This document shows positions 1 to 64,000 of a stretch of DNA of 64,000 bases, in pieces. Source of the DNA: Jannaschia pohangensis. GTDB taxonomy: Bacteria > Pseudomonadota > Alphaproteobacteria > Rhodobacterales > Rhodobacteraceae. The DNA is taken from assembly GCF_900113875.1 (NCBI RefSeq), contig NZ_FORA01000003.1, positions 310,001 through 374,000 of the forward strand. Reading direction: 5' to 3'. The stretch's first letter is position 1. Each line of letters starts with the position of its first letter. Made by a program: the position numbers and the translations under genes. The notes below the pieces were generated by a model. The model was not told the origin of the DNA, did no database searches, and was given only the letters and a program-made list of their open reading frames with translations.

Positions 1-2
1 TC

Positions 3-3000
3 GCGGACGGGACGAACACGGCCGATTTCGGCAATCTGACCTTGGGTGAAAACGAGAATATCTACATCAGCACCAACAACGGCGGCACCTCTGCCGACCC
101 GTTCGAAATGACGGTCGATCTGTCGGGCATCACCCGGACGGGCGATCAGACCGTGGAATTCGACAATTTTGTGAGCAACCTCAATGTGCGCGTCATCGCA
201 TCGTCCGGGGTCGACAACCTCGATGGCGGCTTTGGGTTGCAGGACACGCTGTCCTATGCGGGCTCCGACGCCGGGGTGACCGTCGACATCGGCGCAAACA
301 CGGCGTCGGGCGGATTTGCCGAGGGCGACATCATCACGCGGTTCGAGAATCTGACCGGCTCAGACTTTGCCGATGACCTGACCGGCATCAGCGGGACCAA
401 CGCGGCCGCCAACAATATCATCGACGGTCTGGGTGGCGATGACACGATCACGACCGGAACCGGCAACGACACCATCGTGGCCAGCGTCGCCAACGGCGAC
501 GACACCATCACCGATTTCGCCGATGGCGCAGACAGGGTGGACCTGCGCGGGCTGTCGCGCGACGCGGCCATCCTGGCCTTCCTGACGGCCTCGGATGACG
601 GCAACGGCAATACCGTCCTGACGTTCACCTCGGGCGGCTCCATGGTGCTGGTCGGCCTCGATATTTCCGACTTCGACATCTCGGACGTGATCCTGGAGGA
701 CGGGGTCTATGCCCTCGACGAAAGCTGGACCATCACCGAGGATCAGACCCAGGCGGGCAACGTCCTCGACAGCAATGCCCCCTTCGGCTTCACCGATATC
801 GAGATCGACGCCCAGGCGTCGCTCGGCAATACCAACCTGATCGTCATCGACTTCACTGTCGAGGGCGTGACCTATTCCGTGGGCGAGACGGCGAGCTTTG
901 CCTCGGGCGCGACCCTGACGGTGCAATCCGACGGCTCCTTCACCTATGACGGCACCGCCGCCTCGGGCATTCAGGCGCTGAGCGAACTGCTCGGCCAATC
1001 GGCGGTCGAGAGCTTCACCTATACCGTCGAGAGCACCCTGACCGGCGACACCGACGAAGGCGCGGTCGACATCACCGTCACCGCCGTCAACGACGCCCCG
1101 GTCATCGCGGGCGACGTCACCGGAGCGGCGACCGAAGATGGCGCGACGCTGATCCTCGACCTGCTGTCGCAGGCCTCCGATGTGGACGATCAGGACGTCC
1201 TGTCGGTCGTCAACCTCGGCACCCTGCCGGCCGGCGTCACGGTCGAGGGCGCGACGCTGACCGTCGATGCGGGCGACGCCAGCTTCCAGGACCTGAACGT
1301 GGGCGAGACCCGCGAGATCACCGTCACCTTCGATGTGCAGGATGCCTTCGGCGCCGTGACCACCGGCGGCACCGCCACGATCACCGTCACCGGCACGAAC
1401 GACGGGCCCACCCTGACCGGCGCGCTCGCTGCGGCGGTTGAGGACGGCCCCACGGTCGACGTGGACCTGTCCGTCCTCGGCGATGATGCCGACAATGAGG
1501 ACGATGGCTCCACCCTCAGCTATGCCGTGGTGACCGATCCGTCCGAAGGCACCGCCTCGATCACGGGAACGACGCTCACCTTCGATCCGGGCACCGACTT
1601 CCAAGACCTGAACGAAGGCGAAACCCGCGAGGTTACCGTCGAAATCCAGGCTACCGACGCCCAGGGCGCCGTGTCCTCGGTCGAGACCGTCACCGTGACC
1701 GTCACCGGCACCAACGATGGGCCGACCCTCGTCGGGACGACGGCAGCGGCGGTTGAGGACGGACCCTCGGTCGATGTGGACCTGTCCGCATTGGGCGATG
1801 ATGCCGACAACGAAGACGATGGCTCCACCCTCAGCTATACGCTCGTCACGCAGCCCGGCGAAGGCACCGCCACGATCACGGGAACGACGCTCACCTTCGA
1901 TCCGGGCACCGATTTCCAGGACCTGAACGAAGGCGAAACCCGCGAGGTCACCGTCGAGATCCAGGCCACCGACGCCCAGGGTGCCGTGTCCTCGGTCGAG
2001 ACCGTCACCGTGACCGTCACCGGTGCGAACGACGGGCCGACCCTCGTCGGGACGACGGCAGCGGCGGTTGAGGACGGACCCTCGGTCAATGTGGACCTGT
2101 CCGCATTGGGCGATGATGCCGACAACGAAGACGATGGCGCGACCCTCAGCTATGCGGTCGTCACGCAGCCCGGCGAAGGCACCGCCACGATCACGGGAAC
2201 GACGCTCACCTTCGATCCAGGCACCGACTTCCAGGATCTTGCTGCGGGCCAGACCCGCGAGGTCACGGTCGAAATCCAGGCGACCGATGCCCAGGGCGCG
2301 ACATCCTCGGTCGAGACGGTCACCGTGACCGTCACCGGCACCAACGATGGCCCGGTCTTCACCGGCTTCGATGCGACGCCAAGCGTGCTCGAGAACACGA
2401 CCGCCGTGACCACGCTGACGGGGGATGACCCCGATGCGACCGACGAAATTACCTTCGCCATATCGGGCGGGGCCGATGCCGCGCTCTTCGAGGTGGATGC
2501 CTCGAGCGGCGAGCTGCGCTTCGTCGATGCGCCGGACTTCGAGATCCCGACCGATGCTGACGGCGACAACGCCTATGACGTCCAGGTCTCGGTCAGCGAT
2601 GGCGCGGAAACCGTCACCCGCGACATGACCGTCACCGTGACGGATGTGAACGAGGCGGCGGCAGCCCAGGTCTCGATCTCGGCCGACCCGGACGCCCCCG
2701 AAGGCGACAGCGGCACCACCAGCGTCACCTTCACCGTCACGCGCACTGGCGACACCAGTCAGGCCGTCACGGTCGATCTGGCCCGGAGCGGCACCGCCGA
2801 TGGCGCGGACGCCAGCGGCGTTCCGACCTCGGTCACCATTCCGGCGGGTGCCTCGGAGGCGACCTTCACGGTCACTGTCAACGGCGACACATTGCTGGAG
2901 CCCGATGAGACCATCACGGTCACCATCACCGGACTGGACCGCGCCGACCATGCGATCACCGAAAATACCGCCACCCATATGATTGAGAATGACGACGCCG

Positions 3001-5249
3001 CCCCGGCGGCCGGAGACGACAGCATCGTGGCCACCGAAGAAGCCGCGGTGACCGTCGACCTTCTGGGCAATGACAGCGACAGCGATGACGACACGCTGAC
3101 CCTGACCGAAGTCCGCGACGCAACCGGCGCGCCGATCCCCTTCGACACCCCCGTCACGCTGCCGGGTGGCGGGATCCTGACGATCTCGGCCGACGGCACC
3201 GGGACATTCGACCCGAACGGCGCGTTCGAGGCGCTGGCTGAAGGTGAATCCAGCCCGGTGGTCACGCTGACCTACACCGTTTCGGACGGCCAGGGCGGCA
3301 CCGACATCGGCACGGCCACCTTCCGGGTGGACGGCGTCAATGATGCCCCCGTCGCCGTCGCCGACACCGCAACCACGGCCTTCGACACACCGATCACGGT
3401 CGATGTCGCCGCCAACGACACCGATGTGGACGGCGGCGCGCCGACGGTCATCGGCGCTTCCGTCACGACCGCCGGTGCGGGAAGTGCCACGGTCCTGGCC
3501 AACGGGCAGGTCGAGTTCACGCCGACCGCAGGCTTCGTGGGCGAGGTGACGATCAGCTACGACATCATTGATGACGCGGGGGCCGTCGACACCGGCACCC
3601 TGACCATCACCGTCGAGGCTTCGGGCAACCGCGCACCCGTGGCGGGTGACGATGCCGTCTCTGTCACCGAAACCGGCACGCTGACGAACGTCACCGTTCT
3701 GGGCAACGACAGCGACCCCGACGGCACGCCCGTCACCGTCGTGTCCTTCGATGACACCGGGCTGCTGGGAACATTGGTCGACAATGGGGACGGCACCTTC
3801 GACTATGACCCGAATGGCCAGTTCAGCGCCCTTGCCGAAGGCGAGACCACGACCGAGACCTTCACCTATGTCATCACCGACGGCGTCCTGACCGACCAGG
3901 GGCAGGTGACGGTGACCATCACGGGCGAGAACGATGCGCCGGTGATCGGCTCCGCCGCCGCCTTCACGCTGGCCGAAAACACGACGGATGTGGGGCAGGT
4001 GCTCGCCACCGACGCGGACGCGAACGCGGCGCTGACCTACGGTCTCTCCGGCGACGACAGCGCGCTGCTGAGCATCGACGCCAGCGGCAACATCACCTTC
4101 GTCGCGGCCCCCGATTTCGAGATGCCGGGCGATGCGGATGGCGACAACGTCTATGTCGTGACCGTCGAGGTTTCCGACGGCTTCGTCACCGTGAGCCAGG
4201 ACATCGAGATCACGGTTTCGGATGTCTTCGAGGGCGGCGGCGGCGTCATCACCGATGTGGCGGGTCAGGGCGATATCGTCACCGGCACGGCGGGCGACGA
4301 CAGCTTCGTCATCCTGGGTGGCGTGATCGACCGGGTCACCGGCGGCGCGGGCAATGATAGCTTCGATCTGGGCGCGCTCCTGACGAACGGAGTGCGGGAC
4401 GTGACCCGGATCACCGATTACGAGGAAGGCGAAGTCATCACCGGGATCACGGTCGACGACGTGCTGCGGGTCACCGTGCGCAACGGAGAGTTGCGTCTTC
4501 TGCTGAACGGCGACCGCGATGTCATCATCTTCGAGGGGATCACAGACATCTCGCAGATCACCTTCGATACCGCCGTGATCACCGACGTCGGGGGGCAGGC
4601 CGATGCTCTGACCGGCACCGAAGACGCCGACATCTTCGAGATCGCGGGCGGCATCGGCGACACCATCGACGCCCTTGGCGGCACCGATGTCTTCGGCGTC
4701 TCGGCTCTGCAGACCAACGGCACCGCCGACAGCCTGACGATCAACGACTATGAGATCGGTGAACTGCTGGAGGGTCTGTCGGAAAGCGAAGTGGCGGCGA
4801 TCACCCAGACGGCAGATGGCCTGCGCCTTGATCTGGTGCAGGATGGCGACGTCATCTTCCTCAACGGGGTTAACGATGTGGCCCTGGTCAACTTCGACGA
4901 TGGGGCAATCAGCGATGTGCCCGGCGTCGCCAACGACCTGTCGGGCACCGAAGATGCGGATGTGTTCGTCTTCTTCGGCGGCCTTTATGACCGGGTCAGC
5001 GGCGGCGGCGGCATCGACACCTTCGATCTCTCGGCGCTTCTGGTGAACGGGTCGCGCGACGTGCTCTTCATTGAAGACTACGAGGCGGGCGAAGTCCTGC
5101 GCGGGATCAGTTCCGACGACGTTCTGCGGATCACGGTGCAGGACGGCGATCTGCGGATCCTCCTGAACAGCGACCGCGACCTCGTCATCCTCGAAGGGAT
5201 CACCGACGTCTCGGCCGTCACCTTCGACGACCCGATCAGCATCGGGTGA
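3..5249 (+). CDS. Giant extracellular repeat protein (RTX/VCBS/cadherin/Calx-beta modules), 5' end outside window
   Basis: The reading frame is open from the left edge, so the N-terminus lies outside the window; at least 1748 residues are visible. Modules in order, numbered from the TTG at 42: an RTX-like calcium-binding stretch (GLGGDDTITTGTGNDTI, about 128-145); a VCBS domain (about 226-355); Ig-like repeats ending in VTVTGTNDGP, three of them near identical; a cadherin-like module (about 770-870); a Calx-beta domain with EGDSGTTSVTFTVTRTGD (about 885-985); more VCBS/Ig-like and cadherin modules; and three C-terminal 110-residue repeats. The composition is acidic and rich in D, T, G and V, with no visible cysteine, typical of type I-secreted adhesins and biofilm proteins. 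Calcium binding and surface adhesion are inferred from these module families. No secretion ABC transporter gene lies downstream; it may be upstream of the window. Confidence 0.85.
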   Translation, partial: ADGTNTADFGNLTLGENENIYISTNNGGTSADPFEMTVDLSGITRTGDQTVEFDNFVSNLNVRVIASSGVDNLDGGFGLQDTLSYAGSDAGVTVDIGANTASGGFAEGDIITRFENLTGSDFADDLTGISGTNAAANNIIDGLGGDDTITTGTGNDTIVASVANGDDTITDFADGADRVDLRGLSRDAAILAFLTASDDGNGNTVLTFTSGGSMVLVGLDISDFDISDVILEDGVYALDESWTITEDQTQAGNVLDSNAPFGFTDIEIDAQASLGNTNLIVIDFTVEGVTYSVGETASFASGATLTVQSDGSFTYDGTAASGIQALSELLGQSAVESFTYTVESTLTGDTDEGAVDITVTAVNDAPVIAGDVTGAATEDGATLILDLLSQASDVDDQDVLSVVNLGTLPAGVTVEGATLTVDAGDASFQDLNVGETREITVTFDVQDAFGAVTTGGTATITVTGTNDGPTLTGALAAAVEDGPTVDVDLSVLGDDADNEDDGSTLSYAVVTDPSEGTASITGTTLTFDPGTDFQDLNEGETREVTVEIQATDAQGAVSSVETVTVTVTGTNDGPTLVGTTAAAVEDGPSVDVDLSALGDDADNEDDGSTLSYTLVTQPGEGTATITGTTLTFDPGTDFQDLNEGETREVTVEIQATDAQGAVSSVETVTVTVTGANDGPTLVGTTAAAVEDGPSVNVDLSALGDDADNEDDGATLSYAVVTQPGEGTATITGTTLTFDPGTDFQDLAAGQTREVTVEIQATDAQGATSSVETVTVTVTGTNDGPVFTGFDATPSVLENTTAVTTLTGDDPDATDEITFAISGGADAALFEVDASSGELRFVDAPDFEIPTDADGDNAYDVQVSVSDGAETVTRDMTVTVTDVNEAAAAQVSISADPDAPEGDSGTTSVTFTVTRTGDTSQAVTVDLARSGTADGADASGVPTSVTIPAGASEATFTVTVNGDTLLEPDETITVTITGLDRADHAITENTATHMIENDDAAPAAGDDSIVATEEAAVTVDLLGNDSDSDDDTLTLTEVRDATGAPIPFDTPVTLPGGGILTISADGTGTFDPNGAFEALAEGESSPVVTLTYTVSDGQGGTDIGTATFRVDGVNDAPVAVADTATTAFDTPITVDVAANDTDVDGGAPTVIGASVTTAGAGSATVLANGQVEFTPTAGFVGEVTISYDIIDDAGAVDTGTLTITVEASGNRAPVAGDDAVSVTETGTLTNVTVLGNDSDPDGTPVTVVSFDDTGLLGTLVDNGDGTFDYDPNGQFSALAEGETTTETFTYVITDGVLTDQGQVTVTITGENDAPVIGSAAAFTLAENTTDVGQVLATDADANAALTYGLSGDDSALLSIDASGNITFVAAPDFEMPGDADGDNVYVVTVEVSDGFVTVSQDIEITVSDVFEGGGGVITDVAGQGDIVTGTAGDDSFVILGGVIDRVTGGAGNDSFDLGALLTNGVRDVTRITDYEEGEVITGITVDDVLRVTVRNGELRLLLNGDRDVIIFEGITDISQITFDTAVITDVGGQADALTGTEDADIFEIAGGIGDTIDALGGTDVFGVSALQTNGTADSLTINDYEIGELLEGLSESEVAAITQTADGLRLDLVQDGDVIFLNGVNDVALVNFDDGAISDVPGVANDLSGTEDADVFVFFGGLYDRVSGGGGIDTFDLSALLVNGSRDVLFIEDYEAGEVLRGISSDDVLRITVQDGDLRILLNSDRDLVILEGITDVSAVTFDDPISIG
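1395..2339 (+). repeat. Three tandem 315-bp coding repeats (105 residues each)
   Basis: Units start at 1395, 1710 and 2025, exactly 315 bp apart, each opening with (T/A)NDGPTL and containing VEDGP, DDADNEDDG and FDPGTDFQDL. They are nearly identical at the DNA level, far closer than the other modules of the same gene, which points to recent duplication or gene conversion. The next module at 2340 opens with the same TNDGP but then diverges into a cadherin-like domain. Confidence 0.9.
4245..5234 (+). repeat. Three C-terminal 110-residue repeats
   Basis: Units begin at 4245 (VITDVAG), 4575 (VITDVGG) and 4905 (AISDVPG), an exact 330-bp period. Each carries an RTX-like D(A/I)(L/V)(T/S)GT start, a conserved glycine turn, a D-Y-E-x-G-E motif and an I-F-x-G-I/V-x-D-V/I ending. 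The protein stops a few residues into what would be a fourth copy (PISIG). The units have diverged more than the 315-bp repeats. I do not recognise this exact repeat as a named family. Confidence 0.85.
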
Positions 5250-5295
5250 CCACGGGCGGGCGGCCCCCCGGGTCGCCCGTCGGGCCGTCGACCGC

Positions 5296-5335
5296 GCGGG
5301 GCGCCCCGAAGGGCCCCGCCCTTTCCATTTTCATT
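5296..5335 (+). terminator. Likely intrinsic terminator after the repeat protein
   Basis: GCGGGGC at 5296-5302 pairs with GCCCCGC at 5313-5319 and is followed by CTTTCCATTTTCATTT. The T-run is interrupted, so efficiency is uncertain, but it sits 47 bases past the stop codon and before comM. Confidence 0.5.
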
Positions 5336-5455
5336 TCCCCCTGCATCGGGCAAGGATGGCGAACGGCGATTCACCGGATCGCGGGCCTTGGGCCCGGCGA
5401 GCGGAACCCCCTGGATCGTTAACCATTTCACGGGGATGAGACGGGCGATTCAGAG

Positions 5456-6967
5456 ATGCTGGCACGGACGATCACAGTTGCCTTCGAAGGGTTGGAGGCA
5501 CGGCCCGTCGATGTGCAATGCGCCGTCTCGCCGGGGTTGCCCGGCTTCTCCATCGTGGGCTTGCCGGACAAGGCGGTGTCCGAGGCGAAGGACCGGATCC
5601 GCACCGCCCTGTCGGAACTGGGCATCGCGCTGCCGTCCAAGAAGGTGACCGTCAACCTCTCGCCTGCCGACCTGCCCAAGGAAGGCGCGCATTTCGATCT
5701 GCCGATTGCGCTGTCGCTTCTGGCCGCGCTCGAACTGGTCCCGGCCAGTGCCGTCGCGCGGGTCGTCAGCCTGGGAGAGATGTCGCTGGACGGCGGGCTG
5801 GTCGCGGTGGCGGGTGCCCTGCCCGCGGCGATGACGGCGGCCAGCCTCGACGCCGACCTCCTCTGCCCCGAAGCCTGCGGCCCCGAAGCGGCCTGGGTCG
5901 GGGCGGCGTCCGTCTATGCCGCAGCGACCCTCAAGGAGTTGATGGACCATCTGACCGGCAACCGCCCCCTGACCGAAGCGCGGGCTGGCCGGGTGGCGGC
6001 CCCCGAAGGCGGTCTGTGCCTGCGCGACGTGCGCGGGCAGGAAAAGGCCAAGCGAGCCATGGAAATCGCGGCCGCGGGGCGTCACCACCTGTTCCTGCTC
6101 GGGCCACCCGGGGCGGGAAAATCGATGCTGGCCGCGCGCCTGCCCGGCCTGATGCCGCCGCTTACGGCCATGGAATCGCTCGAAACCTCGATGATCCATT
6201 CTCTGGCGGGCACGTTGGAGGAAGGCGGCATACTGCACCGCCGCCCGTTCCAGGAACCGCATCACACCGCGTCGGTGGCCGCCATCGTCGGCGGCGGCAA
6301 GCGGGCGGGGCCGGGTCAGATAAGCCTGGCGCATAACGGCGTGCTCTTCATGGATGAATTCCCCGAGTTTCCCCGCGCCGTTCTGGAAACCCTGCGCCAA
6401 CCCATCGAGACCGGCGAGGTGACCATCGCCCGGGCCAATGCCCATGTCCGCTATCCCTGCCGGTTCTTGCTCGTGGCGGCGGCCAACCCCTGTCGCTGCG
6501 GGATGCTCTTCGATCCGGCACAGGCCTGTTCGCGGGCACCCAATTGCGGGGCGGAATACCTGGGCAAGGTGTCGGGCCCGCTCATGGATCGCTTCGATCT
6601 GCGGCTGGAAGTGCCCGCCGTCGAAGTGAAGGACCTGACGCGGGAGGCGTCGGGTGACTCCTCCGCTGCCGTCGCCGAGCGCGTGGCGAAAGCGCGGGAG
6701 GTGCAGGCCAAACGCTATGCCGATCGACCCGACATCACCGTCAATGCCGACGTCAGCGGCGACTACCTGCACGAGGTCGCGGCCACCGATGCGGAAGGCG
6801 AAGACATCCTGCTGCGGGCGACCGAGAAATTCCGTCTGACGGCGCGTGGCTATCACCGCGTCCTCAAGGTCGCGCGCACCATCGCCGACCTGGAGGGGTC
6901 CGACGCGGTGCGGCGGCCCCATATCGCCGAGGCCCTGGCCTACCGGCTGGTCACACCTGCCGGCTAA
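5456..6967 (+). CDS. comM: YifB/ComM family AAA+ ATPase (Mg-chelatase-like)
   Basis: This 503-residue protein matches the usual length and layout of ComM/YifB: an N-terminal ChlI-like S5 domain ([19 protein letters not shown] near residue 20), a AAA+ core with Walker A GPPGAGKS near 217, LFMDEFPEF as Walker B, and a C-terminal Mg-chelatase_C helical domain ([20 protein letters not shown]). The cysteine cluster NPCRCG...C...C near 340-365 is typical of the family. ComM homologues act as hexameric helicases promoting branch migration during integration of transforming DNA; that role is family knowledge. Its stop overlaps the stop of the convergent gshB by four bases. Confidence 0.95.
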
Positions 6968-7917
6968 GCCCGCCGCGCCTCGATCGCTTCCCAGATCAGT
7001 GCGCTCGCGTTGGTGCCGTCGAACCGCTCCAGCTCCTGCAAACCTGTGGGCGAGGTCACATTGATCTCGGTCAGCCAGTCGCCGATCACGTCGATACCGA
7101 CGAAGATCTGGCCCGCATCCCGCAGGCGCGGCCCGATCCGCGCGCAGATTTCGCGGTCCCTGTCGGTCAGCGCGACCTTTTCGGGTCGGCCTCCGACGTG
7201 CATGTTCGACCGCGTCTCGCCCTCGGCAGGGACACGGTTGATCGCGCCCACGGGCTCTCCATCGATCAGGATCACGCGCTTGTCGCCGGCGGATACGGCG
7301 GGCAGGAATTTCTGCATGATGAGCGGCTCGCGGTTGATGGCCGAGAACAGTTCATGCAACGAATTCAGGTTCCGGTCTTCGGGCGTCAGGCGGAACACAC
7401 CGGCCCCGCCGTTTCCATAGAGCGGCTTCAGGATGACATCGCCGTGGCGGGCCTTGAACGCCTTCAAGGTGCCCAAGTCGCGAGCGATGGCCGTTGGCGG
7501 CGTCAGGTCCGGAAAATCGAGGACCATCAGCTTTTCGGGCCAGGACCGGACCCAGGTCGGGTCGTTCACCACGAGGGTCTTCGGGTGGATCATGTCGAGG
7601 ATATGCGTGGTCGTGATGTAGCCCATGTCGAAGGGCGGATCCTGACGCAGCCAGACAACGTCGAGGTCGGCGAGATCGATGTCCTGCATCGCGCCAAGGG
7701 TGACGTGATTGCCCTTCTCGCGGCGCAGCTCCATCGCCTGGCCCCGTGCCACGACCCGGCCTTCGACATAGGCCAGCTTGTCCGGCGTCCAGTAGACCAG
7801 CGAATGGCCCCGCGCCTGTGCCTCCAGCCCGATGCGAAAGCTGCTGTCGCCGTCGATGTTGATGGCTTCGACGGGGTCCATCTGGAAACCGACGCGAAGG
7901 GATTTGGAAGCGGCCAT
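6964..7917 (-). CDS. gshB: Glutathione synthetase (ATP-grasp)
   Basis: GshB joins gamma-glutamylcysteine and glycine using ATP, the second step of glutathione synthesis in the cytoplasm. The 317-residue product has family hallmarks: [16 protein letters not shown] at the N-terminus, [18 protein letters not shown] near residue 90, the ATP-grasp lysine loop [14 protein letters not shown] and the glycine-binding C-terminus [12 protein letters not shown] chose the ATG at 7917 (MAASKSLRV) because GAGGAG lies just upstream and the protein then starts as in other GshB proteins; the frame extends further upstream without similarity. It lies downstream of yraN on the same strand. Confidence 0.96.
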
Positions 7918-8012
7918 GGTGACTCCTCGGCAGGACATGCGTCCGACCTGCATGCCGCAACCGGGTGACCGGGGCAATGTGCGCAGATGCGGAACCCCCT
8001 TGCCACCGGCGA

Positions 8013-8366
8013 TCAGGTCATGAGCGCGTTTTCCAGAACCTCGATCCGGCCCGTCCCGTCGACAAGCGCCACGTCGAAACGGACGGACGCATTCATTCCG
8101 TCCGGAAGCGTGCCCATGAACTCACCGGCGCAATCGAAAAGGCGACCGATCTGTCGCGGGCTGACGCGAGTGGCGGCGGCGGCATGGGTATCGCTTTGCT
8201 TCACTTCGACGAAAACGGTGTCATCGCCCGACTGGACGATGACGTCGATTTCGCCGCCCATGCCGCGCCAGCGTCGGGCGATCACCCGATGGCCAAGCCG
8301 CACATAGTGCCGGGCAACGGCATCCTCGGCGGCAAGACCCGCGTGATAGGACATCGATCCGCTCAT
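8013..8366 (-). CDS. yraN: YraN/UPF0102 family nuclease-fold protein
   Basis: This small 117-residue protein has the Holliday-junction-resolvase-like fold signature of UPF0102: [12 protein letters not shown], then [20 protein letters not shown] with the E-D...E-V-K catalytic-type residues, then an Arg/Gln helix. Its true function is not established. It starts inside the end of rsmI (ATGA overlap at 8363-8366), the conserved rsmI-yraN pairing, so the two are almost certainly cotranscribed. Confidence 0.9.
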
Positions 8367-9217
8367 CCACCGTCTTTCATCGCAAGGGCCATTTCATAGA
8401 CCTGCTTACGCGGCAGGTCGTAGGTTTCGGAAACGAATTTTACCGCGGATTTTAGGGAGTCGGCCTCCATCGCCTGGGTCAGGGCGGCGCGGATGGTATC
8501 TTCGTCAGCGGCCTGCCGGGCCGAGCGGTCGATGAGGACGACGATTTCGCCCTTGGGCGTATCGTCTGCGTAGGCGGCCGCCAGCGCCTCCAACGTCCCC
8601 CGCCGGACCTCCTCGAATTTCTTGGTCAGCTCGCGGCACACTGCCGCCTCGCGCGGGCCCAGAAGCTCAGCGGCATCGGCCAGCATCGCGGCCAGCCGCT
8701 TGGGCGATTCGTAGAGGACCAGCGTCCCCGGCACGGCCGCCAGCGCGGCAAGTTCGGTCCGGCGGGCAGCGGGTTTGGGCGGCAGGAAACCGGCAAAGAA
8801 GAAGCGATCCGTCGGCAGGCCCGCGACGCAGAGCGCGGCCAGCACCGCGCTGGCCCCGGGGGCCGCGCGCACCGTCAGGCCCGCCGCCCGCGCCTCGACC
8901 CCCAGATGAAACCCCGGGTCCGCGACCAGCGGCGTGCCCGCCTCGGACATATAGGCGACCGACTTGCCATCGCGCAGCGCGGCCAGCAGGCGAGGCCGGG
9001 CGGCAGCGCCGTTGTGGTCATGATAGGGAACAAGCGGGCGTTGACCCAGGGCGATGCCGTGAATGTCCATCAGCCGCCGCAGCGACCGGGTGTCTTCGGC
9101 CGCCAGAACATCGGCCCCCGCCAGGATGTCGAGGGCGCGCAACGTGATGTCCCGGGCCGTGCCGATGGGAACCGCTACCAGATGGAGCCCAGGTTCGATC
9201 CTGCCGATGTCTGCCAT
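8363..9217 (-). CDS. rsmI: 16S rRNA (cytidine1402-2'-O)-methyltransferase
   Basis: RsmI 2'-O-methylates C1402 in the 16S rRNA decoding centre using S-adenosylmethionine. The 284-residue tetrapyrrole-methylase-fold protein shows VAVPIGTARDITLRALDIL at residues 14-32, AEDTRSLRRLM, SEAGTPLVADPG near 90 (the SAM loop), APGASAVLAAL and the family C-terminal region. It is divergent from the lipoprotein gene at 9320 and overlaps yraN downstream. The rsmI/yraN versus LpoA-like divergent arrangement is common in Proteobacteria. Confidence 0.96.
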   Translation of the reverse strand: MADIGRIEPGLHLVAVPIGTARDITLRALDILAGADVLAAEDTRSLRRLMDIHGIALGQRPLVPYHDHNGAAARPRLLAALRDGKSVAYMSEAGTPLVADPGFHLGVEARAAGLTVRAAPGASAVLAALCVAGLPTDRFFFAGFLPPKPAARRTELAALAAVPGTLVLYESPKRLAAMLADAAELLGPREAAVCRELTKKFEEVRRGTLEALAAAYADDTPKGEIVVLIDRSARQAADEDTIRAALTQAMEADSLKSAVKFVSETYDLPRKQVYEMALAMKDGG

Positions 9218-9319
9218 TTCGCGACCCCTCTTCTTCGGTCGTTTACTCTGACCGATGCGCAGACTAGTTTCACCCCAAATTTCGGGCCCATTGGCCCAAG
9301 TCCGGGAGAGTTCTCAGCC

Positions 9320-10513
9320 ATGTCCATTCGCAGCCTCTGCGCCACCCTCGTTTCATTCGCGCGCCCGGCCCGCAAGGCCATGACGATCGTGGCCACGTCC
9401 GTTGCGCTTGCGGCCTGTAACGTGGCGCTTCCGGGCGGTGGCTCGGGCGGCGACGGACGGGGCGGCTCCGGCCCGACCAAGGTGGCCCTTCTGGTGCCGC
9501 TCGGATCGGCGCAGGCCACCGATGCGACCCTGGCGCGCAGCCTCGAGAATGCGGCGCGCCTTGCCGCGGCCGACCTTGGACAGGGCGTCGTCACGCTGAC
9601 CGTCTATCCGACGCAAGGCACCCCCGGCGGCGCCAGTGCCGCGGCCTCGCGCGCCGTGGCCGAGGGCGCGCAGGTCATCCTCGGCCCGCTCTACGCAGAC
9701 AATGCGGCGGCGGCGGGTGTTGCGGTTTCCGGCTCGGGCGTTCCGGTTCTCAGCTTTTCCAACAACACCTCGATCGCGGGCGGCAACGTCTGGGTTCTGG
9801 GCAACACCTTCGAGAATACGGCCCGCCGCGTGCTGCGCTATGCCGCCAGCCAGGGACGCAACCGCGTTCTCGTGACCCATTCCAGCGACGCCAACGGCCA
9901 GATCGCCAATGCTGCGGTGGTGTCCGCCGCCGCCGGATCGGGCGCTCAGATCACCGGCAGCGTGCCTTATGAGTTCAGCCAGGCGGGCATCTCTGCCGCC
10001 GTTCCCGGGATCGTGTCGCAGGCGCGCTCCACCAGTTCGAACGCCATCTTCCTGACCGGCACGCCCACGGGTGACCTGCCGGTCATGGCGCAATTGCTCA
10101 GTGAGAGCGGGATCACGGGCGATGCATTCCGTTTTCTGGGTCTGACCCGGTGGGATATTCCCGCCGAGACGCTGCAACAGCCGGGTCTTCAGGGCGGCTA
10201 TTTCGCACTTCCGGACCCCGGTCCACTGGCCCAGTTCCGCAGCCGCTACGTCGGCGCCTATGGGAGCGAGCCGCATCCCCTGGCCAACCTCGCCTATGAC
10301 GGCATGGCGGCCATCGGCGCCATTTCCCGCCGGGGCGGCACCGTTGGCCGGACGTCTCTGACAAGCAGCGCTGGCTTTGCCGGAACGGGCGGGGTATTCC
10401 GACTGCGCGGCGACGGCACCGTTGATCGGGCGTTGGCCGTCGCACAGATCGTGAATCGACAGATACAGGTGGTCAGCCCTGCCCCCAAGAGCTTCGGCGG
10501 CGCCGGGTCCTAA
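9320..10513 (+). CDS. LpoA-like penicillin-binding protein activator lipoprotein
   Basis: The 397-residue protein has a twin-charged N-terminus and a lipobox (VALAACN, cysteine about residue 34), a glycine-rich linker and then a type 1 periplasmic-binding fold starting KVALLVPLGS. Further motifs are VILGPLYADNAAAAG, GVPVLSFSNN and LANLAYDGMAAI. This matches alphaproteobacterial proteins annotated as penicillin-binding protein activators, outer-membrane lipoproteins thought to stimulate peptidoglycan synthases; the role in this lineage is inferred. The ATG at 9320 follows GGGAGAG and gives a proper signal peptide, whereas upstream starts in the same frame do not. Confidence 0.85.
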   Translation: MSIRSLCATLVSFARPARKAMTIVATSVALAACNVALPGGGSGGDGRGGSGPTKVALLVPLGSAQATDATLARSLENAARLAAADLGQGVVTLTVYPTQGTPGGASAAASRAVAEGAQVILGPLYADNAAAAGVAVSGSGVPVLSFSNNTSIAGGNVWVLGNTFENTARRVLRYAASQGRNRVLVTHSSDANGQIANAAVVSAAAGSGAQITGSVPYEFSQAGISAAVPGIVSQARSTSSNAIFLTGTPTGDLPVMAQLLSESGITGDAFRFLGLTRWDIPAETLQQPGLQGGYFALPDPGPLAQFRSRYVGAYGSEPHPLANLAYDGMAAIGAISRRGGTVGRTSLTSSAGFAGTGGVFRLRGDGTVDRALAVAQIVNRQIQVVSPAPKSFGGAGS

Positions 10514-10610
10514 AACCCTCGCGCCCCTTTTTCCCCACAGCGACCTGAGCGATGCGCCGGCCGAAACGCTGATCGCATCGGCGGACGACATTTTCGATGG
10601 CGTCGCCACT

Positions 10611-13307
10611 TTGGCGGCGCTCGAAGGGGCCGTGCGCGATCTGCCCCTGTCCGATCCGATGGCGGTGCGGCGCGCCGCGGTCGCCGTCTTGTCCGGGGCG
10701 CAGACATCCGGTCGCGCGGCAATCCGCGAAGGGTTTGAGGCCGACCCGACCCGCGCCCGGCGGGTCACCCATTCCTATGCCTTCCTCACCGACCGCCTGG
10801 TGCAATGCGCCTGGATGGTGGCGACGCGCCTGCTGCATCCCTGCCCGAACCCGACCGAAGGCGAGCATTTCGCCGTTCTGGGTGTGGGCGGCTATGGACG
10901 CGGGGAGATGGCCCCCCATTCCGATGTGGACCTGTTGTTCCTGACCCCTTGGAAGGTCACCCCTTGGGTCGAGAGCGTGGTCGAAACGATGCTCTATATC
11001 CTGTGGGATCTGAAGCTGAAGGTCGGCCATGCCACGCGCAGCATTTCCGATTGCATGCGTTATGCGGCGGATGACTACACGATCCGCACCGCCCTGCTGG
11101 AGCGTCGGCTCATCTGCGGCGACGCGGGTCTGGGCCGCAAACTTGGCGACAAACTCTGGTCCGACCTGTTCCGCAAGACGGTGCCCGATTTCATCGAAGC
11201 GAAGCTCAAGGAACGGGCCGACCGGCACCACAAGCAGGGCGGCCAGCGCTATATCCTGGAGCCGAACGTCAAGGAGGCGAAGGGCGGCCTGCGCGACCTG
11301 CAAACGCTCTATTGGATCGCCAAGTATCGCTATCGGAGCCATTCCGCCGCCGACCTTCTGAAACTGGGCGTCTTCGAGGCCGAGGAATTCGAGGCCTTCG
11401 AGGCGGCGGAGCGATTCCTGTGGTGCGTTCGGTGTCACCTGCATCTGGCCACGGGCCGCGCGGCGGACATGCTGACCTTCGACATGCAGGTCGAGGTGGC
11501 CGAACGAATGGGCTATCGCGACAGTGGCGGACGGCGGGCGGTCGAGCATTTCATGCAGGCCTATTTCCGGCATGCGACCCGTGTGGGGGAATTGACGCGC
11601 ATCCTTCTGGTCGCGCTCGAGGCGGACAACACCAAGCAGGAACCGGGGCTTCTCGGTCTGTTCAAGCGTCGCCGCAAGGTCCGCGAGCCATATATCGAGC
11701 GGCAGGGGCGTCTGGACGTGGCCGACGAGGCGGCGTTCCTGGGCACCCCGCTGAACCTTCTGGGCATCTTCGAGGAGGCGTTGCGCACCGGGCTGCTGCT
11801 GCATCCCCATGCGATGCGCCTGCTGGCGGCGAACCGGCACCTGGTGGACCGTGACATGCGCGAGGATCCGGAGGCGGCCAAGTTGTTCCTCGGGCTGCTT
11901 CTGAAGCATGGAAACCCCGAACGCGCCCTGCGGCGGATGAACGAGCTGGAGATGCTGTCGGCCTTCATCCCGGAGTTCGCGCCTATCGTCGCGATGATGC
12001 AGTTCAACCTCTACCATTCCTATACCGTCGACGAGCATATCATCCAGGTGATCTCCAATCTGGCGCAAATCGAGCGGGGCGAGCTGATCGAAAGCCTGCC
12101 ACTGTGTTCGGACATCCTGGCCCAGGGCGTGAACCGCAGGGTGCTCTATGTGGCGCTGCTGCTGCATGACATCGGGAAGGGCCGCCCCGAGGATCACTCC
12201 GTCCTGGGGGCCCGGATCGCGCGGACCGTGGCACCCCGCCTGGGGTTGAAACCCAAGGAGGTGGAGACCGTCGAATGGCTGGTCCGCCATCACCTTCTGA
12301 TGTCGGACATGGCCCAGAAGCGCGATATTGCCGACCCCCGCACCGTGCGCGGTTTCGCAAAGGCGGTGAAGACGCGCGAGCGGCTGGATCTGCTGACGGT
12401 CGTGACGGTCTGCGACATCCGGGGGGTGGGGCCAAACATCTGGAACAACTGGAAGGCGCAGATGATCCGCGCGTTGCATAGGGCGACGGCGGATGCGCTG
12501 CAGAACGGTCTGGAGGACGTCAACCGGGACACCCGCGAGGCCAAGGCCAAGAAGCTGTTCCGCGAGGCGCTGCCCGATTGGACCGAAGGCGCGCGCCGCG
12601 CCGAGATCGGTCGCCACTACGGCCCCTATTGGCAGGGAATCCCGACGGCGGCACAGGTGCGGTTCGCCCATCTGCTCAAGGATCTGGGGGGCGGCGAGGT
12701 TCGCATGGAGCTGGAGGCAGACGAGGACCGCGACGCCACCCGCGTCATCATGGCCTGTCAGGATCATCCCGGCATCTTCGCCCGGCTGGCGGGTGCGCTC
12801 AGCCTTGTGGGGGCCAATATCGTCGACGCGCGGACCTATACCTCCAAGGATGGCTTCGCGACTTCGGTCTTCTGGCTTCAGGACGGGGACGGGCACCCCT
12901 ATGAGCCGTCGCGCCTGCCGCGCCTGCGCAACATGATCGAAAAGACATTGCGCGGTGAAGTCGTCACCCGCGACGCGCTGGAAGGTCAGGAAATCAAGAA
13001 GCGCGAGCGGCGTTTCGAGGTGCCCACGAACATCAGCTTCGACAACGAAGGCTCGGAAATCTACACGATTATCGAAGTCGACACCCGCGACCGTCCTGGC
13101 CTGCTCTTCGACCTGACGCAGACGTTGGCGCAGTCGAATGTCTACATCGCACAGGCCGTCATCGCGACCTATGGCGCACAGGTGGTCGATACCTTCTATG
13201 TCAAGGACCTGTTCGGGCTTAAGCTCTGGTCCAAAGCCAAGCAGGACGCGCTCGACACCAAGCTTCGCGCCGCCGTCAGCCGCGCGGCGGAACGCGCGGG
13301 GGCATGA
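10611..13307 (+). CDS. glnD: Bifunctional [protein-PII] uridylyltransferase / uridylyl-removing enzyme
   Basis: GlnD senses glutamine and adds or removes UMP on PII proteins, controlling nitrogen assimilation. The 898-residue product carries the nucleotidyltransferase motif GGYGRGEMAPHSDVD (residues 93-107), an HD hydrolase domain (LHDIGKGRPEDHS near 520) and two C-terminal ACT domains (DHPGIFARLAGAL near 712 and DRPGLLFDLTQTL near 822). The start is uncertain. The frame is open back to 10455 without ATG or GTG, the first usable codon is the TTG at 10611, and no strong ribosome-binding site precedes it; a CTG at 10545 cannot be excluded. It ends in an ATGA overlap with the next gene. Confidence 0.95.
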   Translation: MAALEGAVRDLPLSDPMAVRRAAVAVLSGAQTSGRAAIREGFEADPTRARRVTHSYAFLTDRLVQCAWMVATRLLHPCPNPTEGEHFAVLGVGGYGRGEMAPHSDVDLLFLTPWKVTPWVESVVETMLYILWDLKLKVGHATRSISDCMRYAADDYTIRTALLERRLICGDAGLGRKLGDKLWSDLFRKTVPDFIEAKLKERADRHHKQGGQRYILEPNVKEAKGGLRDLQTLYWIAKYRYRSHSAADLLKLGVFEAEEFEAFEAAERFLWCVRCHLHLATGRAADMLTFDMQVEVAERMGYRDSGGRRAVEHFMQAYFRHATRVGELTRILLVALEADNTKQEPGLLGLFKRRRKVREPYIERQGRLDVADEAAFLGTPLNLLGIFEEALRTGLLLHPHAMRLLAANRHLVDRDMREDPEAAKLFLGLLLKHGNPERALRRMNELEMLSAFIPEFAPIVAMMQFNLYHSYTVDEHIIQVISNLAQIERGELIESLPLCSDILAQGVNRRVLYVALLLHDIGKGRPEDHSVLGARIARTVAPRLGLKPKEVETVEWLVRHHLLMSDMAQKRDIADPRTVRGFAKAVKTRERLDLLTVVTVCDIRGVGPNIWNNWKAQMIRALHRATADALQNGLEDVNRDTREAKAKKLFREALPDWTEGARRAEIGRHYGPYWQGIPTAAQVRFAHLLKDLGGGEVRMELEADEDRDATRVIMACQDHPGIFARLAGALSLVGANIVDARTYTSKDGFATSVFWLQDGDGHPYEPSRLPRLRNMIEKTLRGEVVTRDALEGQEIKKRERRFEVPTNISFDNEGSEIYTIIEVDTRDRPGLLFDLTQTLAQSNVYIAQAVIATYGAQVVDTFYVKDLFGLKLWSKAKQDALDTKLRAAVSRAAERAGA

Positions 13308-13990
13308 CCGTGGCCGACGTCTGGTTCGCCAGCAGCAGCGTGAGTACACGCTCGCCCAAGCCTATTTGGCCGATCGGATGGCATGACGAAGATCTGGAAT
13401 CGATGTCGTCGGAGGAGAAACGACAGTTTGCCATTGCAAATAAGGCGAACTTTTTGGCCTATCGGTCTGGTCAACCAGTGGAGCCTGCACAGCTGGGCAC
13501 CCGGTTTGCGCTTTGTACGGGCCTAAAGACACCTGCCGGTCCACAGCCGTTCATGCTGCTTTTTAGTCGAATGGTCGTCACAGGTGAAACGCGGGCTCTT
13601 CTGGAAGAACTCGATCCCGGTCCCCTCCGGTTTCACCGGATCGAAGTCCTGAACGCCGCGCGCACGAAGCCGCTTTGGGACGGGGCCGACCTCTATGTCA
13701 TGCAGGTTCTGTCCTGCCGCCGTGAAGTCCTGATGGATGAGTCCCCCAATCTCGGACCAAGACCTGTCGACAGGACGCCGGATGGGCAGGACATTCATAT
13801 GGTTTATGTTTCCAGCACGATGGAGCCGCTTGTCGTCGTGCCGCCGGCGGAGGGCGGGGCAGAGATGTGGTTGGATGATCGCCTGAGTGGGGCGCTGTTC
13901 CTGACCGACCGGGTGGCGGGTGCGCTGAATGCCGCCAAGCTGACCCGGGGGTGGGGGCTGAGACGCTGCGATGTGGTGACACGACATTGA
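13304..13990 (+). CDS. Imm11-like (DUF1629) protein
   Basis: Up to 228 residues. The region from about residue 75 resembles the Imm11/DUF1629 family: ETRALLEELDPGPLRFHRIEVL, LYVMQVLSCRREVLMDES, and a C-terminal LFLTDRVAGALNAAKL followed by GLRRCDV. Imm11 proteins are predicted immunity proteins of polymorphic toxin systems, but no toxin is visible here. The ATG at 13304 overlaps the glnD stop, suggesting translational coupling, but the first 35 residues are poor in family similarity. The DNA around 13425-13470 is more AT-rich than its neighbours, a possible sign of later acquisition. Family assignment is by pattern only. Confidence 0.6.
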   Translation: MTVADVWFASSSVSTRSPKPIWPIGWHDEDLESMSSEEKRQFAIANKANFLAYRSGQPVEPAQLGTRFALCTGLKTPAGPQPFMLLFSRMVVTGETRALLEELDPGPLRFHRIEVLNAARTKPLWDGADLYVMQVLSCRREVLMDESPNLGPRPVDRTPDGQDIHMVYVSSTMEPLVVVPPAEGGAEMWLDDRLSGALFLTDRVAGALNAAKLTRGWGLRRCDVVTRH

Positions 13991-14060
13991 CGCGCGGGAC
14001 CGGACGGACCACTGACGCGCAGGCCGGGCCGAACGCCCGGACGCCAAACGGAGACGCCAG

Positions 14061-15638
14061 ATGGCTCCACGTCTGATCAAAGGTTTCCTAACAGTCGGCG
14101 GCTGGACGCTCTTGTCGCGGCTTCTGGGGTTTGCCCGCGACATCCTGATCGCGCGGTTCCTGGGCACGGGCGTGGCGGCAGAGGCGTTCTTCGTGGCCTT
14201 CTCCCTGCCCAACATGTTCCGCCGCTTCTTTGCCGAGGGCGCGTTCAACATGGCATTCGTGCCGCTCTATGCCAAGAAGCTGGAAGCGGAGGGCGAGGAG
14301 GCGGACGCCTTCGCGCGCGATGCAGTGGCGGGGATGGTGATGATCCTGACATTGTTCTCGGTCATCGGGATCGTGTTCATGCCCGCGCTGGTCTTTGCCA
14401 TGGCGTCGGGCTTTGCCGAGGACGCGCGCTTCGGGTTGGCGGTGACCTACGGGCGGATCGCCTTCCCCTATATCCTCCTGATATCGTTGGCCGCGCTGGT
14501 GTCGGGCGTGCTCAATTCCAATGGCCGGTTCCTGGCGGCGGCGGCGGCGCCGGCCTTGCTCAACATGGTGTTCATCGCGGCGATGGTCTTGGTCTGGTTG
14601 TTCCCGGGCCTGATGCCAATGGCCACGCCGGTGCCCGAACTGGTCGTCGGCAAGGCGCTGATCTGGTCGGTGCCCGTGGGCGGAGCGGCACAATTGGGGC
14701 TGGTCTGGTGGGCGGCGGCGCGGGCGGGGCATCGCCTGTTCCCACGTCGCAGGCCGCATATGACGGCGGATCTGAAGCGCCTGATGGTGATTGCGGTGCC
14801 TGCCGCGCTGGCGGGTGGGGTGGTCCAGATCAACCTGCTGGTCGGGCGTCAGGTCGCCAGCTATTTCGACGGGGCGATTGCCTGGCTCAACTATGCGGAC
14901 CGCCTGTACCAATTGCCGCTTGGCGTGGTGGGGATCGCCATCGGAGTCGTCCTTCTGCCGGACCTGAGCCGGAGGGTGCGGGCGGATGACCGGATCGGTC
15001 AGCGCGACGCCTATTCCCGCGCCTTCGAGTTCAGCCTGCTGCTGACGCTGCCTTCGGCGGTGGCCCTTCTGGTGGTGCCCGGGCCGCTGGTGTCGGTTCT
15101 GTTCGAGCGGGGGGCCTTCGATGCGGACGACACGGCTTTCACCGCGATCGCGCTGATGATCTATGCCTTGGGCCTCCCGGCCTTCGTGCTCCAGAAAGTC
15201 CTGCAACCCCTGTATTTTGCGCGGGAGGACACGCGCAGTCCGCTGCGGTTTGCCATCGTTTCGCTGATCGTGAATGCCGCCGTGGCGGTGGGCCTGTCGT
15301 TCTATATCGGGTGGGCCGCGGCGGCGCTTGGGACGACGCTGGCGGCCTGGGCGATGGTCGTGCTGCTGTGGCGCGGGGTCAGGGGTTTGGGCGATGTGGC
15401 CCGGCTGGACGACCGCGCGCGCAAGCGGGCGTGGCGGATCGTGCTCGCCTCGGCGGTGATGGGGGGCGTGCTTTTCATCACGATGCTGATCCTGGGCCCG
15501 ATGTTCGACAGCGCCTGGCGGGGGTTGGCGCTGGCCATCCTGGTGCTGGTCGGGATGGTCAGCTATTTCGGCTTTGCCCAGATGTTCGGAGCCGTGCGGA
15601 TGGCGGAATTGCGCGGGGCCGTGCGGCGTCAGCGCTGA
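14061..15638 (+). CDS. murJ: Lipid II flippase MurJ (MviN)
   Basis: MurJ flips the peptidoglycan precursor lipid II across the inner membrane. The 525-residue polytopic protein has the family N-terminus TLLSRLLGFARDILIARFLG, then FSLPNMFRRFFAEGAFNMAF with the essential charged residues of the central cavity, and about 14 hydrophobic segments to the C-terminus. GGAGACGCCAG precedes the ATG. Its stop overlaps the 3' end of the convergent rhomboid-like gene by ten bases. Confidence 0.96.
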   Translation: MAPRLIKGFLTVGGWTLLSRLLGFARDILIARFLGTGVAAEAFFVAFSLPNMFRRFFAEGAFNMAFVPLYAKKLEAEGEEADAFARDAVAGMVMILTLFSVIGIVFMPALVFAMASGFAEDARFGLAVTYGRIAFPYILLISLAALVSGVLNSNGRFLAAAAAPALLNMVFIAAMVLVWLFPGLMPMATPVPELVVGKALIWSVPVGGAAQLGLVWWAAARAGHRLFPRRRPHMTADLKRLMVIAVPAALAGGVVQINLLVGRQVASYFDGAIAWLNYADRLYQLPLGVVGIAIGVVLLPDLSRRVRADDRIGQRDAYSRAFEFSLLLTLPSAVALLVVPGPLVSVLFERGAFDADDTAFTAIALMIYALGLPAFVLQKVLQPLYFAREDTRSPLRFAIVSLIVNAAVAVGLSFYIGWAAAALGTTLAAWAMVVLLWRGVRGLGDVARLDDRARKRAWRIVLASAVMGGVLFITMLILGPMFDSAWRGLALAILVLVGMVSYFGFAQMFGAVRMAELRGAVRRQR

Positions 15639-16318
15639 CGCATGCGGTCGCGGAAGCCCGCGATGGCCCCCGGAAACAGGATCATCGCCAGCGCGTAACC
15701 CGTTGCGGCGCCTGCGATTTCCGCGATCCAGCGGGGCACGAAGGACAGACCCGAAAGGGTGACGATGGCGAAGACCGGCTGGATCGCGATCAGAAAACCC
15801 AACAACACGAAGGCCTTGGACGGATCGGCCCGGGTCAGCCCGCGCAGCGTCAGATAGGTGAACGCACCGATCAGGCCGTAAGCGCCCGGAAACCCGCCAA
15901 ACAGCGGCACCGGACTGTCGAAGAAGATCAGATAGGCCAGCGCGCCGTCGATGGAGGCGCCGAAAAAGATCAAAAGAAAACGCCATGTGTCATAGACGGG
16001 CGCGATGGCGTTGCCGAAGGCGAGGACGAAGACGGCCACAAACCCGGCTTCGATCAAGCTGCCGTGGAGCAAGGGGTAGGTCAAGAACCTAGCCAATTGG
16101 TCGAGCGGCGCGCTGCGGGTGTCGAACATCCAGTCCCAGACAACCTCGGACACGGACCATTGCTCCAGCGTCGTGATGCGCCAGCCGGGACCCTGCTGCC
16201 CGCCGGCCAGACCAAGGGCGCCCGCCTGAAAGATCAGCTCGATCCCCAGGATGATGATTGCAAGGGCCACAACCGTGGGCGGCAGGACGTTGAAGGGGCT
16301 CTGGTTGCGCGGATCCAT
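15629..16318 (-). CDS. Rhomboid-fold membrane protein lacking catalytic Ser and His
   Basis: The 229-residue membrane protein follows the rhomboid plan: a first helix, a loop with LTYPLLHGSLIEAG and FGNAIAP, then FFGASIDGALAYL, GGFPGAYGLIGAF and a last helix AEIAGAATGYALA. In active rhomboids the serine sits in GxSG and the histidine in the last helix (AHxxG). Here the matching positions read GFPG and AEIAG, so both catalytic residues are absent, and the oxyanion-type Asn of the second helix reads Ala. A non-proteolytic role is therefore inferred. I placed the start at 16318 (MDPRNQ) behind GAGAGAG; the ATG at 16339 is possible. It is divergent from trpS. Confidence 0.8.
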   Translation of the reverse strand: MDPRNQSPFNVLPPTVVALAIIILGIELIFQAGALGLAGGQQGPGWRITTLEQWSVSEVVWDWMFDTRSAPLDQLARFLTYPLLHGSLIEAGFVAVFVLAFGNAIAPVYDTWRFLLIFFGASIDGALAYLIFFDSPVPLFGGFPGAYGLIGAFTYLTLRGLTRADPSKAFVLLGFLIAIQPVFAIVTLSGLSFVPRWIAEIAGAATGYALAMILFPGAIAGFRDRMRQR

Positions 16319-16396
16319 CGGGTCTCTCTCGTTGACCATGCTGGCCCCGGTGGCTAAGCGATGCGCCACGGCAACGCCAGACCTACGGAGGCCGAT

Positions 16397-17410
16397 ATGG
16401 CTGAGTTCACACCGCGCGTCTTTTCCGGCATCCAGCCGTCGGGCGGGCTGACCCTGGGCAACTATCTGGGGGCGATCACGAAATTCGTGGACATGCAGAA
16501 CGCGGGCACGCACGAGACGATCTATTGCATGGTCGACCTGCACGCCATCACCGTCTGGCAGGACCCGGCGACGTTGCGCCACAACACGCGGGAGCTGTGC
16601 GCCGGTTTCCTGGCCAGCGGGATCGACCCCGAGAAGAGCATCCTGATCAACCAGAGCCAGGTGCCGGAGCATGCGCAGCTGGGCTGGATCTTCAACTGCG
16701 TGGCGCGGATGGGATGGATGGGTCGGATGACCCAGTGGAAGGACAAGTCAGGCGAGAACGCCGAGGGCGCGTCGCTGGGCCTGTTCGCCTATCCCGCGCT
16801 GATGGCCGCCGACATCCTTGTCTATCACGCGACCCACGTGCCCGTGGGCGACGACCAGAAGCAGCATCTGGAGCTGACGCGGGATGTGGCAACCAAGTTC
16901 AATCACGACTATGGCGTTGATTTCTTTCCCATTACCGAGCCGGTGATCGAGGGGGCGGCGACGCGGGTGATGTCGTTGCGGGACGGCACCAAGAAGATGT
17001 CGAAGTCCGACCCGGTGGATGCCAGCCGCATCAACCTGACCGACGATGCCGACGCCATTGCCAAGAAGTTCCGCAAGGCCAAGACCGACCCCGACCCCCT
17101 GCCCGGCAGTGCCGCGGGGCTGGAGGGGCGGCCGGATGCGCGCAACCTCGTGAACATCTATGCCGCGCTGGCGGGTCGGTCGGTGGACGACGTGCTGGCC
17201 GAGCAGGAGGGTAAGATGTTCGGCTATTTCAAGCAGGAACTGGCCGATCTGGCGGTCGAGAAGCTGTCCCCGATTTCGGGCGAGATGAGCCGTCTGATGC
17301 AGGACACGTCCGAGATCGACCGGATCCTGTCGCGAGGGGCCGAGAGGGCGCGGGAGATCACGGTTCCGATCCTGGAACGAGTCTATGACATCGTGGGTAT
17401 GGTGCGCTGA
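16397..17410 (+). CDS. trpS: Tryptophanyl-tRNA synthetase
   Basis: TrpS charges tRNA-Trp. The 337-residue class I enzyme shows the HIGH-equivalent [13 protein letters not shown] near residue 15, MVDLHAIT, the [13 protein letters not shown] tryptophan/ATP-site block and KKMSKSDP near 205 as the KMSKS loop. The length is normal. The ATG at 16397 follows ACGGAGG with good spacing and gives the standard start; longer in-frame starts upstream are not supported. Confidence 0.97.
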
Positions 17411-17496
17411 GTGAAATGATTGCGGATGTGTTGCCGAAGGGTGCCGGGCGGACGGCGCGGCCCTTGTTTTGCAGGGGTCTGGCGGGGGCACCCGGC

Positions 17497-17541
17497 GTAC
17501 ACCCCCGGTACACCCCCTGTACATACGGCTGTACACCCCCC
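17497..17541. repeat. Four GTACA direct repeats at about 11-bp spacing
   Basis: GTACA occurs at 17497, 17508, 17519 and 17531, spaced 11, 11 and 12 bp; three of the four read GTACACCCCC. One helical turn between copies would put all sites on the same DNA face. The array lies in the 185-base gap between trpS and the gene at 17596. The third copy contains the palindrome TGTACA. The rest of the gap is GC-rich with no recognised motif. A regulatory array is inferred, not shown. Confidence 0.6.
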
Positions 17542-17595
17542 TGCGCGCGCCGGGGGGCGCGGATGCAACAGGCAGGCGTTCGGGGGTAATGGGCC

Positions 17596-18141
17596 GTGAC
17601 GGAATCACCCATCGGGTTGCCCATGCCACCGCGCACCGCCGGCTGGCGGGCCGAGATCGACCGGATGACCGAAGCATCACGCCTGCCCTTCCGCGATCCG
17701 CAGCGCGATGCAGCCTGGGCGGATGTGGCGACGCGGTGGGCCTGCGGGCACGTGAAGCTGGACCTTCTGGCGACGGCCGGGAATTTCGCGATCGACATGC
17801 CCCCCGTGCAGTTCGGGCAGGCCTGCGAAGTGCTGGCCGATATCGATGCCGGATCGAAGACGGATTTCCCCAATCGGGGCGAGGTTCTGCGCTTCATCGG
17901 CTTTGGGTGCCTGCCCTATGACGGAATCCGCGACTGGTACTTCGAGCGGATGAATGGGCGGGCCGTGAACACGGAGTTTGTTCCCGGCATGACCGGGATC
18001 AAGGAGGACGACCGCCTGATCTGGTCTGGCGGAGACCGCCCCCCAACGATCCGGCCTGTGGCACTGGCGGACGACCGGGCCGAGGTGTTGCAGGTGGTCG
18101 GCATGCTGCTCCGGGCGGTGCGGGCAGAGGTCCGGGCGTGA
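17596..18141 (+). CDS. Conserved-looking hypothetical protein
   Basis: I do not recognise this 181-residue protein. It appears soluble, with no signal peptide or membrane segment, and begins at GTG 17596 (an ATG at 17620 is an alternative). Visible patterns are RTAGWRAEIDRMTEASRLPF, WACGHVKLDLLATAGNF and FIGFGCLPYDGIRDWYFERM. It overlaps the following GNAT gene by four bases (GTGA), so both are probably one unit reading out of the GTACA-repeat gap. High GC at third positions supports real coding. Confidence 0.65.
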   Translation: MTESPIGLPMPPRTAGWRAEIDRMTEASRLPFRDPQRDAAWADVATRWACGHVKLDLLATAGNFAIDMPPVQFGQACEVLADIDAGSKTDFPNRGEVLRFIGFGCLPYDGIRDWYFERMNGRAVNTEFVPGMTGIKEDDRLIWSGGDRPPTIRPVALADDRAEVLQVVGMLLRAVRAEVRA

Positions 18142-18647
18142 CGGTGCGCGCTGCGACGCTGGCGGATGCATCGAGCATCGCGGCGCTGTCCATCGAAGTC
18201 TGGGTCGGGACCTATCTGCGCCGGGGCATCAACGCCCATTTCGCCGATTTCGTCCTGTCGGAGTTCACGGCGGCCAGAACCGAGGCCCTGCTGTCCGACC
18301 CGGCTCAGGTGCTTCTGGTGTCAGAGAACGTCGACGGAATCGACGGGTTCATCCGCCTGTCGACCGGGACGCCTGACCCGGTGCAGGGGGCGTGCGACAC
18401 GGAAATCGCCACTTTCTATGTTCAGCCGCGCCACCATGGGACGGGGGTGGGCACGCGTTTGCTGCACGCGGCGATGGCGCAGTGTCGGGCGCAGGGCGTG
18501 ACCTCGGTCTGGCTGGCGACCAACGCCGAGAACGCGCCCGCTATCGCGTTCTACCTGCGGCGCGGCTTCGTGCAGGTCGGCCAGACGGAATTCCGGATCG
18601 ACGATCAGGCCTATCTCAACAATGTATACACCCTTCTTCTGCCATAA
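18138..18647 (+). CDS. GNAT family N-acetyltransferase
   Basis: The 169-residue protein has the GNAT acetyl-CoA loop: TFYVQPRHHGTGVGTRLL near residues 92-110 (the R/Q-x-x-G-x-G/A motif) and the C-terminal VWLATNAENAPAIAFYLRRGF. The substrate cannot be read from the sequence; the N-terminal ALSIEVWVGTYLRRGI resembles GNAT proteins of the RimI/phosphinothricin type. The GTG at 18138 overlaps the previous stop. Confidence 0.85.
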   Translation: MTVRAATLADASSIAALSIEVWVGTYLRRGINAHFADFVLSEFTAARTEALLSDPAQVLLVSENVDGIDGFIRLSTGTPDPVQGACDTEIATFYVQPRHHGTGVGTRLLHAAMAQCRAQGVTSVWLATNAENAPAIAFYLRRGFVQVGQTEFRIDDQAYLNNVYTLLLP

Positions 18648-18778
18648 TGGCCCCGGAGTGTGGCGTTCCTGAACCGTTGGGGCGACGGATCGCGGCAAGT
18701 CGTCACTTGGACAGCGATGATCGTTGCCCGGGGGGCGATTATCGCTATCAATGCCGCAACAACAAAACGAGCGGGTAC

Positions 18779-19807
18779 ATGGGCGACACGAGCGGACTGG
18801 ATCGGCAGACGACCGACAAGCAACATGCGCGCGACTGGATCAAGGTCCTGTCCGGATATCGCGCCCCGAACGCCTGGCGGAGTTCGTTCGAATTGGCGGC
18901 GACGGTACTGCCTTTCATCATTCTCTGGGCGCTGGCCTGGGCGTCGCTGTCGGTGAGCCTGTGGCTGACCCTGGCGATTTCGACGGTCAACGCGGCGTTC
19001 CTGTTGCGGCTTTTCGTGATCCAGCACGATTGCGGGCATGGGGCGTTTTTCGACAACCGCACGCTGAGCGATTGGGTGGGCCGGGTTCTGGGGGTCGTCA
19101 CTTTGACGCCCTATGACGTGTGGCGGCGGACCCATGCCATCCATCACGGCGCATCGGGCAACCTGTCGCGGCGCGGGATCGGCGATGTGCATACGCTGAC
19201 CGTGGCGGAATACCGCGAGCTGAGCGCCTGGGGGCGGTTCGTGTATCGCCTCTATCGACATCCCATCGTGCTGTTCGGCCTGGGGCCGGGATACCTGTTC
19301 TTCCTGCAAAACCGGGTGCCGTTGGGCCTGATGGCGCAGGCCCGGTATTGGGCGAGTGCAATGTACACCAATGCGGCCATCGTGGCCGTGCTGGTGGCGA
19401 TCATCTATTTCGGCGGGCTGATGCCCGTGCTGCTGATCTTTGTGCCGATGACGTTGCTGGCGGCGGCGGCGGGGGTCTGGCTGTTCTATGTGCAGCACCA
19501 GTTCGAGGCGACGCTGTGGGACAGGGAGCCGGATTGGGACCTGCACGAGGCGGCGCTGCGCGGCAGTTCGCATTACGTTTTGCCCGCCGTTCTGCAATGG
19601 CTGAGCGGGAACATCGGCATCCACCATGTCCACCATCTCTATAGTCGCATTCCGTTCTATCGCTTGCCCGAAGTGCTGCGCGATCACGCAGTCCTGTCGG
19701 AGGGCAACCGCATGACCATTCGCGAGAGCCTGACCAATGCGCGGCTGCATCTGTGGGACGAGAAGAGCAAGCGGCTGCTGTCGTTCCGAGATGCTAAGGT
19801 GGCTTGA
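18779..19807 (+). CDS. Membrane fatty-acid desaturase
   Basis: The 342-residue membrane protein carries the three histidine boxes of the FADS family: HDCGH at 83-87, HAIHH at 119-123 and HHVHH near 281-286, which hold a di-iron centre. Hydrophobic pairs lie around residues 40-80 and 195-245. It is likely a delta-12/omega-3-type acyl-lipid desaturase of the DesA group; regiospecificity is inferred. I took the ATG at 18779 (MGDTSGLDRQ). The 131-base gap after the GNAT gene presumably holds its promoter. Confidence 0.9.
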   Translation: MGDTSGLDRQTTDKQHARDWIKVLSGYRAPNAWRSSFELAATVLPFIILWALAWASLSVSLWLTLAISTVNAAFLLRLFVIQHDCGHGAFFDNRTLSDWVGRVLGVVTLTPYDVWRRTHAIHHGASGNLSRRGIGDVHTLTVAEYRELSAWGRFVYRLYRHPIVLFGLGPGYLFFLQNRVPLGLMAQARYWASAMYTNAAIVAVLVAIIYFGGLMPVLLIFVPMTLLAAAAGVWLFYVQHQFEATLWDREPDWDLHEAALRGSSHYVLPAVLQWLSGNIGIHHVHHLYSRIPFYRLPEVLRDHAVLSEGNRMTIRESLTNARLHLWDEKSKRLLSFRDAKVA

Positions 19808-19839
19808 GGGTGTTTGGCCGACTGACTGAGGAGGGCTCG

Positions 19840-20631
19840 ATGTCGCCAAAGTTGCTGCGCACGGTCGGAACCGGATTGTTGTTGGTCGCGCTGCTGGACC
19901 TGTCCGCATCGGCTGCGCTGGCCCAGGATGCGGGCGACCCGAAGGTACCTGATCTGGCCGGGACGAATACGCTCGCCGACATGATCCGCGCCCTTCCCGC
20001 GCCCGAATTGCGGCAGCTCTACCGAGCGAATTATCCCGTGAGCAATGTCCACGTCGTCGCCCCGCTGGACGGGGGCGTCGTCGAGGGGCTGGACGCTTTT
20101 TTCGCCTCATACCCGGAAGAGGTGCCGCCCGGATTGACGGTCGTGGTCACCCCGAGCGATGCGAGCGGAACGCTTTATGGCGAAGTCTATCAATGCCCCG
20201 CAGAGGGAGAGCATTGCGTGTTCGACCCGGCGCGTCCCCGCGACACCGTTCCGGACGCGGCGATGCCGGACTATTCGTCGCAACGGATGACGACCATCCC
20301 CTTTGGCCCCCCGGGCCTTTCGGCAGACGACTACGATATCGCCACGGACCGCGACGGCCGATTGTCGGGGTCCTATCGCGCGATCCTGGTGGCGGCGACG
20401 AACGAATTGGACAGTATCTGCCTGACGGTCGATTTCCATGCGGCGCGGTTCTTTGGCCTGTCGGAGGCGGAGCCGGTCAGCGTCGGGTTCTATTGCTACA
20501 ATTTCCCGTTGCAGCGGATTACGACGTCCCTCACGGAATCGTCCTTCGGATATATTCCCACCCCGCAGGAAGCAGCCCGGCTGCGCGCCGATTTCGAGGC
20601 AGTTACCGGGCTGACACTGACGCTGGACTAG
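19840..20631 (+). CDS. Secreted hypothetical protein
   Basis: The 263-residue protein starts at the ATG at 19840, behind a strong GAGGAGG. It has a Sec signal peptide (hydrophobic core LLLVALLDLSASAALA, cleavage likely after ALA) and a mature part with four scattered cysteines (YQCPAEGEHC and, later, CLTV and FYCYNF) that could form disulfides in the periplasm. I recognise no domain. Its stop and that of the convergent TerB-like gene share the palindrome CTAG at 20628-20631. Confidence 0.7.
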   Translation: MSPKLLRTVGTGLLLVALLDLSASAALAQDAGDPKVPDLAGTNTLADMIRALPAPELRQLYRANYPVSNVHVVAPLDGGVVEGLDAFFASYPEEVPPGLTVVVTPSDASGTLYGEVYQCPAEGEHCVFDPARPRDTVPDAAMPDYSSQRMTTIPFGPPGLSADDYDIATDRDGRLSGSYRAILVAATNELDSICLTVDFHAARFFGLSEAEPVSVGFYCYNFPLQRITTSLTESSFGYIPTPQEAARLRADFEAVTGLTLTLD

Positions 20632-21044
20632 AGCTTGAGGTGGCGCGCGCGGGCGCCGCGTTCGATGGCGGCGGCGTGCAGGGGATCGAGGTTGAAATCG
20701 TAGCGGATTTCGCGCAGCAGCTCCAACTCGGTCTGGAAAACCTTGCCGTCGGCGGCGGCGACATCGCAGGCCAGCGCATAGGCGGTTTCGTAATGCGTTT
20801 CGGGGATGGCGTCGCGGATCAGGCCGAGGATGGCGTCGAGCCCGTCCTCCTCCTCCAGCAGGTCGAAGACGGTCTGGGCGATCTGTTCCATCCGATCCTC
20901 GTCGAAGCCCGCGAAGATCGGCAGGTGGTTGACGATGGACTGGATCGTCAGCAGCTCGGACGTGCGGATGGTGGCGTCGGACGCCGAAACGGTGATCATC
21001 AGGGCGACGAGGGCGTCCTGGGCGGAAAAGGCGGCATCGGTCAT
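20628..21044 (-). CDS. TerB-like (tellurite resistance B fold) protein
   Basis: A 138-residue all-helical acidic protein matching the TerB/DjlA fold: DALVALMITVSASDATIRTSEL near the N-terminus and ACDVAAADGKVFQTELELLREI near 93. The D-x-x-I and D-G-K-V-x-x-x-E pairs are the acidic metal-binding-type motifs of this family. Roseobacters carry this short version outside ter operons, so tellurite resistance should not be assumed. Confidence 0.8.
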   Translation of the reverse strand: MTDAAFSAQDALVALMITVSASDATIRTSELLTIQSIVNHLPIFAGFDEDRMEQIAQTVFDLLEEEDGLDAILGLIRDAIPETHYETAYALACDVAAADGKVFQTELELLREIRYDFNLDPLHAAAIERGARARHLKL

Positions 21045-21135
21045 CGGGAACTCCTTACGTGATGGGATTTATTGACGACCCGGCACTGCCGCAATAGGGG
21101 GAAGGCCGCTTCCATCCCATGAAGGACCCCGCATC

Positions 21136-22710
21136 ATGACACGTTTGCGCGACGCCGCCCTGACATCGAAGGCCTGGCCGTTCGAAGAGGCCCGCAAATT
21201 GTTGAAGCGGGTGGAGGGGCAATCGAAGGACCATGTCCTGTTCGAGACGGGCTATGGGCCGTCGGGATTGCCGCATATCGGGACCTTCGGGGAAGTGGCG
21301 CGCACCACCATGATCCGGCGCGCGTTCGAGGTGATTTCGGACATTCCCACGCGGCTGATCTGTTTTTCGGACGATCTGGACGGGATGCGCAAGGTGCCCG
21401 ACAACGTGCCTGACCCGGAGGCGTTGCGCGCGCATATGCAAAAGCCGCTGACCAGCGTACCGGACCCTTTCGGGACGCACGAGAGTTTCGGGCATCACAA
21501 CAATGCGCGGTTGCGCAAGTTCCTCGACACCTTCGGGTTCGAGTACGAGTTCATTTCCGCGACCGATTTCTATCGTTCGGGCCAGTTCGACGAGACGCTG
21601 CTGCGCGCGGCGGAGCGGTATGACGACCTGATGGCGATCATGCTGAAGTCGCTGCGCGAGGAGCGGCAGCAGACCTATTCCATCTTCCTGCCGATCCATC
21701 CCGAGACGGGGCGCGTCCTTTACGTGCCGATGAAGCATGTGGATGCGAAGGCGGGCACGGTAACCTTCGACGACGAGGACGGGCGCGAATGGACGGTGCC
21801 GGTGACGGGCGGGAACGTGAAGTTCCAGTGGAAGCCCGATTTCGGGGCGCGTTGGGCCGCGCTGGGCGTGGATTTCGAGATCTACGGCAAGGATCACGCG
21901 ACGAATACGCCGATCTATGGCGGGATCTGTCGGGCGCTGGGGGGCAAGGCGCCCGAGAACTATACCTATGAGCTGTTCCTCGATGCCGATGGGCACAAGA
22001 TTTCGAAGACGTCCGGCAACGGGCTGACCATCGACGAATGGCTGACCTATGCGGCGACCGAGAGCCTGTCGTATTTCATGTATCTGAAGCCCAAGACGGC
22101 CAAGCGGATGCATTTCGACGTGATCCCGAAGGCCGTGGACGAGTATCATCAGCAGCTGCGGGCCTATCCCGATCAGGACGCGGCGCAGCAGGCGGCCAAC
22201 CCGGTGTTCCACATCCATGGCGGCGACGTGCCCGCGTCGGATATGGTGGTGCCCTTCGCCATGCTGCTCAACATCGCCAGCGTGTCGGGGGCCGAGGACA
22301 AGGACGTTTTGTGGGGCTTCATCAACCGCTATGCGCCCGATGCCTCGCCCGAGGGGAACCCGCAGATGGACCGGGCCGCCGAGGGGGCGGTGCGCTTTTT
22401 CAATGACTTCGTGAAGCCCACCAAGGTGTACCGCCAGCCCACCGAGGCCGAGCGCGCGGCGCTGGAGGCCTTGCGCGACGGGTTGCGGACCTGGGAGGGC
22501 GAGGTGTCGGACGAGGCATTGCAGCAGCTGGTCTATGACGTGGGCCGCGACCGGTTCGATCCCATGCGCGATTGGTTCATGGCACTGTATCAGGTGTTGC
22601 TGGGTGCCGATCAGGGGCCCCGCTTCGGCGGCTTCATCGCGCTCTACGGGGTAGCCGAGACGGCGGACCTTATCGACGCTGCGCTGGCGGGGTCGCTGGT
22701 CGGGGATTGA
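21136..22710 (+). CDS. lysS: Class I lysyl-tRNA synthetase
   Basis: This is the class I-type LysRS found in archaea and some Alphaproteobacteria, not the class II enzyme of most bacteria. The 524-residue protein has [19 protein letters not shown] near residue 35 (HIGH equivalent PHIG), the insert [15 protein letters not shown], and KISKTSGNG near 293 as the KMSKS loop. It charges tRNA-Lys. The start at 21136 (MTRLRDAAL) follows a purine-rich leader and gives the usual alphaproteobacterial N-terminus. Confidence 0.96.
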
Positions 22711-22761
22711 ACCGCCGCCGCCGTGCCCTAGGATTTCCGGGGCATCGGCGGAGGGTTGAGC

Positions 22762-23154
22762 ATGAAACGACTGATTGCGGCACTGATCCTGGCGACAGGG
22801 ATGGCACAGGCCGACGAAGGCGCGATCCGGGGCGTCATCGGAAGCCAGATCGACGCCTTCAAGGTGGATGATTTCGATACCGCCTTCACCTTCGCCGCGC
22901 CCAACATCCAGGGCATGTTCGGCACGGCTGACCGTTTCGGAACGATGGTTCGGCAGGGCTATCCGATGGTCTGGCAGCCGGGGACGGTGGAATACCTCGG
23001 GGCCGACGACCAAGGCGGGTTGTGGACGCAGGACGTCCTGATCACCGACGGGTTCGGACGGTTGCACAAGCTGCGCTATTCCATGGTCGAGACGGCGGAT
23101 GGCTGGAAGATCGCCGGTGTCGAGATCCTGCGCGCGCCCGAAGTGGGGGCGTGA
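22762..23154 (+). CDS. DUF4864 secreted protein
   Basis: The 130-residue product has a signal peptide (MKRLIAALILATGMAQA) and a mature domain matching DUF4864, an NTF2-like fold: IRGVIGSQIDAFKVDDFDTAF, FAAPNIQGMFG and MVRQGYPMVW. Its function is unknown; periplasmic location is inferred. GGAGGG lies seven bases before the ATG at 22762. It follows lysS by about 50 bases and may be cotranscribed. Confidence 0.82.
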   Translation: MKRLIAALILATGMAQADEGAIRGVIGSQIDAFKVDDFDTAFTFAAPNIQGMFGTADRFGTMVRQGYPMVWQPGTVEYLGADDQGGLWTQDVLITDGFGRLHKLRYSMVETADGWKIAGVEILRAPEVGA

Positions 23155-23163
23155 CCTGCCGCC

Positions 23164-23544
23164 CTAGTCCGGGGACGACAGGTGGCTGCGACGGAACCCG
23201 GTCGGGTATTTGAGACCGTAGCCAGCGGCGCGGTCCATTCCGATATGGGCAACCCAGATCAATGAGAGCGACAGGGGCAGCGCCGTCATCGACAGCCATC
23301 CGGCGGCGGCGAGGGCGAGCGGCGTCGTATAGGTGTGGCCAATGTTGTAGAGACGCGCGCCAACTCGGGGTCCGCGCAGGTAGCCTGCCATGAAGAGGTC
23401 AGGCGTGAGGAGCAGGCCTGCAAAGAGCAACCAACTGTGGCCCGTGTGGGCATAGGCCAGGGTCGCGGCGACGGCGACGGCGGCGCCTTCGAGTCGCAGG
23501 GTGTGGCGGAGCGGGGGTGGCAGGGGTGTGGTGAAGGGCGTCAT
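23164..23544 (-). CDS. DUF4260 membrane protein
   Basis: The 126-residue protein has about four hydrophobic segments and the DUF4260 motifs RLEGAAVAVAATLAY, PDLFMAGYLRGPRVGARLYN, LIWVAHIGMDRAAGYGLKYP. Its function is unknown. It is divergent from the LysR gene at 23639 with about 94 bases between starts, the usual layout for a LysR regulator and its target. Confidence 0.85.
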   Translation of the reverse strand: MTPFTTPLPPPLRHTLRLEGAAVAVAATLAYAHTGHSWLLFAGLLLTPDLFMAGYLRGPRVGARLYNIGHTYTTPLALAAAGWLSMTALPLSLSLIWVAHIGMDRAAGYGLKYPTGFRRSHLSSPD

Positions 23545-23638
23545 AGGGAGCCTTGGAGGTTAGGGGACGCGGGGAGTTGAACCTGTGGGAGGCTGGATAG
23601 GAATTGCTGGACGTTGATGGGCCGCCTATACAATTTTG

Positions 23639-24526
23639 ATGAGCAGCCCTTCCGCCGATCTGATCATCGCCTTCGAGGCTGTCGTCCGCCTTGGAAGCCT
23701 GTCGGCGGCAGCGCGGGCCTTGGGACGAGCGCAACCTACGGTGCGGCGGCAGATCGAGGCGTTGGAGCAGACGCTGGGCGTCAGGCTGTTTACACGGGCC
23801 GAGAATGGAATGACCCCGACGGCGGAGGCCCTTGCGCTGATGCCGATGGCCGAGGGGATCGAGGCAATGGCGCGGGCCTTCTTGCGGACGGCCCAAGGGG
23901 ACATAGACCGGGTCTCGGGGGTTGTCCGGATCACCTGTCCGCAGATTTTCGCAACCTATCTGATGCCCGCCCCGCTGGCGGAATTGCGCAGGCTGCACCC
24001 GGATCTGACCGTGGAACTGGTGGCGGAGAACAGGGTCGAGAACCTGATGCGGCGGGATGCCGACATCGCCGTTCGGCTCGCGTTGCCCGATCAGGAGGCG
24101 ATTGTCGCGCGCAAGGTGACGGCACGTCCGGTCGGTGTCTTTGTGGCCCGCGATTTCACGTCGATCTGTCCGGACGAGGCGGATCTCCACGCGCATCTGG
24201 CGCAGACGCCCTTTGTCTGGGACGACCGCGCGCGATTTCTGGCGGTGGCTGCGGCACAGATGGGGCTGACGGAACCGGCGCGGATCGCGCTGCACACCGA
24301 CGATCAGGTGACGCAGATCGCCGCCATCGCAGGGGGCGTGGGCGCGGGTGTGTGTCAGTGCGGGATCGCCGCGCGCCTGGACCTGCGGCGGATCGCGCCG
24401 AATTGGGGAATGGACCTGCAGGTCTGGATCGCTGCCCATGAGGATCAGATCGCCCTGCCCCGCATTCGGCGAAGCTTCGATATGATGGTGGCAGCCTTCG
24501 GTGCGGACCCAACCGGCGTTCGTTAA
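23639..24526 (+). CDS. LysR family transcriptional regulator
   Basis: The 295-residue protein has a winged helix-turn-helix at residues 6-63 (AFEAVVRLGSLSAAARALGR, AQPTVRRQIEALE, GVRLFTR) and a LysR effector-binding domain from about 90. The start could be the TTG at 23636 or the ATG at 23639; I use the ATG. The divergent DUF4260 gene is the likely regulated partner, with the operator in the shared gap. The ligand is unknown. Confidence 0.9.
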   Translation: MSSPSADLIIAFEAVVRLGSLSAAARALGRAQPTVRRQIEALEQTLGVRLFTRAENGMTPTAEALALMPMAEGIEAMARAFLRTAQGDIDRVSGVVRITCPQIFATYLMPAPLAELRRLHPDLTVELVAENRVENLMRRDADIAVRLALPDQEAIVARKVTARPVGVFVARDFTSICPDEADLHAHLAQTPFVWDDRARFLAVAAAQMGLTEPARIALHTDDQVTQIAAIAGGVGAGVCQCGIAARLDLRRIAPNWGMDLQVWIAAHEDQIALPRIRRSFDMMVAAFGADPTGVR

Positions 24527-24599
24527 CCATCCGTTAAGTGTTCGCGATCAGGTTCCCCATATCGGCGGGTCTGTCCCGCGATGGATTTGCGCACAGATG

Positions 24600-24642
24600 A
24601 GGACCGTCCCGGCCAGGCCGATGGGCGGTCCTTTGCTGTTTT
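24600..24642 (+). terminator. Intrinsic terminator or attenuator hairpin
   Basis: AGGACCGTCCC (24600-24610) pairs with GGGCGGTCCT (24623-24632) with one bulged T, and TTTGCTGTTTT follows. It lies 74 bases after the LysR stop and 25 bases before the start of the beta-helix gene, so it either ends the LysR transcript or attenuates read-through into the next gene. Confidence 0.7.
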
Positions 24643-24666
24643 GGACCTGACATGAAGGGGACTGGA

Positions 24667-26964
24667 ATGAACAAGGCGATAACCGAGGGGCTGGTGCTGA
24701 CGCCGCCGAAGTTCGAGGCGGGGCTGAATGTCTGGTCGCTCGAGGACGGGCGTCCGGGCACCGACACCTATGCCAACGCGGGCAACGCCGCGATCGTCCC
24801 GGCGGATCAGGATTTCGCGTCCTGCCTGGAGCTGATCAAGGCGGACAGCCTGCAGCGCATCCGGTTCATGGGGGCGACGCCGATTTTCCCGGGCTGCTAT
24901 TATCGCATCACGGCGCGGGTGAAGGCCGTGTCGGGCAACCTGCCCCGCGTGCGTGCGGCGGCGACGCCGGTCCGGGCGAACGGAAGCGTCGTGTCCGGGG
25001 TCGTCACGGCGGGGTCCGAGACCACGCTGACCGCCTATGGCCGGGTCGTGACGGTGACGGCGATCCTGGGCACGGGCGGGCGTGGCGGCGTGGACATGGC
25101 CTGGGGGTCGGACGTGGCCTTTGCGCATCTGGGGCTGGAATTCCTGGGCCCGAACGGCGGAGTCGTGCGGGTCGACGACATCGAGGTCGAGGACATCACC
25201 GGCGCCTTCCTGCGCGACATGATGGACTGGGTCGACGTGCGCGATTTCGGCGCCAAGGGAGACGGGGTGACCGACGACACCGCCGCCTTTGCCGCCGCCG
25301 ACAACGCCGCCGCGGGGCGGTCGGTTCTGGTGTCGAAGGGGGTCTTCCGGCTGGACGATCACGTGACGATGGAATCGCCGACCCGGTTCGAGGGCCGGGT
25401 CACGATGCCCGCGTCGAAGCGCCTGAGCCTGACCAAGAATTTCGAACTCAACAGCTATATCGATGCCTTCGGCGACGAGGAGGAGGGGTTTCGCCGGGCG
25501 ATCCAGGCCCTGTTCAACTTCACCGACCATGACACGCTGGACATGATGGGGCGCCGGATCGAGCTGTCGCAACCGCTGGACGTGCAGGCGGCGGTATTCG
25601 ACAAGGACACCTACGCCAACCAGCGATCGATCCAGAACGGTCAGATCGACGTGCAGGACACCGCCGCCTTCAACACCGAGCGCGTGACGGCGGCGGCGAG
25701 CTTTACCGCCGACAACCCACGTCGCCTGACGAATGTGCAGAACATCGGGACCATCAAGGTCGGGTCGCTGGTTCGCGGGCCTCAGGGTGTGGGCCGGGAA
25801 ATCTATGTTCTGTCCAAGAACAACAGCGCGGGCTGGATCGAGCTGAGCAATCCGCTCTGGGGGGCGCCGGGGCGGCAGACCTATACCTTCGACCGCTTCA
25901 AATACGCTCTGGATTTCAGCGGCTTCGCACAATTGCAGCGGTTCTCGCTCGAGAATGTGGAGCTTTTGCTGTCGGGCAAGGCGTCGGGCATCCTGCTGCC
26001 GCCGGCCGGTGTGATCTTCCATGTGAAGGACTGCTTCTTCAGCGGGCCGAAGGATCGCGGGCTGACCAGTCACGGTTTGGGATGTCAGGGCCTGCTCATC
26101 GACCGGTGCCAGTTCCTGTCGAACGAGCAGCAGGCCAATGTCGAGGACCGCGTCAGCATCGGATTCAACGTCAACGCCAACGACGTCAAGATCCGCAACA
26201 ACCGGGCCGTGCGCTTTCGCCATTTTGCGGTGCTGGGCGGGTCGGGGCATATCATCACCGGCAACCACTTCTTCCAGGGTGACAGCCCCAGTATCGGCCA
26301 ACGGACGGCCGGCATCATCTTTGCCGATCCGCAGGCCAAGACGGTGTTCGTGGGCAATTATGTCGACAACGCCTATCTGGAGTGGACGAACGAATACGAC
26401 CCCGAGCCTGACTTTTCGGCAGAGCTGTCGTTCGGTGGCTTGCAGATTGTCGGCAACATCATCTTTTCGTCGAACGTGGCGTCGAGCTATGCGCCGCTGC
26501 ACATCAAACCCTATGGCAGCGGGCATTTCATCAACGGGATGACGGTGTCCGGCAACAACTTCAAGACGATCCGGGGTCAGGCGCTGAACCGGGTGGATTT
26601 CGTGGATACCACCCATGCGGACCTGGACTACAGCCGGTTCGTGGACGTGAACTTCAACTCCAACACGTTCCATGCGGTCAACAACCGGTGCGAGAATCCC
26701 ACGCTGGTCGCCGTGACGGAAAACACGCCGTCGGCCACCTGGGATGCCGATCTGACGAACACCCTGCCGTTCCGGGGACATGCGCGGATCGTCACGTCGG
26801 TCATGCCCGAGGGTCCCTTGCGTCGCGGGAACAACACGGTGGTCTGGGCAGCACCCTATGCGCAGGGCCGCATCGGCGGGGACAGCCAGTCGATCCGGCT
26901 GACCTGGCCCGAGGCGGTCAAAGGCAAGGTCTTTGTCACCGCCCGTTGCGATACCCCCGGGTAA
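24667..26964 (+). CDS. Large right-handed beta-helix protein (pectate-lyase-3 / GH28-related)
   Basis: The 765-residue protein starts MNKAITEGLVLTPP; an ATG five codons upstream at 24652 is weaker because AGGGG lies at the right distance from 24667. Residues about 20-180 form a beta-rich carbohydrate-binding-like domain. DFGAKGDGVTDDTAAF near 191 is the hallmark of Pectate_lyase_3 beta-helix enzymes, and the rest (LLIDRCQFLSN, VKIRNNRAVRF, GHIITGNHFFQGD, MTVSGNNF) is a parallel beta-helix ladder. No signal peptide is visible. A role on an exported or capsular polysaccharide is inferred from the fold; the substrate is unknown. It overlaps the convergent YdcF-like gene by 29 bases. Confidence 0.82.
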   Translation: MNKAITEGLVLTPPKFEAGLNVWSLEDGRPGTDTYANAGNAAIVPADQDFASCLELIKADSLQRIRFMGATPIFPGCYYRITARVKAVSGNLPRVRAAATPVRANGSVVSGVVTAGSETTLTAYGRVVTVTAILGTGGRGGVDMAWGSDVAFAHLGLEFLGPNGGVVRVDDIEVEDITGAFLRDMMDWVDVRDFGAKGDGVTDDTAAFAAADNAAAGRSVLVSKGVFRLDDHVTMESPTRFEGRVTMPASKRLSLTKNFELNSYIDAFGDEEEGFRRAIQALFNFTDHDTLDMMGRRIELSQPLDVQAAVFDKDTYANQRSIQNGQIDVQDTAAFNTERVTAAASFTADNPRRLTNVQNIGTIKVGSLVRGPQGVGREIYVLSKNNSAGWIELSNPLWGAPGRQTYTFDRFKYALDFSGFAQLQRFSLENVELLLSGKASGILLPPAGVIFHVKDCFFSGPKDRGLTSHGLGCQGLLIDRCQFLSNEQQANVEDRVSIGFNVNANDVKIRNNRAVRFRHFAVLGGSGHIITGNHFFQGDSPSIGQRTAGIIFADPQAKTVFVGNYVDNAYLEWTNEYDPEPDFSAELSFGGLQIVGNIIFSSNVASSYAPLHIKPYGSGHFINGMTVSGNNFKTIRGQALNRVDFVDTTHADLDYSRFVDVNFNSNTFHAVNNRCENPTLVAVTENTPSATWDADLTNTLPFRGHARIVTSVMPEGPLRRGNNTVVWAAPYAQGRIGGDSQSIRLTWPEAVKGKVFVTARCDTPG

Positions 26965-27442
26965 GGGCGCGACCGACTGAGACGGGTGTGGCGGCGATCT
27001 CTCGCAGGATTGCCGCCATTGTCTTGTGCGCAGGCGTGCGCGCCCGTGGCCCCGACAGGCGGGCGCGATGGCCCAGAAGGCGCAGGATCAGCCAGGCGCG
27101 CGGCAGGTGCCAGCGGTTTGACACGAGGGTGAGCGTTGCGCCCGGCGGCACCAGGGCCAGCGCGCCGGTCAGGTTTTCGAAGGTGGAGGCCGAGAGGTCC
27201 TCGATCAGGAGGGCGGCGTCGGGCACACCCCGGGCCAGCGCCAGATCGCGGGCAACCACCGCTTCGGCCCGGCCATGGCGGCCCTGTCCGCCGGTCAGGC
27301 ACAGCCGGTCCACCTGACCCGCCAGCAGAAGGTCCACCGCGTGATCGACGCGCAGCGCCAGGGTGGGCGAGGCCGAGCCATCCGGGCGGACGGCGGCCCC
27401 GAGGACGATGGCGATGCGCGGGACAGAGCGGGGGGCGGTCAT
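26936..27442 (-). CDS. YdcF-like DUF218 protein
   Basis: The 168-residue protein matches the DUF218/SanA/YdcF fold: AIVLGAAVRPDGSASPTLALR at the start, RLCLTGGQGRHGRAEAVVARD, and LIEDLSASTFENL, then LVSNRWHLPRAWLI. Family members are linked to envelope barrier function or bind S-adenosylmethionine, but no reaction is established. No signal anchor is seen, unlike SanA. The ATG at 27442 is supported by the conserved start of the domain. Confidence 0.85.
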   Translation of the reverse strand: MTAPRSVPRIAIVLGAAVRPDGSASPTLALRVDHAVDLLLAGQVDRLCLTGGQGRHGRAEAVVARDLALARGVPDAALLIEDLSASTFENLTGALALVPPGATLTLVSNRWHLPRAWLILRLLGHRARLSGPRARTPAHKTMAAILREIAATPVSVGRALTRGYRNGR

Positions 27443-27541
27443 GCCAGGGGTCTGGCGCGGGATGGCGCAGCGCGCAAGGGCGGCTGGACGCGTGTCCGCT
27501 GCGGCCCTATCGTTCGCGGCAATCAGACAGGAGAGACCCCC

Positions 27542-28405
27542 ATGGCCTTCGGCACCGTGATCCGCACCTATTTCGATGGCCGTTGGCATGACGGCGATGT
27601 GCCGGTGATGCGGGCCGCCGATCACGGGATGTGGCAGGGCAGTTCCGTCTTTGACGGCGCGCGCCGGTTCGAGGGCGTGACCCCCGATCTCGACCGGCAT
27701 TGCGCCCGGGTCAATCGGTCGGCCGAAGCGCTGATGCTGAAGCCTACGGTCAAGCCCGAGGACATGGTCGAGATCGTGCACGAGGGTCTGGCGGGCTTTG
27801 CGCCCGATGCGGCGGTCTATATCCGCCCGATGTACTGGGGCATCCATGGCAGCGAGCTTGGCCTTGTGCCGTCGACCGAGGAAACCGGTTTCGCCATCTG
27901 CCTCGAAGAGGTCGCGATGCATGCGCCCGACCGCACGACGACCCTGACCACCACCAAATTCCGCCGACCGGTTCTGGAGGACGCGGTCTGCGACGCCAAG
28001 GCGGGCTGCCTTTACCCAAATAACGCCCGCATGTTGGCCGAAGCGCAGCGGGCGGGCTTCGGCAACGCGCTGGTCGCGGATGTGATGGGCAATGTCGCCG
28101 AAAGCGCCACCGCCAACGTCTTCATGGTGCGCGACGGCGAGATCTTCACGCCGATCGCCAATGGCACCTTCCTGTCGGGGATCACCCGGGCGCGGCACAT
28201 CGCCAACCTGCGCGCCGACGGGGTGGACGTTCGGGAAACCGTGCTGACCTTCGACGATTTCCGCAATGCGGACGAGGTGTTCCTGTCCGGAAACCTGACC
28301 AAGGTGACGCCCGTAACCGCCTTCGACGACCGCCAGTATCAGGTCGGCCCGGTGACCCGCCGGGTGCGCGAGATGTACTGGGACTGGGCGCTGTCGGCGG
28401 CATGA
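27542..28405 (+). CDS. ilvE: Branched-chain amino-acid aminotransferase (class IV)
   Basis: The 287-residue PLP enzyme of fold type IV shows DHGMWQGSSVFDGARRFEG (residues 27-45), the PLP lysine in CDAKAGCLYPNN near 160 and the glutamate/cofactor loop NVAESATANVFMV near 183. It likely interconverts branched-chain amino acids and their 2-oxo acids with glutamate. The class IV scaffold also includes D-amino-acid and (R)-amine transaminases, so specificity is inferred. It overlaps the downstream gene by ATGA. Confidence 0.88.
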   Translation: MAFGTVIRTYFDGRWHDGDVPVMRAADHGMWQGSSVFDGARRFEGVTPDLDRHCARVNRSAEALMLKPTVKPEDMVEIVHEGLAGFAPDAAVYIRPMYWGIHGSELGLVPSTEETGFAICLEEVAMHAPDRTTTLTTTKFRRPVLEDAVCDAKAGCLYPNNARMLAEAQRAGFGNALVADVMGNVAESATANVFMVRDGEIFTPIANGTFLSGITRARHIANLRADGVDVRETVLTFDDFRNADEVFLSGNLTKVTPVTAFDDRQYQVGPVTRRVREMYWDWALSAA

Positions 28406-29397
28406 TCCTGGCCGCGCTCCGGGCGTTTCCGCTTGTGGTGACGATGGGGGCGACGGCCTGGGCGCTATCGACGAACCCGTTGGCAGCACCTCTGGTGGAG
28501 CGGGGGAAGGTCGATCTGATCCTGACGCTGGAGCGGCAGGTACGGCGCGCGGCGACCACCGAATGGATCACGGCGGAACTGGATCAGGCCACGCAGGCGG
28601 AGGATCTGGACCGGGCCGAAATGCTCATCGATCTGGCCCGCGACCTGGAACGCCCCGTCGACACCCGCGCCGCAGAGGCGATGATCGCGAGCCGCAGCGG
28701 ATGGACGGCGGCCGCGGCGGATTGCGCGGCCTGTATGGTCGATGTGGGGAGTTGCCCTTCGATCCGGCAGTTGGCGGCCTGCGCCGTTCCGTTTGAACTG
28801 TCGCCTCTGGGCGACGCGAATGCGCTGCGCCGCGCGGGCATCGCCTGGTGGAACGAGGAGGACATTGACGGCATCGACGCGGGCCTTGCGGTCGTCGGAC
28901 TGGGGGCAACGGGGGCCGTCGTGATGTCGGGCGGGTCCAGCCTGAGTGTGAAGGCCGGGGCAGGGATGCTGCGGATCGCACGGCGGATGGGGACGTTGAC
29001 ACCCGGCCTGACCCGCCTTCTGGACGTGACGGATGTGGCCAAGCGGCCCGTCCTTCAGGCGGTTGCAGCGGATCTGGGGGCGGTTCGCGCGGCCACATCT
29101 GCCCCCGAGACCCTGCGGCTGATGCGCCTTGTCGACACGCCCGAAGATGCCGCACGATTGGCCCGCGTGGCCGAGGCGGCGGGACCGCGCACCACCCGCA
29201 CGCTGGCCACCCTTGGCAAGGCCCGCGCCTTTCGCGCGACCCTGCGGCTCAGCCGGATGGCCGCGGGCACGCTGATACTGCTGTGGCTGTGCTTGACCCA
29301 GGTCGCCATGGTTCTGGCCGTCCGCCTGGGGGGCGTGGTCGCCCGGACCCTCCTGTCCAAGGCAGTGGACAGCCCGCGCGCAAGCGGGCAAAGCTGA
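28402..29397 (+). CDS. Hypothetical membrane-associated protein
   Basis: I do not recognise this 331-residue protein. It has an N-terminal hydrophobic segment (FPLVVTMGATAWAL), a cysteine trio (DCAACMVDVGSC) near 110-120, a central Gly/Ala-rich hydrophobic stretch around 165-195 and a C-terminal transmembrane helix (LILLWLCLTQVAMVLAV). This suggests an envelope protein anchored at both ends. It is translationally coupled to ilvE. Confidence 0.7.
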   Translation: MILAALRAFPLVVTMGATAWALSTNPLAAPLVERGKVDLILTLERQVRRAATTEWITAELDQATQAEDLDRAEMLIDLARDLERPVDTRAAEAMIASRSGWTAAAADCAACMVDVGSCPSIRQLAACAVPFELSPLGDANALRRAGIAWWNEEDIDGIDAGLAVVGLGATGAVVMSGGSSLSVKAGAGMLRIARRMGTLTPGLTRLLDVTDVAKRPVLQAVAADLGAVRAATSAPETLRLMRLVDTPEDAARLARVAEAAGPRTTRTLATLGKARAFRATLRLSRMAAGTLILLWLCLTQVAMVLAVRLGGVVARTLLSKAVDSPRASGQS

Positions 29398-29426
29398 CCG
29401 CAGAAGAAACTATCCCGGATACACAG

Positions 29427-29882
29427 ATGCGCAAGTTCCTCGTCGTTCTGGACGATAGCCGCGAATGCCTGAACGCGATGCGGTTCGCCGCCCTGCGGGC
29501 CGAGCACACGGGCGGCGGGGTCGAGGTTCTGTCGGTCATTCCGCCCGATGAGTTCAACCACTGGATCGGCGTCGGCGACATCATGCGCGAAGAGGCACGG
29601 GAACGGATCGTCGCCCATTTCGAAGTCTTCGCCAAATGGATGCGGGACAAGCACAACCTCGACCCCCATCTGGTCATCCGCGAGGGTGAGCCGGTGAACG
29701 AAATCCTGGCGCAGGTCCGGGAGGATGCGGAGATCGGCGTTCTGGTCCTCGGCGCCTCGGCCGAAGGCAAGGGCCCGGGCCCGCTGGTCACACAGCTTGC
29801 GAAATCGGCGGGGGAATTGCCGGTTCCGATGACGCTGGTGCCGGGAAACCTGTCCAAGGAGCAACTGGAGGGGATCGCCTGA
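29427..29882 (+). CDS. Universal stress protein
   Basis: The 151-residue single-domain UspA-type protein has FLVVLDDSRECLNAMRFA at the start and the C-terminal nucleotide loop VLGASAEGKGPGPLVTQLA, close to the G-2x-G-9x-G(S/T) ATP-binding pattern. It is probably cytoplasmic and stress-linked by family. It lies 29 bases after the preceding gene and may share its transcript. Confidence 0.9.
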   Translation: MRKFLVVLDDSRECLNAMRFAALRAEHTGGGVEVLSVIPPDEFNHWIGVGDIMREEARERIVAHFEVFAKWMRDKHNLDPHLVIREGEPVNEILAQVREDAEIGVLVLGASAEGKGPGPLVTQLAKSAGELPVPMTLVPGNLSKEQLEGIA

Positions 29883-29932
29883 CGTGACGGCGATCTGCTG
29901 ACGTCCGGCGGCGCGTCGCGGCGCAGGACAGG

Positions 29933-29949
29933 CTTAGAATCGTTCCAAC
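29933..29949. promoter_or_regulatory. Iron control element (Irr-box-like) upstream of nfuA
   Basis: TTAGAA-TCG-TTCCAA at 29934-29948 matches the known alphaproteobacterial ICE consensus TTTAGAA-N3-TTCTAAA with few changes. It lies just upstream of a -35-like TTGACA and 60 bases before nfuA, whose product handles Fe-S clusters. Control by Irr is inferred. Confidence 0.6.
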
Positions 29950-29952
29950 TTA

Positions 29953-29983
29953 TTGACACCGACCGGCTGGAACCTCACATAGA
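29953..29983 (+). promoter_or_regulatory. Candidate sigma-70 promoter for nfuA
   Basis: TTGACA at 29953-29958 is a perfect -35. A weak -10 lies at 29976-29983 (CACATAGA, spacing 17-19). The iron control element sits directly upstream. Confidence 0.5.
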
Positions 29984-30007
29984 TGGTCGACACACCAGAG
30001 GTGCACC

Positions 30008-30568
30008 ATGTTCATCCAGACCGAAACGACTCCGAACCCCGCGACGCTCAAGTTCCTGCCGGGACAGACCGTGCTGGAGGCCGGGACCGCCGATTTTCCG
30101 ACCGCCGAGGCCGCCGAGAAGTCGCCGCTTGCGCGGCGTCTCTTTGCGATCGGCGGTGTGTCGGGCGTGTTCTTCGGGATCGACTTCATCACCGTGACCA
30201 AAGATGACGCGACCGAATGGGACCACGTGAAGCCCTCGATCCTGGGCGCGATCATGGAACAATACCAGTCGGGTGAGCCGATCATGGAAGGCGCGGCCGA
30301 GGCGGCCCACGGCGCCAACCACGCCGAGGAAGACAGCGCCATCGTCAGCCAGATCACCGAACTTCTCGACACCCGCGTCCGGCCCGCCGTGGCGCAGGAT
30401 GGCGGCGACATCACCTTCCACGGGTTCGAGCGTGGGGTGGTCTATCTGCAGATGAAAGGCGCCTGCGCCGGTTGCCCGTCGTCGACCATGACGCTGAAAA
30501 TGGGGATCGAGAACCTGCTTCGGCATTACATTCCCGAAGTGCTGGAGGTCCGGCCGGTTGCCGTCTGA
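30008..30568 (+). CDS. nfuA: NfuA/NifU-type Fe-S carrier protein
   Basis: The 186-residue protein has an N-terminal Nfu_N domain (MFIQTETTPNPATLKFLPG) and a C-terminal NifU domain with the cluster-binding CAGC motif near residue 153 (GACAGCPSSTMTLKMGIE). It receives and hands on 4Fe-4S clusters to target enzymes in the cytoplasm. It leads the nfuA-tsaB-rimI run, and the upstream iron control element suggests iron-dependent expression. Confidence 0.94.
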   Translation: MFIQTETTPNPATLKFLPGQTVLEAGTADFPTAEAAEKSPLARRLFAIGGVSGVFFGIDFITVTKDDATEWDHVKPSILGAIMEQYQSGEPIMEGAAEAAHGANHAEEDSAIVSQITELLDTRVRPAVAQDGGDITFHGFERGVVYLQMKGACAGCPSSTMTLKMGIENLLRHYIPEVLEVRPVAV

Positions 30569-31181
30569 CCGCCTGACGCTCGCTTTCGACACATCGGCCG
30601 CGCATTGCGCGGCCGCTCTCGTCTCGGGCGACCGGGTTCTGGCCACCCAAATCGAAGAGATGCGCAAGGGACAGGCCGAACGCCTGATGCCGCTTCTGGA
30701 AGCGGTTCTGGTCCAGGGTGGCGCGACATGGGCGGATCTGGACGTGATCGGCGTCGGCACAGGGCCCGGCAATTTCACGGGCGTCCGCATTTCGGTGGCT
30801 GCCGCACGGGGCCTGTCGCTTGGCCTTGGCATCCCGTCCGAGGGGGTGAGCCTGTCCGAGGCCTATGCCGACGGGCGGGACGTGATCGTCTGCCTGCCCG
30901 CGCCCCGCGATCAGGTCCACATGGCATGGCAGGGGGATATCCGCCTGATCGATCCGGATGACCTGCCTGTCAATTGGCATGCACCTCTGACGGGGCCTGC
31001 GGCGCCCGTGGTCGCGGCGGCCACGGGTCGGGCGGTCGAGCCGGCACCCGATCTGGCAACCAGCATTGCGCGCATCGCCGCCGCCCGGGCCGCGCCGGGA
31101 CGGGCGCGACCGGCCCCTGTCTATCTGCGCCCCGCCGATGCCGCGCCCGCGTCGGACCGGCCGCCGGTCCTTTTGCCGTGA
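30558..31181 (+). CDS. tsaB: tRNA threonylcarbamoyladenosine biosynthesis protein TsaB
   Basis: TsaB partners TsaD in making the universal t6A modification of ANN-decoding tRNAs. The 207-residue ASKHA-fold protein shows LAFDTSAAHCAAALV at the start and GTGPGNFTGVRISVAAARG near 70. The TTG at 30558 is the only sensible start: it follows GGAGG (30544-30548) and overlaps the end of nfuA by 11 bases. Confidence 0.93.
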   Translation: MPSDRLTLAFDTSAAHCAAALVSGDRVLATQIEEMRKGQAERLMPLLEAVLVQGGATWADLDVIGVGTGPGNFTGVRISVAAARGLSLGLGIPSEGVSLSEAYADGRDVIVCLPAPRDQVHMAWQGDIRLIDPDDLPVNWHAPLTGPAAPVVAAATGRAVEPAPDLATSIARIAAARAAPGRARPAPVYLRPADAAPASDRPPVLLP

Positions 31182-31573
31182 CACCCGCCCGCATGGCCCG
31201 ACTGCATGCCGTGGTCTTTGCCGGAGCGGCCCGCTGGTCCGAAGCGTCACTTGTCGCGGCGCGCGACGATCCGGCGGGGATATTCTGTGCGACCGACGAT
31301 GGCTTTGTCCTGGGCCGGGTGATCTCAGAGGAGGCCGAATTGCTGACCCTTGTCGTCGACCCCACCCATCGACGCCGTGGCGCGGGGCGCGCCCTTCTGG
31401 CCGACTTCGAGGACAGGGCGCGACGCAAGGCCGCCCGCAAGGCGTTTCTGGAGGTGGCCGCCGACAACGCCCCGGCCCTGGCGCTCTATCTTGGGGCCGG
31501 ATGGGGGCAAGTCGGTCGGCGCGGCGGCTACTATGACGGCACCGATGCCCTGATCCTGCGCAAGATGCTCTGA
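31178..31573 (+). CDS. rimI: RimI-like ribosomal/alanine N-acetyltransferase
   Basis: The 131-residue GNAT protein has LLTLVVDPTHRRRGAGRAL near residues 47-65 and FLEVAADNAPALALYLGAGW near 89, the RimI pattern. Position immediately after tsaB supports RimI, since the two commonly neighbour each other. It starts at GTG 31178 in a GTGA overlap; the ATG at 31193 is the alternative. Its target is probably the N-terminus of ribosomal protein S18, by family. Confidence 0.85.
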   Translation: MTPARMARLHAVVFAGAARWSEASLVAARDDPAGIFCATDDGFVLGRVISEEAELLTLVVDPTHRRRGAGRALLADFEDRARRKAARKAFLEVAADNAPALALYLGAGWGQVGRRGGYYDGTDALILRKML

Positions 31574-31577
31574 CCCC

Positions 31578-31629
31578 GGGTCACGAGGATCGCGAACAGG
31601 TTGACGTTCCCGTGACCCTGCGGCCTTAT
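31578..31629 (+). promoter_or_regulatory. Promoter of the nucleoside ABC operon within an inverted repeat
   Basis: TTGACG at 31601-31606 and CCTTAT at 31624-31629 form a 17-bp-spaced promoter. The -35 is flanked by an inverted repeat, GGGTCACG (31578-31585) and CGTGACCC (31611-31618), which may be a repressor site. The binding protein is unknown. Confidence 0.5.
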
Positions 31630-31698
31630 CGGGGCCATCAATCGGATCCGGGGGGACGGGAATCATCGCCCGACCGCATCCATCGACGGGAGAGACAC

Positions 31699-32706
31699 AT
31701 GACCACCATCAAGACCCTCATGGGCGCCGCGGCGACCCTGGCGCTGACCGCAGGTCTGGCCGCAGCCGACGCGCATTCCAGCCCCGGCCTGATCATCGAC
31801 CTGGGCGGCAAGTTCGACAAGTCGTTCAACGAGAGCGCCTATAACGGCGCGCAGCGTTGGGTCGAGGAAACCGGCGGCGAATATGCCGAGACGGAGCTGG
31901 CCAACGAAGCGCAGCGCGAGCAGACCATGCGCCGCATGGCCGAGCGTGGCGCGAACCCCGTCGTGGTTCTGGGCTTTGCCAACGGCTCCACCCTCGACGT
32001 GGTGGCCCCCGATTATCCCGACACCGACTTCGTCATCGTCGACATGGTCGTCGATCAGCCGAACGTGAAGTCCATCGTCTTTTCGGAGCACGAGGGCAGC
32101 TATCTGGTCGGCATGATGGCCGCCATGGCGTCCGAGACCGGCACGGTCAGCTTCGTGGGCGGCATGGATGTTCCGATCATCTCCAAGTTCGCTTGCGGCT
32201 ATGCCCAGGGCGCCAAGGCCGTGAACCCCGAGATGAACGTGATCGTCAACATGACGGGCACCACGCCGACCGCCTGGAACGACCCGGTCAAGGGCGCCGA
32301 GCTGACCAAATCGCAGATCAGCCAGGGATCGGATGTGGTCTTTGCCGCCGCCGGTGGCACCGGGATCGGTGTGCTTCAGGCCGCCGCCGATGCCGACATC
32401 CTGTCGATCGGCGTGGACAGCAACCAGAACTACCTGCACCCCGGCGAGGTTCTGACCTCGATGATCAAGCGCGTGGACAACGCCGTCTATGACGCCTTCA
32501 CCGCCGCCGCCGCAGGCGAGCTGGAAACCGGGATCAGCGTCATGGGCCTGTCCAACGACGGTGTCGGCTTTGCGCTGGACGAGAACAACGAAGCGCTGGT
32601 CACGCCGGAGATGATCGCCGCCGTCGAAGACGCGAAGGCCAAGATCATCGCGGGCGAGATCGTGGTTCACGACTTCCTGTCGGACAACACCTGCCCCGCC
32701 TACTGA
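31699..32706 (+). CDS. BMP-family nucleoside/purine ABC transporter substrate-binding protein
   Basis: The 335-residue protein has a Sec signal (ending TAGLAAADA) and the Bmp/Med domain starting GLIIDLGGKFDKSFNESAYN, with GFANGSTLDVVAPDYPDTDF and GVDSNQNYLHPGEVLTSMIK. No lipobox is present, so it is a free periplasmic protein. BMP-family receptors bind purine nucleosides; together with the CUT2-like ATPase and the two permeases downstream this predicts a nucleoside importer. GGGAGAG precedes the ATG at 31699. Confidence 0.9.
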   Translation: MTTIKTLMGAAATLALTAGLAAADAHSSPGLIIDLGGKFDKSFNESAYNGAQRWVEETGGEYAETELANEAQREQTMRRMAERGANPVVVLGFANGSTLDVVAPDYPDTDFVIVDMVVDQPNVKSIVFSEHEGSYLVGMMAAMASETGTVSFVGGMDVPIISKFACGYAQGAKAVNPEMNVIVNMTGTTPTAWNDPVKGAELTKSQISQGSDVVFAAAGGTGIGVLQAAADADILSIGVDSNQNYLHPGEVLTSMIKRVDNAVYDAFTAAAAGELETGISVMGLSNDGVGFALDENNEALVTPEMIAAVEDAKAKIIAGEIVVHDFLSDNTCPAY

Positions 32707-33064
32707 TGACCGACGCGGACCCCGGACGACTGCTCCTGCGACTTCTGTCGGCCTGGAACGAAACCGACGCCGGGGTCCGTGGCGAAACACTGGACGAGGC
32801 CCTTGGGGCCTCGTTCACCTATGAGGATCCCCATGCCCCCGCCCCCTTCGACGGCGCGAGCGGAATGGAAGAATACCTGAACGTCTTTCGCGCGAACCTG
32901 CCGGATGCGATCCTTCTGCCGCTCGGCGCGCCGGACGTGACCCACCGGACCGCCAGGATCACCGCGCGCATCGACCGCGCGGGGGCGCCCTTTGCAACGG
33001 TGACCTTCATCGGAACGGCAGGGGATGACGGCCTGACCCGCGTGACCGGCTTCGTGGAGAGCCA

Positions 33065-33068
<4 letters not shown>
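32706..33068 (+). CDS. NTF2-like (SnoaL-type) protein inside the transporter operon
   Basis: The 120-residue soluble protein begins in a TGATG overlap with the binding-protein gene and ends in an ATGA overlap with the ATPase gene, so it is part of the operon. The layout (helical start LLLRLLSAWNETDAG, FTYEDPHAPAPFDG, then alternating beta strands) fits an NTF2-like/SnoaL cone fold. Its ligand or reaction is unknown; a role linked to the imported substrate is inferred from position only. Confidence 0.7.
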
Positions 33069-34602
<1,534 letters not shown>

Positions 34603-34606
<4 letters not shown>

Positions 34607-35763
34607 ACGACGCGATGCCCAAATGGGCCGACATCCTGCTGATCCCGATCATCAACCTGGCGCTGGCCCTGTTCGTGTCGGGCGTGGTCGTTGCCCTGAT
34701 CGGAGAAAACCCGTTCGAGGCGCTGCGCATCCTGATCAACGGCGCGGTCGGGTCGGCCTATGGCTGGGGCTACACGCTCTATTATGCGACGAATTTCATC
34801 TTTACCGGGCTGGCCGTGGCCGTCGCCTTCCACGCGCGGATGTTCAACATCGGGGGCGAGGGGCAGGCCGCGCTCGGCGGGCTTGGCGTCGCCCTGATCC
34901 TACTGTTCGTGGATTGGCCGCATTGGTCGCTTGGCCTTCTGGCGGCGATTGCCGCGTCGGCGGTGTTCGGGGCGGCTTGGGCCGCGATTCCCGCCTGGCT
35001 TCAGGCGCGGCGCGGCAGCCATATCGTCATCACGACCATCATGTTCAACTTCATCGCCTCGGCGCTGATGGTCTATCTGTTGTCGAAGGTCCTGCTGGTG
35101 CCCGGCGCCGGCGGCTCGCCCGAGACGGCGCGTTTTGCCGAGGCGGTGCGCCTGCCCTCGGCCTATGACATCGCGCCCTGGCTCGGGTTCAGCCGGTCCA
35201 CGCCGCTCAACATCTCGTTCTTCGTGGCAATGCTGGCGGCGCTTGGCGTCTGGCTCCTGATCTGGCGGACTCGGCTTGGATACGAGATCCGCGCGTTCGG
35301 ATTTTCGGAGCCCGCGGCGCTTTATGCAGGCATCTCGCCCACGCGGATCATCATGATCGCCATGCTGGTGTCGGGCGGGCTCTGCGGGATGATGGCGGTC
35401 AACGCCGTCATGGGCGAGGCGGAGCGCCTCGTCATCGACTCGGTTCAGGGGGCAGGGTTCGTCGGCATCGCCGTCGCGTTGATGGGCCGGTCGCATCCGG
35501 TCGGCGTGCTGCTGGCGGCGCTCTTGTTCGGTATCCTCTATCAGGGCGGGGCTGAGGTCGAATTCGAGATCCCGGGCATCACCCGCGAGATGATCGTGGT
35601 GATCCAGGCCCTCGTCATCCTGTTCACCGGCGCGCTCGACAACATGGTCCGGATGCCGGTGGAGCGGTTGTTCCTGTCGCGCCGCCGTCAGCCTGTCGCC
35701 CCCTTGCCCAAGGATCCGACGCATCCCGGCGGCAACCCGGATGCCGGAAAGGTGGAGCCGTAG
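34603..35763 (+). CDS. Nucleoside ABC transporter permease 1
   Basis: The 386-residue BPD_transp_2-type permease has about nine hydrophobic helices and the conserved FHARMFNIGGEGQAALGGLG block near residue 80, plus the EAA-like loop GYEIRAFGFSEPAALYAGIS. The C-terminal tail is Pro/Lys-rich and cytoplasmic. It resembles the larger permease of YufNOPQ/Nup-type nucleoside importers. It overlaps the ATPase gene (ATGA). Confidence 0.92.
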
Positions 35764-35764
35764 C

Positions 35765-36730
35765 ATGGACCTTCTGACGCTTCTGCAACTCTTCGACAGC
35801 TCCCTGCGCCTGTCCACGCCGCTGCTTCTGGCCTGCCTTGCGGGTCTCTTCTCAGAGCGGGCGGGCATCTTCGACATCGGGCTGGAGGGCAAGATGCTGG
35901 CCTCGGCCTTCATGTCGGCGGCCATCGCCTCCTATACCGGCAGCGTGTGGATCGGCCTGCTGGCGGGCATCGGGGCCTCGCTTGTGCTGGCCCTCGTCCA
36001 CGGGGTCGCGTCGATCACCTTCCGGGGCAACCAGCTGATTTCCGGCGTGGCGATCAATTTCCTGGCTTCGGGCCTTACCGTCGTCATCGGCGAGGCTTGG
36101 TTCGCCCTGGGTGGGCGCACCCCGCAGCTGGAGGGCGCCTCGCGGTTTCACGAGCTGATGTTGCCCCTGGCCGACCCGTTGCGGGGTATTCCCTTGCTCG
36201 GGCCGATCTACAGCGACGTCATTTCGGGCCATACGATCATCGTCTACCTCTCGCTCGCCATGGTCCCGCTCAGCTGGTGGGTGCTGTTCCGGACGCGCTT
36301 CGGCCTGCGCCTGCGTGCGGTGGGCGAGAATCCGGCTGCGGTCGATACCGCCGGCGTCAGTGTCGTGGGCCTGCGCTATGCCGCCGTGCTGATCTGCGGT
36401 GTGCTTTGCGGGATCGCCGGGGCCTATCTGGCGACGGCTCTCTCTGCCGGTTTCGTCAAGGAGATGTCGGCGGGTCGCGGGTTCATCGCGCTGGCCGCGC
36501 TGATCTTCGCGAAATGGCGGCCCTGGCACGCCATGGGAGCCTGCCTTCTGTTCGGCTTCCTCGAGGCCTTCGGCAACCGCTATCAGAGCCTGGAGCTATT
36601 CGGTGCGGATGTCCCTGTGCAGCTGATGCAGGCGCTTCCATATATTCTCGTGGTGCTGATCCTGGCGGGTCTGGGCGGCAAGGCCATTCCGCCCCGCGCG
36701 GGGGGCGAGCCCTACGTCAAGGAGCGCTAG
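35765..36730 (+). CDS. Nucleoside ABC transporter permease 2
   Basis: The 321-residue second permease has FSERAGIFDIGLEGKMLASAF near the N-terminus (the partner version of the N-I-G/E-G block), GLRLRAVGENPAAVDTAGVS as the coupling loop and about eight helices. It begins one base after the preceding stop. Its stop shares CTAG (36727-36730) with the convergent GMC oxidoreductase gene. Confidence 0.92.
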   Translation: MDLLTLLQLFDSSLRLSTPLLLACLAGLFSERAGIFDIGLEGKMLASAFMSAAIASYTGSVWIGLLAGIGASLVLALVHGVASITFRGNQLISGVAINFLASGLTVVIGEAWFALGGRTPQLEGASRFHELMLPLADPLRGIPLLGPIYSDVISGHTIIVYLSLAMVPLSWWVLFRTRFGLRLRAVGENPAAVDTAGVSVVGLRYAAVLICGVLCGIAGAYLATALSAGFVKEMSAGRGFIALAALIFAKWRPWHAMGACLLFGFLEAFGNRYQSLELFGADVPVQLMQALPYILVVLILAGLGGKAIPPRAGGEPYVKER

Positions 36731-38292
36731 GCCTCGGCCATCCGGCGCGAGATCCGTTCTGCCATCATGATGACCGGCGCATTGGTGTTGCCGCCCACGA
36801 TGGTCGGCATCAGCGACGCATCCACGACCCGCAGGCCGCTGACGCCCTCGACGCGCCCCTCCCAATCGGTGACGTCGCCCATGGCCGCTGTGCCGACCGG
36901 GTGATAGATGGTGTCGGCCCGCGCGCGGATCGTGGCCTCCCATTCGGCATCGGACGCAGGGACGGCATCGGGCTTGTGCCAGCCCAGGCGGATGTCATCG
37001 AAGGCAGGTTGCGACAGGATTTCCACCGCCATCTTGCCGCCCGCGATGAGCACGGCCATGTCCTCGTCCGCCGACAGGTAGTTCGGGTCGATCACGGGTT
37101 TCGCCATCGGATCGGCGGACCGCAGCCGCAGCCGCCCGCGTGCCCGGGGATAGAGCCCGCAGGCATGGAGCGACACGCCCGTCTTGCCCCAGTTGCGGGT
37201 CTGGCCATGATTTTCGCCCAGGGCGGGCAGGAAGTGGAACTGAATATCCGGTTTGTCGAGCCCCTCGCGCGAGCGGGCAAAGCCGCCGCCTTCGGCCAGG
37301 TTCGATGCCAGAAGGCCACGCCGGTCGCGCAGCCAGCGAACCGGGGCCGAGAGCGCCTGTGGCAGGAACCCCGGCGTATAGCCGATGGCGCTGCCGGGTC
37401 GGGTCAGGATCATCGCGTTGATGTCGAGATGGTCCTGAAGGTTGCCGCCGACCCCCGGCGCGTCCCGCACCAGGCTCAGGCCCAGGTCGCGCAGGTCGCT
37501 GCCCGGGCCGACGCCCGACAGCATCAGGATCTGCGGCGTCCCGATGGCCCCCGCGCAGAGGATCACCTCCTGCCGTGCGGTGATTTCCGTTCCGTCGAGC
37601 AGGGCCAGCCCCGCCGCCCGCGTCCCGTCGAACAGAACCCGCGCCACCTGCTGCCCGGTCAGGATCGTCAGGTTCGGGCGGGCGCGGACCTCGGCCGTCA
37701 GATAGGCGCGCGCCGCAGAACAACGCAGGCCCTTGTGAGTCGTGGTGTCATAGCGCCCGACGCCGTCCCGATCCGGGGCCGCGAAATCGGGGACGTCGGC
37801 ATGGCCCGCCTGTCGGCCCGCAGACAGAAAGCGCGCGGTTGCGGGGTGGAACCAGTCGGGTCGCGTGACGTGGAGCGGCCCGTCGTCGCCATGCCATTGC
37901 CCGACCCCTTCGGAATGGCATTCGGCGGCCTTGAACAGATGCAGGGCCTCGGCCCCGCTCCACCCGTGGCCCCAGGCGTCGTAATCGCTCAGGTCGCCGC
38001 GAAAATAGCACATGGCATTGATCGCCGAGGATCCGCCAAGGACCTTGCCCCGGGGCCACCGGATGCGGCGGTCGTTCAGGCCCGGCTGCGGCTCGGTGTG
38101 ATAGCCCCAGTCGGCAATGCCGTTGCCCAGAACCTCGGCCAGACCGGCGGGCAGATGCAAAAGAGGGTTCCCACCCGCGCCGCCCGCCTCGACCAGCATC
38201 ACCTGTCGCGACGGGTCTTGGGACAGACGCGCGGCCATCACGCATCCGGCGGACCCGCCACCCACGATCACGATATCTGCCTGCTTTGTCAT
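36727..38292 (-). CDS. GMC-family FAD oxidoreductase (choline dehydrogenase-like)
   Basis: The 521-residue flavoprotein has the dinucleotide motif IVGGGSAGCVMAARLS at the N-terminus, the GMC signature GKVLGGSSAINAMCYFRG near 90, GAIGTPQILMLSGVGP near 258 and the C-terminal catalytic histidine in HPVGTAAMGD, then GGNTNAPVIMMAER. It oxidises an alcohol or polyol; choline is only one possibility and no bet genes are nearby. GGGAGGG precedes the ATG at 38292. Confidence 0.9.
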   Translation of the reverse strand: MTKQADIVIVGGGSAGCVMAARLSQDPSRQVMLVEAGGAGGNPLLHLPAGLAEVLGNGIADWGYHTEPQPGLNDRRIRWPRGKVLGGSSAINAMCYFRGDLSDYDAWGHGWSGAEALHLFKAAECHSEGVGQWHGDDGPLHVTRPDWFHPATARFLSAGRQAGHADVPDFAAPDRDGVGRYDTTTHKGLRCSAARAYLTAEVRARPNLTILTGQQVARVLFDGTRAAGLALLDGTEITARQEVILCAGAIGTPQILMLSGVGPGSDLRDLGLSLVRDAPGVGGNLQDHLDINAMILTRPGSAIGYTPGFLPQALSAPVRWLRDRRGLLASNLAEGGGFARSREGLDKPDIQFHFLPALGENHGQTRNWGKTGVSLHACGLYPRARGRLRLRSADPMAKPVIDPNYLSADEDMAVLIAGGKMAVEILSQPAFDDIRLGWHKPDAVPASDAEWEATIRARADTIYHPVGTAAMGDVTDWEGRVEGVSGLRVVDASLMPTIVGGNTNAPVIMMAERISRRMAEA

Positions 38293-38439
38293 CCCGGTCC
38301 CTCCCGCCAGGCCGGAGGGTGCCGCCTTGGCGCGCCGCACACAAGCCTGCCGCAGCGGCGGTAAGGCCAGATCGACACCGCACGTGGAGCCAATTGCCGT
38401 CGCACGCAGCGATATCGCACGACTTTCTGGCGCCGGGGT

Positions 38440-38468
38440 TTGACACCGCGCGCCGCATTCAGCTTAAG
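38440..38468 (+). promoter_or_regulatory. Sigma-70-like promoter for the TauE/TIGR02186 pair
   Basis: TTGACA at 38440-38445, a 17-base spacer and CTTAAG at 38463-38468 lie 28 bases before the GTG start at 38496. The rest of the 203-base gap between this gene and the divergent GMC gene shows nothing else I can name. Confidence 0.55.
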
Positions 38469-38495
38469 GGATGCATCGCCCCCGATAGGTGCCCG

Positions 38496-39419
38496 GTGCA
38501 GATTTACCTTCCCATAGCCGAAGTCTCGGTCAACGCCTTCCTCCTGTTGGGGTTGGGCGGGCTTGTGGGCATCCTGTCGGGCATGTTCGGCGTGGGCGGC
38601 GGGTTCCTGATGACACCGCTCCTGTTCATGATCGGCATTCCACCCGCCGTGGCCGTCGCGACCGAAGCGAACCAGATCGTCGCCTCGTCGTTTTCAGGGG
38701 TGCTGGCGCATCTGAAACGCAAGACGGTCGACCTGCGCATGGGGGTCGTCCTTCTGATCGGGGGTCTGATCGGCGCGGCACTTGGCGTGCAGGTCTTCAA
38801 TATCCTGCGGGGTCTGGGCCAGGTCGATCTGCTAGTAAAGCTCTGCTACGTCCTGTTCCTTGGCGTGATCGGCGCGCTCATGTTCATCGAGAGCCTGAAC
38901 GCCATCCGCAAGAGCCGGGCCAAGGGCCCCGCCCCCAAGATCGTGCGGCGACAGCGCGGCTGGATGGATGCCCTGCCCTTCAAGATCAAGTTCCGCACCA
39001 GCGGGCTTTATATCTCGGTCATTCCGCCGCTTGTGGTCGGGCTGTTCGTCGGCATCCTGGCCGCGATCATGGGCGTCGGTGGCGGGTTCATCATGGTCCC
39101 GGCGATGATCTATCTTCTGGGGATGCCGACCAAGGTGGTCGTGGGGACATCGCTGTTCCAGATCATCTTCGTGACCGCCTTTGCGACCATGCTGCATGCG
39201 ACTACGAACTATACCGTCGACATGGTGCTGGCGGTCCTTCTGCTGGTGGGGGGCGTGGTCGGCGCGCAGATCGGCACCCGGATCGGCGTCAAGATGAAGG
39301 CCGAACAGCTGCGCATCCTGCTGGCGCTGATGGTGCTGGCCGTCTGCGGGAAACTTGCGCTGGACCTGTTGCTGGAGCCGTCAGAGCTCTTCTCGATCGC
39401 ACAGGGGGGCCACGGATGA
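38496..39419 (+). CDS. TauE/SafE-family anion exporter
   Basis: The 307-residue membrane protein has about eight helices arranged as two similar halves, each with a glycine-rich motif: GMFGVGGGFLMTPLLF near 30 and AIMGVGGGFIMVPAMIY near 195. Family members export sulfite, sulfoacetate or related anions. The GTG at 38496 (MQIYLPIAEVSV) is preceded by AGGTG; the open frame extends upstream but looks non-coding. It overlaps the downstream gene by ATGA. Confidence 0.88.
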   Translation: MQIYLPIAEVSVNAFLLLGLGGLVGILSGMFGVGGGFLMTPLLFMIGIPPAVAVATEANQIVASSFSGVLAHLKRKTVDLRMGVVLLIGGLIGAALGVQVFNILRGLGQVDLLVKLCYVLFLGVIGALMFIESLNAIRKSRAKGPAPKIVRRQRGWMDALPFKIKFRTSGLYISVIPPLVVGLFVGILAAIMGVGGGFIMVPAMIYLLGMPTKVVVGTSLFQIIFVTAFATMLHATTNYTVDMVLAVLLLVGGVVGAQIGTRIGVKMKAEQLRILLALMVLAVCGKLALDLLLEPSELFSIAQGGHG

Positions 39420-40180
39420 CGCGCCTTGTCGCCCTGCTTGCCGTTTTTCTGCTGAGTATCTGGCCCGTGACCGCCGAGGAAATCGTCGCCGACCTGAGCC
39501 AGGACCGCATCTCCATCTCGACCAATTTCGACGGGTCCGAGATCCTGATCTTCGGCGCGATCAAACGCGATCAACCGCAACCCGTCGGCACCCGGATGGC
39601 CGTCATCATCACGGTGACCGGGCCGCGCGAAGACGTCACGATCCGCCGCAAGGAACGACGCCTGGGTATCTGGGTGAACACCGATTCCGTCGATGTGGCG
39701 GGCGCGCCCAGCTTCTATGCCGTGGCCTCCTCGATCCCCCTGGCCCAGGCCCTGTCGCCCGAAGCCGACGATCAATGGCACATCAGCACCGCGCGCGCCT
39801 TGCGCGGACCCGGTATGGGGACCATGTCCGACGACGAGCCCGAGTTCCTGGATGCGCTGATCCGGGTCAACACCACGGCAGGGCTCTATGGGAGTGCCGA
39901 AGGCTCGGTCGCGGTGCGCGATGCGACGCTCTTTTCCACGACGGTGGCCTTGCCGTCGGATCTGGTCGAAGGCAGCTATGCCACGCGGATCTTCCTGACC
40001 CGGGACGGCGAGGTGATCGACAGCTTTGCCACGTCGATCTACGTCCAGAAGATCGGGATGGAGCGGTGGATCTACAACCTCGCCCATGAGCAGCCGGTGG
40101 TCTATGGCCTGTTGTCGCTCTTCATCGCGATTGCCGCCGGGTGGAGTGCGGCCGCCGTGTTCCGCTTCGTCCGCTTCTGA
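39416..40180 (+). CDS. TIGR02186 family membrane-anchored protein
   Basis: The 254-residue protein has a cleavable signal (ending PVTAEE), an extracytoplasmic beta-rich domain beginning VADLSQDRISISTNFDGSE, and a C-terminal helix LLSLFIAIAAGWSAAAVF. This matches TIGR02186, an alphaproteobacterial family found next to TauE/SafE exporters, so a joint role in anion export is inferred. Its molecular function is unknown. Confidence 0.88.
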   Translation: MTRLVALLAVFLLSIWPVTAEEIVADLSQDRISISTNFDGSEILIFGAIKRDQPQPVGTRMAVIITVTGPREDVTIRRKERRLGIWVNTDSVDVAGAPSFYAVASSIPLAQALSPEADDQWHISTARALRGPGMGTMSDDEPEFLDALIRVNTTAGLYGSAEGSVAVRDATLFSTTVALPSDLVEGSYATRIFLTRDGEVIDSFATSIYVQKIGMERWIYNLAHEQPVVYGLLSLFIAIAAGWSAAAVFRFVRF

Positions 40181-40183
40181 ACG

Positions 40184-40909
40184 TCAGCCGCGCCCGACAT
40201 AGGGCATGCCGTTGGCCATGATCGTCATGGTCAGCACGTTGGTCCCCTCGGGCAGATCGGCCATGGAGAGGACGGCGCGGGCCGCATCCTCGACCGCCAT
40301 CATCGCCACGCCGGCCCCGCCTGACGCCCGCTGCGCGGTATCAAGCGCTTCGAGCATCGGGGTGCGCGCGTTGCCGATGTCGATCTGACCGCAGGCGATG
40401 TTCAGGCTGCGCCCGTCCAGCGCCAACTGCCGGGTCAGGCCGGTGATGGCGTGTTTCGTCACCGTGTAGGTCACCGCGCCCTCGCGCGGGACATGCGCGC
40501 TGATCGAGCCGTTGTTGATGATACGCCCGCCGCCCTGCGCCCGCATGACGCCAAAGGCCGCCCGCGCCATCAGGAACATGCCGGTCAGGTTCACGGCCAC
40601 GGCCTTGTGCCAGTCGTCGACGGATGTCCGGTCGATCGCGGCGGCGGGCACGAAGATGCCCGCGTTGTTGAAGAGAACGTCGAGGCGCCCGGCGGCCCTT
40701 GCGAAGGCGGCCACGACCTGCTCGGCGGCTTCCGGATCGGTCACGTCGCCCGGCAGGACATGGGCATTCGGATGATCCCCCGCGACTTCGCGCAGCGCGT
40801 CTTCGCGGCGGGCCATAAGGCCGACGGTCCAGCCCTCGGACAGGAACAGCTGCGCCGTAGCCGCGCCGATGCCGGACGACGCCCCCGTGACAAGAATGCT
40901 GCGGATCAT
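40184..40909 (-). CDS. Short-chain dehydrogenase/reductase
   Basis: The 241-residue Rossmann enzyme has TGASSGIGAATA at residues 8-19, FNNAGIFVP, the catalytic serine in NNGSISAHVP and YTVTK as the YxxxK pair. The cofactor and substrate are not evident. It overlaps the upstream RecD-like gene (ATGA), suggesting cotranscription, though no functional link is obvious. Confidence 0.9.
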   Translation of the reverse strand: MIRSILVTGASSGIGAATAQLFLSEGWTVGLMARREDALREVAGDHPNAHVLPGDVTDPEAAEQVVAAFARAAGRLDVLFNNAGIFVPAAAIDRTSVDDWHKAVAVNLTGMFLMARAAFGVMRAQGGGRIINNGSISAHVPREGAVTYTVTKHAITGLTRQLALDGRSLNIACGQIDIGNARTPMLEALDTAQRASGGAGVAMMAVEDAARAVLSMADLPEGTNVLTMTIMANGMPYVGRG

Positions 40910-42432
40910 GATGTATCCTCCGATTCAAGGGTGAGCGGCGCGGGAGCCGTCCGCAAGTCGGATGTATCGAGCGGGTGTTGCGGGCGACCCAGGGCATAGC
41001 GTTTGACCCAGATCAGCCGGGTCACCGCGCGGGTGATCGCGACATAGGCCAGACGTTTCCAAAGGTGTTGTCCCGCCTCGACCCGCCCGGCCTGGGACGC
41101 GGCATAGAGATCGGGGGCGAAGACCTGCACCGCGTCCCATTGGCTGCCCTGGGCCTTGTGGGTCGTGACCGCCGCCCCGTGCAGGAACGCAGCCCCCATG
41201 CGGGCGGCGAAAGGCAGGAAGGGTTCTTCCTCGTCCGGGTGCTCGATCTTGACGATGGAGCTGACCGAGATTTCGGGTTCGGGCGCGCCGACCACGTGCA
41301 GTTTGCTGAACCCCGGTTTGCGCCCGGGTCCCAGATAGACGACCTGTGCCCCCTTGATCAGGCCCCGCGCCTCGAGGTCGATGCGCCGCTTGCGATGCTT
41401 GAGCGGCAGCTCCAGCCCGTCACAGATCAACGGCTCTCCCGGCAGAAGATGCGTGTCGTCGGCCCCATGCGCCTGCCGGAAGGCCCGGATCAGGCGGATG
41501 CGGGTCGCATTGCGCCAGACCAGAACGGGCGACCGCGCCATCAGATCGCTGTCGACGCGGCTGGCCACCACCACCCGGTCATCGCAGGCCGCCGCATCCT
41601 CGATCATCTGTTCGAAATCATGGAACGACAGGTCCGGGTCGCCCAGGGCGTGGGCCAGGTCCAGGATCGGGCTGTCGGCCTCCTGGCGGTGAACGCGGCT
41701 GAGGTGGAGGTGATCGTCGCCGCTGAATCGATCAAAGACCATCCGGCCGGATTGGTTGACCGGGGCCAGCTGTGCCGGATCCCCGAAGAGGACGAGGGTC
41801 GGGAAGATCTCCTTGAGGTCCTCGAACTGCTTGTCGTCGAGCATGGAGGATTCGTCGACGAACCCGATATCAAGCGGGCTATCGCGCCGCTTCCATCCGG
41901 TGATGAAATCCGAGCCTCGCAGACCCGCGGCGGCCAGGGCACCGGGCACTGACGACGTCTCGTCATAGACGCGTTTGGCGCGGTCCATCGCCTCGTCGGT
42001 CAGGCCCTCGACCACCGGACGGTCGCCGTCTCCGGCAAGCCATTCTGCGATCTTCTCGTATTCCGGATCGTACATCGGGGTGTAGAGGATGCGGTGGATC
42101 GTCGTCGCAGGCACGCCGCGATTGCGCAGCACCGAGGCGGCCTTGTTGGTGGGCGCCAGCACGGCGAGGGTCCGGCGGTCCTTGCGCTTGCGCTCGTAGT
42201 CGCCGGACACGAGGTCGAGGCCCGCTTCGCGCAACCCCTTGACCAGTTGCGCCAGCAGGAGCGTCTTGCCCGACCCGGCCTTGCCGGTGACGGCCAGCAC
42301 GCGACTGTCATCGTCGCCACGCGGCCCGGCAAAGCCGTCAGCAAGCGCGACCCCGCTGTCCGACAGGACGCCGGCGATCCGGTCCCAGGCTTCGGCCTGA
42401 TCCGGAGAGAGTTGGGGGGCGAGCTCTGGCAT
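40906..42432 (-). CDS. RecD-like SF1 DNA helicase
   Basis: The 508-residue protein has SF1B/RecD helicase motifs: I GKAGSGKT near 50, Ia APTNKAASVLR, II DESSMLDD near 195, III GDPAQLAPVN, V THKAQGSQWDAV near 430 and VI YVAITRAVTRLIWVKR. It is shorter than RecD2 and lacks its N-terminal HhH region, and no recB/recC is nearby. It likely unwinds DNA 5' to 3' by family; the cellular role is unknown. Confidence 0.88.
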   Translation of the reverse strand: MPELAPQLSPDQAEAWDRIAGVLSDSGVALADGFAGPRGDDDSRVLAVTGKAGSGKTLLLAQLVKGLREAGLDLVSGDYERKRKDRRTLAVLAPTNKAASVLRNRGVPATTIHRILYTPMYDPEYEKIAEWLAGDGDRPVVEGLTDEAMDRAKRVYDETSSVPGALAAAGLRGSDFITGWKRRDSPLDIGFVDESSMLDDKQFEDLKEIFPTLVLFGDPAQLAPVNQSGRMVFDRFSGDDHLHLSRVHRQEADSPILDLAHALGDPDLSFHDFEQMIEDAAACDDRVVVASRVDSDLMARSPVLVWRNATRIRLIRAFRQAHGADDTHLLPGEPLICDGLELPLKHRKRRIDLEARGLIKGAQVVYLGPGRKPGFSKLHVVGAPEPEISVSSIVKIEHPDEEEPFLPFAARMGAAFLHGAAVTTHKAQGSQWDAVQVFAPDLYAASQAGRVEAGQHLWKRLAYVAITRAVTRLIWVKRYALGRPQHPLDTSDLRTAPAPLTLESEDTS

Positions 42433-42450
42433 CGCCCCCTTGTGCCCGCG

Positions 42451-43089
42451 TCAGGCGCTGACTGGAAGGGCTTGCGTTCCATTGCCCGTGGTCACGTCGA
42501 TGCGCGCCGCATCGCACCACTTGCGCAGAAGCGACGGGTCGATCCCCGCAGCCTCGCACATCCGCGACATCGTCGCGCGCGAAAGCTCCCAGATCCCGGC
42601 CGAAATGCCGTTTTCGGTGCCCAGAACCTCGGGTTCCCACCCAAGGCGGCGATAGACGCGGACCATCGGGCGGTCAAAGACGCCGACGGAATGGCTCAGC
42701 CCCATGGACAGGCCCAGTTCCTGACCCGCGACCAGCATGAGCCGCGCAGTATCGGCCCCCGCACCGGGCGACAGACAGAACCGCGTGCATTCCCAGATGC
42801 GATGGCTGCTCAGGGTGCGACCGCCTTTGAGTTGCGGGAAGATTTCGTCCAGCATGGTGCGGCCCGACGTGGGCAGAAACCGCATCGACCCCGCATGCAG
42901 ACCGTCCGAATTCTCGGCAATGACATAGATCGGGTTGAGCGCATCATATTGATCCGTCTCCCACCCCAGCTGATCGACGGTCACGTCCCAGCCCATGCGG
43001 TCGCGAAATTGCTTGGTCCGATCCCGGAACATCGATGCGGCGAGATCGCTGTGATGTTCGAGTTCGGAAGCGCGTAGAAATCTGATCAT
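42451..43089 (-). CDS. Acyl-homoserine-lactone synthase (LuxI family)
   Basis: The enzyme makes N-acyl-homoserine lactone signals from SAM and acyl-ACP or acyl-CoA. The 212-residue protein holds the invariant LuxI residues in almost canonical numbering: R24, F28, W34, D46, D49, R70, F84, E100 and R103 (WECTRF). No luxR-type gene lies in the flanking genes: upstream are ccr and the acyltransferase, downstream the helicase and SDR. The receptor must be elsewhere or the synthase is solo. AAGG precedes the ATG, and a palindrome covers the leader at 43104-43124. Acyl chain length cannot be read. Confidence 0.93.
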   Translation of the reverse strand: MIRFLRASELEHHSDLAASMFRDRTKQFRDRMGWDVTVDQLGWETDQYDALNPIYVIAENSDGLHAGSMRFLPTSGRTMLDEIFPQLKGGRTLSSHRIWECTRFCLSPGAGADTARLMLVAGQELGLSMGLSHSVGVFDRPMVRVYRRLGWEPEVLGTENGISAGIWELSRATMSRMCEAAGIDPSLLRKWCDAARIDVTTGNGTQALPVSA

Positions 43090-43103
43090 TTTGGCAGGCC
43101 TTT

Positions 43104-43124
43104 TTGGTTGGTGAGTACAACCAA
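43104..43124 (-). promoter_or_regulatory. Inverted repeat in the luxI leader
   Basis: On the minus strand TTGGTTG-TACTCAC-CAACCAA is a perfect 7-bp-arm palindrome of 21 bp, ending 14 bases before the luxI start. It could be a lux-box-type operator or a hairpin next to the ribosome-binding site. It does not match the classical lux-box consensus, so its role is open. Confidence 0.5.
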
Positions 43125-43247
43125 AGATGTCGCGCCATACTGGTTAACAAAACCTTGACGTCCGAAGCGCTCAACCTCTGGGATTCTAGAAGACCGCGAA
43201 ATAGATCAGATTCGATAGACTTCCCATGGTCGCACCTGCAAACGGCA

Positions 43248-43272
43248 AAGCCCCGCCAGATAGGCGGGGCTT
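43248..43272 (-). terminator. Terminator downstream of ccr
   Basis: AAGCCCCGCC (43248-43257) and GGCGGGGCTT (43263-43272) form a perfect 10-bp stem with a 5-base loop. On the minus strand the stem ends in CTTTGCCGTTT. It separates ccr from luxI, so luxI likely has its own promoter in 43090-43247. Confidence 0.75.
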
Positions 43273-43295
43273 GCATATTGATCGTGCTAGTTTTT

Positions 43296-44591
43296 TCAGC
43301 GTTTTGCGGGGCCGGCCTCCAGAACATCCTCGAGCGTGCGCAGGCCCGTTCGGGGCGCTTGGACCAGCACCGACATGTTGCCGGGCTTATGTTCGTTGCG
43401 CATCATTTTCATGTGAGCCGCGGGCAGGTCCGACCAGTCGAAGCATTCGGACATGCACGGGTCGAGACGCCGCTCGACCATCAGCTTGTTGGCCGCCGAT
43501 GCCTGCTTGAGATGGGCGAAATGCGATCCCTGCAGGCGCTTCTGGTGCATCCACATGTAGCGCACGTCGAACGTCAGGTTGAACCCGGTCGTTCCGGCGC
43601 AGATGACGACCATGCCGCCCTTCTTGCACACGAAGGTCGAGACGGGGAAGGTCGCCTCGCCCGGGTGCTCGAACACCATGTCGACGTTCACGCCCTTGCC
43701 GGTGATGTCCCAGATCGCCTTGCCGAACTTGCGCGCCTCGGTAAACCAAGCCTTGTATTCGGGCGTGTTGACCGTGGGCATCTGACCCCAGCACGAGAAA
43801 TCGTTGCGGTTGATGACGCCCTTTGCGCCCAGGCCCATGACGAAGGCGCGCTTGCTCTCGTCGCTGATGACGCCGATCGCGTTGGCGCCGGCCGTGTTGA
43901 TCAATTGGATCGCATAGGAGCCGAGGCCGCCGGACGCGCCCCAGACGAGCACGTTCTGACCGGGCTTGAGGTCGTGTGGTTCGTGACCGAACAGCATCCG
44001 GTAAGCGGTCGCAAGCGTCAGCGTGTAGCACGCCGCCTCTTCCCAGGTGAGGTGCTTGGGGCGCGGCATCAATTGCTGCGACTGGACACGGGTGAACTGG
44101 CTGAACGAGCCGTCCGGCGTCTCGTAGCCCCAGATACGCTGCGTGGGCGAGTACATCGGATCGCCGCCGTTGCACTCCTCGTCGTCGCCATCGTCCTGGT
44201 TGCAGTGGATGACGACCTCGTCCCCGACCTTCCAGCGCTTCACCTTGTCACCGACGGCCCAGACAATCCCGGACGCGTCGGAACCGGCGATATGGTATGG
44301 CTGCTGATGGCCGTCGAAGGGGCTGATGGGGACGCCGCGGGCCGCCCAGACGCCGTTATAGTTGATGCCGGCCGCCATCACGAGAACGAGGACGTCCTGG
44401 CTGTCGAGTTCAGGGACATCGACGATTTCCTGCTGCATCGCCGTGTCAGGGTCGCCGTGACGTTCGCGCCGGATGGCCCAGGCGTACATCTGCTTGGGGA
44501 TATGGCCCATCGGGGGCATTTCGCCCATTTCGTACAGATCTTTGGCCACTGCGTCATAGTCCAGAAGTGCTGTGTTCGTATCCAAGGCCAT
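43296..44591 (-). CDS. ccr: Crotonyl-CoA carboxylase/reductase
   Basis: Ccr reductively carboxylates crotonyl-CoA to (2S)-ethylmalonyl-CoA with NADPH and CO2, the signature reaction of the ethylmalonyl-CoA pathway. The 431-residue medium-chain-reductase protein has AGINYNGVWAARGVPISPFD near 78, a long family-specific insert (CNQDDGDDEECNGGDPMYSP), the NADPH loop VWGASGGLGSYAIQL near 217 and the CoA-site FAHLKQA. The ATG at 44591 follows GGAGGG. A strong terminator follows. Regulation by a short-chain-acyl-CoA sensor is suggested by TTGCAA elements upstream. Confidence 0.96.
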   Translation of the reverse strand: MALDTNTALLDYDAVAKDLYEMGEMPPMGHIPKQMYAWAIRRERHGDPDTAMQQEIVDVPELDSQDVLVLVMAAGINYNGVWAARGVPISPFDGHQQPYHIAGSDASGIVWAVGDKVKRWKVGDEVVIHCNQDDGDDEECNGGDPMYSPTQRIWGYETPDGSFSQFTRVQSQQLMPRPKHLTWEEAACYTLTLATAYRMLFGHEPHDLKPGQNVLVWGASGGLGSYAIQLINTAGANAIGVISDESKRAFVMGLGAKGVINRNDFSCWGQMPTVNTPEYKAWFTEARKFGKAIWDITGKGVNVDMVFEHPGEATFPVSTFVCKKGGMVVICAGTTGFNLTFDVRYMWMHQKRLQGSHFAHLKQASAANKLMVERRLDPCMSECFDWSDLPAAHMKMMRNEHKPGNMSVLVQAPRTGLRTLEDVLEAGPAKR

Positions 44592-44638
44592 CAATCCCTC
44601 CTGCAATCATGCCGCGATGCGGAATCGCTCGCGCTGCG

Positions 44639-44663
44639 TTGCAACAGAGCTATCACCTTGCAG
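44639..44663. promoter_or_regulatory. TTGCAA-type elements upstream of ccr
   Basis: TTGCAA at 44639-44644 and TTGCAG at 44658-44663 lie 48-72 bases before the ccr start. Regulators of short-chain fatty-acyl metabolism (RamB/PccR/ScfR group) recognise TTTGCAAA-like half sites, so these are candidate operators. The match is partial and unproven. Confidence 0.35.
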
Positions 44664-44700
44664 GTAACTTTCCAACCCCTGCGAAACCCATGTTGTAATT

Positions 44701-46068
44701 TTATGTCTCTAGTTCTTTCTGCACTGGCAAATTGGCGGCGTAGTATGCGACCACATACAGCCAGTCTTCCTCGAGTGTGATCCTGTCATCCTGCAAGGCC
44801 AGGGCGCCGCGCGCTTCCAGCATCCGCAAGGCGACCAGGGCCGTATCGCGGGCCTCGCGTTGCGCATAGTGGACGGGGTGACCGGTGCCCTTCCAGTCCT
44901 CGACCCGGGCTTCGAGATGGGCGGCAACGACGGCGACATCGCGGGCTCCATGGTGAAGCGCCTCGGAGACGAGCGCCAGCGGAACGACCGGAAGAACGGC
45001 CTCGATCCGTCTCATCAATTCTTCGCCCAAGGCGGCAGCCGGATCGCTGTGCCCCTTCCAGAGAAAACTCTGCAGCGACAAAGGCTCGCCGAAGGAGACC
45101 GCGGCATAGCCCAGACGCGTGAACCGACCCGTCAGGCGGAGCTGAAGATGCATCAACGCGTGGCGCGCGACAGTATACCAGCGCAGTTGCGCGCTGCGGC
45201 TGCTGTCCCGCCCGGCCGAGATCAGGACCCGATCCTCCAGCACCCGCTCATAGTTAACGGCGACCGGGATGAAGACGACATCCCGCGCGCTCTCTGCATC
45301 GTGGTCGGCGATGATGTAGCTGAGGACACCGAGCTTCGGCGGCTGCAACTTGCCGTCGCGGCTGAGCCGTCCTTCGGGGAAGACGGCCTGGGTCACGCCG
45401 TTCTGGGTGGCGATCTGGACGTAGCGGGCCAGAACCTTGCGATAGAGCGGATTTAGGTGCTTTCGCCGCACGAAATAGCCGCCCATGGCCCGGATCAGCA
45501 CCCGAAGCGGCCAACCCCGCGCCCATTCCCCAACGGCATAGGCCAAGGCCGTCTGACGCGCGGCCAGCCAGGTGACCAACACGTAATCCATGTTGGAGCG
45601 ATGGTTCAGCACAAAGACCACCGTCGCCTTGGGGTCGATCCCGTCCATCGCCGTCGCCTCGCCCGTCACGCGAACCCGGTAAAGACCCTTCGACAGCCAA
45701 CGGGCCGCACGTGTGGCAAAGCCGAAATAGAGGCTGGCCGAGAACCCGGGCACGATTTCGCGGGCGTAGCGCTTGGCGTCCTCGAAGGCGACTTCCTCGG
45801 GGATGCCATTGTCGCGCGCATGTTCCGCGATGGCCTGCGCGACCCCCGGGTCATGGGTCAGGCGGTTGATCGTGTCCATCCGGCGCGCCAGCTTGAACGG
45901 CTGGATCGGTCGCTTGAGCCGGGTGTTGAGCTTCGCCACCAGCCGTTCGGCACGCTTGCGAAAGAACCACCTGACGGAGGGGAACAGGAAATGCGACGCG
46001 AAGGTCACCGCCGCAAAGAGCATCAGAAGGGCGAGTGCCCAGATTGGAAGTTCGATCGTCCTGAACAC
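44701..46068 (-). CDS. PlsB/PlsC-type glycerophospholipid acyltransferase
   Basis: The 455-residue protein has an N-terminal membrane helix (LPIWALALLMLFAAVTFASHF) and the acyltransferase motifs HRSNMD (H-x4-D, near 183) and FPEGRLSRDG near 255. The context NHRSNMDYVL and total length resemble glycerol-3-phosphate acyltransferases more than short PlsC. The GTG at 46068 (MFRTIELP) is the best start, with GGGGGA just upstream. It lies between ccr and ecm, pointing the same way as ccr but separated by 109 bases; a link between membrane lipid and acyl-CoA supply is inferred only. Confidence 0.85.
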   Translation of the reverse strand: MFRTIELPIWALALLMLFAAVTFASHFLFPSVRWFFRKRAERLVAKLNTRLKRPIQPFKLARRMDTINRLTHDPGVAQAIAEHARDNGIPEEVAFEDAKRYAREIVPGFSASLYFGFATRAARWLSKGLYRVRVTGEATAMDGIDPKATVVFVLNHRSNMDYVLVTWLAARQTALAYAVGEWARGWPLRVLIRAMGGYFVRRKHLNPLYRKVLARYVQIATQNGVTQAVFPEGRLSRDGKLQPPKLGVLSYIIADHDAESARDVVFIPVAVNYERVLEDRVLISAGRDSSRSAQLRWYTVARHALMHLQLRLTGRFTRLGYAAVSFGEPLSLQSFLWKGHSDPAAALGEELMRRIEAVLPVVPLALVSEALHHGARDVAVVAAHLEARVEDWKGTGHPVHYAQREARDTALVALRMLEARGALALQDDRITLEEDWLYVVAYYAANLPVQKELET

Positions 46069-46178
46069 CGCCGTCCCCCGGTTTATGCGCAAAAGGTAGG
46101 CCGGGACCCGGCGCGGAGCAACTGGCCAGCCACAAGTCGCGGAGAAAACCCAGACGGTCGATGCCGCACCGCGGCGAA

Positions 46179-46207
46179 TTGACTGAATCGGATGTGTCGT
46201 ATATGTA
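46179..46207 (+). promoter_or_regulatory. Promoter of ecm
   Basis: TTGACT at 46179-46184, a 17-base spacer and TATGTA at 46202-46207 form a good sigma-70-type promoter 36 bases before the ecm start. This AT-rich patch stands out from the GC-rich surroundings. Confidence 0.6.
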
Positions 46208-46216
46208 ATCCAAAAA

Positions 46217-46229
46217 GCAATAATATTGC
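46217..46229. promoter_or_regulatory. Palindrome at the ecm transcription start
   Basis: GCAAT-AAT-ATTGC at 46217-46229 is a perfect 5-bp-arm palindrome just past the predicted -10, an operator-like position. Its TTGC half site recalls the TTGCAA elements before ccr. Confidence 0.4.
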
Positions 46230-46242
46230 GTATGAGGATGCC

Positions 46243-48204
46243 ATGTCGCAGAAAGATCGCCCCTGGCTGTTTCGCACCTATGCGGGCCATTCCACGGCAG
46301 AGAAGTCCAACACGCTCTACCGGGCGAATCTGGCCAAGGGGCAGACCGGCCTGTCTGTGGCCTTCGATCTGCCGACGCAAACCGGATACGATAGCGATCA
46401 CATCCTGGCGCGGGGCGAAGTCGGCAAGGTCGGCGTGCCGGTGTCCCACCTGGGCGACATGCGGATGCTGTTTCGGGATATCCCGCTCGACCAGATGAAT
46501 ACCTCCATGACCATCAATGCGACGGCCCCGTGGTTGCTGGCGCTCTATGTCGCCGTCGCCGAGGAGCAGGGGGCCGATACGCGCGCGCTTCAGGGGACCG
46601 TGCAGAACGATCTCATCAAGGAGTACCTGTCGCGCGGGACCTATGTCCTGCCGCCGAAGCCGTCGATGAAGCTGATCGGAGATGTGGCCGAGTATTGCTA
46701 TACCGAGATCCCGAAGTGGAACCCGATGAACGTCTGTTCCTATCACCTGCAGGAGGCGGGTGCGACGCCGGAGCAGGAATTGGCCTTTGCGCTGGCCACA
46801 GCCATTTCGGTCCTCGATGAATTGCGTCCCCGCGTTCCGGCCGACGAATTTCCGCAGCTGGCGGGTCGCATCTCTTTCTTCGTCAACGCGGGCATCCGGT
46901 TCGTGACCGAAATGTGCAAGATGCGCGCTTTCGTCGAATTGTGGGATGAAATCTGCGTCGAGCGATACGGGATCGAGAATCCGAAATTCCGTCGATTCCG
47001 CTACGGTGTGCAGGTTAACTCGCTTGGTTTGACAGAGCAGCAGCCCGAAAACAACGTCTATCGCATCCTGCTGGAAATGCTGGCGGTGACGTTGTCCAAG
47101 AATGCCCGCGCCCGCGCCGTTCAATTGCCGGCATGGAACGAGGCGCTTGGCCTTCCGCGCCCCTGGGATCAGCAATGGTCCCTGCGCATGCAGCAGGTTC
47201 TTGCCTATGAGACCGACCTTCTGGAATACGGCGACCTGTTCGACGGCTCGCCCGTGGTGGCCGCCAAGGTCGCGACCCTGAAAGAGGGGGCGCGCGCCGA
47301 ATTGGATGTGCTGGATGGAATGGGCGGCGCCGTGTCGGCCATCGAATACATGAAATCGCGGCTGGTCGAGTCCAATGCGGAGCGGCTGGGTCGGATCGAA
47401 CGGGGCGAGACGACCGTGGTGGGCGTGAACGCCTGGACCGATGGCGAGGCCTCGCCGCTGGTGGGCGAAGACGGCGGGATCATGGTCGTGGACCCGGCGG
47501 TCGAGGCGGACCAGGTTGGCCGCCTGACCGTTTGGCGCGCGGACCGCGACGCCGCCGCCGTCGAGGCCGCATTGGCCGATCTGGCCCAGGCCGCGCGGGA
47601 CGGGACAAACATCATGCCGCCGTCCATCGCGGCCGCCAAGGCCGGTGTGACCACCGGGGAATGGGCGGGCATCATGCGGCAGGTTCACGGGGAATATCGC
47701 GGCCCTACGGGGGTTTCCGCGTCACCGTCCAACAGGGTCGAAGGACTTGACGCACTGCGGACGGCGGTTGACGCGGTCTCGTCCAGATTGGGCAAGCGGC
47801 TGACCTTCCTGATGGGCAAGCCCGGTCTCGACGGGCATTCCAATGGGGCCGAGCAGATTGCCGTGCGCGCGCGGGACTGTGGCATGGCGATCCGCTACGA
47901 AGGGATCCGCCTGACGCCCGAGGCGATCGTCGCGGCGGCACAAGACGCCGGTGCGCATGTCGTCGGCCTGTCCATCCTCTCCGGCTCTCACCTGCCGTTG
48001 GTCGAAGACCTGATGGCGCGGATGAAGGCCGCAGGGCTCGACCATGTTCCTGTCATCGTGGGCGGCATCATTCCGGATGAAGACGCTGCAAGATTGCGGG
48101 ATTTCGGGGTATCGGCAGTCTATACGCCCAAGGATTTCGAATTGAACCGGATCATGGGAGATATCGTCGAATTGGCGGACCCCGGCGTAATCGCAGCGCA
48201 ATAG
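46243..48204 (+). CDS. ecm: Ethylmalonyl-CoA mutase (coenzyme B12-dependent)
   Basis: Ecm converts (2R)-ethylmalonyl-CoA to (2S)-methylsuccinyl-CoA. The 653-residue methylmalonyl-CoA-mutase-family protein has the radical TIM barrel (AFDLPTQTGYDSDH near 50, NTSMTINATAPWLLALY near 90) and a C-terminal B12 domain near 530-640 with DGHSNG (the DxHxxG cobalt ligand loop), SILSGSH and VGGIIP. The family also includes methylmalonyl-CoA mutase, but the N-terminus MSQKDRPWLFRTYAGHST and the neighbourhood with ccr fit Ecm (formerly MeaA). The ATG at 46243 was chosen over upstream in-frame codons. Confidence 0.95.
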   Translation: MSQKDRPWLFRTYAGHSTAEKSNTLYRANLAKGQTGLSVAFDLPTQTGYDSDHILARGEVGKVGVPVSHLGDMRMLFRDIPLDQMNTSMTINATAPWLLALYVAVAEEQGADTRALQGTVQNDLIKEYLSRGTYVLPPKPSMKLIGDVAEYCYTEIPKWNPMNVCSYHLQEAGATPEQELAFALATAISVLDELRPRVPADEFPQLAGRISFFVNAGIRFVTEMCKMRAFVELWDEICVERYGIENPKFRRFRYGVQVNSLGLTEQQPENNVYRILLEMLAVTLSKNARARAVQLPAWNEALGLPRPWDQQWSLRMQQVLAYETDLLEYGDLFDGSPVVAAKVATLKEGARAELDVLDGMGGAVSAIEYMKSRLVESNAERLGRIERGETTVVGVNAWTDGEASPLVGEDGGIMVVDPAVEADQVGRLTVWRADRDAAAVEAALADLAQAARDGTNIMPPSIAAAKAGVTTGEWAGIMRQVHGEYRGPTGVSASPSNRVEGLDALRTAVDAVSSRLGKRLTFLMGKPGLDGHSNGAEQIAVRARDCGMAIRYEGIRLTPEAIVAAAQDAGAHVVGLSILSGSHLPLVEDLMARMKAAGLDHVPVIVGGIIPDEDAARLRDFGVSAVYTPKDFELNRIMGDIVELADPGVIAAQ

Positions 48205-48284
48205 GATCTTCAACAACTCTTGCTCTTCCTCGCTCCCGGTTTTATTGGCCGGGAATGTCGATCATGACATATGGGGAGAGAGAA

Positions 48285-48623
48285 ATGGCAAAGTTGGACA
48301 AGATGACCAAACAGGATTTGGCAAAAGAGCGCAAGGAAGCCGAAGCGCGTCTGAAGGAAATCGCCAAGGCCGAGGCGGAATTCGACGGGCGGCGCCTGAA
48401 GGAATTGCGCGCCGAAATCGAAGCGATGCTGGCCAAGGAAGGGTATTCCATTGCGGCGCTTTTCGACGGCAAGGCCCCCAAGAAGGGGACCAAGGCCAAG
48501 GCCGCACCGAAATTCCGCCATCCCGAGAATGCATCGGTGACCTGGTCGGGACGTGGCCGTCAGCCGCAATGGTACAAGGATGCCATCGCAGCCGGAAAGA
48601 CCGACAAGGACCTGTCTGTCTGA
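48285..48623 (+). CDS. H-NS/HvrA-like nucleoid protein
   Basis: The 112-residue protein has an N-terminal coiled coil rich in K, E and A (residues 3-55, oligomerisation) and the C-terminal H-NS DNA-binding core TWSGRGRQPQWYKDAI near 87-102. The closest described relative is HvrA of Rhodobacter, a trans-acting regulator of photosynthesis and nitrogen-fixation genes that binds AT-rich DNA. GGGGAGAG precedes the ATG at 48285. Confidence 0.92.
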   Translation: MAKLDKMTKQDLAKERKEAEARLKEIAKAEAEFDGRRLKELRAEIEAMLAKEGYSIAALFDGKAPKKGTKAKAAPKFRHPENASVTWSGRGRQPQWYKDAIAAGKTDKDLSV

Positions 48624-48651
48624 CGTTTTCTTCGGGGGAGGAAAACGCAAG

Positions 48652-48679
48652 AAGGGGCCGCAGGACGGCCCCTTTTTTT
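48652..48679. terminator. Bidirectional intrinsic terminator
   Basis: GGGGCCG (48654-48660) pairs with CGGCCCC (48666-48672) and is followed by seven Ts on the plus strand. On the minus strand the same stem is followed by TTCTTGCGTTTT. It ends both the H-NS-like gene and the convergent metalloprotease gene. Confidence 0.85.
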
Positions 48680-48686
48680 CCTGATA

Positions 48687-50894
48687 TCAGCGGTCGATGG
48701 GCAGGATGATCTGCAGGCCGTCGCGGCGGATCAGATCATTGCTCTCGATTCCCTGACGCAGCAGGTTCTGCACGTCCGGCACCCGCAGTTTCAGCACATC
48801 TTCGGGCGCGGCCAAGGTCCGCTCAAGGAAGGCCGAGGCTTCCGGTTGGCCGGTAAAGCCAAGCGAGATGATCGCATAGCGCGCCACGTCGTCATTCGCC
48901 TCGGCCACCGAACCCCCGGCCTTTGTCGCAAGACGGGCCGCCGTTTCCGAACGCAACTCGGTCGGCTCTGCCAGGTCGATCAGGAACTGGACCAGCTCCG
49001 GGTCGCTTGTTTGACCGGCAAGATAGCCCAGTCCGATGACCGCCCCGACGATACCTTTCTCCGCACGGCGCAGGTCGCCATCATCCACGCCGCCCCTGGA
49101 GACATAGGCCTGCAAGGGTTCCGCCGCGAGGGGCGAGCCGATCAGGCCAAGGGTCAGGGCGATATTCTCGTGGTACGTCACCAGCGACGGATCGGCCAGC
49201 ATCTCGACCAATTCGGGAACGACGTCGGGGCCATAGCTGGCCGCCACGTCGAGCGGCAGACCCTCGAAATAGATCTGCGTCACGAAGTCCTTGATCGGTT
49301 GGATCGGCACGGCGCCAGGCGTGAAATCGCCCACCCGCTCCAGCCGGATCACGTCATCGGCCTGCGGCAAGGCCAGCGCGCCCGTCAAGGCACCCGTGGC
49401 CGGGGAACCCGCCCGTGCCAGTAGCGAATTGCATTCCGCGTTCGTGACCCGGATCCGACTGCTGCCGATGGAACCGAACATCACGAAATTGCTGGAGGAA
49501 TTATGCGGCAGGCCCGTGTTGTGCCCGAACTCATGCCCCCAGAGGATGCCTTCGAGCGATGCCGTGAAGCGTTCGGTGATGAAGGATGACCCCGGCGTCT
49601 GGCCGCAGCCGATGAAGGAGCTGTTGAAGCCCCCGGCGCAGAAATTGACGTCATCGACGACCTTGATGTTTCCGGCCAGAGCGAAGACCGCCTGCAATTC
49701 TGCCGAGGTGTCCAGACTGCCATCGCCCGTGGTGAAGACACCCACGTCGCCATTGCGGCGCAGCCGGACCGGACAGGCGACATCGCCGCCGCCGTCATCC
49801 GCTTGAAGAACCGCAGAGGCGTCCGCGAAGATGCGGTCGACATCCGCATTGGTCAGCGTCGTATCCTCGTGACGCGAGACAGTCAGAGCGATCTCGGCGG
49901 TCGGCCGGATCGGCGACGGGACAAGTCGGTAGCGGAATGTGTTGCCCCGCTCCGGATTGTCATAGGCCATCACGATCATCTCGGGCGCGCCATCACCGTC
50001 GAGGTCGGCCACGGCGGCTCCCGCGCCCTGTCCTTCCCACCCGACACCCGGCAGCATGGCGAAAGGTTCGGACCAACTCTCGACGGCACCGTTCGGAGCC
50101 ATGTTCATGCCGACACGATAGCGGAAATTATTGCTCCGCTCGGGGTTGTCATAGGCCATGAAGATGACATCCGGGACACCGTTGCCATCGAGGTCGGTGA
50201 CATCCATCCCGGCGCCCTGACCTTCCCAGCCGACACCGGGGGCGGTCAGATAGCTGCTCGACCAAGCCGTGGCGATTCCGTTGGAATTGAGGTTCAGGCC
50301 GACCCGGTAGCGGAAGGAATTGCCGCGGACCGGATCGTCATAGGCCATCAGGATCATGTCAGGGCGGCTGTCCCCATCGAGTTGGGCCAGGGCAACCGCC
50401 GCGCCTGCCCCCTTGTGGCCGACGCCGGGAACCTGGATCGACCCGGACCAGCTGGCCGCGACACCGGCGCTGTTGAGGTCCTTGCCCACGCGGTAGCGGA
50501 ATGAATTGGCCCCCGTCGGGTCGTCATAGGCCATCAGGATCATGTCGGGACGGCTGTCCCCGTCGATGTTGCCGACGGCCACACCCGCGCCGTCGCCCTC
50601 CCATCCCAGACCGTCCACACGGATGAAATCGCTGGACCAGCTGGTGGCCTGACCCGCGGCGTTGACGTTGAACCCGATGCGATAGCGGAAGTTGTTGTCC
50701 CGCGCGGGATCGTCATAGGCCATGAAGATCAGGTCCGGTCGCGGATTGCTGTCGATCTGGGCAAAGGTGGCACCGGCGCCGGCGCCTTCCCACCCGACAC
50801 CAGGGATTGTGGTGAACTGAGCGGCGGCAAGACCCGGCAAAAGGGGGACGCTGACCGCAGCAAAGGCTGCGGCGCGCAGGACGGAATACGTCAT
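48687..50894 (-). CDS. Secreted FG-GAP / metzincin / HEAT-repeat protein
   Basis: The 735-residue protein has a Sec signal (residues 1-25, cut after AAA). Residues 26-340 hold five tandem repeats of about 62 residues. Each starts PGVGWEGxGAG, continues with a calcium-loop-like DLDGDxxPDMI and ends FRYRVGxN, which fits an FG-GAP/VCBS beta-propeller. Near 454-464 is [11 protein letters not shown], the extended zinc motif HExxHxxGxxH of metzincins, with a methionine (VMFGS) soon after as the Met-turn. Residues about 580-700 look like HEAT repeats ([21 protein letters not shown]). The start at 50894 follows from the signal peptide. Secreted zinc-peptidase activity is inferred; the substrate is unknown. 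Confidence 0.85.
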
Positions 50895-51050
50895 GGCAAA
50901 CCTCGAAAATGGATAGGCGACGCGGGGCGGCAGGAGATGGTGCGTCTGAAAAAAATCGTCGCGCCCTGGGGTCATCCTATCAGAATGACATCTTTCGATC
51001 AGGTCGGGATTTCCTTACCCTGCTTTCGAGCAATCCCGAGGAAGCGTCAC

Positions 51051-51755
51051 ATGACCCCCCATATTCGCGCCGAAGCTGGCCAGATCGCCGAAACCGTCCT
51101 GATGCCGGGCGACCCGTTGCGTGCCAAATGGGCGGCTGAAACCTTTCTGGATGAGCCCGAACTGGTGAATGACGTGCGCGGCATGTTGGGGTTCACCGGG
51201 ACGTGGCGGGGAAACCGCGTGACGATCCACGGGTCCGGGATGGGCATGCCGAGCCTGTCGATCTACGCCAACGAATTGATCGCGAAATACGGGGCGAAGA
51301 CCCTGATCCGCATCGGCTCGACCGGGGCGATGCAATCCCACGTCAAGATCCGCGATGTCATCCTTGCCCAGACCGCCAGCAGCATCTCGACCCCTTCGGC
51401 CGGCATTTTCCGGGAAGTGAACTTCGCCCCCTGTGCCGACTTCGGCCTGCTGGTCGCGGCGCACAAGGCGGCACTGGGCAAGGGCAGCGACGTGCATGTG
51501 GGCGGTATCTATTCGTCGGACGTCTTCTATGACGAACGCCCCGACCTGACCGAGATGATGACTCGCCACGGCATTCTGGCGGTCGAGATGGAAGCGGCGG
51601 AACTCTACAACCTTGCGGCCCGGCACGGATGCCGGGCCTTGGCGGTCCTCACGGTCAGCGATCACCTGCTGACCCACGAAGCCTTGCCTGCCGCGGACCG
51701 TCAGTCCTCCTTCGGCGACATGGTCGAGATCGCGCTGGAAGCCGCCTTCGCCTGA
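51051..51755 (+). CDS. deoD: Purine-nucleoside phosphorylase
   Basis: DeoD cleaves purine (deoxy)nucleosides with phosphate, releasing base and (deoxy)ribose 1-phosphate. The 234-residue trimeric/hexameric-type PNP has [18 protein letters not shown] near 17, [17 protein letters not shown] near 65, RIGSTGAMQ and the base-site VEMEAAELY near 182. The start at 51051 ([10 protein letters not shown]) gives the usual N-terminus. It could process nucleosides imported by the transporter encoded at 31699-36730. Its last 55 bases overlap the convergent creD gene. Confidence 0.96.
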
Positions 51756-53119
51756 GCCACATTCGGCACGGAGGTCTGGGCCTTGCGGCGGAAGCCGTTG
51801 CCAGGCCCACCCGCGCCGTACCACTCCTCGTTCCGGGTCAGCACGATGGTGAGCGCCAAGGCGCCAAAGGCCAGCGTCGCGCCGAACAGAAGCGCCAGAT
51901 CCTCGCTCTGCAGGATGACGAACAACGTCCCGTAAAGCGCCGTCAGCAGCCCGCCAATCGCCAAGGTGCGCCGCCCCATCTTCAATCCGACCCAGGCAAA
52001 GAAGGTCAAAAGCCCGACCGTCGCGATCGAGGCCAGAAGATATGCGGGCGTAAAGCCGATCTGTTCGGCATAGGCCACCATCAGCAATACGAACAGCGAC
52101 TGCGCCACACCGATGAAGATGTATTGGACGGGATGGGTGGGGCGGTCCTTTCGGTCGAGCAGCAGGACCGTCAGGAAGGTCAGCGCGATGAAGAGGATGC
52201 CATGGCGACCTGCGCGCCAGGCCGTCTGATAGAAGTCGTTGACCTGGATGAAGGTCGTTCCGAACAGGGTTTCCCGGGTGAGAAGGTTTTCGGCGCGCTG
52301 AACCTGCGGCAGGGCGCGGGCCAGGTGCGGGACCGTCCAACTGGCGGAGTAGCCGCTGTCGGTGACGTCACGGGTCGACGGCAGGAACGCGCCCGAGAAA
52401 CTCGGGTCCATCCAGTCGCCCCGCATCGTGACCTCTGACATGCGGCCCACGGGTGCGACGCTGATTTCTTCGGCCCCGTTCAGCGACAGATCGATGCTGA
52501 AGCTTGTGGGCGACGTCAACCGGCCGGTCCGTCCCTCGACCCCCGTTTCTTCGCCGGTTGCAAAGGGTTCGAGGTCGAGCGGGCCATCCGGCCCCTCGAC
52601 CACCGTGTCGCCGCGCAGGCCGCGGTTCCCGGTCAGGCCAAGGCGCAAGGTTGCCTCATCCCAGATCAGCTCCTCCCCGTCGCGCAACAGGTCGTCGAGC
52701 CGTGCGGAATCAAAGCTGGCGGTCATCCCTATGCTGGCCGAATAGACCGGAACCTCGAAGATGCCGCGGCTGCGGATCTCGGTGAATGTATCGATGTCGG
52801 CCACGAAATCCTCCGGCAGCAGGATGATCGGCGTGGTCCGCGCCCGGATCGGCACGCGCACCTGCTCGGTCCGCAGCTCTCCGGTCTCGGGGTCGGTCAC
52901 CTCCCGCTGCTCGATCCGGGTGCTGTCGCCTTCAACCGGGATGGTGAGGTAGGGGCCGGACAATCGTTGCGGCCCGCCCCATTCCTCGCCGATGGTCCGG
53001 CGCGTCTGGTCGGCGTAGAAGGATCGGTCCTGCACGATGGCGGATGCAAAGAATTGTGGAATGAACATCAGAAGCGCCAGAAGCGCGACGACGAGAAATC
53101 TGAAACCTGTGGATCGCAT
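51701..53119 (-). CDS. creD: CreD-family inner-membrane protein
   Basis: The 472-residue protein has one N-terminal helix ([19 protein letters not shown]), a large periplasmic domain ([22 protein letters not shown]...) and about six C-terminal helices, the CreD plan. CreD is linked to envelope integrity and beta-lactam/colicin tolerance in enterics. The ATG at 53119 directly precedes the first helix. There is no creBC pair here. The C-terminal Ala/Ser-rich tail runs 55 bases into deoD on the opposite strand. Confidence 0.9.
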
Positions 53120-53259
53120 GGTCTGTCCCCGAATGCAGTGTGAATGCTTCGGAGTAGGCTGACGGTCATGCAGGCCCGGCGCAGCACTGGTGCAGAACCC
53201 GTGCAGACGCAAAAAGGCCCCGGCGTTTCCACCGGCACCGGATCTGGCTCGTCAACAGG

Positions 53260-53610
53260 TCAGATGACGACAGCGTCAAGTGGCGTGAAGCCGTTCAAGC
53301 CAACCGACGAATAGGTCGTGGTATAGGCACCGCAGTTGCGGATGATGATCTTTTCCCGGCCCTGAGCGACAGTGGCAGGCCGATCGGGCGCTTCTCGGAG
53401 AGGACGTCCGCGCTATCACAGGACGGGCCGACCATGATCTGCGGGACGTCGCCCAAGGAGACGTGGTCGACATCCGCGCCCTGATCCAGGACCAGCTCGA
53501 TCTCGCCGCGCGAGGCCGAGTCGAAGCCCGACCCAAAGGCAACCAGCCGCTCGATGATGGCGGGGTGCGGGTTCGCCTTGACGGCATAGTGGATGTGGGC
53601 CCGACGCAGA
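53260..53610 (-). pseudogene. Decayed PLP-dependent ornithine/lysine decarboxylase remnant
   Basis: Minus-strand translation gives the N-terminal barrel segment AHIHYAVKANPHPAI (with the PLP lysine) and GSGFDSASRGEIELVLDQGA. It then jumps directly to the C-terminal end QIMVGPSCDSADVLSEKRP (with the active-site Cys-Asp), so roughly 230 residues of the middle are missing. A one-base deletion near 53360 then shifts the frame; corrected, it reads IIIRNCGAYTTTYSSVGLNG and ends at a stop at 53260. The 5' end is also lost. It is therefore non-functional; an intact decarboxylase is presumably elsewhere. Confidence 0.85.
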
Positions 53611-53838
53611 CCGCTCACTTTCAAGGGAGACGTTATCGTCGCTATGTAACTGTGCGTTTCGCCGTGCCGGGGGCGCATGCGTAGGCCTCTATGCGAGGCC
53701 AGACGCAGAGTCGATTAAAGTGAAAACTCGCAAAACTCTTCTGAAAATTCAGTCGCGATCCAAGGTCGTCGGAAACGCAACGGTGGAACCCTGCTCCGGG
53801 GCGCGTGTTGTCCTCCCATGAAAATCAAGGAGAGAAAC

Positions 53839-54018
53839 ATGCACAAGCTACTCAAACCCCTTGCCGTCCTGCCCATCGTTGTCTTGGCCGCTGGCTGCGT
53901 CGCCAACGGCGACAATCGCGTGGACACGGAGGACGAACTCGAGGCGACGCTCGATCAGGATATCGACGGCGACGGCACTGTTCCGCAGTCCGGCATCGAA
54001 GTCGGCACCTCGGGCTGA
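53839..54018 (+). CDS. Small lipoprotein with EF-hand-like loop
   Basis: A 59-residue protein with a lipoprotein signal (lipobox LAAGC, Cys about residue 20) and a short acidic mature part containing DQDIDGDGT, a D-x-D-x-D-G calcium-loop pattern. AAGGAG is well placed before the ATG at 53839. The upstream 228 bases are AT-richer than average and hold a GGCCTC-TATGC-GAGGCC hairpin (53684-53700). Function is unknown. Confidence 0.75.
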   Translation: MHKLLKPLAVLPIVVLAAGCVANGDNRVDTEDELEATLDQDIDGDGTVPQSGIEVGTSG

Positions 54019-54076
54019 TATCTGCCCTATGCTGCGGCCCCGCGTCCCTGAATTGGGATCCGGGGCCGCCCGCATT

Positions 54077-54595
54077 TCAGGTTGCAGTGCCGCGCGGCGG
54101 GTAATGGTTGTTGATCACGAAATTCAGCCCACCCAGTAGATCCGCGATCAGGGGCCGCGAGAAAGGCACGGACTGCTGCCAGTTGGCAAAGACCTTGCCG
54201 TCCGGGCGCACGAGGGTCATGCCGGGTTCGTTGAAAATCGCGGGTTCGGCGGTATCGGGCCGGGCCGACGACATATAGAGCCCCCATTCCCGCGCGCTCG
54301 CCTCCGACAGGCCATAGCCGACGCGCAAATCCCCGAAGCCCCACTCCGCAGCCTGCTTCTCTGCCCGATCCTTGTCGTCCATCGACACCGCGACGATCTC
54401 CACACCAAGCTCTGCCAATTTGCCCAGGTTCGGCACCACGTCGCCCTCGATCTGTTTGCGGCAAAGGGGGCAATGAAGCCCACGATAGAACAGGACCAGC
54501 GTGAAATTGTCCGGCGACTCGTCGCTCAGGCGGAACGTCCCGCCCCCGAGCAGCGGGAATGAAAGGGCGGGCGCGGCGTGATCGATCTTGAGCAT
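54077..54595 (-). CDS. AhpC/TSA-type redoxin
   Basis: The 172-residue thioredoxin-fold protein has LVLFYRGLHCPLCRKQIEG near residue 33; HCPLCRK is the peroxidatic/CxxC active site of the redoxin subgroup. VSMDDKDRAEKQAAEWGF and the cis-Pro region follow. It probably reduces peroxides or disulfides in the cytoplasm; its electron donor is unknown. It stands alone, with 102 bases to the next gene upstream. Confidence 0.88.
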   Translation of the reverse strand: MLKIDHAAPALSFPLLGGGTFRLSDESPDNFTLVLFYRGLHCPLCRKQIEGDVVPNLGKLAELGVEIVAVSMDDKDRAEKQAAEWGFGDLRVGYGLSEASAREWGLYMSSARPDTAEPAIFNEPGMTLVRPDGKVFANWQQSVPFSRPLIADLLGGLNFVINNHYPPRGTAT

Positions 54596-54697
54596 CTTGG
54601 TCCTCGGAGTGGTCTGGGTCGCGTCCGTGATGACCGTTCGGTGGCCGGAAAGCCATTCACGATCCCTCGATGGTCAGGGCTCCGGGCGTTCACATCC

Positions 54698-55117
54698 CTA
54701 CCGGACCTCGAAACCCGTGCCCGTCCAACGAAACGCGAGTTCTTGGCCGCCGTGCTGATAGCCCCGAACGACCGGGGGCGTGGCGCTATCGACCGTCACC
54801 GAGGCCAGCAGCGCCTCGTCCGCCAACTTCAGTAGGTCGCCGCGCCGCAGCCAGATCTTCAACGTGCAGGCCTGCGCACCGCAAAACAGGCTCCGTCCCG
54901 GCACGCCGTTGCAGACGATGCCCTCGTGATGGAGCATCAGATCCAGTTGCCCATCCCCGTCGAAGTCGGTCTCGAAGATGCCGGACTCAAATTGTCCGCC
55001 GCGATCCTCGCAGGCGGCCGCGAGCTCCTCGGCCACAAGGTATCGCGCCGCATTCGACTGTTGCGCCGCAACGGGCGACGCCAGCAGCGCAAGACAGAGA
55101 GCGAGACGCATCCGCAT
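54698..55117 (-). CDS. Secreted hypothetical protein at the end of the sdh operon
   Basis: The 139-residue protein starts in a TGATG overlap with the sdhB stop ([19 protein letters not shown], signal peptide). The mature part has four cysteines and an acidic DFDGDGQLDLMLH stretch, an FG-GAP-like calcium loop. I do not recognise the family. Tight coupling to sdhB puts it in the operon. Confidence 0.75.
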   Translation of the reverse strand: MRMRLALCLALLASPVAAQQSNAARYLVAEELAAACEDRGGQFESGIFETDFDGDGQLDLMLHHEGIVCNGVPGRSLFCGAQACTLKIWLRRGDLLKLADEALLASVTVDSATPPVVRGYQHGGQELAFRWTGTGFEVR

Positions 55118-55896
55118 CAGACGCGCCGCTCCACCATCATCTTCTTGATGGACGCAATGGCCTTGGCGGGATTGAGGCCCTTGGGACAGGTCTTGGCGCA
55201 ATTCATGATCGTGTGGCAGCGGTAGAGCTTGAACGGGTCTTCCAACTCGTCCAGCCGCTCGCCCGTCGCCTCGTCCCGGCTGTCTATGATCCAGCGGTAG
55301 GCGTGGAGCAGCGCCGCTGGTCCCAGATAGCGGTCGCCGTTCCACCAGTAGGAGGGGCAAGCCGTCGAGCAGGAGGCGCACATGATGCACTCATACAGGC
55401 CGTCCAGCTTTTCGCGGTCCTCGATGGACTGGCGCCATTCCTTGGCGGGCGTGTTCGACTTCGTTTCCAGCCACGGCATGACCGACGCATGCTGTGCATA
55501 GAAATGGGTCAGGTCGGGGATCAGATCCTTGATGACGGGCATGTGCGGCAGCGGATAGATCTTCACGTCGCCATCGACCTCGTCGATGCCCCAGGTGCAG
55601 GCCAGCGTGTTCACCCCGTCGATGTTCATCGCACAGGACCCGCAGATGCCTTCGCGGCAGGACCGCCGGAAGGTCAGCGTCGGATCGATCTCGTTCTTGA
55701 TCTTGATCAGCGCGTCCAGGATCATCGGCCCGCAAGTATCCAGATCGACCCAATAGGTGTCGAGCCGGGGGTTCTTTCCCTCATCGGGGTTCCAGCGATA
55801 GATCTGGAACTTTCGCAGCCGGTTGGCGCCCTCGGGCTTGGGCCAGGTCTTGCCCACGGTGATCTTGGAATTCTTCGGAAGGGTGAATTGGACCAT
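55117..55896 (-). CDS. sdhB: Succinate dehydrogenase iron-sulfur subunit
   Basis: SdhB carries electrons from the flavoprotein to quinone. The 259-residue protein has the plant-type 2Fe-2S cysteines in [15 protein letters not shown] near 75 and, in the C-terminal half, [16 protein letters not shown] near 165 and [17 protein letters not shown] near 225 for the 4Fe-4S and 3Fe-4S clusters. It is separated from sdhA by four extra genes. Confidence 0.97.
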
Positions 55897-55908
55897 GGTC
55901 GTCTCCTC

Positions 55909-56226
55909 TCAGAGGGTATTGATCAGCACCGGCAGACCGTTGGTCGCGATGCATTGAATGGTGTCGGGGCGGCGCGCGATGTCGAGAACCAGTTGCGTGG
56001 CCGTTTGGTCGTCACGTGTGGCGGCAGAGGTGGCCAGCGTGACGATCTCGTCCCCGCTTGCGTTGTCGATGATGCAATCCGTGGTCGGCTCCAGCGGCAC
56101 GCCCGGAAACCGCTCGGCCACGATCGGATTCACGACCGACTTGGCAGCGCTGCGACTGACTTCGGTGCCGATGGCGGTGTTGCAGGCCGCCAGCAGAACG
56201 ACGGGGATCAGGGCCTCAAGCCGCAT
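55909..56226 (-). CDS. Small lipoprotein between the sulfotransferase and sdhB
   Basis: The 105-residue protein has a lipobox (VLLAACN) after a short hydrophobic segment. The mature domain contains two cysteines (CIIDN and CIATNGLPVLI). The ATG at 56226 lies inside the end of the sulfotransferase gene (11-base overlap), and the stop is 12 bases before sdhB. Similar small proteins occur before sdhB in related genera; function is unknown. Confidence 0.75.
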   Translation of the reverse strand: MRLEALIPVVLLAACNTAIGTEVSRSAAKSVVNPIVAERFPGVPLEPTTDCIIDNASGDEIVTLATSAATRDDQTATQLVLDIARRPDTIQCIATNGLPVLINTL

Positions 56227-57013
56227 GACGGACCTCGTTGAGCCAGTTTGTGGGGTGATCTTCATAGCCAAGCTGCACCAGCGCAGCCCCATGGGTTTCG
56301 GCATAGGCCTCGGCCACGGCCCGGGGCAGCAGGTCGCGCCACTGCGCCACGCCGCCATGCGACACATGGCTGGCCATCCGGGCCTTGGCCCGCGTGCCCT
56401 TGGCCTGACCACCAAAGAGCGACATCTGCCAGAACAGCGCCATGCCACGTTCCACCTCGGGCTCGGTCAGGCCCAGATTGCGCAGATGTTCGCGGAACCC
56501 CCGGCAATCTGTGTCGGCCATCAGGTCTTCGTAGCGCGCCTCGATCCCGTTCGGGCGGGCATAGTCCCAGGCGAGCATGTCGGCCAGCGTCTCGGCATGT
56601 TTGCCCTGCATCTCGAACATCAGGCGCGCGGTGTCGTCGGGCAGCTGCGCCAGATGCTGCTGATAGCTTTGCCCGCCCAGGTCATCGCGCGCTTCGTGCA
56701 GGAACGCCTCTTCCGCGTGGTCGGAGGTCAAGTGATAGCGCATGCCCGACAAAAGCACGTCGCGCGGGTCGCGGATCACGTGCAGCACCCGGGCATCGGG
56801 ACGATCCAGCACCGCCTGCGGAAACCGCGACGTCCATTGGAACAGGAACACCCGGTCGGACGGCGGCACGAATTTCAGCCCGCTGGCCGGAAAGACGATA
56901 TGATCCGCGACGCCGATGGCCTGCGCCAGCGCGCGAAAAACGCTGCGCATCCAGATGGTCCCCGTCTTGTGGTGGGTTCCGACACAGAAAATGCGGGGCG
57001 CGATCAGCTCCAT
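56216..57013 (-). CDS. Sulfotransferase-domain protein inside the sdh operon
   Basis: The 265-residue protein has the PAPS-binding motifs THHKTGTIWM (5'-phosphosulfate loop, near residue 13) and VLHVIRDPRDVLLSG (3'-phosphate loop, near 77). It would transfer sulfate from PAPS to an unknown acceptor, perhaps a glycan or lipid; no PAPS synthesis genes are near. Its place between sdhA and sdhB, only four bases from one neighbour and overlapping the other, makes it part of the transcript. Confidence 0.82.
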   Translation of the reverse strand: MELIAPRIFCVGTHHKTGTIWMRSVFRALAQAIGVADHIVFPASGLKFVPPSDRVFLFQWTSRFPQAVLDRPDARVLHVIRDPRDVLLSGMRYHLTSDHAEEAFLHEARDDLGGQSYQQHLAQLPDDTARLMFEMQGKHAETLADMLAWDYARPNGIEARYEDLMADTDCRGFREHLRNLGLTEPEVERGMALFWQMSLFGGQAKGTRAKARMASHVSHGGVAQWRDLLPRAVAEAYAETHGAALVQLGYEDHPTNWLNEVRHAA

Positions 57014-57016
57014 GGG

Positions 57017-57259
57017 TCAGCCGCCCGCCCGCTCGGAAATGCAGGCCAGGAATTCGGTGATCTCGGTCTTGGTCAGCTCCGCCTCGGGGTCCATCGCGAC
57101 ATCCGGGCGTCCGATTGCCGCAAGGCAGGAGGCATGGCCGGGCGCAACTCCGTCGCCCGTCGCCAAAGCCTGGGATGTCCCGGTTTCGCCGCCGCCGATG
57201 CAGCCCGCCAGAAGAAGCGGAAGGACACCAGTCCCGAGGATTAGAACACTGCGGCTCAT
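57017..57259 (-). CDS. Small lipoprotein in the sdh operon
   Basis: The 80-residue protein has a typical lipoprotein signal (VLPLLLAGC, Cys 20) and a short mature part with two further cysteines (HASCLAAIGR, EFLACISERAGG). It overlaps the previous gene by four bases. No known family. Confidence 0.72.
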   Translation of the reverse strand: MSRSVLILGTGVLPLLLAGCIGGGETGTSQALATGDGVAPGHASCLAAIGRPDVAMDPEAELTKTEITEFLACISERAGG

Positions 57260-57528
57260 CGCGGAATCGCCTCGCAGGCGTCCAGACGTCTCAGGTCGTC
57301 GCTTTTGCGAATGCGGATCGTCTGTCCCTCAACGGCCACGCCCTGCTTGCGGGCGCAATCGAGATAGGTCGCGCGCCGCGCTTCGGGGGTCGTTGGCATG
57401 CAGGCCGACAGCACCACGGCAACCGACACCGCGCTGATGGGCGCGATGGCCAGCCGCCGCAATTGAGCCGGTGGATCACCCGGCAGGATGGGCCCGTCGG
57501 GCATGACAAGATCGCCGATGGACGACAC
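57256..57528 (-). CDS. Small lipoprotein-like protein after sdhA
   Basis: 90 residues from the GTG at 57528, or 82 from the ATG at 57504. A hydrophobic segment followed by VVLSACMP gives a lipobox, and the mature part has two more cysteines (YLDCARKQG, DACEAIPR), recalling the small cysteine-pair lipoproteins of its neighbours. It begins six bases after the sdhA stop. Confidence 0.7.
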   Translation of the reverse strand: MSSIGDLVMPDGPILPGDPPAQLRRLAIAPISAVSVAVVLSACMPTTPEARRATYLDCARKQGVAVEGQTIRIRKSDDLRRLDACEAIPR

Positions 57529-57534
57529 GCGGAC

Positions 57535-59346
57535 CTAGTACACCCGCGCCTTGGGCGCGATCTTCTTGAGGTCGATGCCGCCGTCGTTGTGGCTGGTCAG
57601 CGGGTTCAGATGGACGCCACGATAGCTGAGCGAGGCCTTCTGCTCGTCGCCCTTGAACCAGGTCAACGAATGCTTGCGCCAATTCTCGTCGTCGCGGTTC
57701 GGGAAATCCTCGTGGGCATGGGCGCCGCGGCTCTCCTTGCGCGCCTCGGCGGCGACCACGGTGGCCACGGCGTTCGGCATCAGGTTGGCCAGCTCCAGCG
57801 TCTCCATCAGGTCGGAGTTCCAGATCAGCGAATGGTCCGTCACCGACAGATCGGAGAGCTTGGTCGCGATATCCTCCATCTTGTCCTTGCCCTGTGCAAG
57901 GGTTTCGGAGGTGCGGAACACGGCGGCGTCGTCCTGCATCGTCTTCTGCATTTCCAGCCGCAGCTCGGCGGTGCCGACTTGACCGCTGGCGTGACGCAGA
58001 CCGTCAAAGCGGGTCAGCGCCGCTTCGACCGAGCGCAGGTTCGGGGACGGCACGGCAGCATCGCGGTCGATCACCTCACCGGCGCGGATCGCGGCGGCCC
58101 GGCCAAAGACCACAAGGTCGATGAGCGAGTTGGACCCGAGGCGGTTCGCCCCGTGAACCGACGCACAGCCGGCCTCGCCCACGGCCATCAGGCCGGGCGA
58201 CACGCGGTCGCCATCGTCCGCCGTGGGGGCCAGAACCTCGCCCCAGTAGTTCGTGGGGATGCCACCCATGTTGTAGTGGACCGTCGGCAAAACCGGGATC
58301 GGCTCCTTGGTGACGTCGGCCCCCGCGAAGATGCGCGCGCTTTCCGAAATGCCGGGCAGGCGCAGGGCCAGCGTCTCGGCCGGGAGGTGCGACAGGTTCA
58401 GGTGGATGTGATCCCCGTCCTTGCCGACGCCGCGGCCCTCGCGGATTTCCATGGTCATGCAGCGGGACACCACGTCGCGCGACGCGAGGTCCTTGTAGGT
58501 GGGGGCATAGCGCTCCATGAACCGCTCGCCCTCGGAGTTGGTGAGGAACCCGCCCTCGCCCCGCGCGCCTTCGGTGATGAGGCAGCCCGCGCCATAGATG
58601 CCGGTCGGGTGGAACTGCACGAATTCCATGTCCTGAAGCGGCAAACCGGCGCGCGCGACCATCCCGCCACCGTCGCCGGTGCAGGTATGGGCCGAGGTGG
58701 CACTGAAATAGGCGCGGCCATAGCCGCCCGTCGCCAGCACCGTCATCTTGGCGCTGAACAGGTGCAGGGTGCCGTCATCCAGTTTCCAGCACAGAACGCC
58801 CTGACACACACCGTCATCCGACATGATGAGGTCGATGGCGAAATACTCGATGAAGAACTCGGCCTTCTGCTTGAGCGACTGGCCATAAAGCGTGTGCAGA
58901 ATGGCGTGGCCCGTGCGGTCGGCGGCGGCGCAGGTCCGCTGCACCGGGGGGCCTTCGCCGTATTCGGTGGTATGGCCGCCGAAAGGACGCTGATAGATCT
59001 TGCCCTCTTCGGTCCGGCTGAACGGCACGCCGTAATGCTCCAGCTCATAGACGGCCTTGGGCGCTTCGCGGGCGAGGTATTCCATGGCGTCCGTATCGCC
59101 CAGCCAGTCGGACCCCTTCACGGTGTCGTACATGTGCCATTGCCAGCTGTCGGGGCCCATGTTGCCAAGGCTGGCCGCGATGCCGCCCTGTGCCGCCACG
59201 GTATGGGACCGGGTCGGAAAGACCTTGGTCACGCAGGCGGTGCGAAGCCCCTGCTCCGCCATGCCGAGGGTCGCGCGCAGGCCGGCGCCGCCGGCACCCA
59301 CGACAACGACGTCATATTCATGGGTTTCGTATTCGTAGGCAGCCAT
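57535..59346 (-). CDS. sdhA: Succinate dehydrogenase flavoprotein subunit
   Basis: SdhA oxidises succinate to fumarate. The 603-residue flavoprotein has [16 protein letters not shown] near 15, the FAD-attachment region [18 protein letters not shown] with the histidine near 48, [11 protein letters not shown] near 245, and [13 protein letters not shown] with the active-site arginines near 300. The length is standard. Confidence 0.98.
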
Positions 59347-59358
59347 TCGTAACTCTCC

Positions 59359-59730
59359 TTACAGCGCGAGACGGACCAAAGCATAAACGCAGGCGAGGGC
59401 CGCCGCGTAGCTGAGGCATGTGGTCGCGATGATTGCGATCTTGCGGGCTGTGCCCGGAACATAGTCTTCGATTAGGACCTGAACGCCCTTAGCGAAATGC
59501 ACCCAGCCGACGGTCAGCGTCAGAAGCGCGACCAGCGCGGGCCAGGGGCGGGAATAATAGGCCACGATCTCTTCGTGGGGCGCGCCAAGCACCGCCCCGA
59601 AGGTGAACACAAACAGCGGCACCAGCAGGACGAGCGAGGCCGACAGCACCGTCTGGTGCCAATGATGCATCGTGCCGGAACCGGAGGCGCCGAGGCCGTC
59701 GACGCGCTTGCGATCGGTCATGTAGGACAT
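59359..59730 (-). CDS. sdhD: Succinate dehydrogenase membrane anchor
   Basis: The 123-residue protein has three hydrophobic helices and the N-terminal HHWHQTVLSA with quinone/heme-side histidines. It anchors SdhAB and takes part in quinone binding. The ATG at 59730 follows GGAGG. Confidence 0.93.
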   Translation of the reverse strand: MSYMTDRKRVDGLGASGSGTMHHWHQTVLSASLVLLVPLFVFTFGAVLGAPHEEIVAYYSRPWPALVALLTLTVGWVHFAKGVQVLIEDYVPGTARKIAIIATTCLSYAAALACVYALVRLAL

Positions 59731-59741
59731 GTCGGCCTCCT

Positions 59742-60125
59742 TCACAGAACAACGATGGTGAACAGGGTCAGGATGACCGAGCCGATGACGATGGCCCAGC
59801 CAAGCTGCTCGGCCTTGTCGACTTCGAGGAAGTACCCCGCATCCCAGATCAGGTGCCGGATACCCGCGAGTGTGTGATACCAGAGCGCCCAGATCGACCC
59901 CAGGAAGACCAGCTTGCCGAACCAGGACGTCAGCACCCCGTTGGCCGTCGCGAAGGCATCGGGTCCTGCCGCGGCGGCGACGAACCACCAGGTGATCAGC
60001 AAGCCGCCGACGATCAGCGCATTGCCGGTGATCCGTGTCAGGATCGACGTGATGGAGGTCAGCTGCGGGCGATAGATCTGCAGGTGCGGGCTGAGCGGGC
60101 GATTGCCCCGGTTCACATCGGCCAT
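59742..60125 (-). CDS. sdhC: Succinate dehydrogenase cytochrome b556 subunit
   Basis: The 127-residue protein starts MADVNRGNRPLSPHLQIYRP with the family signature RPLSPHLxIY. It has three helices and WYHTLAGIRHLIWDAG near 80, which holds the heme-ligand histidine. It is the first gene of the operon sdhC-sdhD-sdhA-...-sdhB. GGAGG precedes the start. Confidence 0.97.
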   Translation of the reverse strand: MADVNRGNRPLSPHLQIYRPQLTSITSILTRITGNALIVGGLLITWWFVAAAAGPDAFATANGVLTSWFGKLVFLGSIWALWYHTLAGIRHLIWDAGYFLEVDKAEQLGWAIVIGSVILTLFTIVVL

Positions 60126-60238
60126 CGTGGGCCTCCTTCGTCTCGGAATGCGGTCGTTTCCCCGGTTCTAACCATTTCCCGGGCGGAGTCACGGGGGCGC
60201 GCGGTCGCAGTTGCCGCGAATTGACGTGATTTGCCGAT

Positions 60239-60272
60239 TTTGTGACCACAGCCAGATTTTCGTGGTCACAAA
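60239..60272. promoter_or_regulatory. 11-bp-arm inverted repeat between sdhC and the DUF3140 gene
   Basis: TTTGTGACCAC (60239-60249) and GTGGTCACAAA (60262-60272) are perfect inverted repeats 12 bases apart. They lie in the 210-base divergent gap, downstream of a -35-like TTGACG at 60221. Each arm contains a GTG-N2-CAC palindrome. It is operator-like; no T-run follows, so a terminator is unlikely. Confidence 0.6.
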
Positions 60273-60335
60273 TCAGGACGGAACCCGCCGACGGGTGTCC
60301 GGATTGGGCTTTCGTGACGCGAAAAGGAGAGCGAG

Positions 60336-60668
60336 ATGTCCAAAAGCCAAGCCGAAATCTGGGATGAATGGCGCGATCTGGTCAACATGGCCCCGGCCGA
60401 GTTGGAAGACTGGCTCGAGACCGAGGAAAGCAAATCGGTGGGCGACAGCGACGACGCCGAGAGCACCGGGCACAAATCGGGCCGCCGGATCGTGAAACTG
60501 AAACGCACCAACAAGGACGACCTGAGCGATGATGACTGGAGCCACATGGGCAAGGTCGTCGGCTACATCAAACGCCACCTGTCGCAGGGCGGACCCGACG
60601 AAGATGTGGAGCATTCGGCCTGGCGCTATTCCCTGATGAATTGGGGGCACGACCCGTTGGCGGAGTGA
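60336..60668 (+). CDS. DUF3140 protein
   Basis: The 110-residue acidic protein matches DUF3140: EIWDEWRDLVNMAPAELEDWL at the start and HSAWRYSLMNWGHDP at the end. The middle is charged and flexible (SVGDSDDAESTGHKSG). AGGAGAG precedes the ATG. The function is unknown; the family is often hinted to be DNA- or stress-related. The unusual inverted repeat lies in its promoter region. Confidence 0.88.
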   Translation: MSKSQAEIWDEWRDLVNMAPAELEDWLETEESKSVGDSDDAESTGHKSGRRIVKLKRTNKDDLSDDDWSHMGKVVGYIKRHLSQGGPDEDVEHSAWRYSLMNWGHDPLAE

Positions 60669-60675
60669 CGGTAAG

Positions 60676-61371
60676 CTAGGGCTGCCGCGCGCGGGTCCGC
60701 AGCACGTCTTCCATCTCGGAGCAGATCACCATGCGGTCGTCGTAATGATAGTAATAGGCATTGTCCTGACCGCAGGTTTCCACGGTCAACGGCGTCCGGC
60801 GGGGCAAGGCGATGGTGCGGTTTATCCGCTCGATATCTGGGGCCAGCAGGCGGAGCGCCTTGCCTTGGCCGCTGGAGACCAGTGTCCCCGGCGCGCCCCC
60901 CACCGGGCGGGCCTGCTCCAAAACGGCTTCCCAGGCGCGCCGGTTTGACGTGGCCGCTTCGATACAGAACCGTTCGTCATCCGGGCGCATCCCGAGCGCG
61001 CGGGCCAGATGGCCCCGCTCCCCGGGGTTCAGCCCGAAATAGAGACAGATCGCCCGCGCGGTGCGTTGATTTCCCGGCATGTATTCCGACCACGGATCGA
61101 ACAGTTCCTCTGCTGCTTCGGCACGGCCCAGGCGGACGACATCACGGATCAGGTCGGCCATCTCGGTTTCGTCGTGGACACGGTCGGCATAGACGAAGCC
61201 GAAACTGTCGGCGGCGTTCTCTTCGGGGCCGAAGATCGGGACGCGGTATTGGTCGATCAGGGCGTGGCCCAATTCGTGGTAGAGCGTGTAGCGCAGGTTG
61301 TTCAGAACGAAATCCGCCGACGCGGGCATCGCACCGAGACCCGCAACGAGAAGGAAGAGAACACGGAACAT
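60676..61371 (-). CDS. DUF4344 putative zinc metallopeptidase
   Basis: The 231-residue secreted protein (signal MFRVLFLLVAGLGAMPASA) has HELGH at 32-36 and GPEENAADSFG near 48-58, the HExxH + ExxxD gluzincin-like zinc site of DUF4344. The later part has three cysteines (FCIEA, ETCGQ, VICSEM). A periplasmic peptidase is inferred; the substrate is unknown. Confidence 0.85.
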   Translation of the reverse strand: MFRVLFLLVAGLGAMPASADFVLNNLRYTLYHELGHALIDQYRVPIFGPEENAADSFGFVYADRVHDETEMADLIRDVVRLGRAEAAEELFDPWSEYMPGNQRTARAICLYFGLNPGERGHLARALGMRPDDERFCIEAATSNRRAWEAVLEQARPVGGAPGTLVSSGQGKALRLLAPDIERINRTIALPRRTPLTVETCGQDNAYYYHYDDRMVICSEMEDVLRTRARQP

Positions 61372-61885
61372 GCGCCCAGCATGGAAGCCCCGCCGCGTCT
61401 CGGCAAGGGGCAGTGCACAAGGCTCTGCCGCCGCCGCATCGATCCCGGACGCTCCGAATGCGGCAACCACTCCGCGTCGATGGCCGCCCAGTCGATCTGC
61501 TGCGAGGGCAGGGACGGCCCTGCGATCTGGAGTTCCGCGATGAAATCGAGCGTCAGGGCAAGGGGCGGATGGGTCCGGTCGATGCCTTTACCATCGGCGA
61601 GGGCCAGGTCCAGCAGGCGGGCGCGCGTGTCGGGCGATGCCTCCGAAATGGCGGTGACCGAATAGGCGAGATAGGCGTACCGTCGGGCGTCTCCTCTCCG
61701 AAATAGCCGTTGATGCGCTTTTCCAGAAGCGGCGCAAGGGTCAGCTGCTCCAGCCCCCGGGCAACACCAGCGGCCCCGACGGTGTCTCAAGTCGGAGCCG
61801 GCCATCCAAACCAGACAACCGCACATCCCCCGGCCAACAACAGCAGCGGCAGGATCAGGATCATCCGCGCAATCGCTACGGCCAT
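61372..61885 (-). pseudogene. Frameshifted lipoprotein-like gene
   Basis: Minus-strand coding-like sequence continues through three frames. It starts at ATG 61885 with a lipoprotein signal (LILPLLLLAGGC), shifts near 61807 to DGRLRLETPSGPLVLPG, shifts near 61756 to LEQLTLAPLLEKRINGYFG, and shifts near 61681 to YAYLAYSVTAISEASPDTRA and LALTLDFIAELQIAG. The last frame stays open to 61302, into the DUF4344 gene. Each piece has protein-like composition and the order makes one plausible secreted protein, but three shifts in about 130 bases mean it is broken, or the sequence has errors. The family is not recognised. Confidence 0.55.
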
Positions 61886-61992
61886 CACATTGAGGCCATC
61901 AGTTCGGCGAAGGCGACCGGCGTGAAAATCCGCCAGGGCCTGCGCCTGAATTCGGACGGCGAACCGCAGGTGGAAACGGTCGAGCGATCGCC

Positions 61993-63030
61993 TCACGACG
62001 GCATCAGCGCCCAGTAGTCGAGATCGAGCAGCACATCCGGCAGGTACTTTCCGTCCGCGCCGCGAAGGGCAAAGGCCGCGCCGCGCGTCGCCACAAGCCG
62101 CAGGCGGATCGCCGTCACATCGGCCGTCATCTGCGCCTTGTCCAGAACCTCGGACCAGGCCCGGACCGTATCGCCCGCAAAGCAGGGGTTGGCATGGGCG
62201 CCCGCGTTGATGGCGGCGATGCATTGCGCATTGGCCAGCCCGTTGAATGACAGCGCCCGCGCCAGGCTGATGACATGGCCACCATAGATCAGCCGCTTGC
62301 CATCCTCGCGGTGCGTGGCGTCGAAATGGACCTTGGCCGTGTTCTGCCACAGGCGGGTGGCCAGCATATGCTCGGCCTCTTCGATGGTGACGCCATCGAC
62401 GTGGTCGATCTGTTCACCGACGGCATAATTCGACGCGCGGTGCGGCTCTCCGGCCAGGTCGAAATCATAGCTGTCGAAGGCGAGCGGCGCGTCGCCAACG
62501 GGCAAGACCAAGTCGGCGGCGGCGACCGCATCGTCCAGCGGGGGGATCACCGTCTCGGGGGCCGGAGCCGCCGGATCGGCCTTGCGGACCATGACCCAGC
62601 GGACATAGCTCAGCACCGGCTCGTCCATCTGGTTGAACCCGGTGGTGCGGACCCAGACGACGCCGGATTTGCCATTGGAATTCTGCTTGAGGCCGATGAC
62701 CTCGCTTTCCGACCGCAGGGTGTCGCCGGGAAAGACCGGTTTCAGGAAGCGCCCTTCGGCATAGCCAAGGTTCGCGACCGCATTGAGCGAGATATCCGGC
62801 ACCGTCTTGCCGAAGACCGTGTGAAACACGACCAACTCGTCCAGGGGCGAACAGCCCAGGCCGCAATCCAGCGCAAAGACGTCCGACGACGACAGGGCGA
62901 ACCGCTGCGGGTAGAGCGCGTGATACATCGCGCGCTCCCCCTCGCCGACTGTCCGTGGGACGGCGTGGCGAATGACCTGCCCCACGGCGTAATCCTCGAA
63001 GAAACGGCCCGGGTTGGTCTTGGATGTCAT
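61993..63030 (-). CDS. mch: Mesaconyl-CoA hydratase
   Basis: Mch hydrates mesaconyl-C1-CoA to (2R,3S)-beta-methylmalyl-CoA in the ethylmalonyl-CoA pathway. The 345-residue protein has two MaoC-like hot-dog halves: FFEDYAVGQVIRHAVPRTVG at the start, PVFPGDTLRSESEVIGLKQN near 100 and a second half with YGGHVISLARALSFNGL near 250. Length and layout are those of Mch rather than single-domain MaoC hydratases. It overlaps the upstream DUF1737 gene by ATGA. Confidence 0.94.
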   Translation of the reverse strand: MTSKTNPGRFFEDYAVGQVIRHAVPRTVGEGERAMYHALYPQRFALSSSDVFALDCGLGCSPLDELVVFHTVFGKTVPDISLNAVANLGYAEGRFLKPVFPGDTLRSESEVIGLKQNSNGKSGVVWVRTTGFNQMDEPVLSYVRWVMVRKADPAAPAPETVIPPLDDAVAAADLVLPVGDAPLAFDSYDFDLAGEPHRASNYAVGEQIDHVDGVTIEEAEHMLATRLWQNTAKVHFDATHREDGKRLIYGGHVISLARALSFNGLANAQCIAAINAGAHANPCFAGDTVRAWSEVLDKAQMTADVTAIRLRLVATRGAAFALRGADGKYLPDVLLDLDYWALMPS

Positions 63031-63233
63031 TGGGCGCCGAGTTTCATCGACGGGTCATAGCGGGCATCGACGTCCTTGATGACGGCCTGCGCGCAATACA
63101 TCCGGCCCTGACGCTGGTCCCAGGCATAAGAGGGCGAGCCATGCAACGCCCAGCCCTTCGACAACGCCTCGGAGACCTTGTGACAGAAGGCACTGTCGTC
63201 TTCGCCCGTCAGCAGGCGGTAGAGTGTCGTCAT
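63027..63233 (-). CDS. DUF1737 small protein
   Basis: The 68-residue protein matches DUF1737: LYRLLTGEDDSAFCHKVSEAL and GWALHGSPSYAWD, then MYCAQAVIKD. Function is unknown. It is coupled on both sides (one base from nnrU, ATGA with mch), so it belongs to the operon. Confidence 0.85.
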   Translation of the reverse strand: MTTLYRLLTGEDDSAFCHKVSEALSKGWALHGSPSYAWDQRQGRMYCAQAVIKDVDARYDPSMKLGAQ

Positions 63234-63234
63234 G

Positions 63235-63780
63235 TTAACCTCCGAAAGGATTGACGCCGAGCCAGATGTGAATGGAGGCCGCGATGGCCATGAGGATCAG
63301 GCCGATCAACAGGGCCTTGATGTCGCCCTTGGCGGAAACCTCAGTCGGGCGGACCCAGGGCGCGGCGCGGTTCAGGACGATCACCTCGACCACGGCCCAG
63401 GCCAGGAGGCCGCCGAAGAGGATGACCGAGGCCAGATCGCCGTTCACCAGCAAATGCGCCACGGCCCAGATCTTGAACCCGGTCAGCTGCGGATGGCGAA
63501 TGCGGGCCGACAAAAGCCCCTTGGTCGCGCCGACGCCGTAGACATAGAACGCCAGCACCATCGCCAGATTGTTGATATGCCGCAGGAAACCCGGCGGCTC
63601 CCAGAGCGGGACGAAATCGGCTGCCCGGTAGCCCAGCACCATCAGGACGACCGAGACGACCAGCAGGAGCGCCACCAACCCCTTGCCGCCACTACCAAGC
63701 CGCTCCCGCGGGCCGGGCGCGACCCGCTTGAACAGATGCGCCCCGACCCAGAGGGCGAGGCCAAGGATCAAGAGGATCAT
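63235..63780 (-). CDS. NnrU-like membrane protein
   Basis: The 181-residue protein has about five hydrophobic helices and the NnrU motifs LGLALWVGAHLFKRVAPGPR, ARIRHPQLTGFKIWAVAHLLVNGD and FGGLLAWAVVEVIVL. The histidines in these helices suggest heme or metal binding. NnrU was first linked to nitrogen-oxide metabolism, but here it sits with carbon assimilation genes. The ATG at 63780 lies one base before the end of the lyase gene. Confidence 0.88.
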   Translation of the reverse strand: MILLILGLALWVGAHLFKRVAPGPRERLGSGGKGLVALLLVVSVVLMVLGYRAADFVPLWEPPGFLRHINNLAMVLAFYVYGVGATKGLLSARIRHPQLTGFKIWAVAHLLVNGDLASVILFGGLLAWAVVEVIVLNRAAPWVRPTEVSAKGDIKALLIGLILMAIAASIHIWLGVNPFGG

Positions 63781-63781
63781 G

Positions 63782-64000
63782 TCAATTCTCCAACGCGGTG
63801 ATTGCCGCGTGTTTTGCCAGTGTCCGGCGGGCCGTGTCCACATGCAGATTCTCGACGATCCGCCCATCCAGGACCGCGACCCCCTGCCCGGCGGCCATTG
63901 CCGCCTCGAAGGCCTTGATCTGGCGGCGGGCCAGGTCGATCTCATCGACCTTCGGTGCGAAAACGGCATTCGCCACCGCGATTTGCGCCGGATGGATCAG
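63782..64000 (-). CDS. mcl2: CoA-ester lyase C-terminus ((3S)-malyl-CoA thioesterase-like), 5' end outside window
   Basis: The visible 72 residues read LIHPAQIAVANAVFAP then VDEIDLARRQIKAFEAAMAA and end IVENLHVDTARRTLAKHA. The motif H-P-x-Q-(I/V)...N..F.P is the C-terminal signature of the HpcH/citrate-lyase-beta/malyl-CoA family. The frame stays open to the window edge, so the gene starts beyond 64000. Its position next to mch supports an Mcl2 role (hydrolysis of malyl-CoA in the ethylmalonyl-CoA pathway) or a beta-methylmalyl-CoA lyase; the missing part is needed to decide. Confidence 0.8.
   Translation of the reverse strand: MIHPAQIAVANAVFAPKVDEIDLARRQIKAFEAAMAAGQGVAVLDGRIVENLHVDTARRTLAKHAAITALEN

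What the first reader, a model, noticed from the sequence alone, without database searches (positions are those of the whole stretch)
48687..50894. New domain combination: FG-GAP-type propeller + metzincin + HEAT repeats
Five 62-residue GVGWEGxGAG repeats precede a textbook HExxHxxGxxH zinc site with a Met-turn, followed by HEAT-like repeats, all in one secreted protein. I know of no described family with this order; it could be an exported peptidase acting on surface or host proteins.
Basis: partly seen in the sequence, partly recalled or inferred. Interest (0 to 1): 0.75.

Follow-up and report, generated by a model that had tools for sequence, protein, structure and literature searches.

The report
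Secreted propeller–zinc-peptidase–HEAT fusion protein
One bacterium carries a gene its close relatives lack, for an exported protein that joins a five-bladed, probably target-binding propeller to a probable zinc peptidase and a helical repeat tail; the same propeller module is bolted onto quite different enzymes in distant bacteria, so this looks like a new assembly of known parts.

Summary
The minus-strand gene 50894-48687 encodes 735 aa: a Sec-type signal peptide, five 62/63-residue repeats (median identity 56%), the only HExxHxxGxxH in the six-frame window, a Met at matrixin spacing, and HEAT repeats. AlphaFold2 gives a closed propeller of five four-stranded blades; best structural matches are GH43 propellers (Z 18). 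The metzincin fold could not be predicted and rests on sequence only. First, the propeller is a portable module (46-59% identity) fused elsewhere to tyrosinases, a subtilase, an M57 peptidase and transglutaminase-like domains. Second, the metzincin+HEAT half occurs without the propeller in three other genomes of the same family. The window gene thus fuses two separately existing units. It is absent from 19 same-genus species, where hns and deoD are direct neighbours. The full three-part order was found nowhere else in the collections searched. Most likely it is an exported metallopeptidase whose propeller docks it on a target, possibly a glycan. It works like CpaA or Mep72 but belongs to neither. 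New variant of a known kind; activity and ligand are inferred.

The parts
48687..50894 (-). CDS, 735 aa, propeller + metzincin-like + HEAT
   Evidence: absent at this site in 19 same-genus species
50820..50894 (-). Sec-type signal peptide, residues 1-25 ([25 protein letters not shown])
   Evidence: read from sequence; pLDDT under 50 for residues 1-25
49905..50819 (-). Five-bladed VCBS/FG-GAP-type beta-propeller, residues 26-330, with velcro strand 28-31
   Evidence: Pfam; AlphaFold2 pLDDT about 65-93 by 10-residue block; VIA Z 18 to GH43 propellers; 46-59% identity to modules in other phyla
49410..49904 (-). Metzincin-like peptidase domain, residues 331 to about 495
   Evidence: relatives of the same family; hhalign 96.5% to a metzincin group; PDB metzincins by profile
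49503..49535 (-). [11 protein letters not shown] zinc-binding motif, residues 454-464
49479..49481 (-). Met472, putative Met-turn; Met invariant in the 7 aligned proteins
48795..49262 (-). HEAT-repeat region, about residues 545-700
   Evidence: HEAT_2 1.6e-7; helix pairs, pLDDT about 53-77 over residues 590-700; alphaRep matches
48652..48674 (-). Terminator-like hairpin between hns and this gene, convergent
   Evidence: not above the shuffle expectation; similar hairpin at the empty site in relatives

Best explanation
The gene encodes an exported zinc metallopeptidase built from two units that exist separately. The N-terminal unit is a five-bladed VCBS/FG-GAP-type propeller that docks the enzyme on a target, most plausibly a glycan or glycosylated surface polymer, possibly with Ca2+ held in the blade 4/5 AB loops. 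The C-terminal unit is a metzincin-like peptidase fused to HEAT repeats that probably form a substrate- or partner-binding scaffold. The Sec signal peptide takes it to the periplasm, and the genome's type II secretion system may carry it outside. Shown: gene, signal peptide by sequence, five blades (predicted structure), zinc motif and Met by sequence, HEAT repeats, modular spread, extra gene between hns and deoD. Inferred: zinc binding, proteolysis, ligand, final location.
For: Domain matches. Five closed blades. The propeller is fused elsewhere to tyrosinase, subtilase, M57 peptidase and transglutaminase-like domains, as expected for a targeting module. Blades carry three motifs of the VCBS superfamily (PMC8023676): the AB-loop D-rich motif (full only in blade 5), the CD-loop G...W in 4 of 4 complete blades, and the DA'-loop GW in 4 of 5 blades, which helps form the sugar pocket in tachylectin-2 and PVL. 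The metzincin+HEAT unit occurs alone in three genomes of the family with HExGH, Met and four Cys conserved. A profile of seven proteins matches MMP-1 (3.8e-6) and, over nearly the whole domain, a snake-venom metalloproteinase (7.7e-6). A lipoprotein secretin with an adjacent GspF-like gene, as in type II secretion, is in the genome.
Against: No confident structure of the peptidase domain. The seven-protein profile includes three clear PEP-CTERM metzincins that may drive the PDB match. The third zinc ligand is not kept at the standard place in two of the three metzincin-HEAT relatives (L016, L017), so part of the family may be inactive. The GW of the DA' loop is W in only some related modules (L007 S,N,S,S,W; L009 H,H,F,H,W), so sugar binding by that residue is not general. 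Type II export is inferred from gene presence only.
Confidence: 0.6

Rival explanations
1. Same enzyme, but the propeller is not a lectin: it is a protein-binding or purely structural cap, as in integrins, and the HEAT part binds the substrate.
For: VCBS-type propellers also serve protein-protein contacts (PMC9218822). The most conserved blade residues across modules are NxFRY, AYD and the GxG glycines rather than the W. First Foldseek matches are integrin alpha chains.
Against: W is kept in four of five blades here and in all five of the Dokdonella and Tahibacter modules; partners elsewhere (tyrosinase, subtilase) share no obvious protein substrate.
Confidence: 0.25
2. A catalytically dead enzyme: a binding protein that keeps the metzincin scaffold.
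For: Two of three metzincin-HEAT relatives lack the third His at the standard place; Pfam peptidase matches are below cut-off.
Against: The window protein has the complete HExxHxxGxxH and a Met at MMP spacing.
Confidence: 0.12
3. The HExxH is chance and the C-terminal half is only a helical repeat protein.
For: Structure prediction of residues 330-540 failed; the motif occurs once.
Against: HExGH, a following Leu, the Met and Cys positions are invariant in 7 proteins at 21-28% identity; hhalign 96.5% over 90 columns to PEP-CTERM metzincins.
Confidence: 0.03

Closest known systems
CpaA (Acinetobacter, M72 metzincin glycoprotease, T2SS; PMC7542363)
   Same: Metzincin with extended zinc motif and Met-turn, joined to repeated glycan-binding-like beta domains, secreted
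   Different: Four Ig-like repeats, not a propeller; no HEAT repeats; no match to its NCBIfam model in the window protein
Mep72 (Pseudomonas aeruginosa biofilm metzincin with two CBMs; PMC4334185)
   Same: Sec-exported metzincin plus carbohydrate-binding modules
   Different: CBMs at the C-terminus, no propeller, no HEAT; type II export shown there, only inferred here
VCBS / integrin-like / tachylectin propellers (PMC8023676)
   Same: Four-stranded blades with AB, CD and DA' loop motifs; bacterial tachylectin-like propellers also sit in secreted multidomain enzymes
   Different: Here five blades of 62-63 residues carrying both a D-rich AB loop (absent in tachylectins) and the GW loop; no Pfam or NCBIfam family of its own was found
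Metzincin-HEAT proteins of the same bacterial family (L015, L016, L017)
   Same: Same metzincin + HEAT order, signal peptide, conserved Cys
   Different: No propeller; 19-25% identity; third zinc ligand not always kept
Dokdonella/Tahibacter propeller-tyrosinase (L003, L004)
   Same: Same five-repeat propeller, 56-59% identity, same N-terminal position
   Different: Tyrosinase instead of peptidase + HEAT

Membership tests
VCBS/FG-GAP beta-propeller superfamily | Consecutive four-stranded blades closing into a ring | tested here: met
   5 x 4 strands, N-terminal strand completes blade 5, pLDDT mostly 70-93; best matches GH43 propellers, Z 18.2, rmsd 3.4, 250 aligned
VCBS/FG-GAP beta-propeller superfamily | FG-GAP profile match over curated cut-off | tested here: met
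   FG-GAP_3 33.8 bits (cut-off 26.9), FG-GAP 30 bits (cut-off 22.1)
VCBS/FG-GAP beta-propeller superfamily | DxDxDG metal-binding loop AB | tested here: inconclusive
   Full in blade 5 (DLDGDG), near in blade 4 (DLDGNG), degenerate in blades 1-3; the paper says no motif is universal
VCBS/FG-GAP beta-propeller superfamily | G and W of loop CD; GW of loop DA' | tested here: met
   G...W in all 4 complete blades; GW in blades 1, 2, 4, 5, GH in blade 3
Metzincin superfamily | HExxHxxGxxH | tested here: met
   [11 protein letters not shown], residues 454-464
Metzincin superfamily | Met-turn downstream | tested here: inconclusive
   Met472 at MMP-1 spacing and invariant in 7 proteins, but the turn itself was not modelled
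Metzincin superfamily | Metzincin fold | tested here: inconclusive
   Single-sequence AlphaFold2 failed, mean pLDDT 34
Metzincin superfamily | Zinc binding and proteolysis | not testable with these tools
   needs purified protein
Known metzincin families M10, M12, M57, M66 (Pfam) | Profile match over curated cut-off | tested here: not met
   M10 14-15 of 24 bits, M66 12-13 of 20.6, Reprolysin_5 12-13 of 27, M57 not listed; no NCBIfam match
HEAT repeats | HEAT profile match and paired antiparallel helices | tested here: met
   HEAT_2 32 bits, cut-off 27.7, in the C-terminal part; helices 559-694 predicted
CpaA / Mep72 glycoproteases | Family model or same domain order | tested here: not met
   No NCBIfam match; no Ig-like or CBM domains found by Pfam
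Tachylectin-like lectins | Sugar binding in the DA' pocket | not testable with these tools
   GW present in 4 of 5 blades; binding unknown

The most novel reading that the evidence does not exclude
The five-bladed module is an undescribed family of portable lectin-type propellers that delivers unrelated enzymes (peptidases, tyrosinases, transglutaminase-like enzymes) to a common extracellular glycan, and the window protein is a previously unknown glycan-targeted metzincin whose HEAT tail selects the substrate.
Probability: 0.3. Interest if true: 0.6.

Novelty: new variant of a known kind. Interest (0 to 1): 0.4.

Why it matters
It shows a recurring, highly regular five-bladed propeller moving as a unit between very different secreted enzymes across phyla, probably including an archaeon (one truncated contig). 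If the propeller binds a common glycan, its ligand could be found once and would explain many unannotated exported enzymes. The window protein would add a glycan-targeted metzincin with a HEAT scaffold, a combination not seen elsewhere in the data searched.

Tried and rejected
Mobile-element origin: no match in 50,697 phage records or in viral contigs. Plasmid matches were only three weak ones to Streptomyces VCBS repeat proteins. No foreign base composition: gene GC 0.646 and GC3 0.787, ecm and deoD 0.63-0.64 and 0.78-0.83. Structure of the metzincin: prediction without relatives failed twice; the loci that could have deepened the alignment came from a source the tool does not accept, so they were not sent, and viral-contig pattern scans gave only unrelated metallopeptidases. 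The full-length Foldseek search gave mixed propellers (integrins, sialidases) at rmsd about 7 or more, so the VIA realignment was used. A wider metzincin-HEAT search over class and phylum gave metzincins without HEAT, or chance matches. PDB search with the full alignment A2 found nothing. No paper describing the three-part order was found.

Full report
What is there. The gene runs from 50894 to 48687 on the minus strand and encodes 735 aa with a Sec-type signal peptide and a GAGG 6 nt upstream of the start codon. The five repeats start at residues 32, 95, 157, 220 and 283. The four complete ones are 62-63 residues long, and all ten pairs are 49-70% identical. Pfam sees FG-GAP repeats over cut-off, HEAT_2 just under it (over it when the C-terminal part is scanned alone), and only weak, below-cut-off matches to peptidase families at the zinc motif. 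NCBIfam has no model for the protein.

The propeller. With eight related modules as alignment, AlphaFold2 gives blades of four strands (37-94, 102-156, 165-222, 228-282, 290-325). The fifth blade is completed by strand 28-31, the usual velcro closure. The realigned PDB matches are led by GH43 enzymes over residues 26-332, Z 18.2, rmsd 3.4, 250 residues; that GH43 catalytic domains are five-bladed propellers is from general knowledge. This shows a shared fold, not a shared function. The blades carry the loop motifs described for the VCBS superfamily (PMC8023676): the D-rich AB loop, complete in blade 5 only; G and W in the CD loop of all four complete blades; and GW in the DA' loop of four of five blades. 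In tachylectin-2 and PVL the GW loop helps form the sugar pocket. In related modules that W is often replaced: reading the alignment, L007 has S, N, S, S, W and L009 has H, H, F, H, W. Sugar binding is therefore a lead only.

A portable module. A pattern-based scan of about 85,000 bacterial and archaeal genomes found nine loci with the propeller, in Dokdonella, Tahibacter, Thiodiazotropha, a Deltaproteobacterium, an Acidobacterium, a Zixibacterium, a Saprospiraceae member, Chitinophaga and a Methanoperedens-type archaeon. Reading the frames and Pfam, the partners are tyrosinase (L003, L004), subtilase (L009), M57 peptidase (L007, propeller at the C-terminus) and transglutaminase-like domains (L005, L008; Pfam matches below cut-off). 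In L006, L010 and L011 the frame is cut or broken, so their partners are unknown. No metzincin-HEAT unit was seen in any of the nine.

The peptidase-HEAT unit. Searching 296 genomes of the same family with residues 331-735 gave three proteins of 423-448 aa (open frame) with the same order, metzincin then HEAT, and no propeller (L015, L016, L017). Invariant across the four are HExGH, a following Leu, a Met and four Cys. The third zinc ligand is His in L015 but not in L016 or L017 at the standard place. A further group of PEP-CTERM-like metzincins (L018, L053, L054) shares a C...GCG...G motif upstream of the zinc site. hhalign links the two groups at 96.5% probability over 90 columns. A profile of all seven matches MMP-1 at the active site (3.8e-6) and a snake-venom metalloproteinase over positions 19-159 of 169 (7.7e-6). 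Caveat: the PEP-CTERM members may carry much of that score. The fold itself could not be predicted (pLDDT 34).

Origin. None of 19 same-genus genomes has the gene. In all 19 the hns-type gene and deoD are direct neighbours, and in 15 the ecm gene precedes hns in the stretch held (in L043, L047 and L048 ecm was not seen in the short stretch, and L042 shows an altered ecm). In the ten relatives read, deoD starts shortly after a hairpin that follows hns. In the window genome the gene sits between such a hairpin (48652-48674) and deoD, convergent with hns. Gain in this lineage, probably by horizontal transfer, is the simplest reading; loss in all 19 others is less likely. The base composition is not foreign.

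How it most likely works. Sec export to the periplasm is read from the signal peptide. The genome has a lipoprotein secretin of 670 aa next to a GspF-like gene, so type II secretion is probably available; that this protein uses it is inferred. The propeller is most plausibly the docking part and the metzincin the cutting part, with the HEAT tail a scaffold for substrate or partner. Secreted metzincins joined to glycan-binding parts are known (CpaA, PMC7542363; Mep72, PMC4334185), so the working principle is not new. The architecture is, as far as these searches reach.

Limits. The genome scan used short peptide patterns mostly from the propeller, and the family and phylum searches sampled 296 and 398 genomes, so rarer copies of the full architecture may exist. 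The tools did not give the organism's name.

Noticed in passing
L003:5734-8451, L004:5389-8325: Tyrosinases of Dokdonella and Tahibacter carry the same five-bladed propeller at their N-terminus.
   Followed up: partly
L005:2277-4286, L008:5902-7722: Transglutaminase-like proteins (weak Pfam matches) with the same propeller, in a Zixibacteria MAG and Thiodiazotropha.
   Followed up: partly
L009:3043-6945 and L067: Two subtilases in one Deltaproteobacterium genome with the same propeller at the C-terminus.
   Followed up: partly
L018, L053, L054: PEP-CTERM-like metzincins with a shared C...GCG...G...VE motif before HExxHxxxLxH; no Pfam or NCBIfam peptidase model covers them over its cut-off.
   Followed up: partly
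L010:5902-6845: The Chitinophaga propeller is split over several reading frames, a possible pseudogene or sequencing error.
   Followed up: no
L042: In one same-genus genome the ecm gene next to hns gives only short, divergent pieces, perhaps altered or replaced.
   Followed up: no
window 48255-48623; L030-L048: The hns-type gene next door is far less conserved between species (42-71% identity) than its neighbours ecm and deoD; several species match only from residue 43 on.
   Followed up: no
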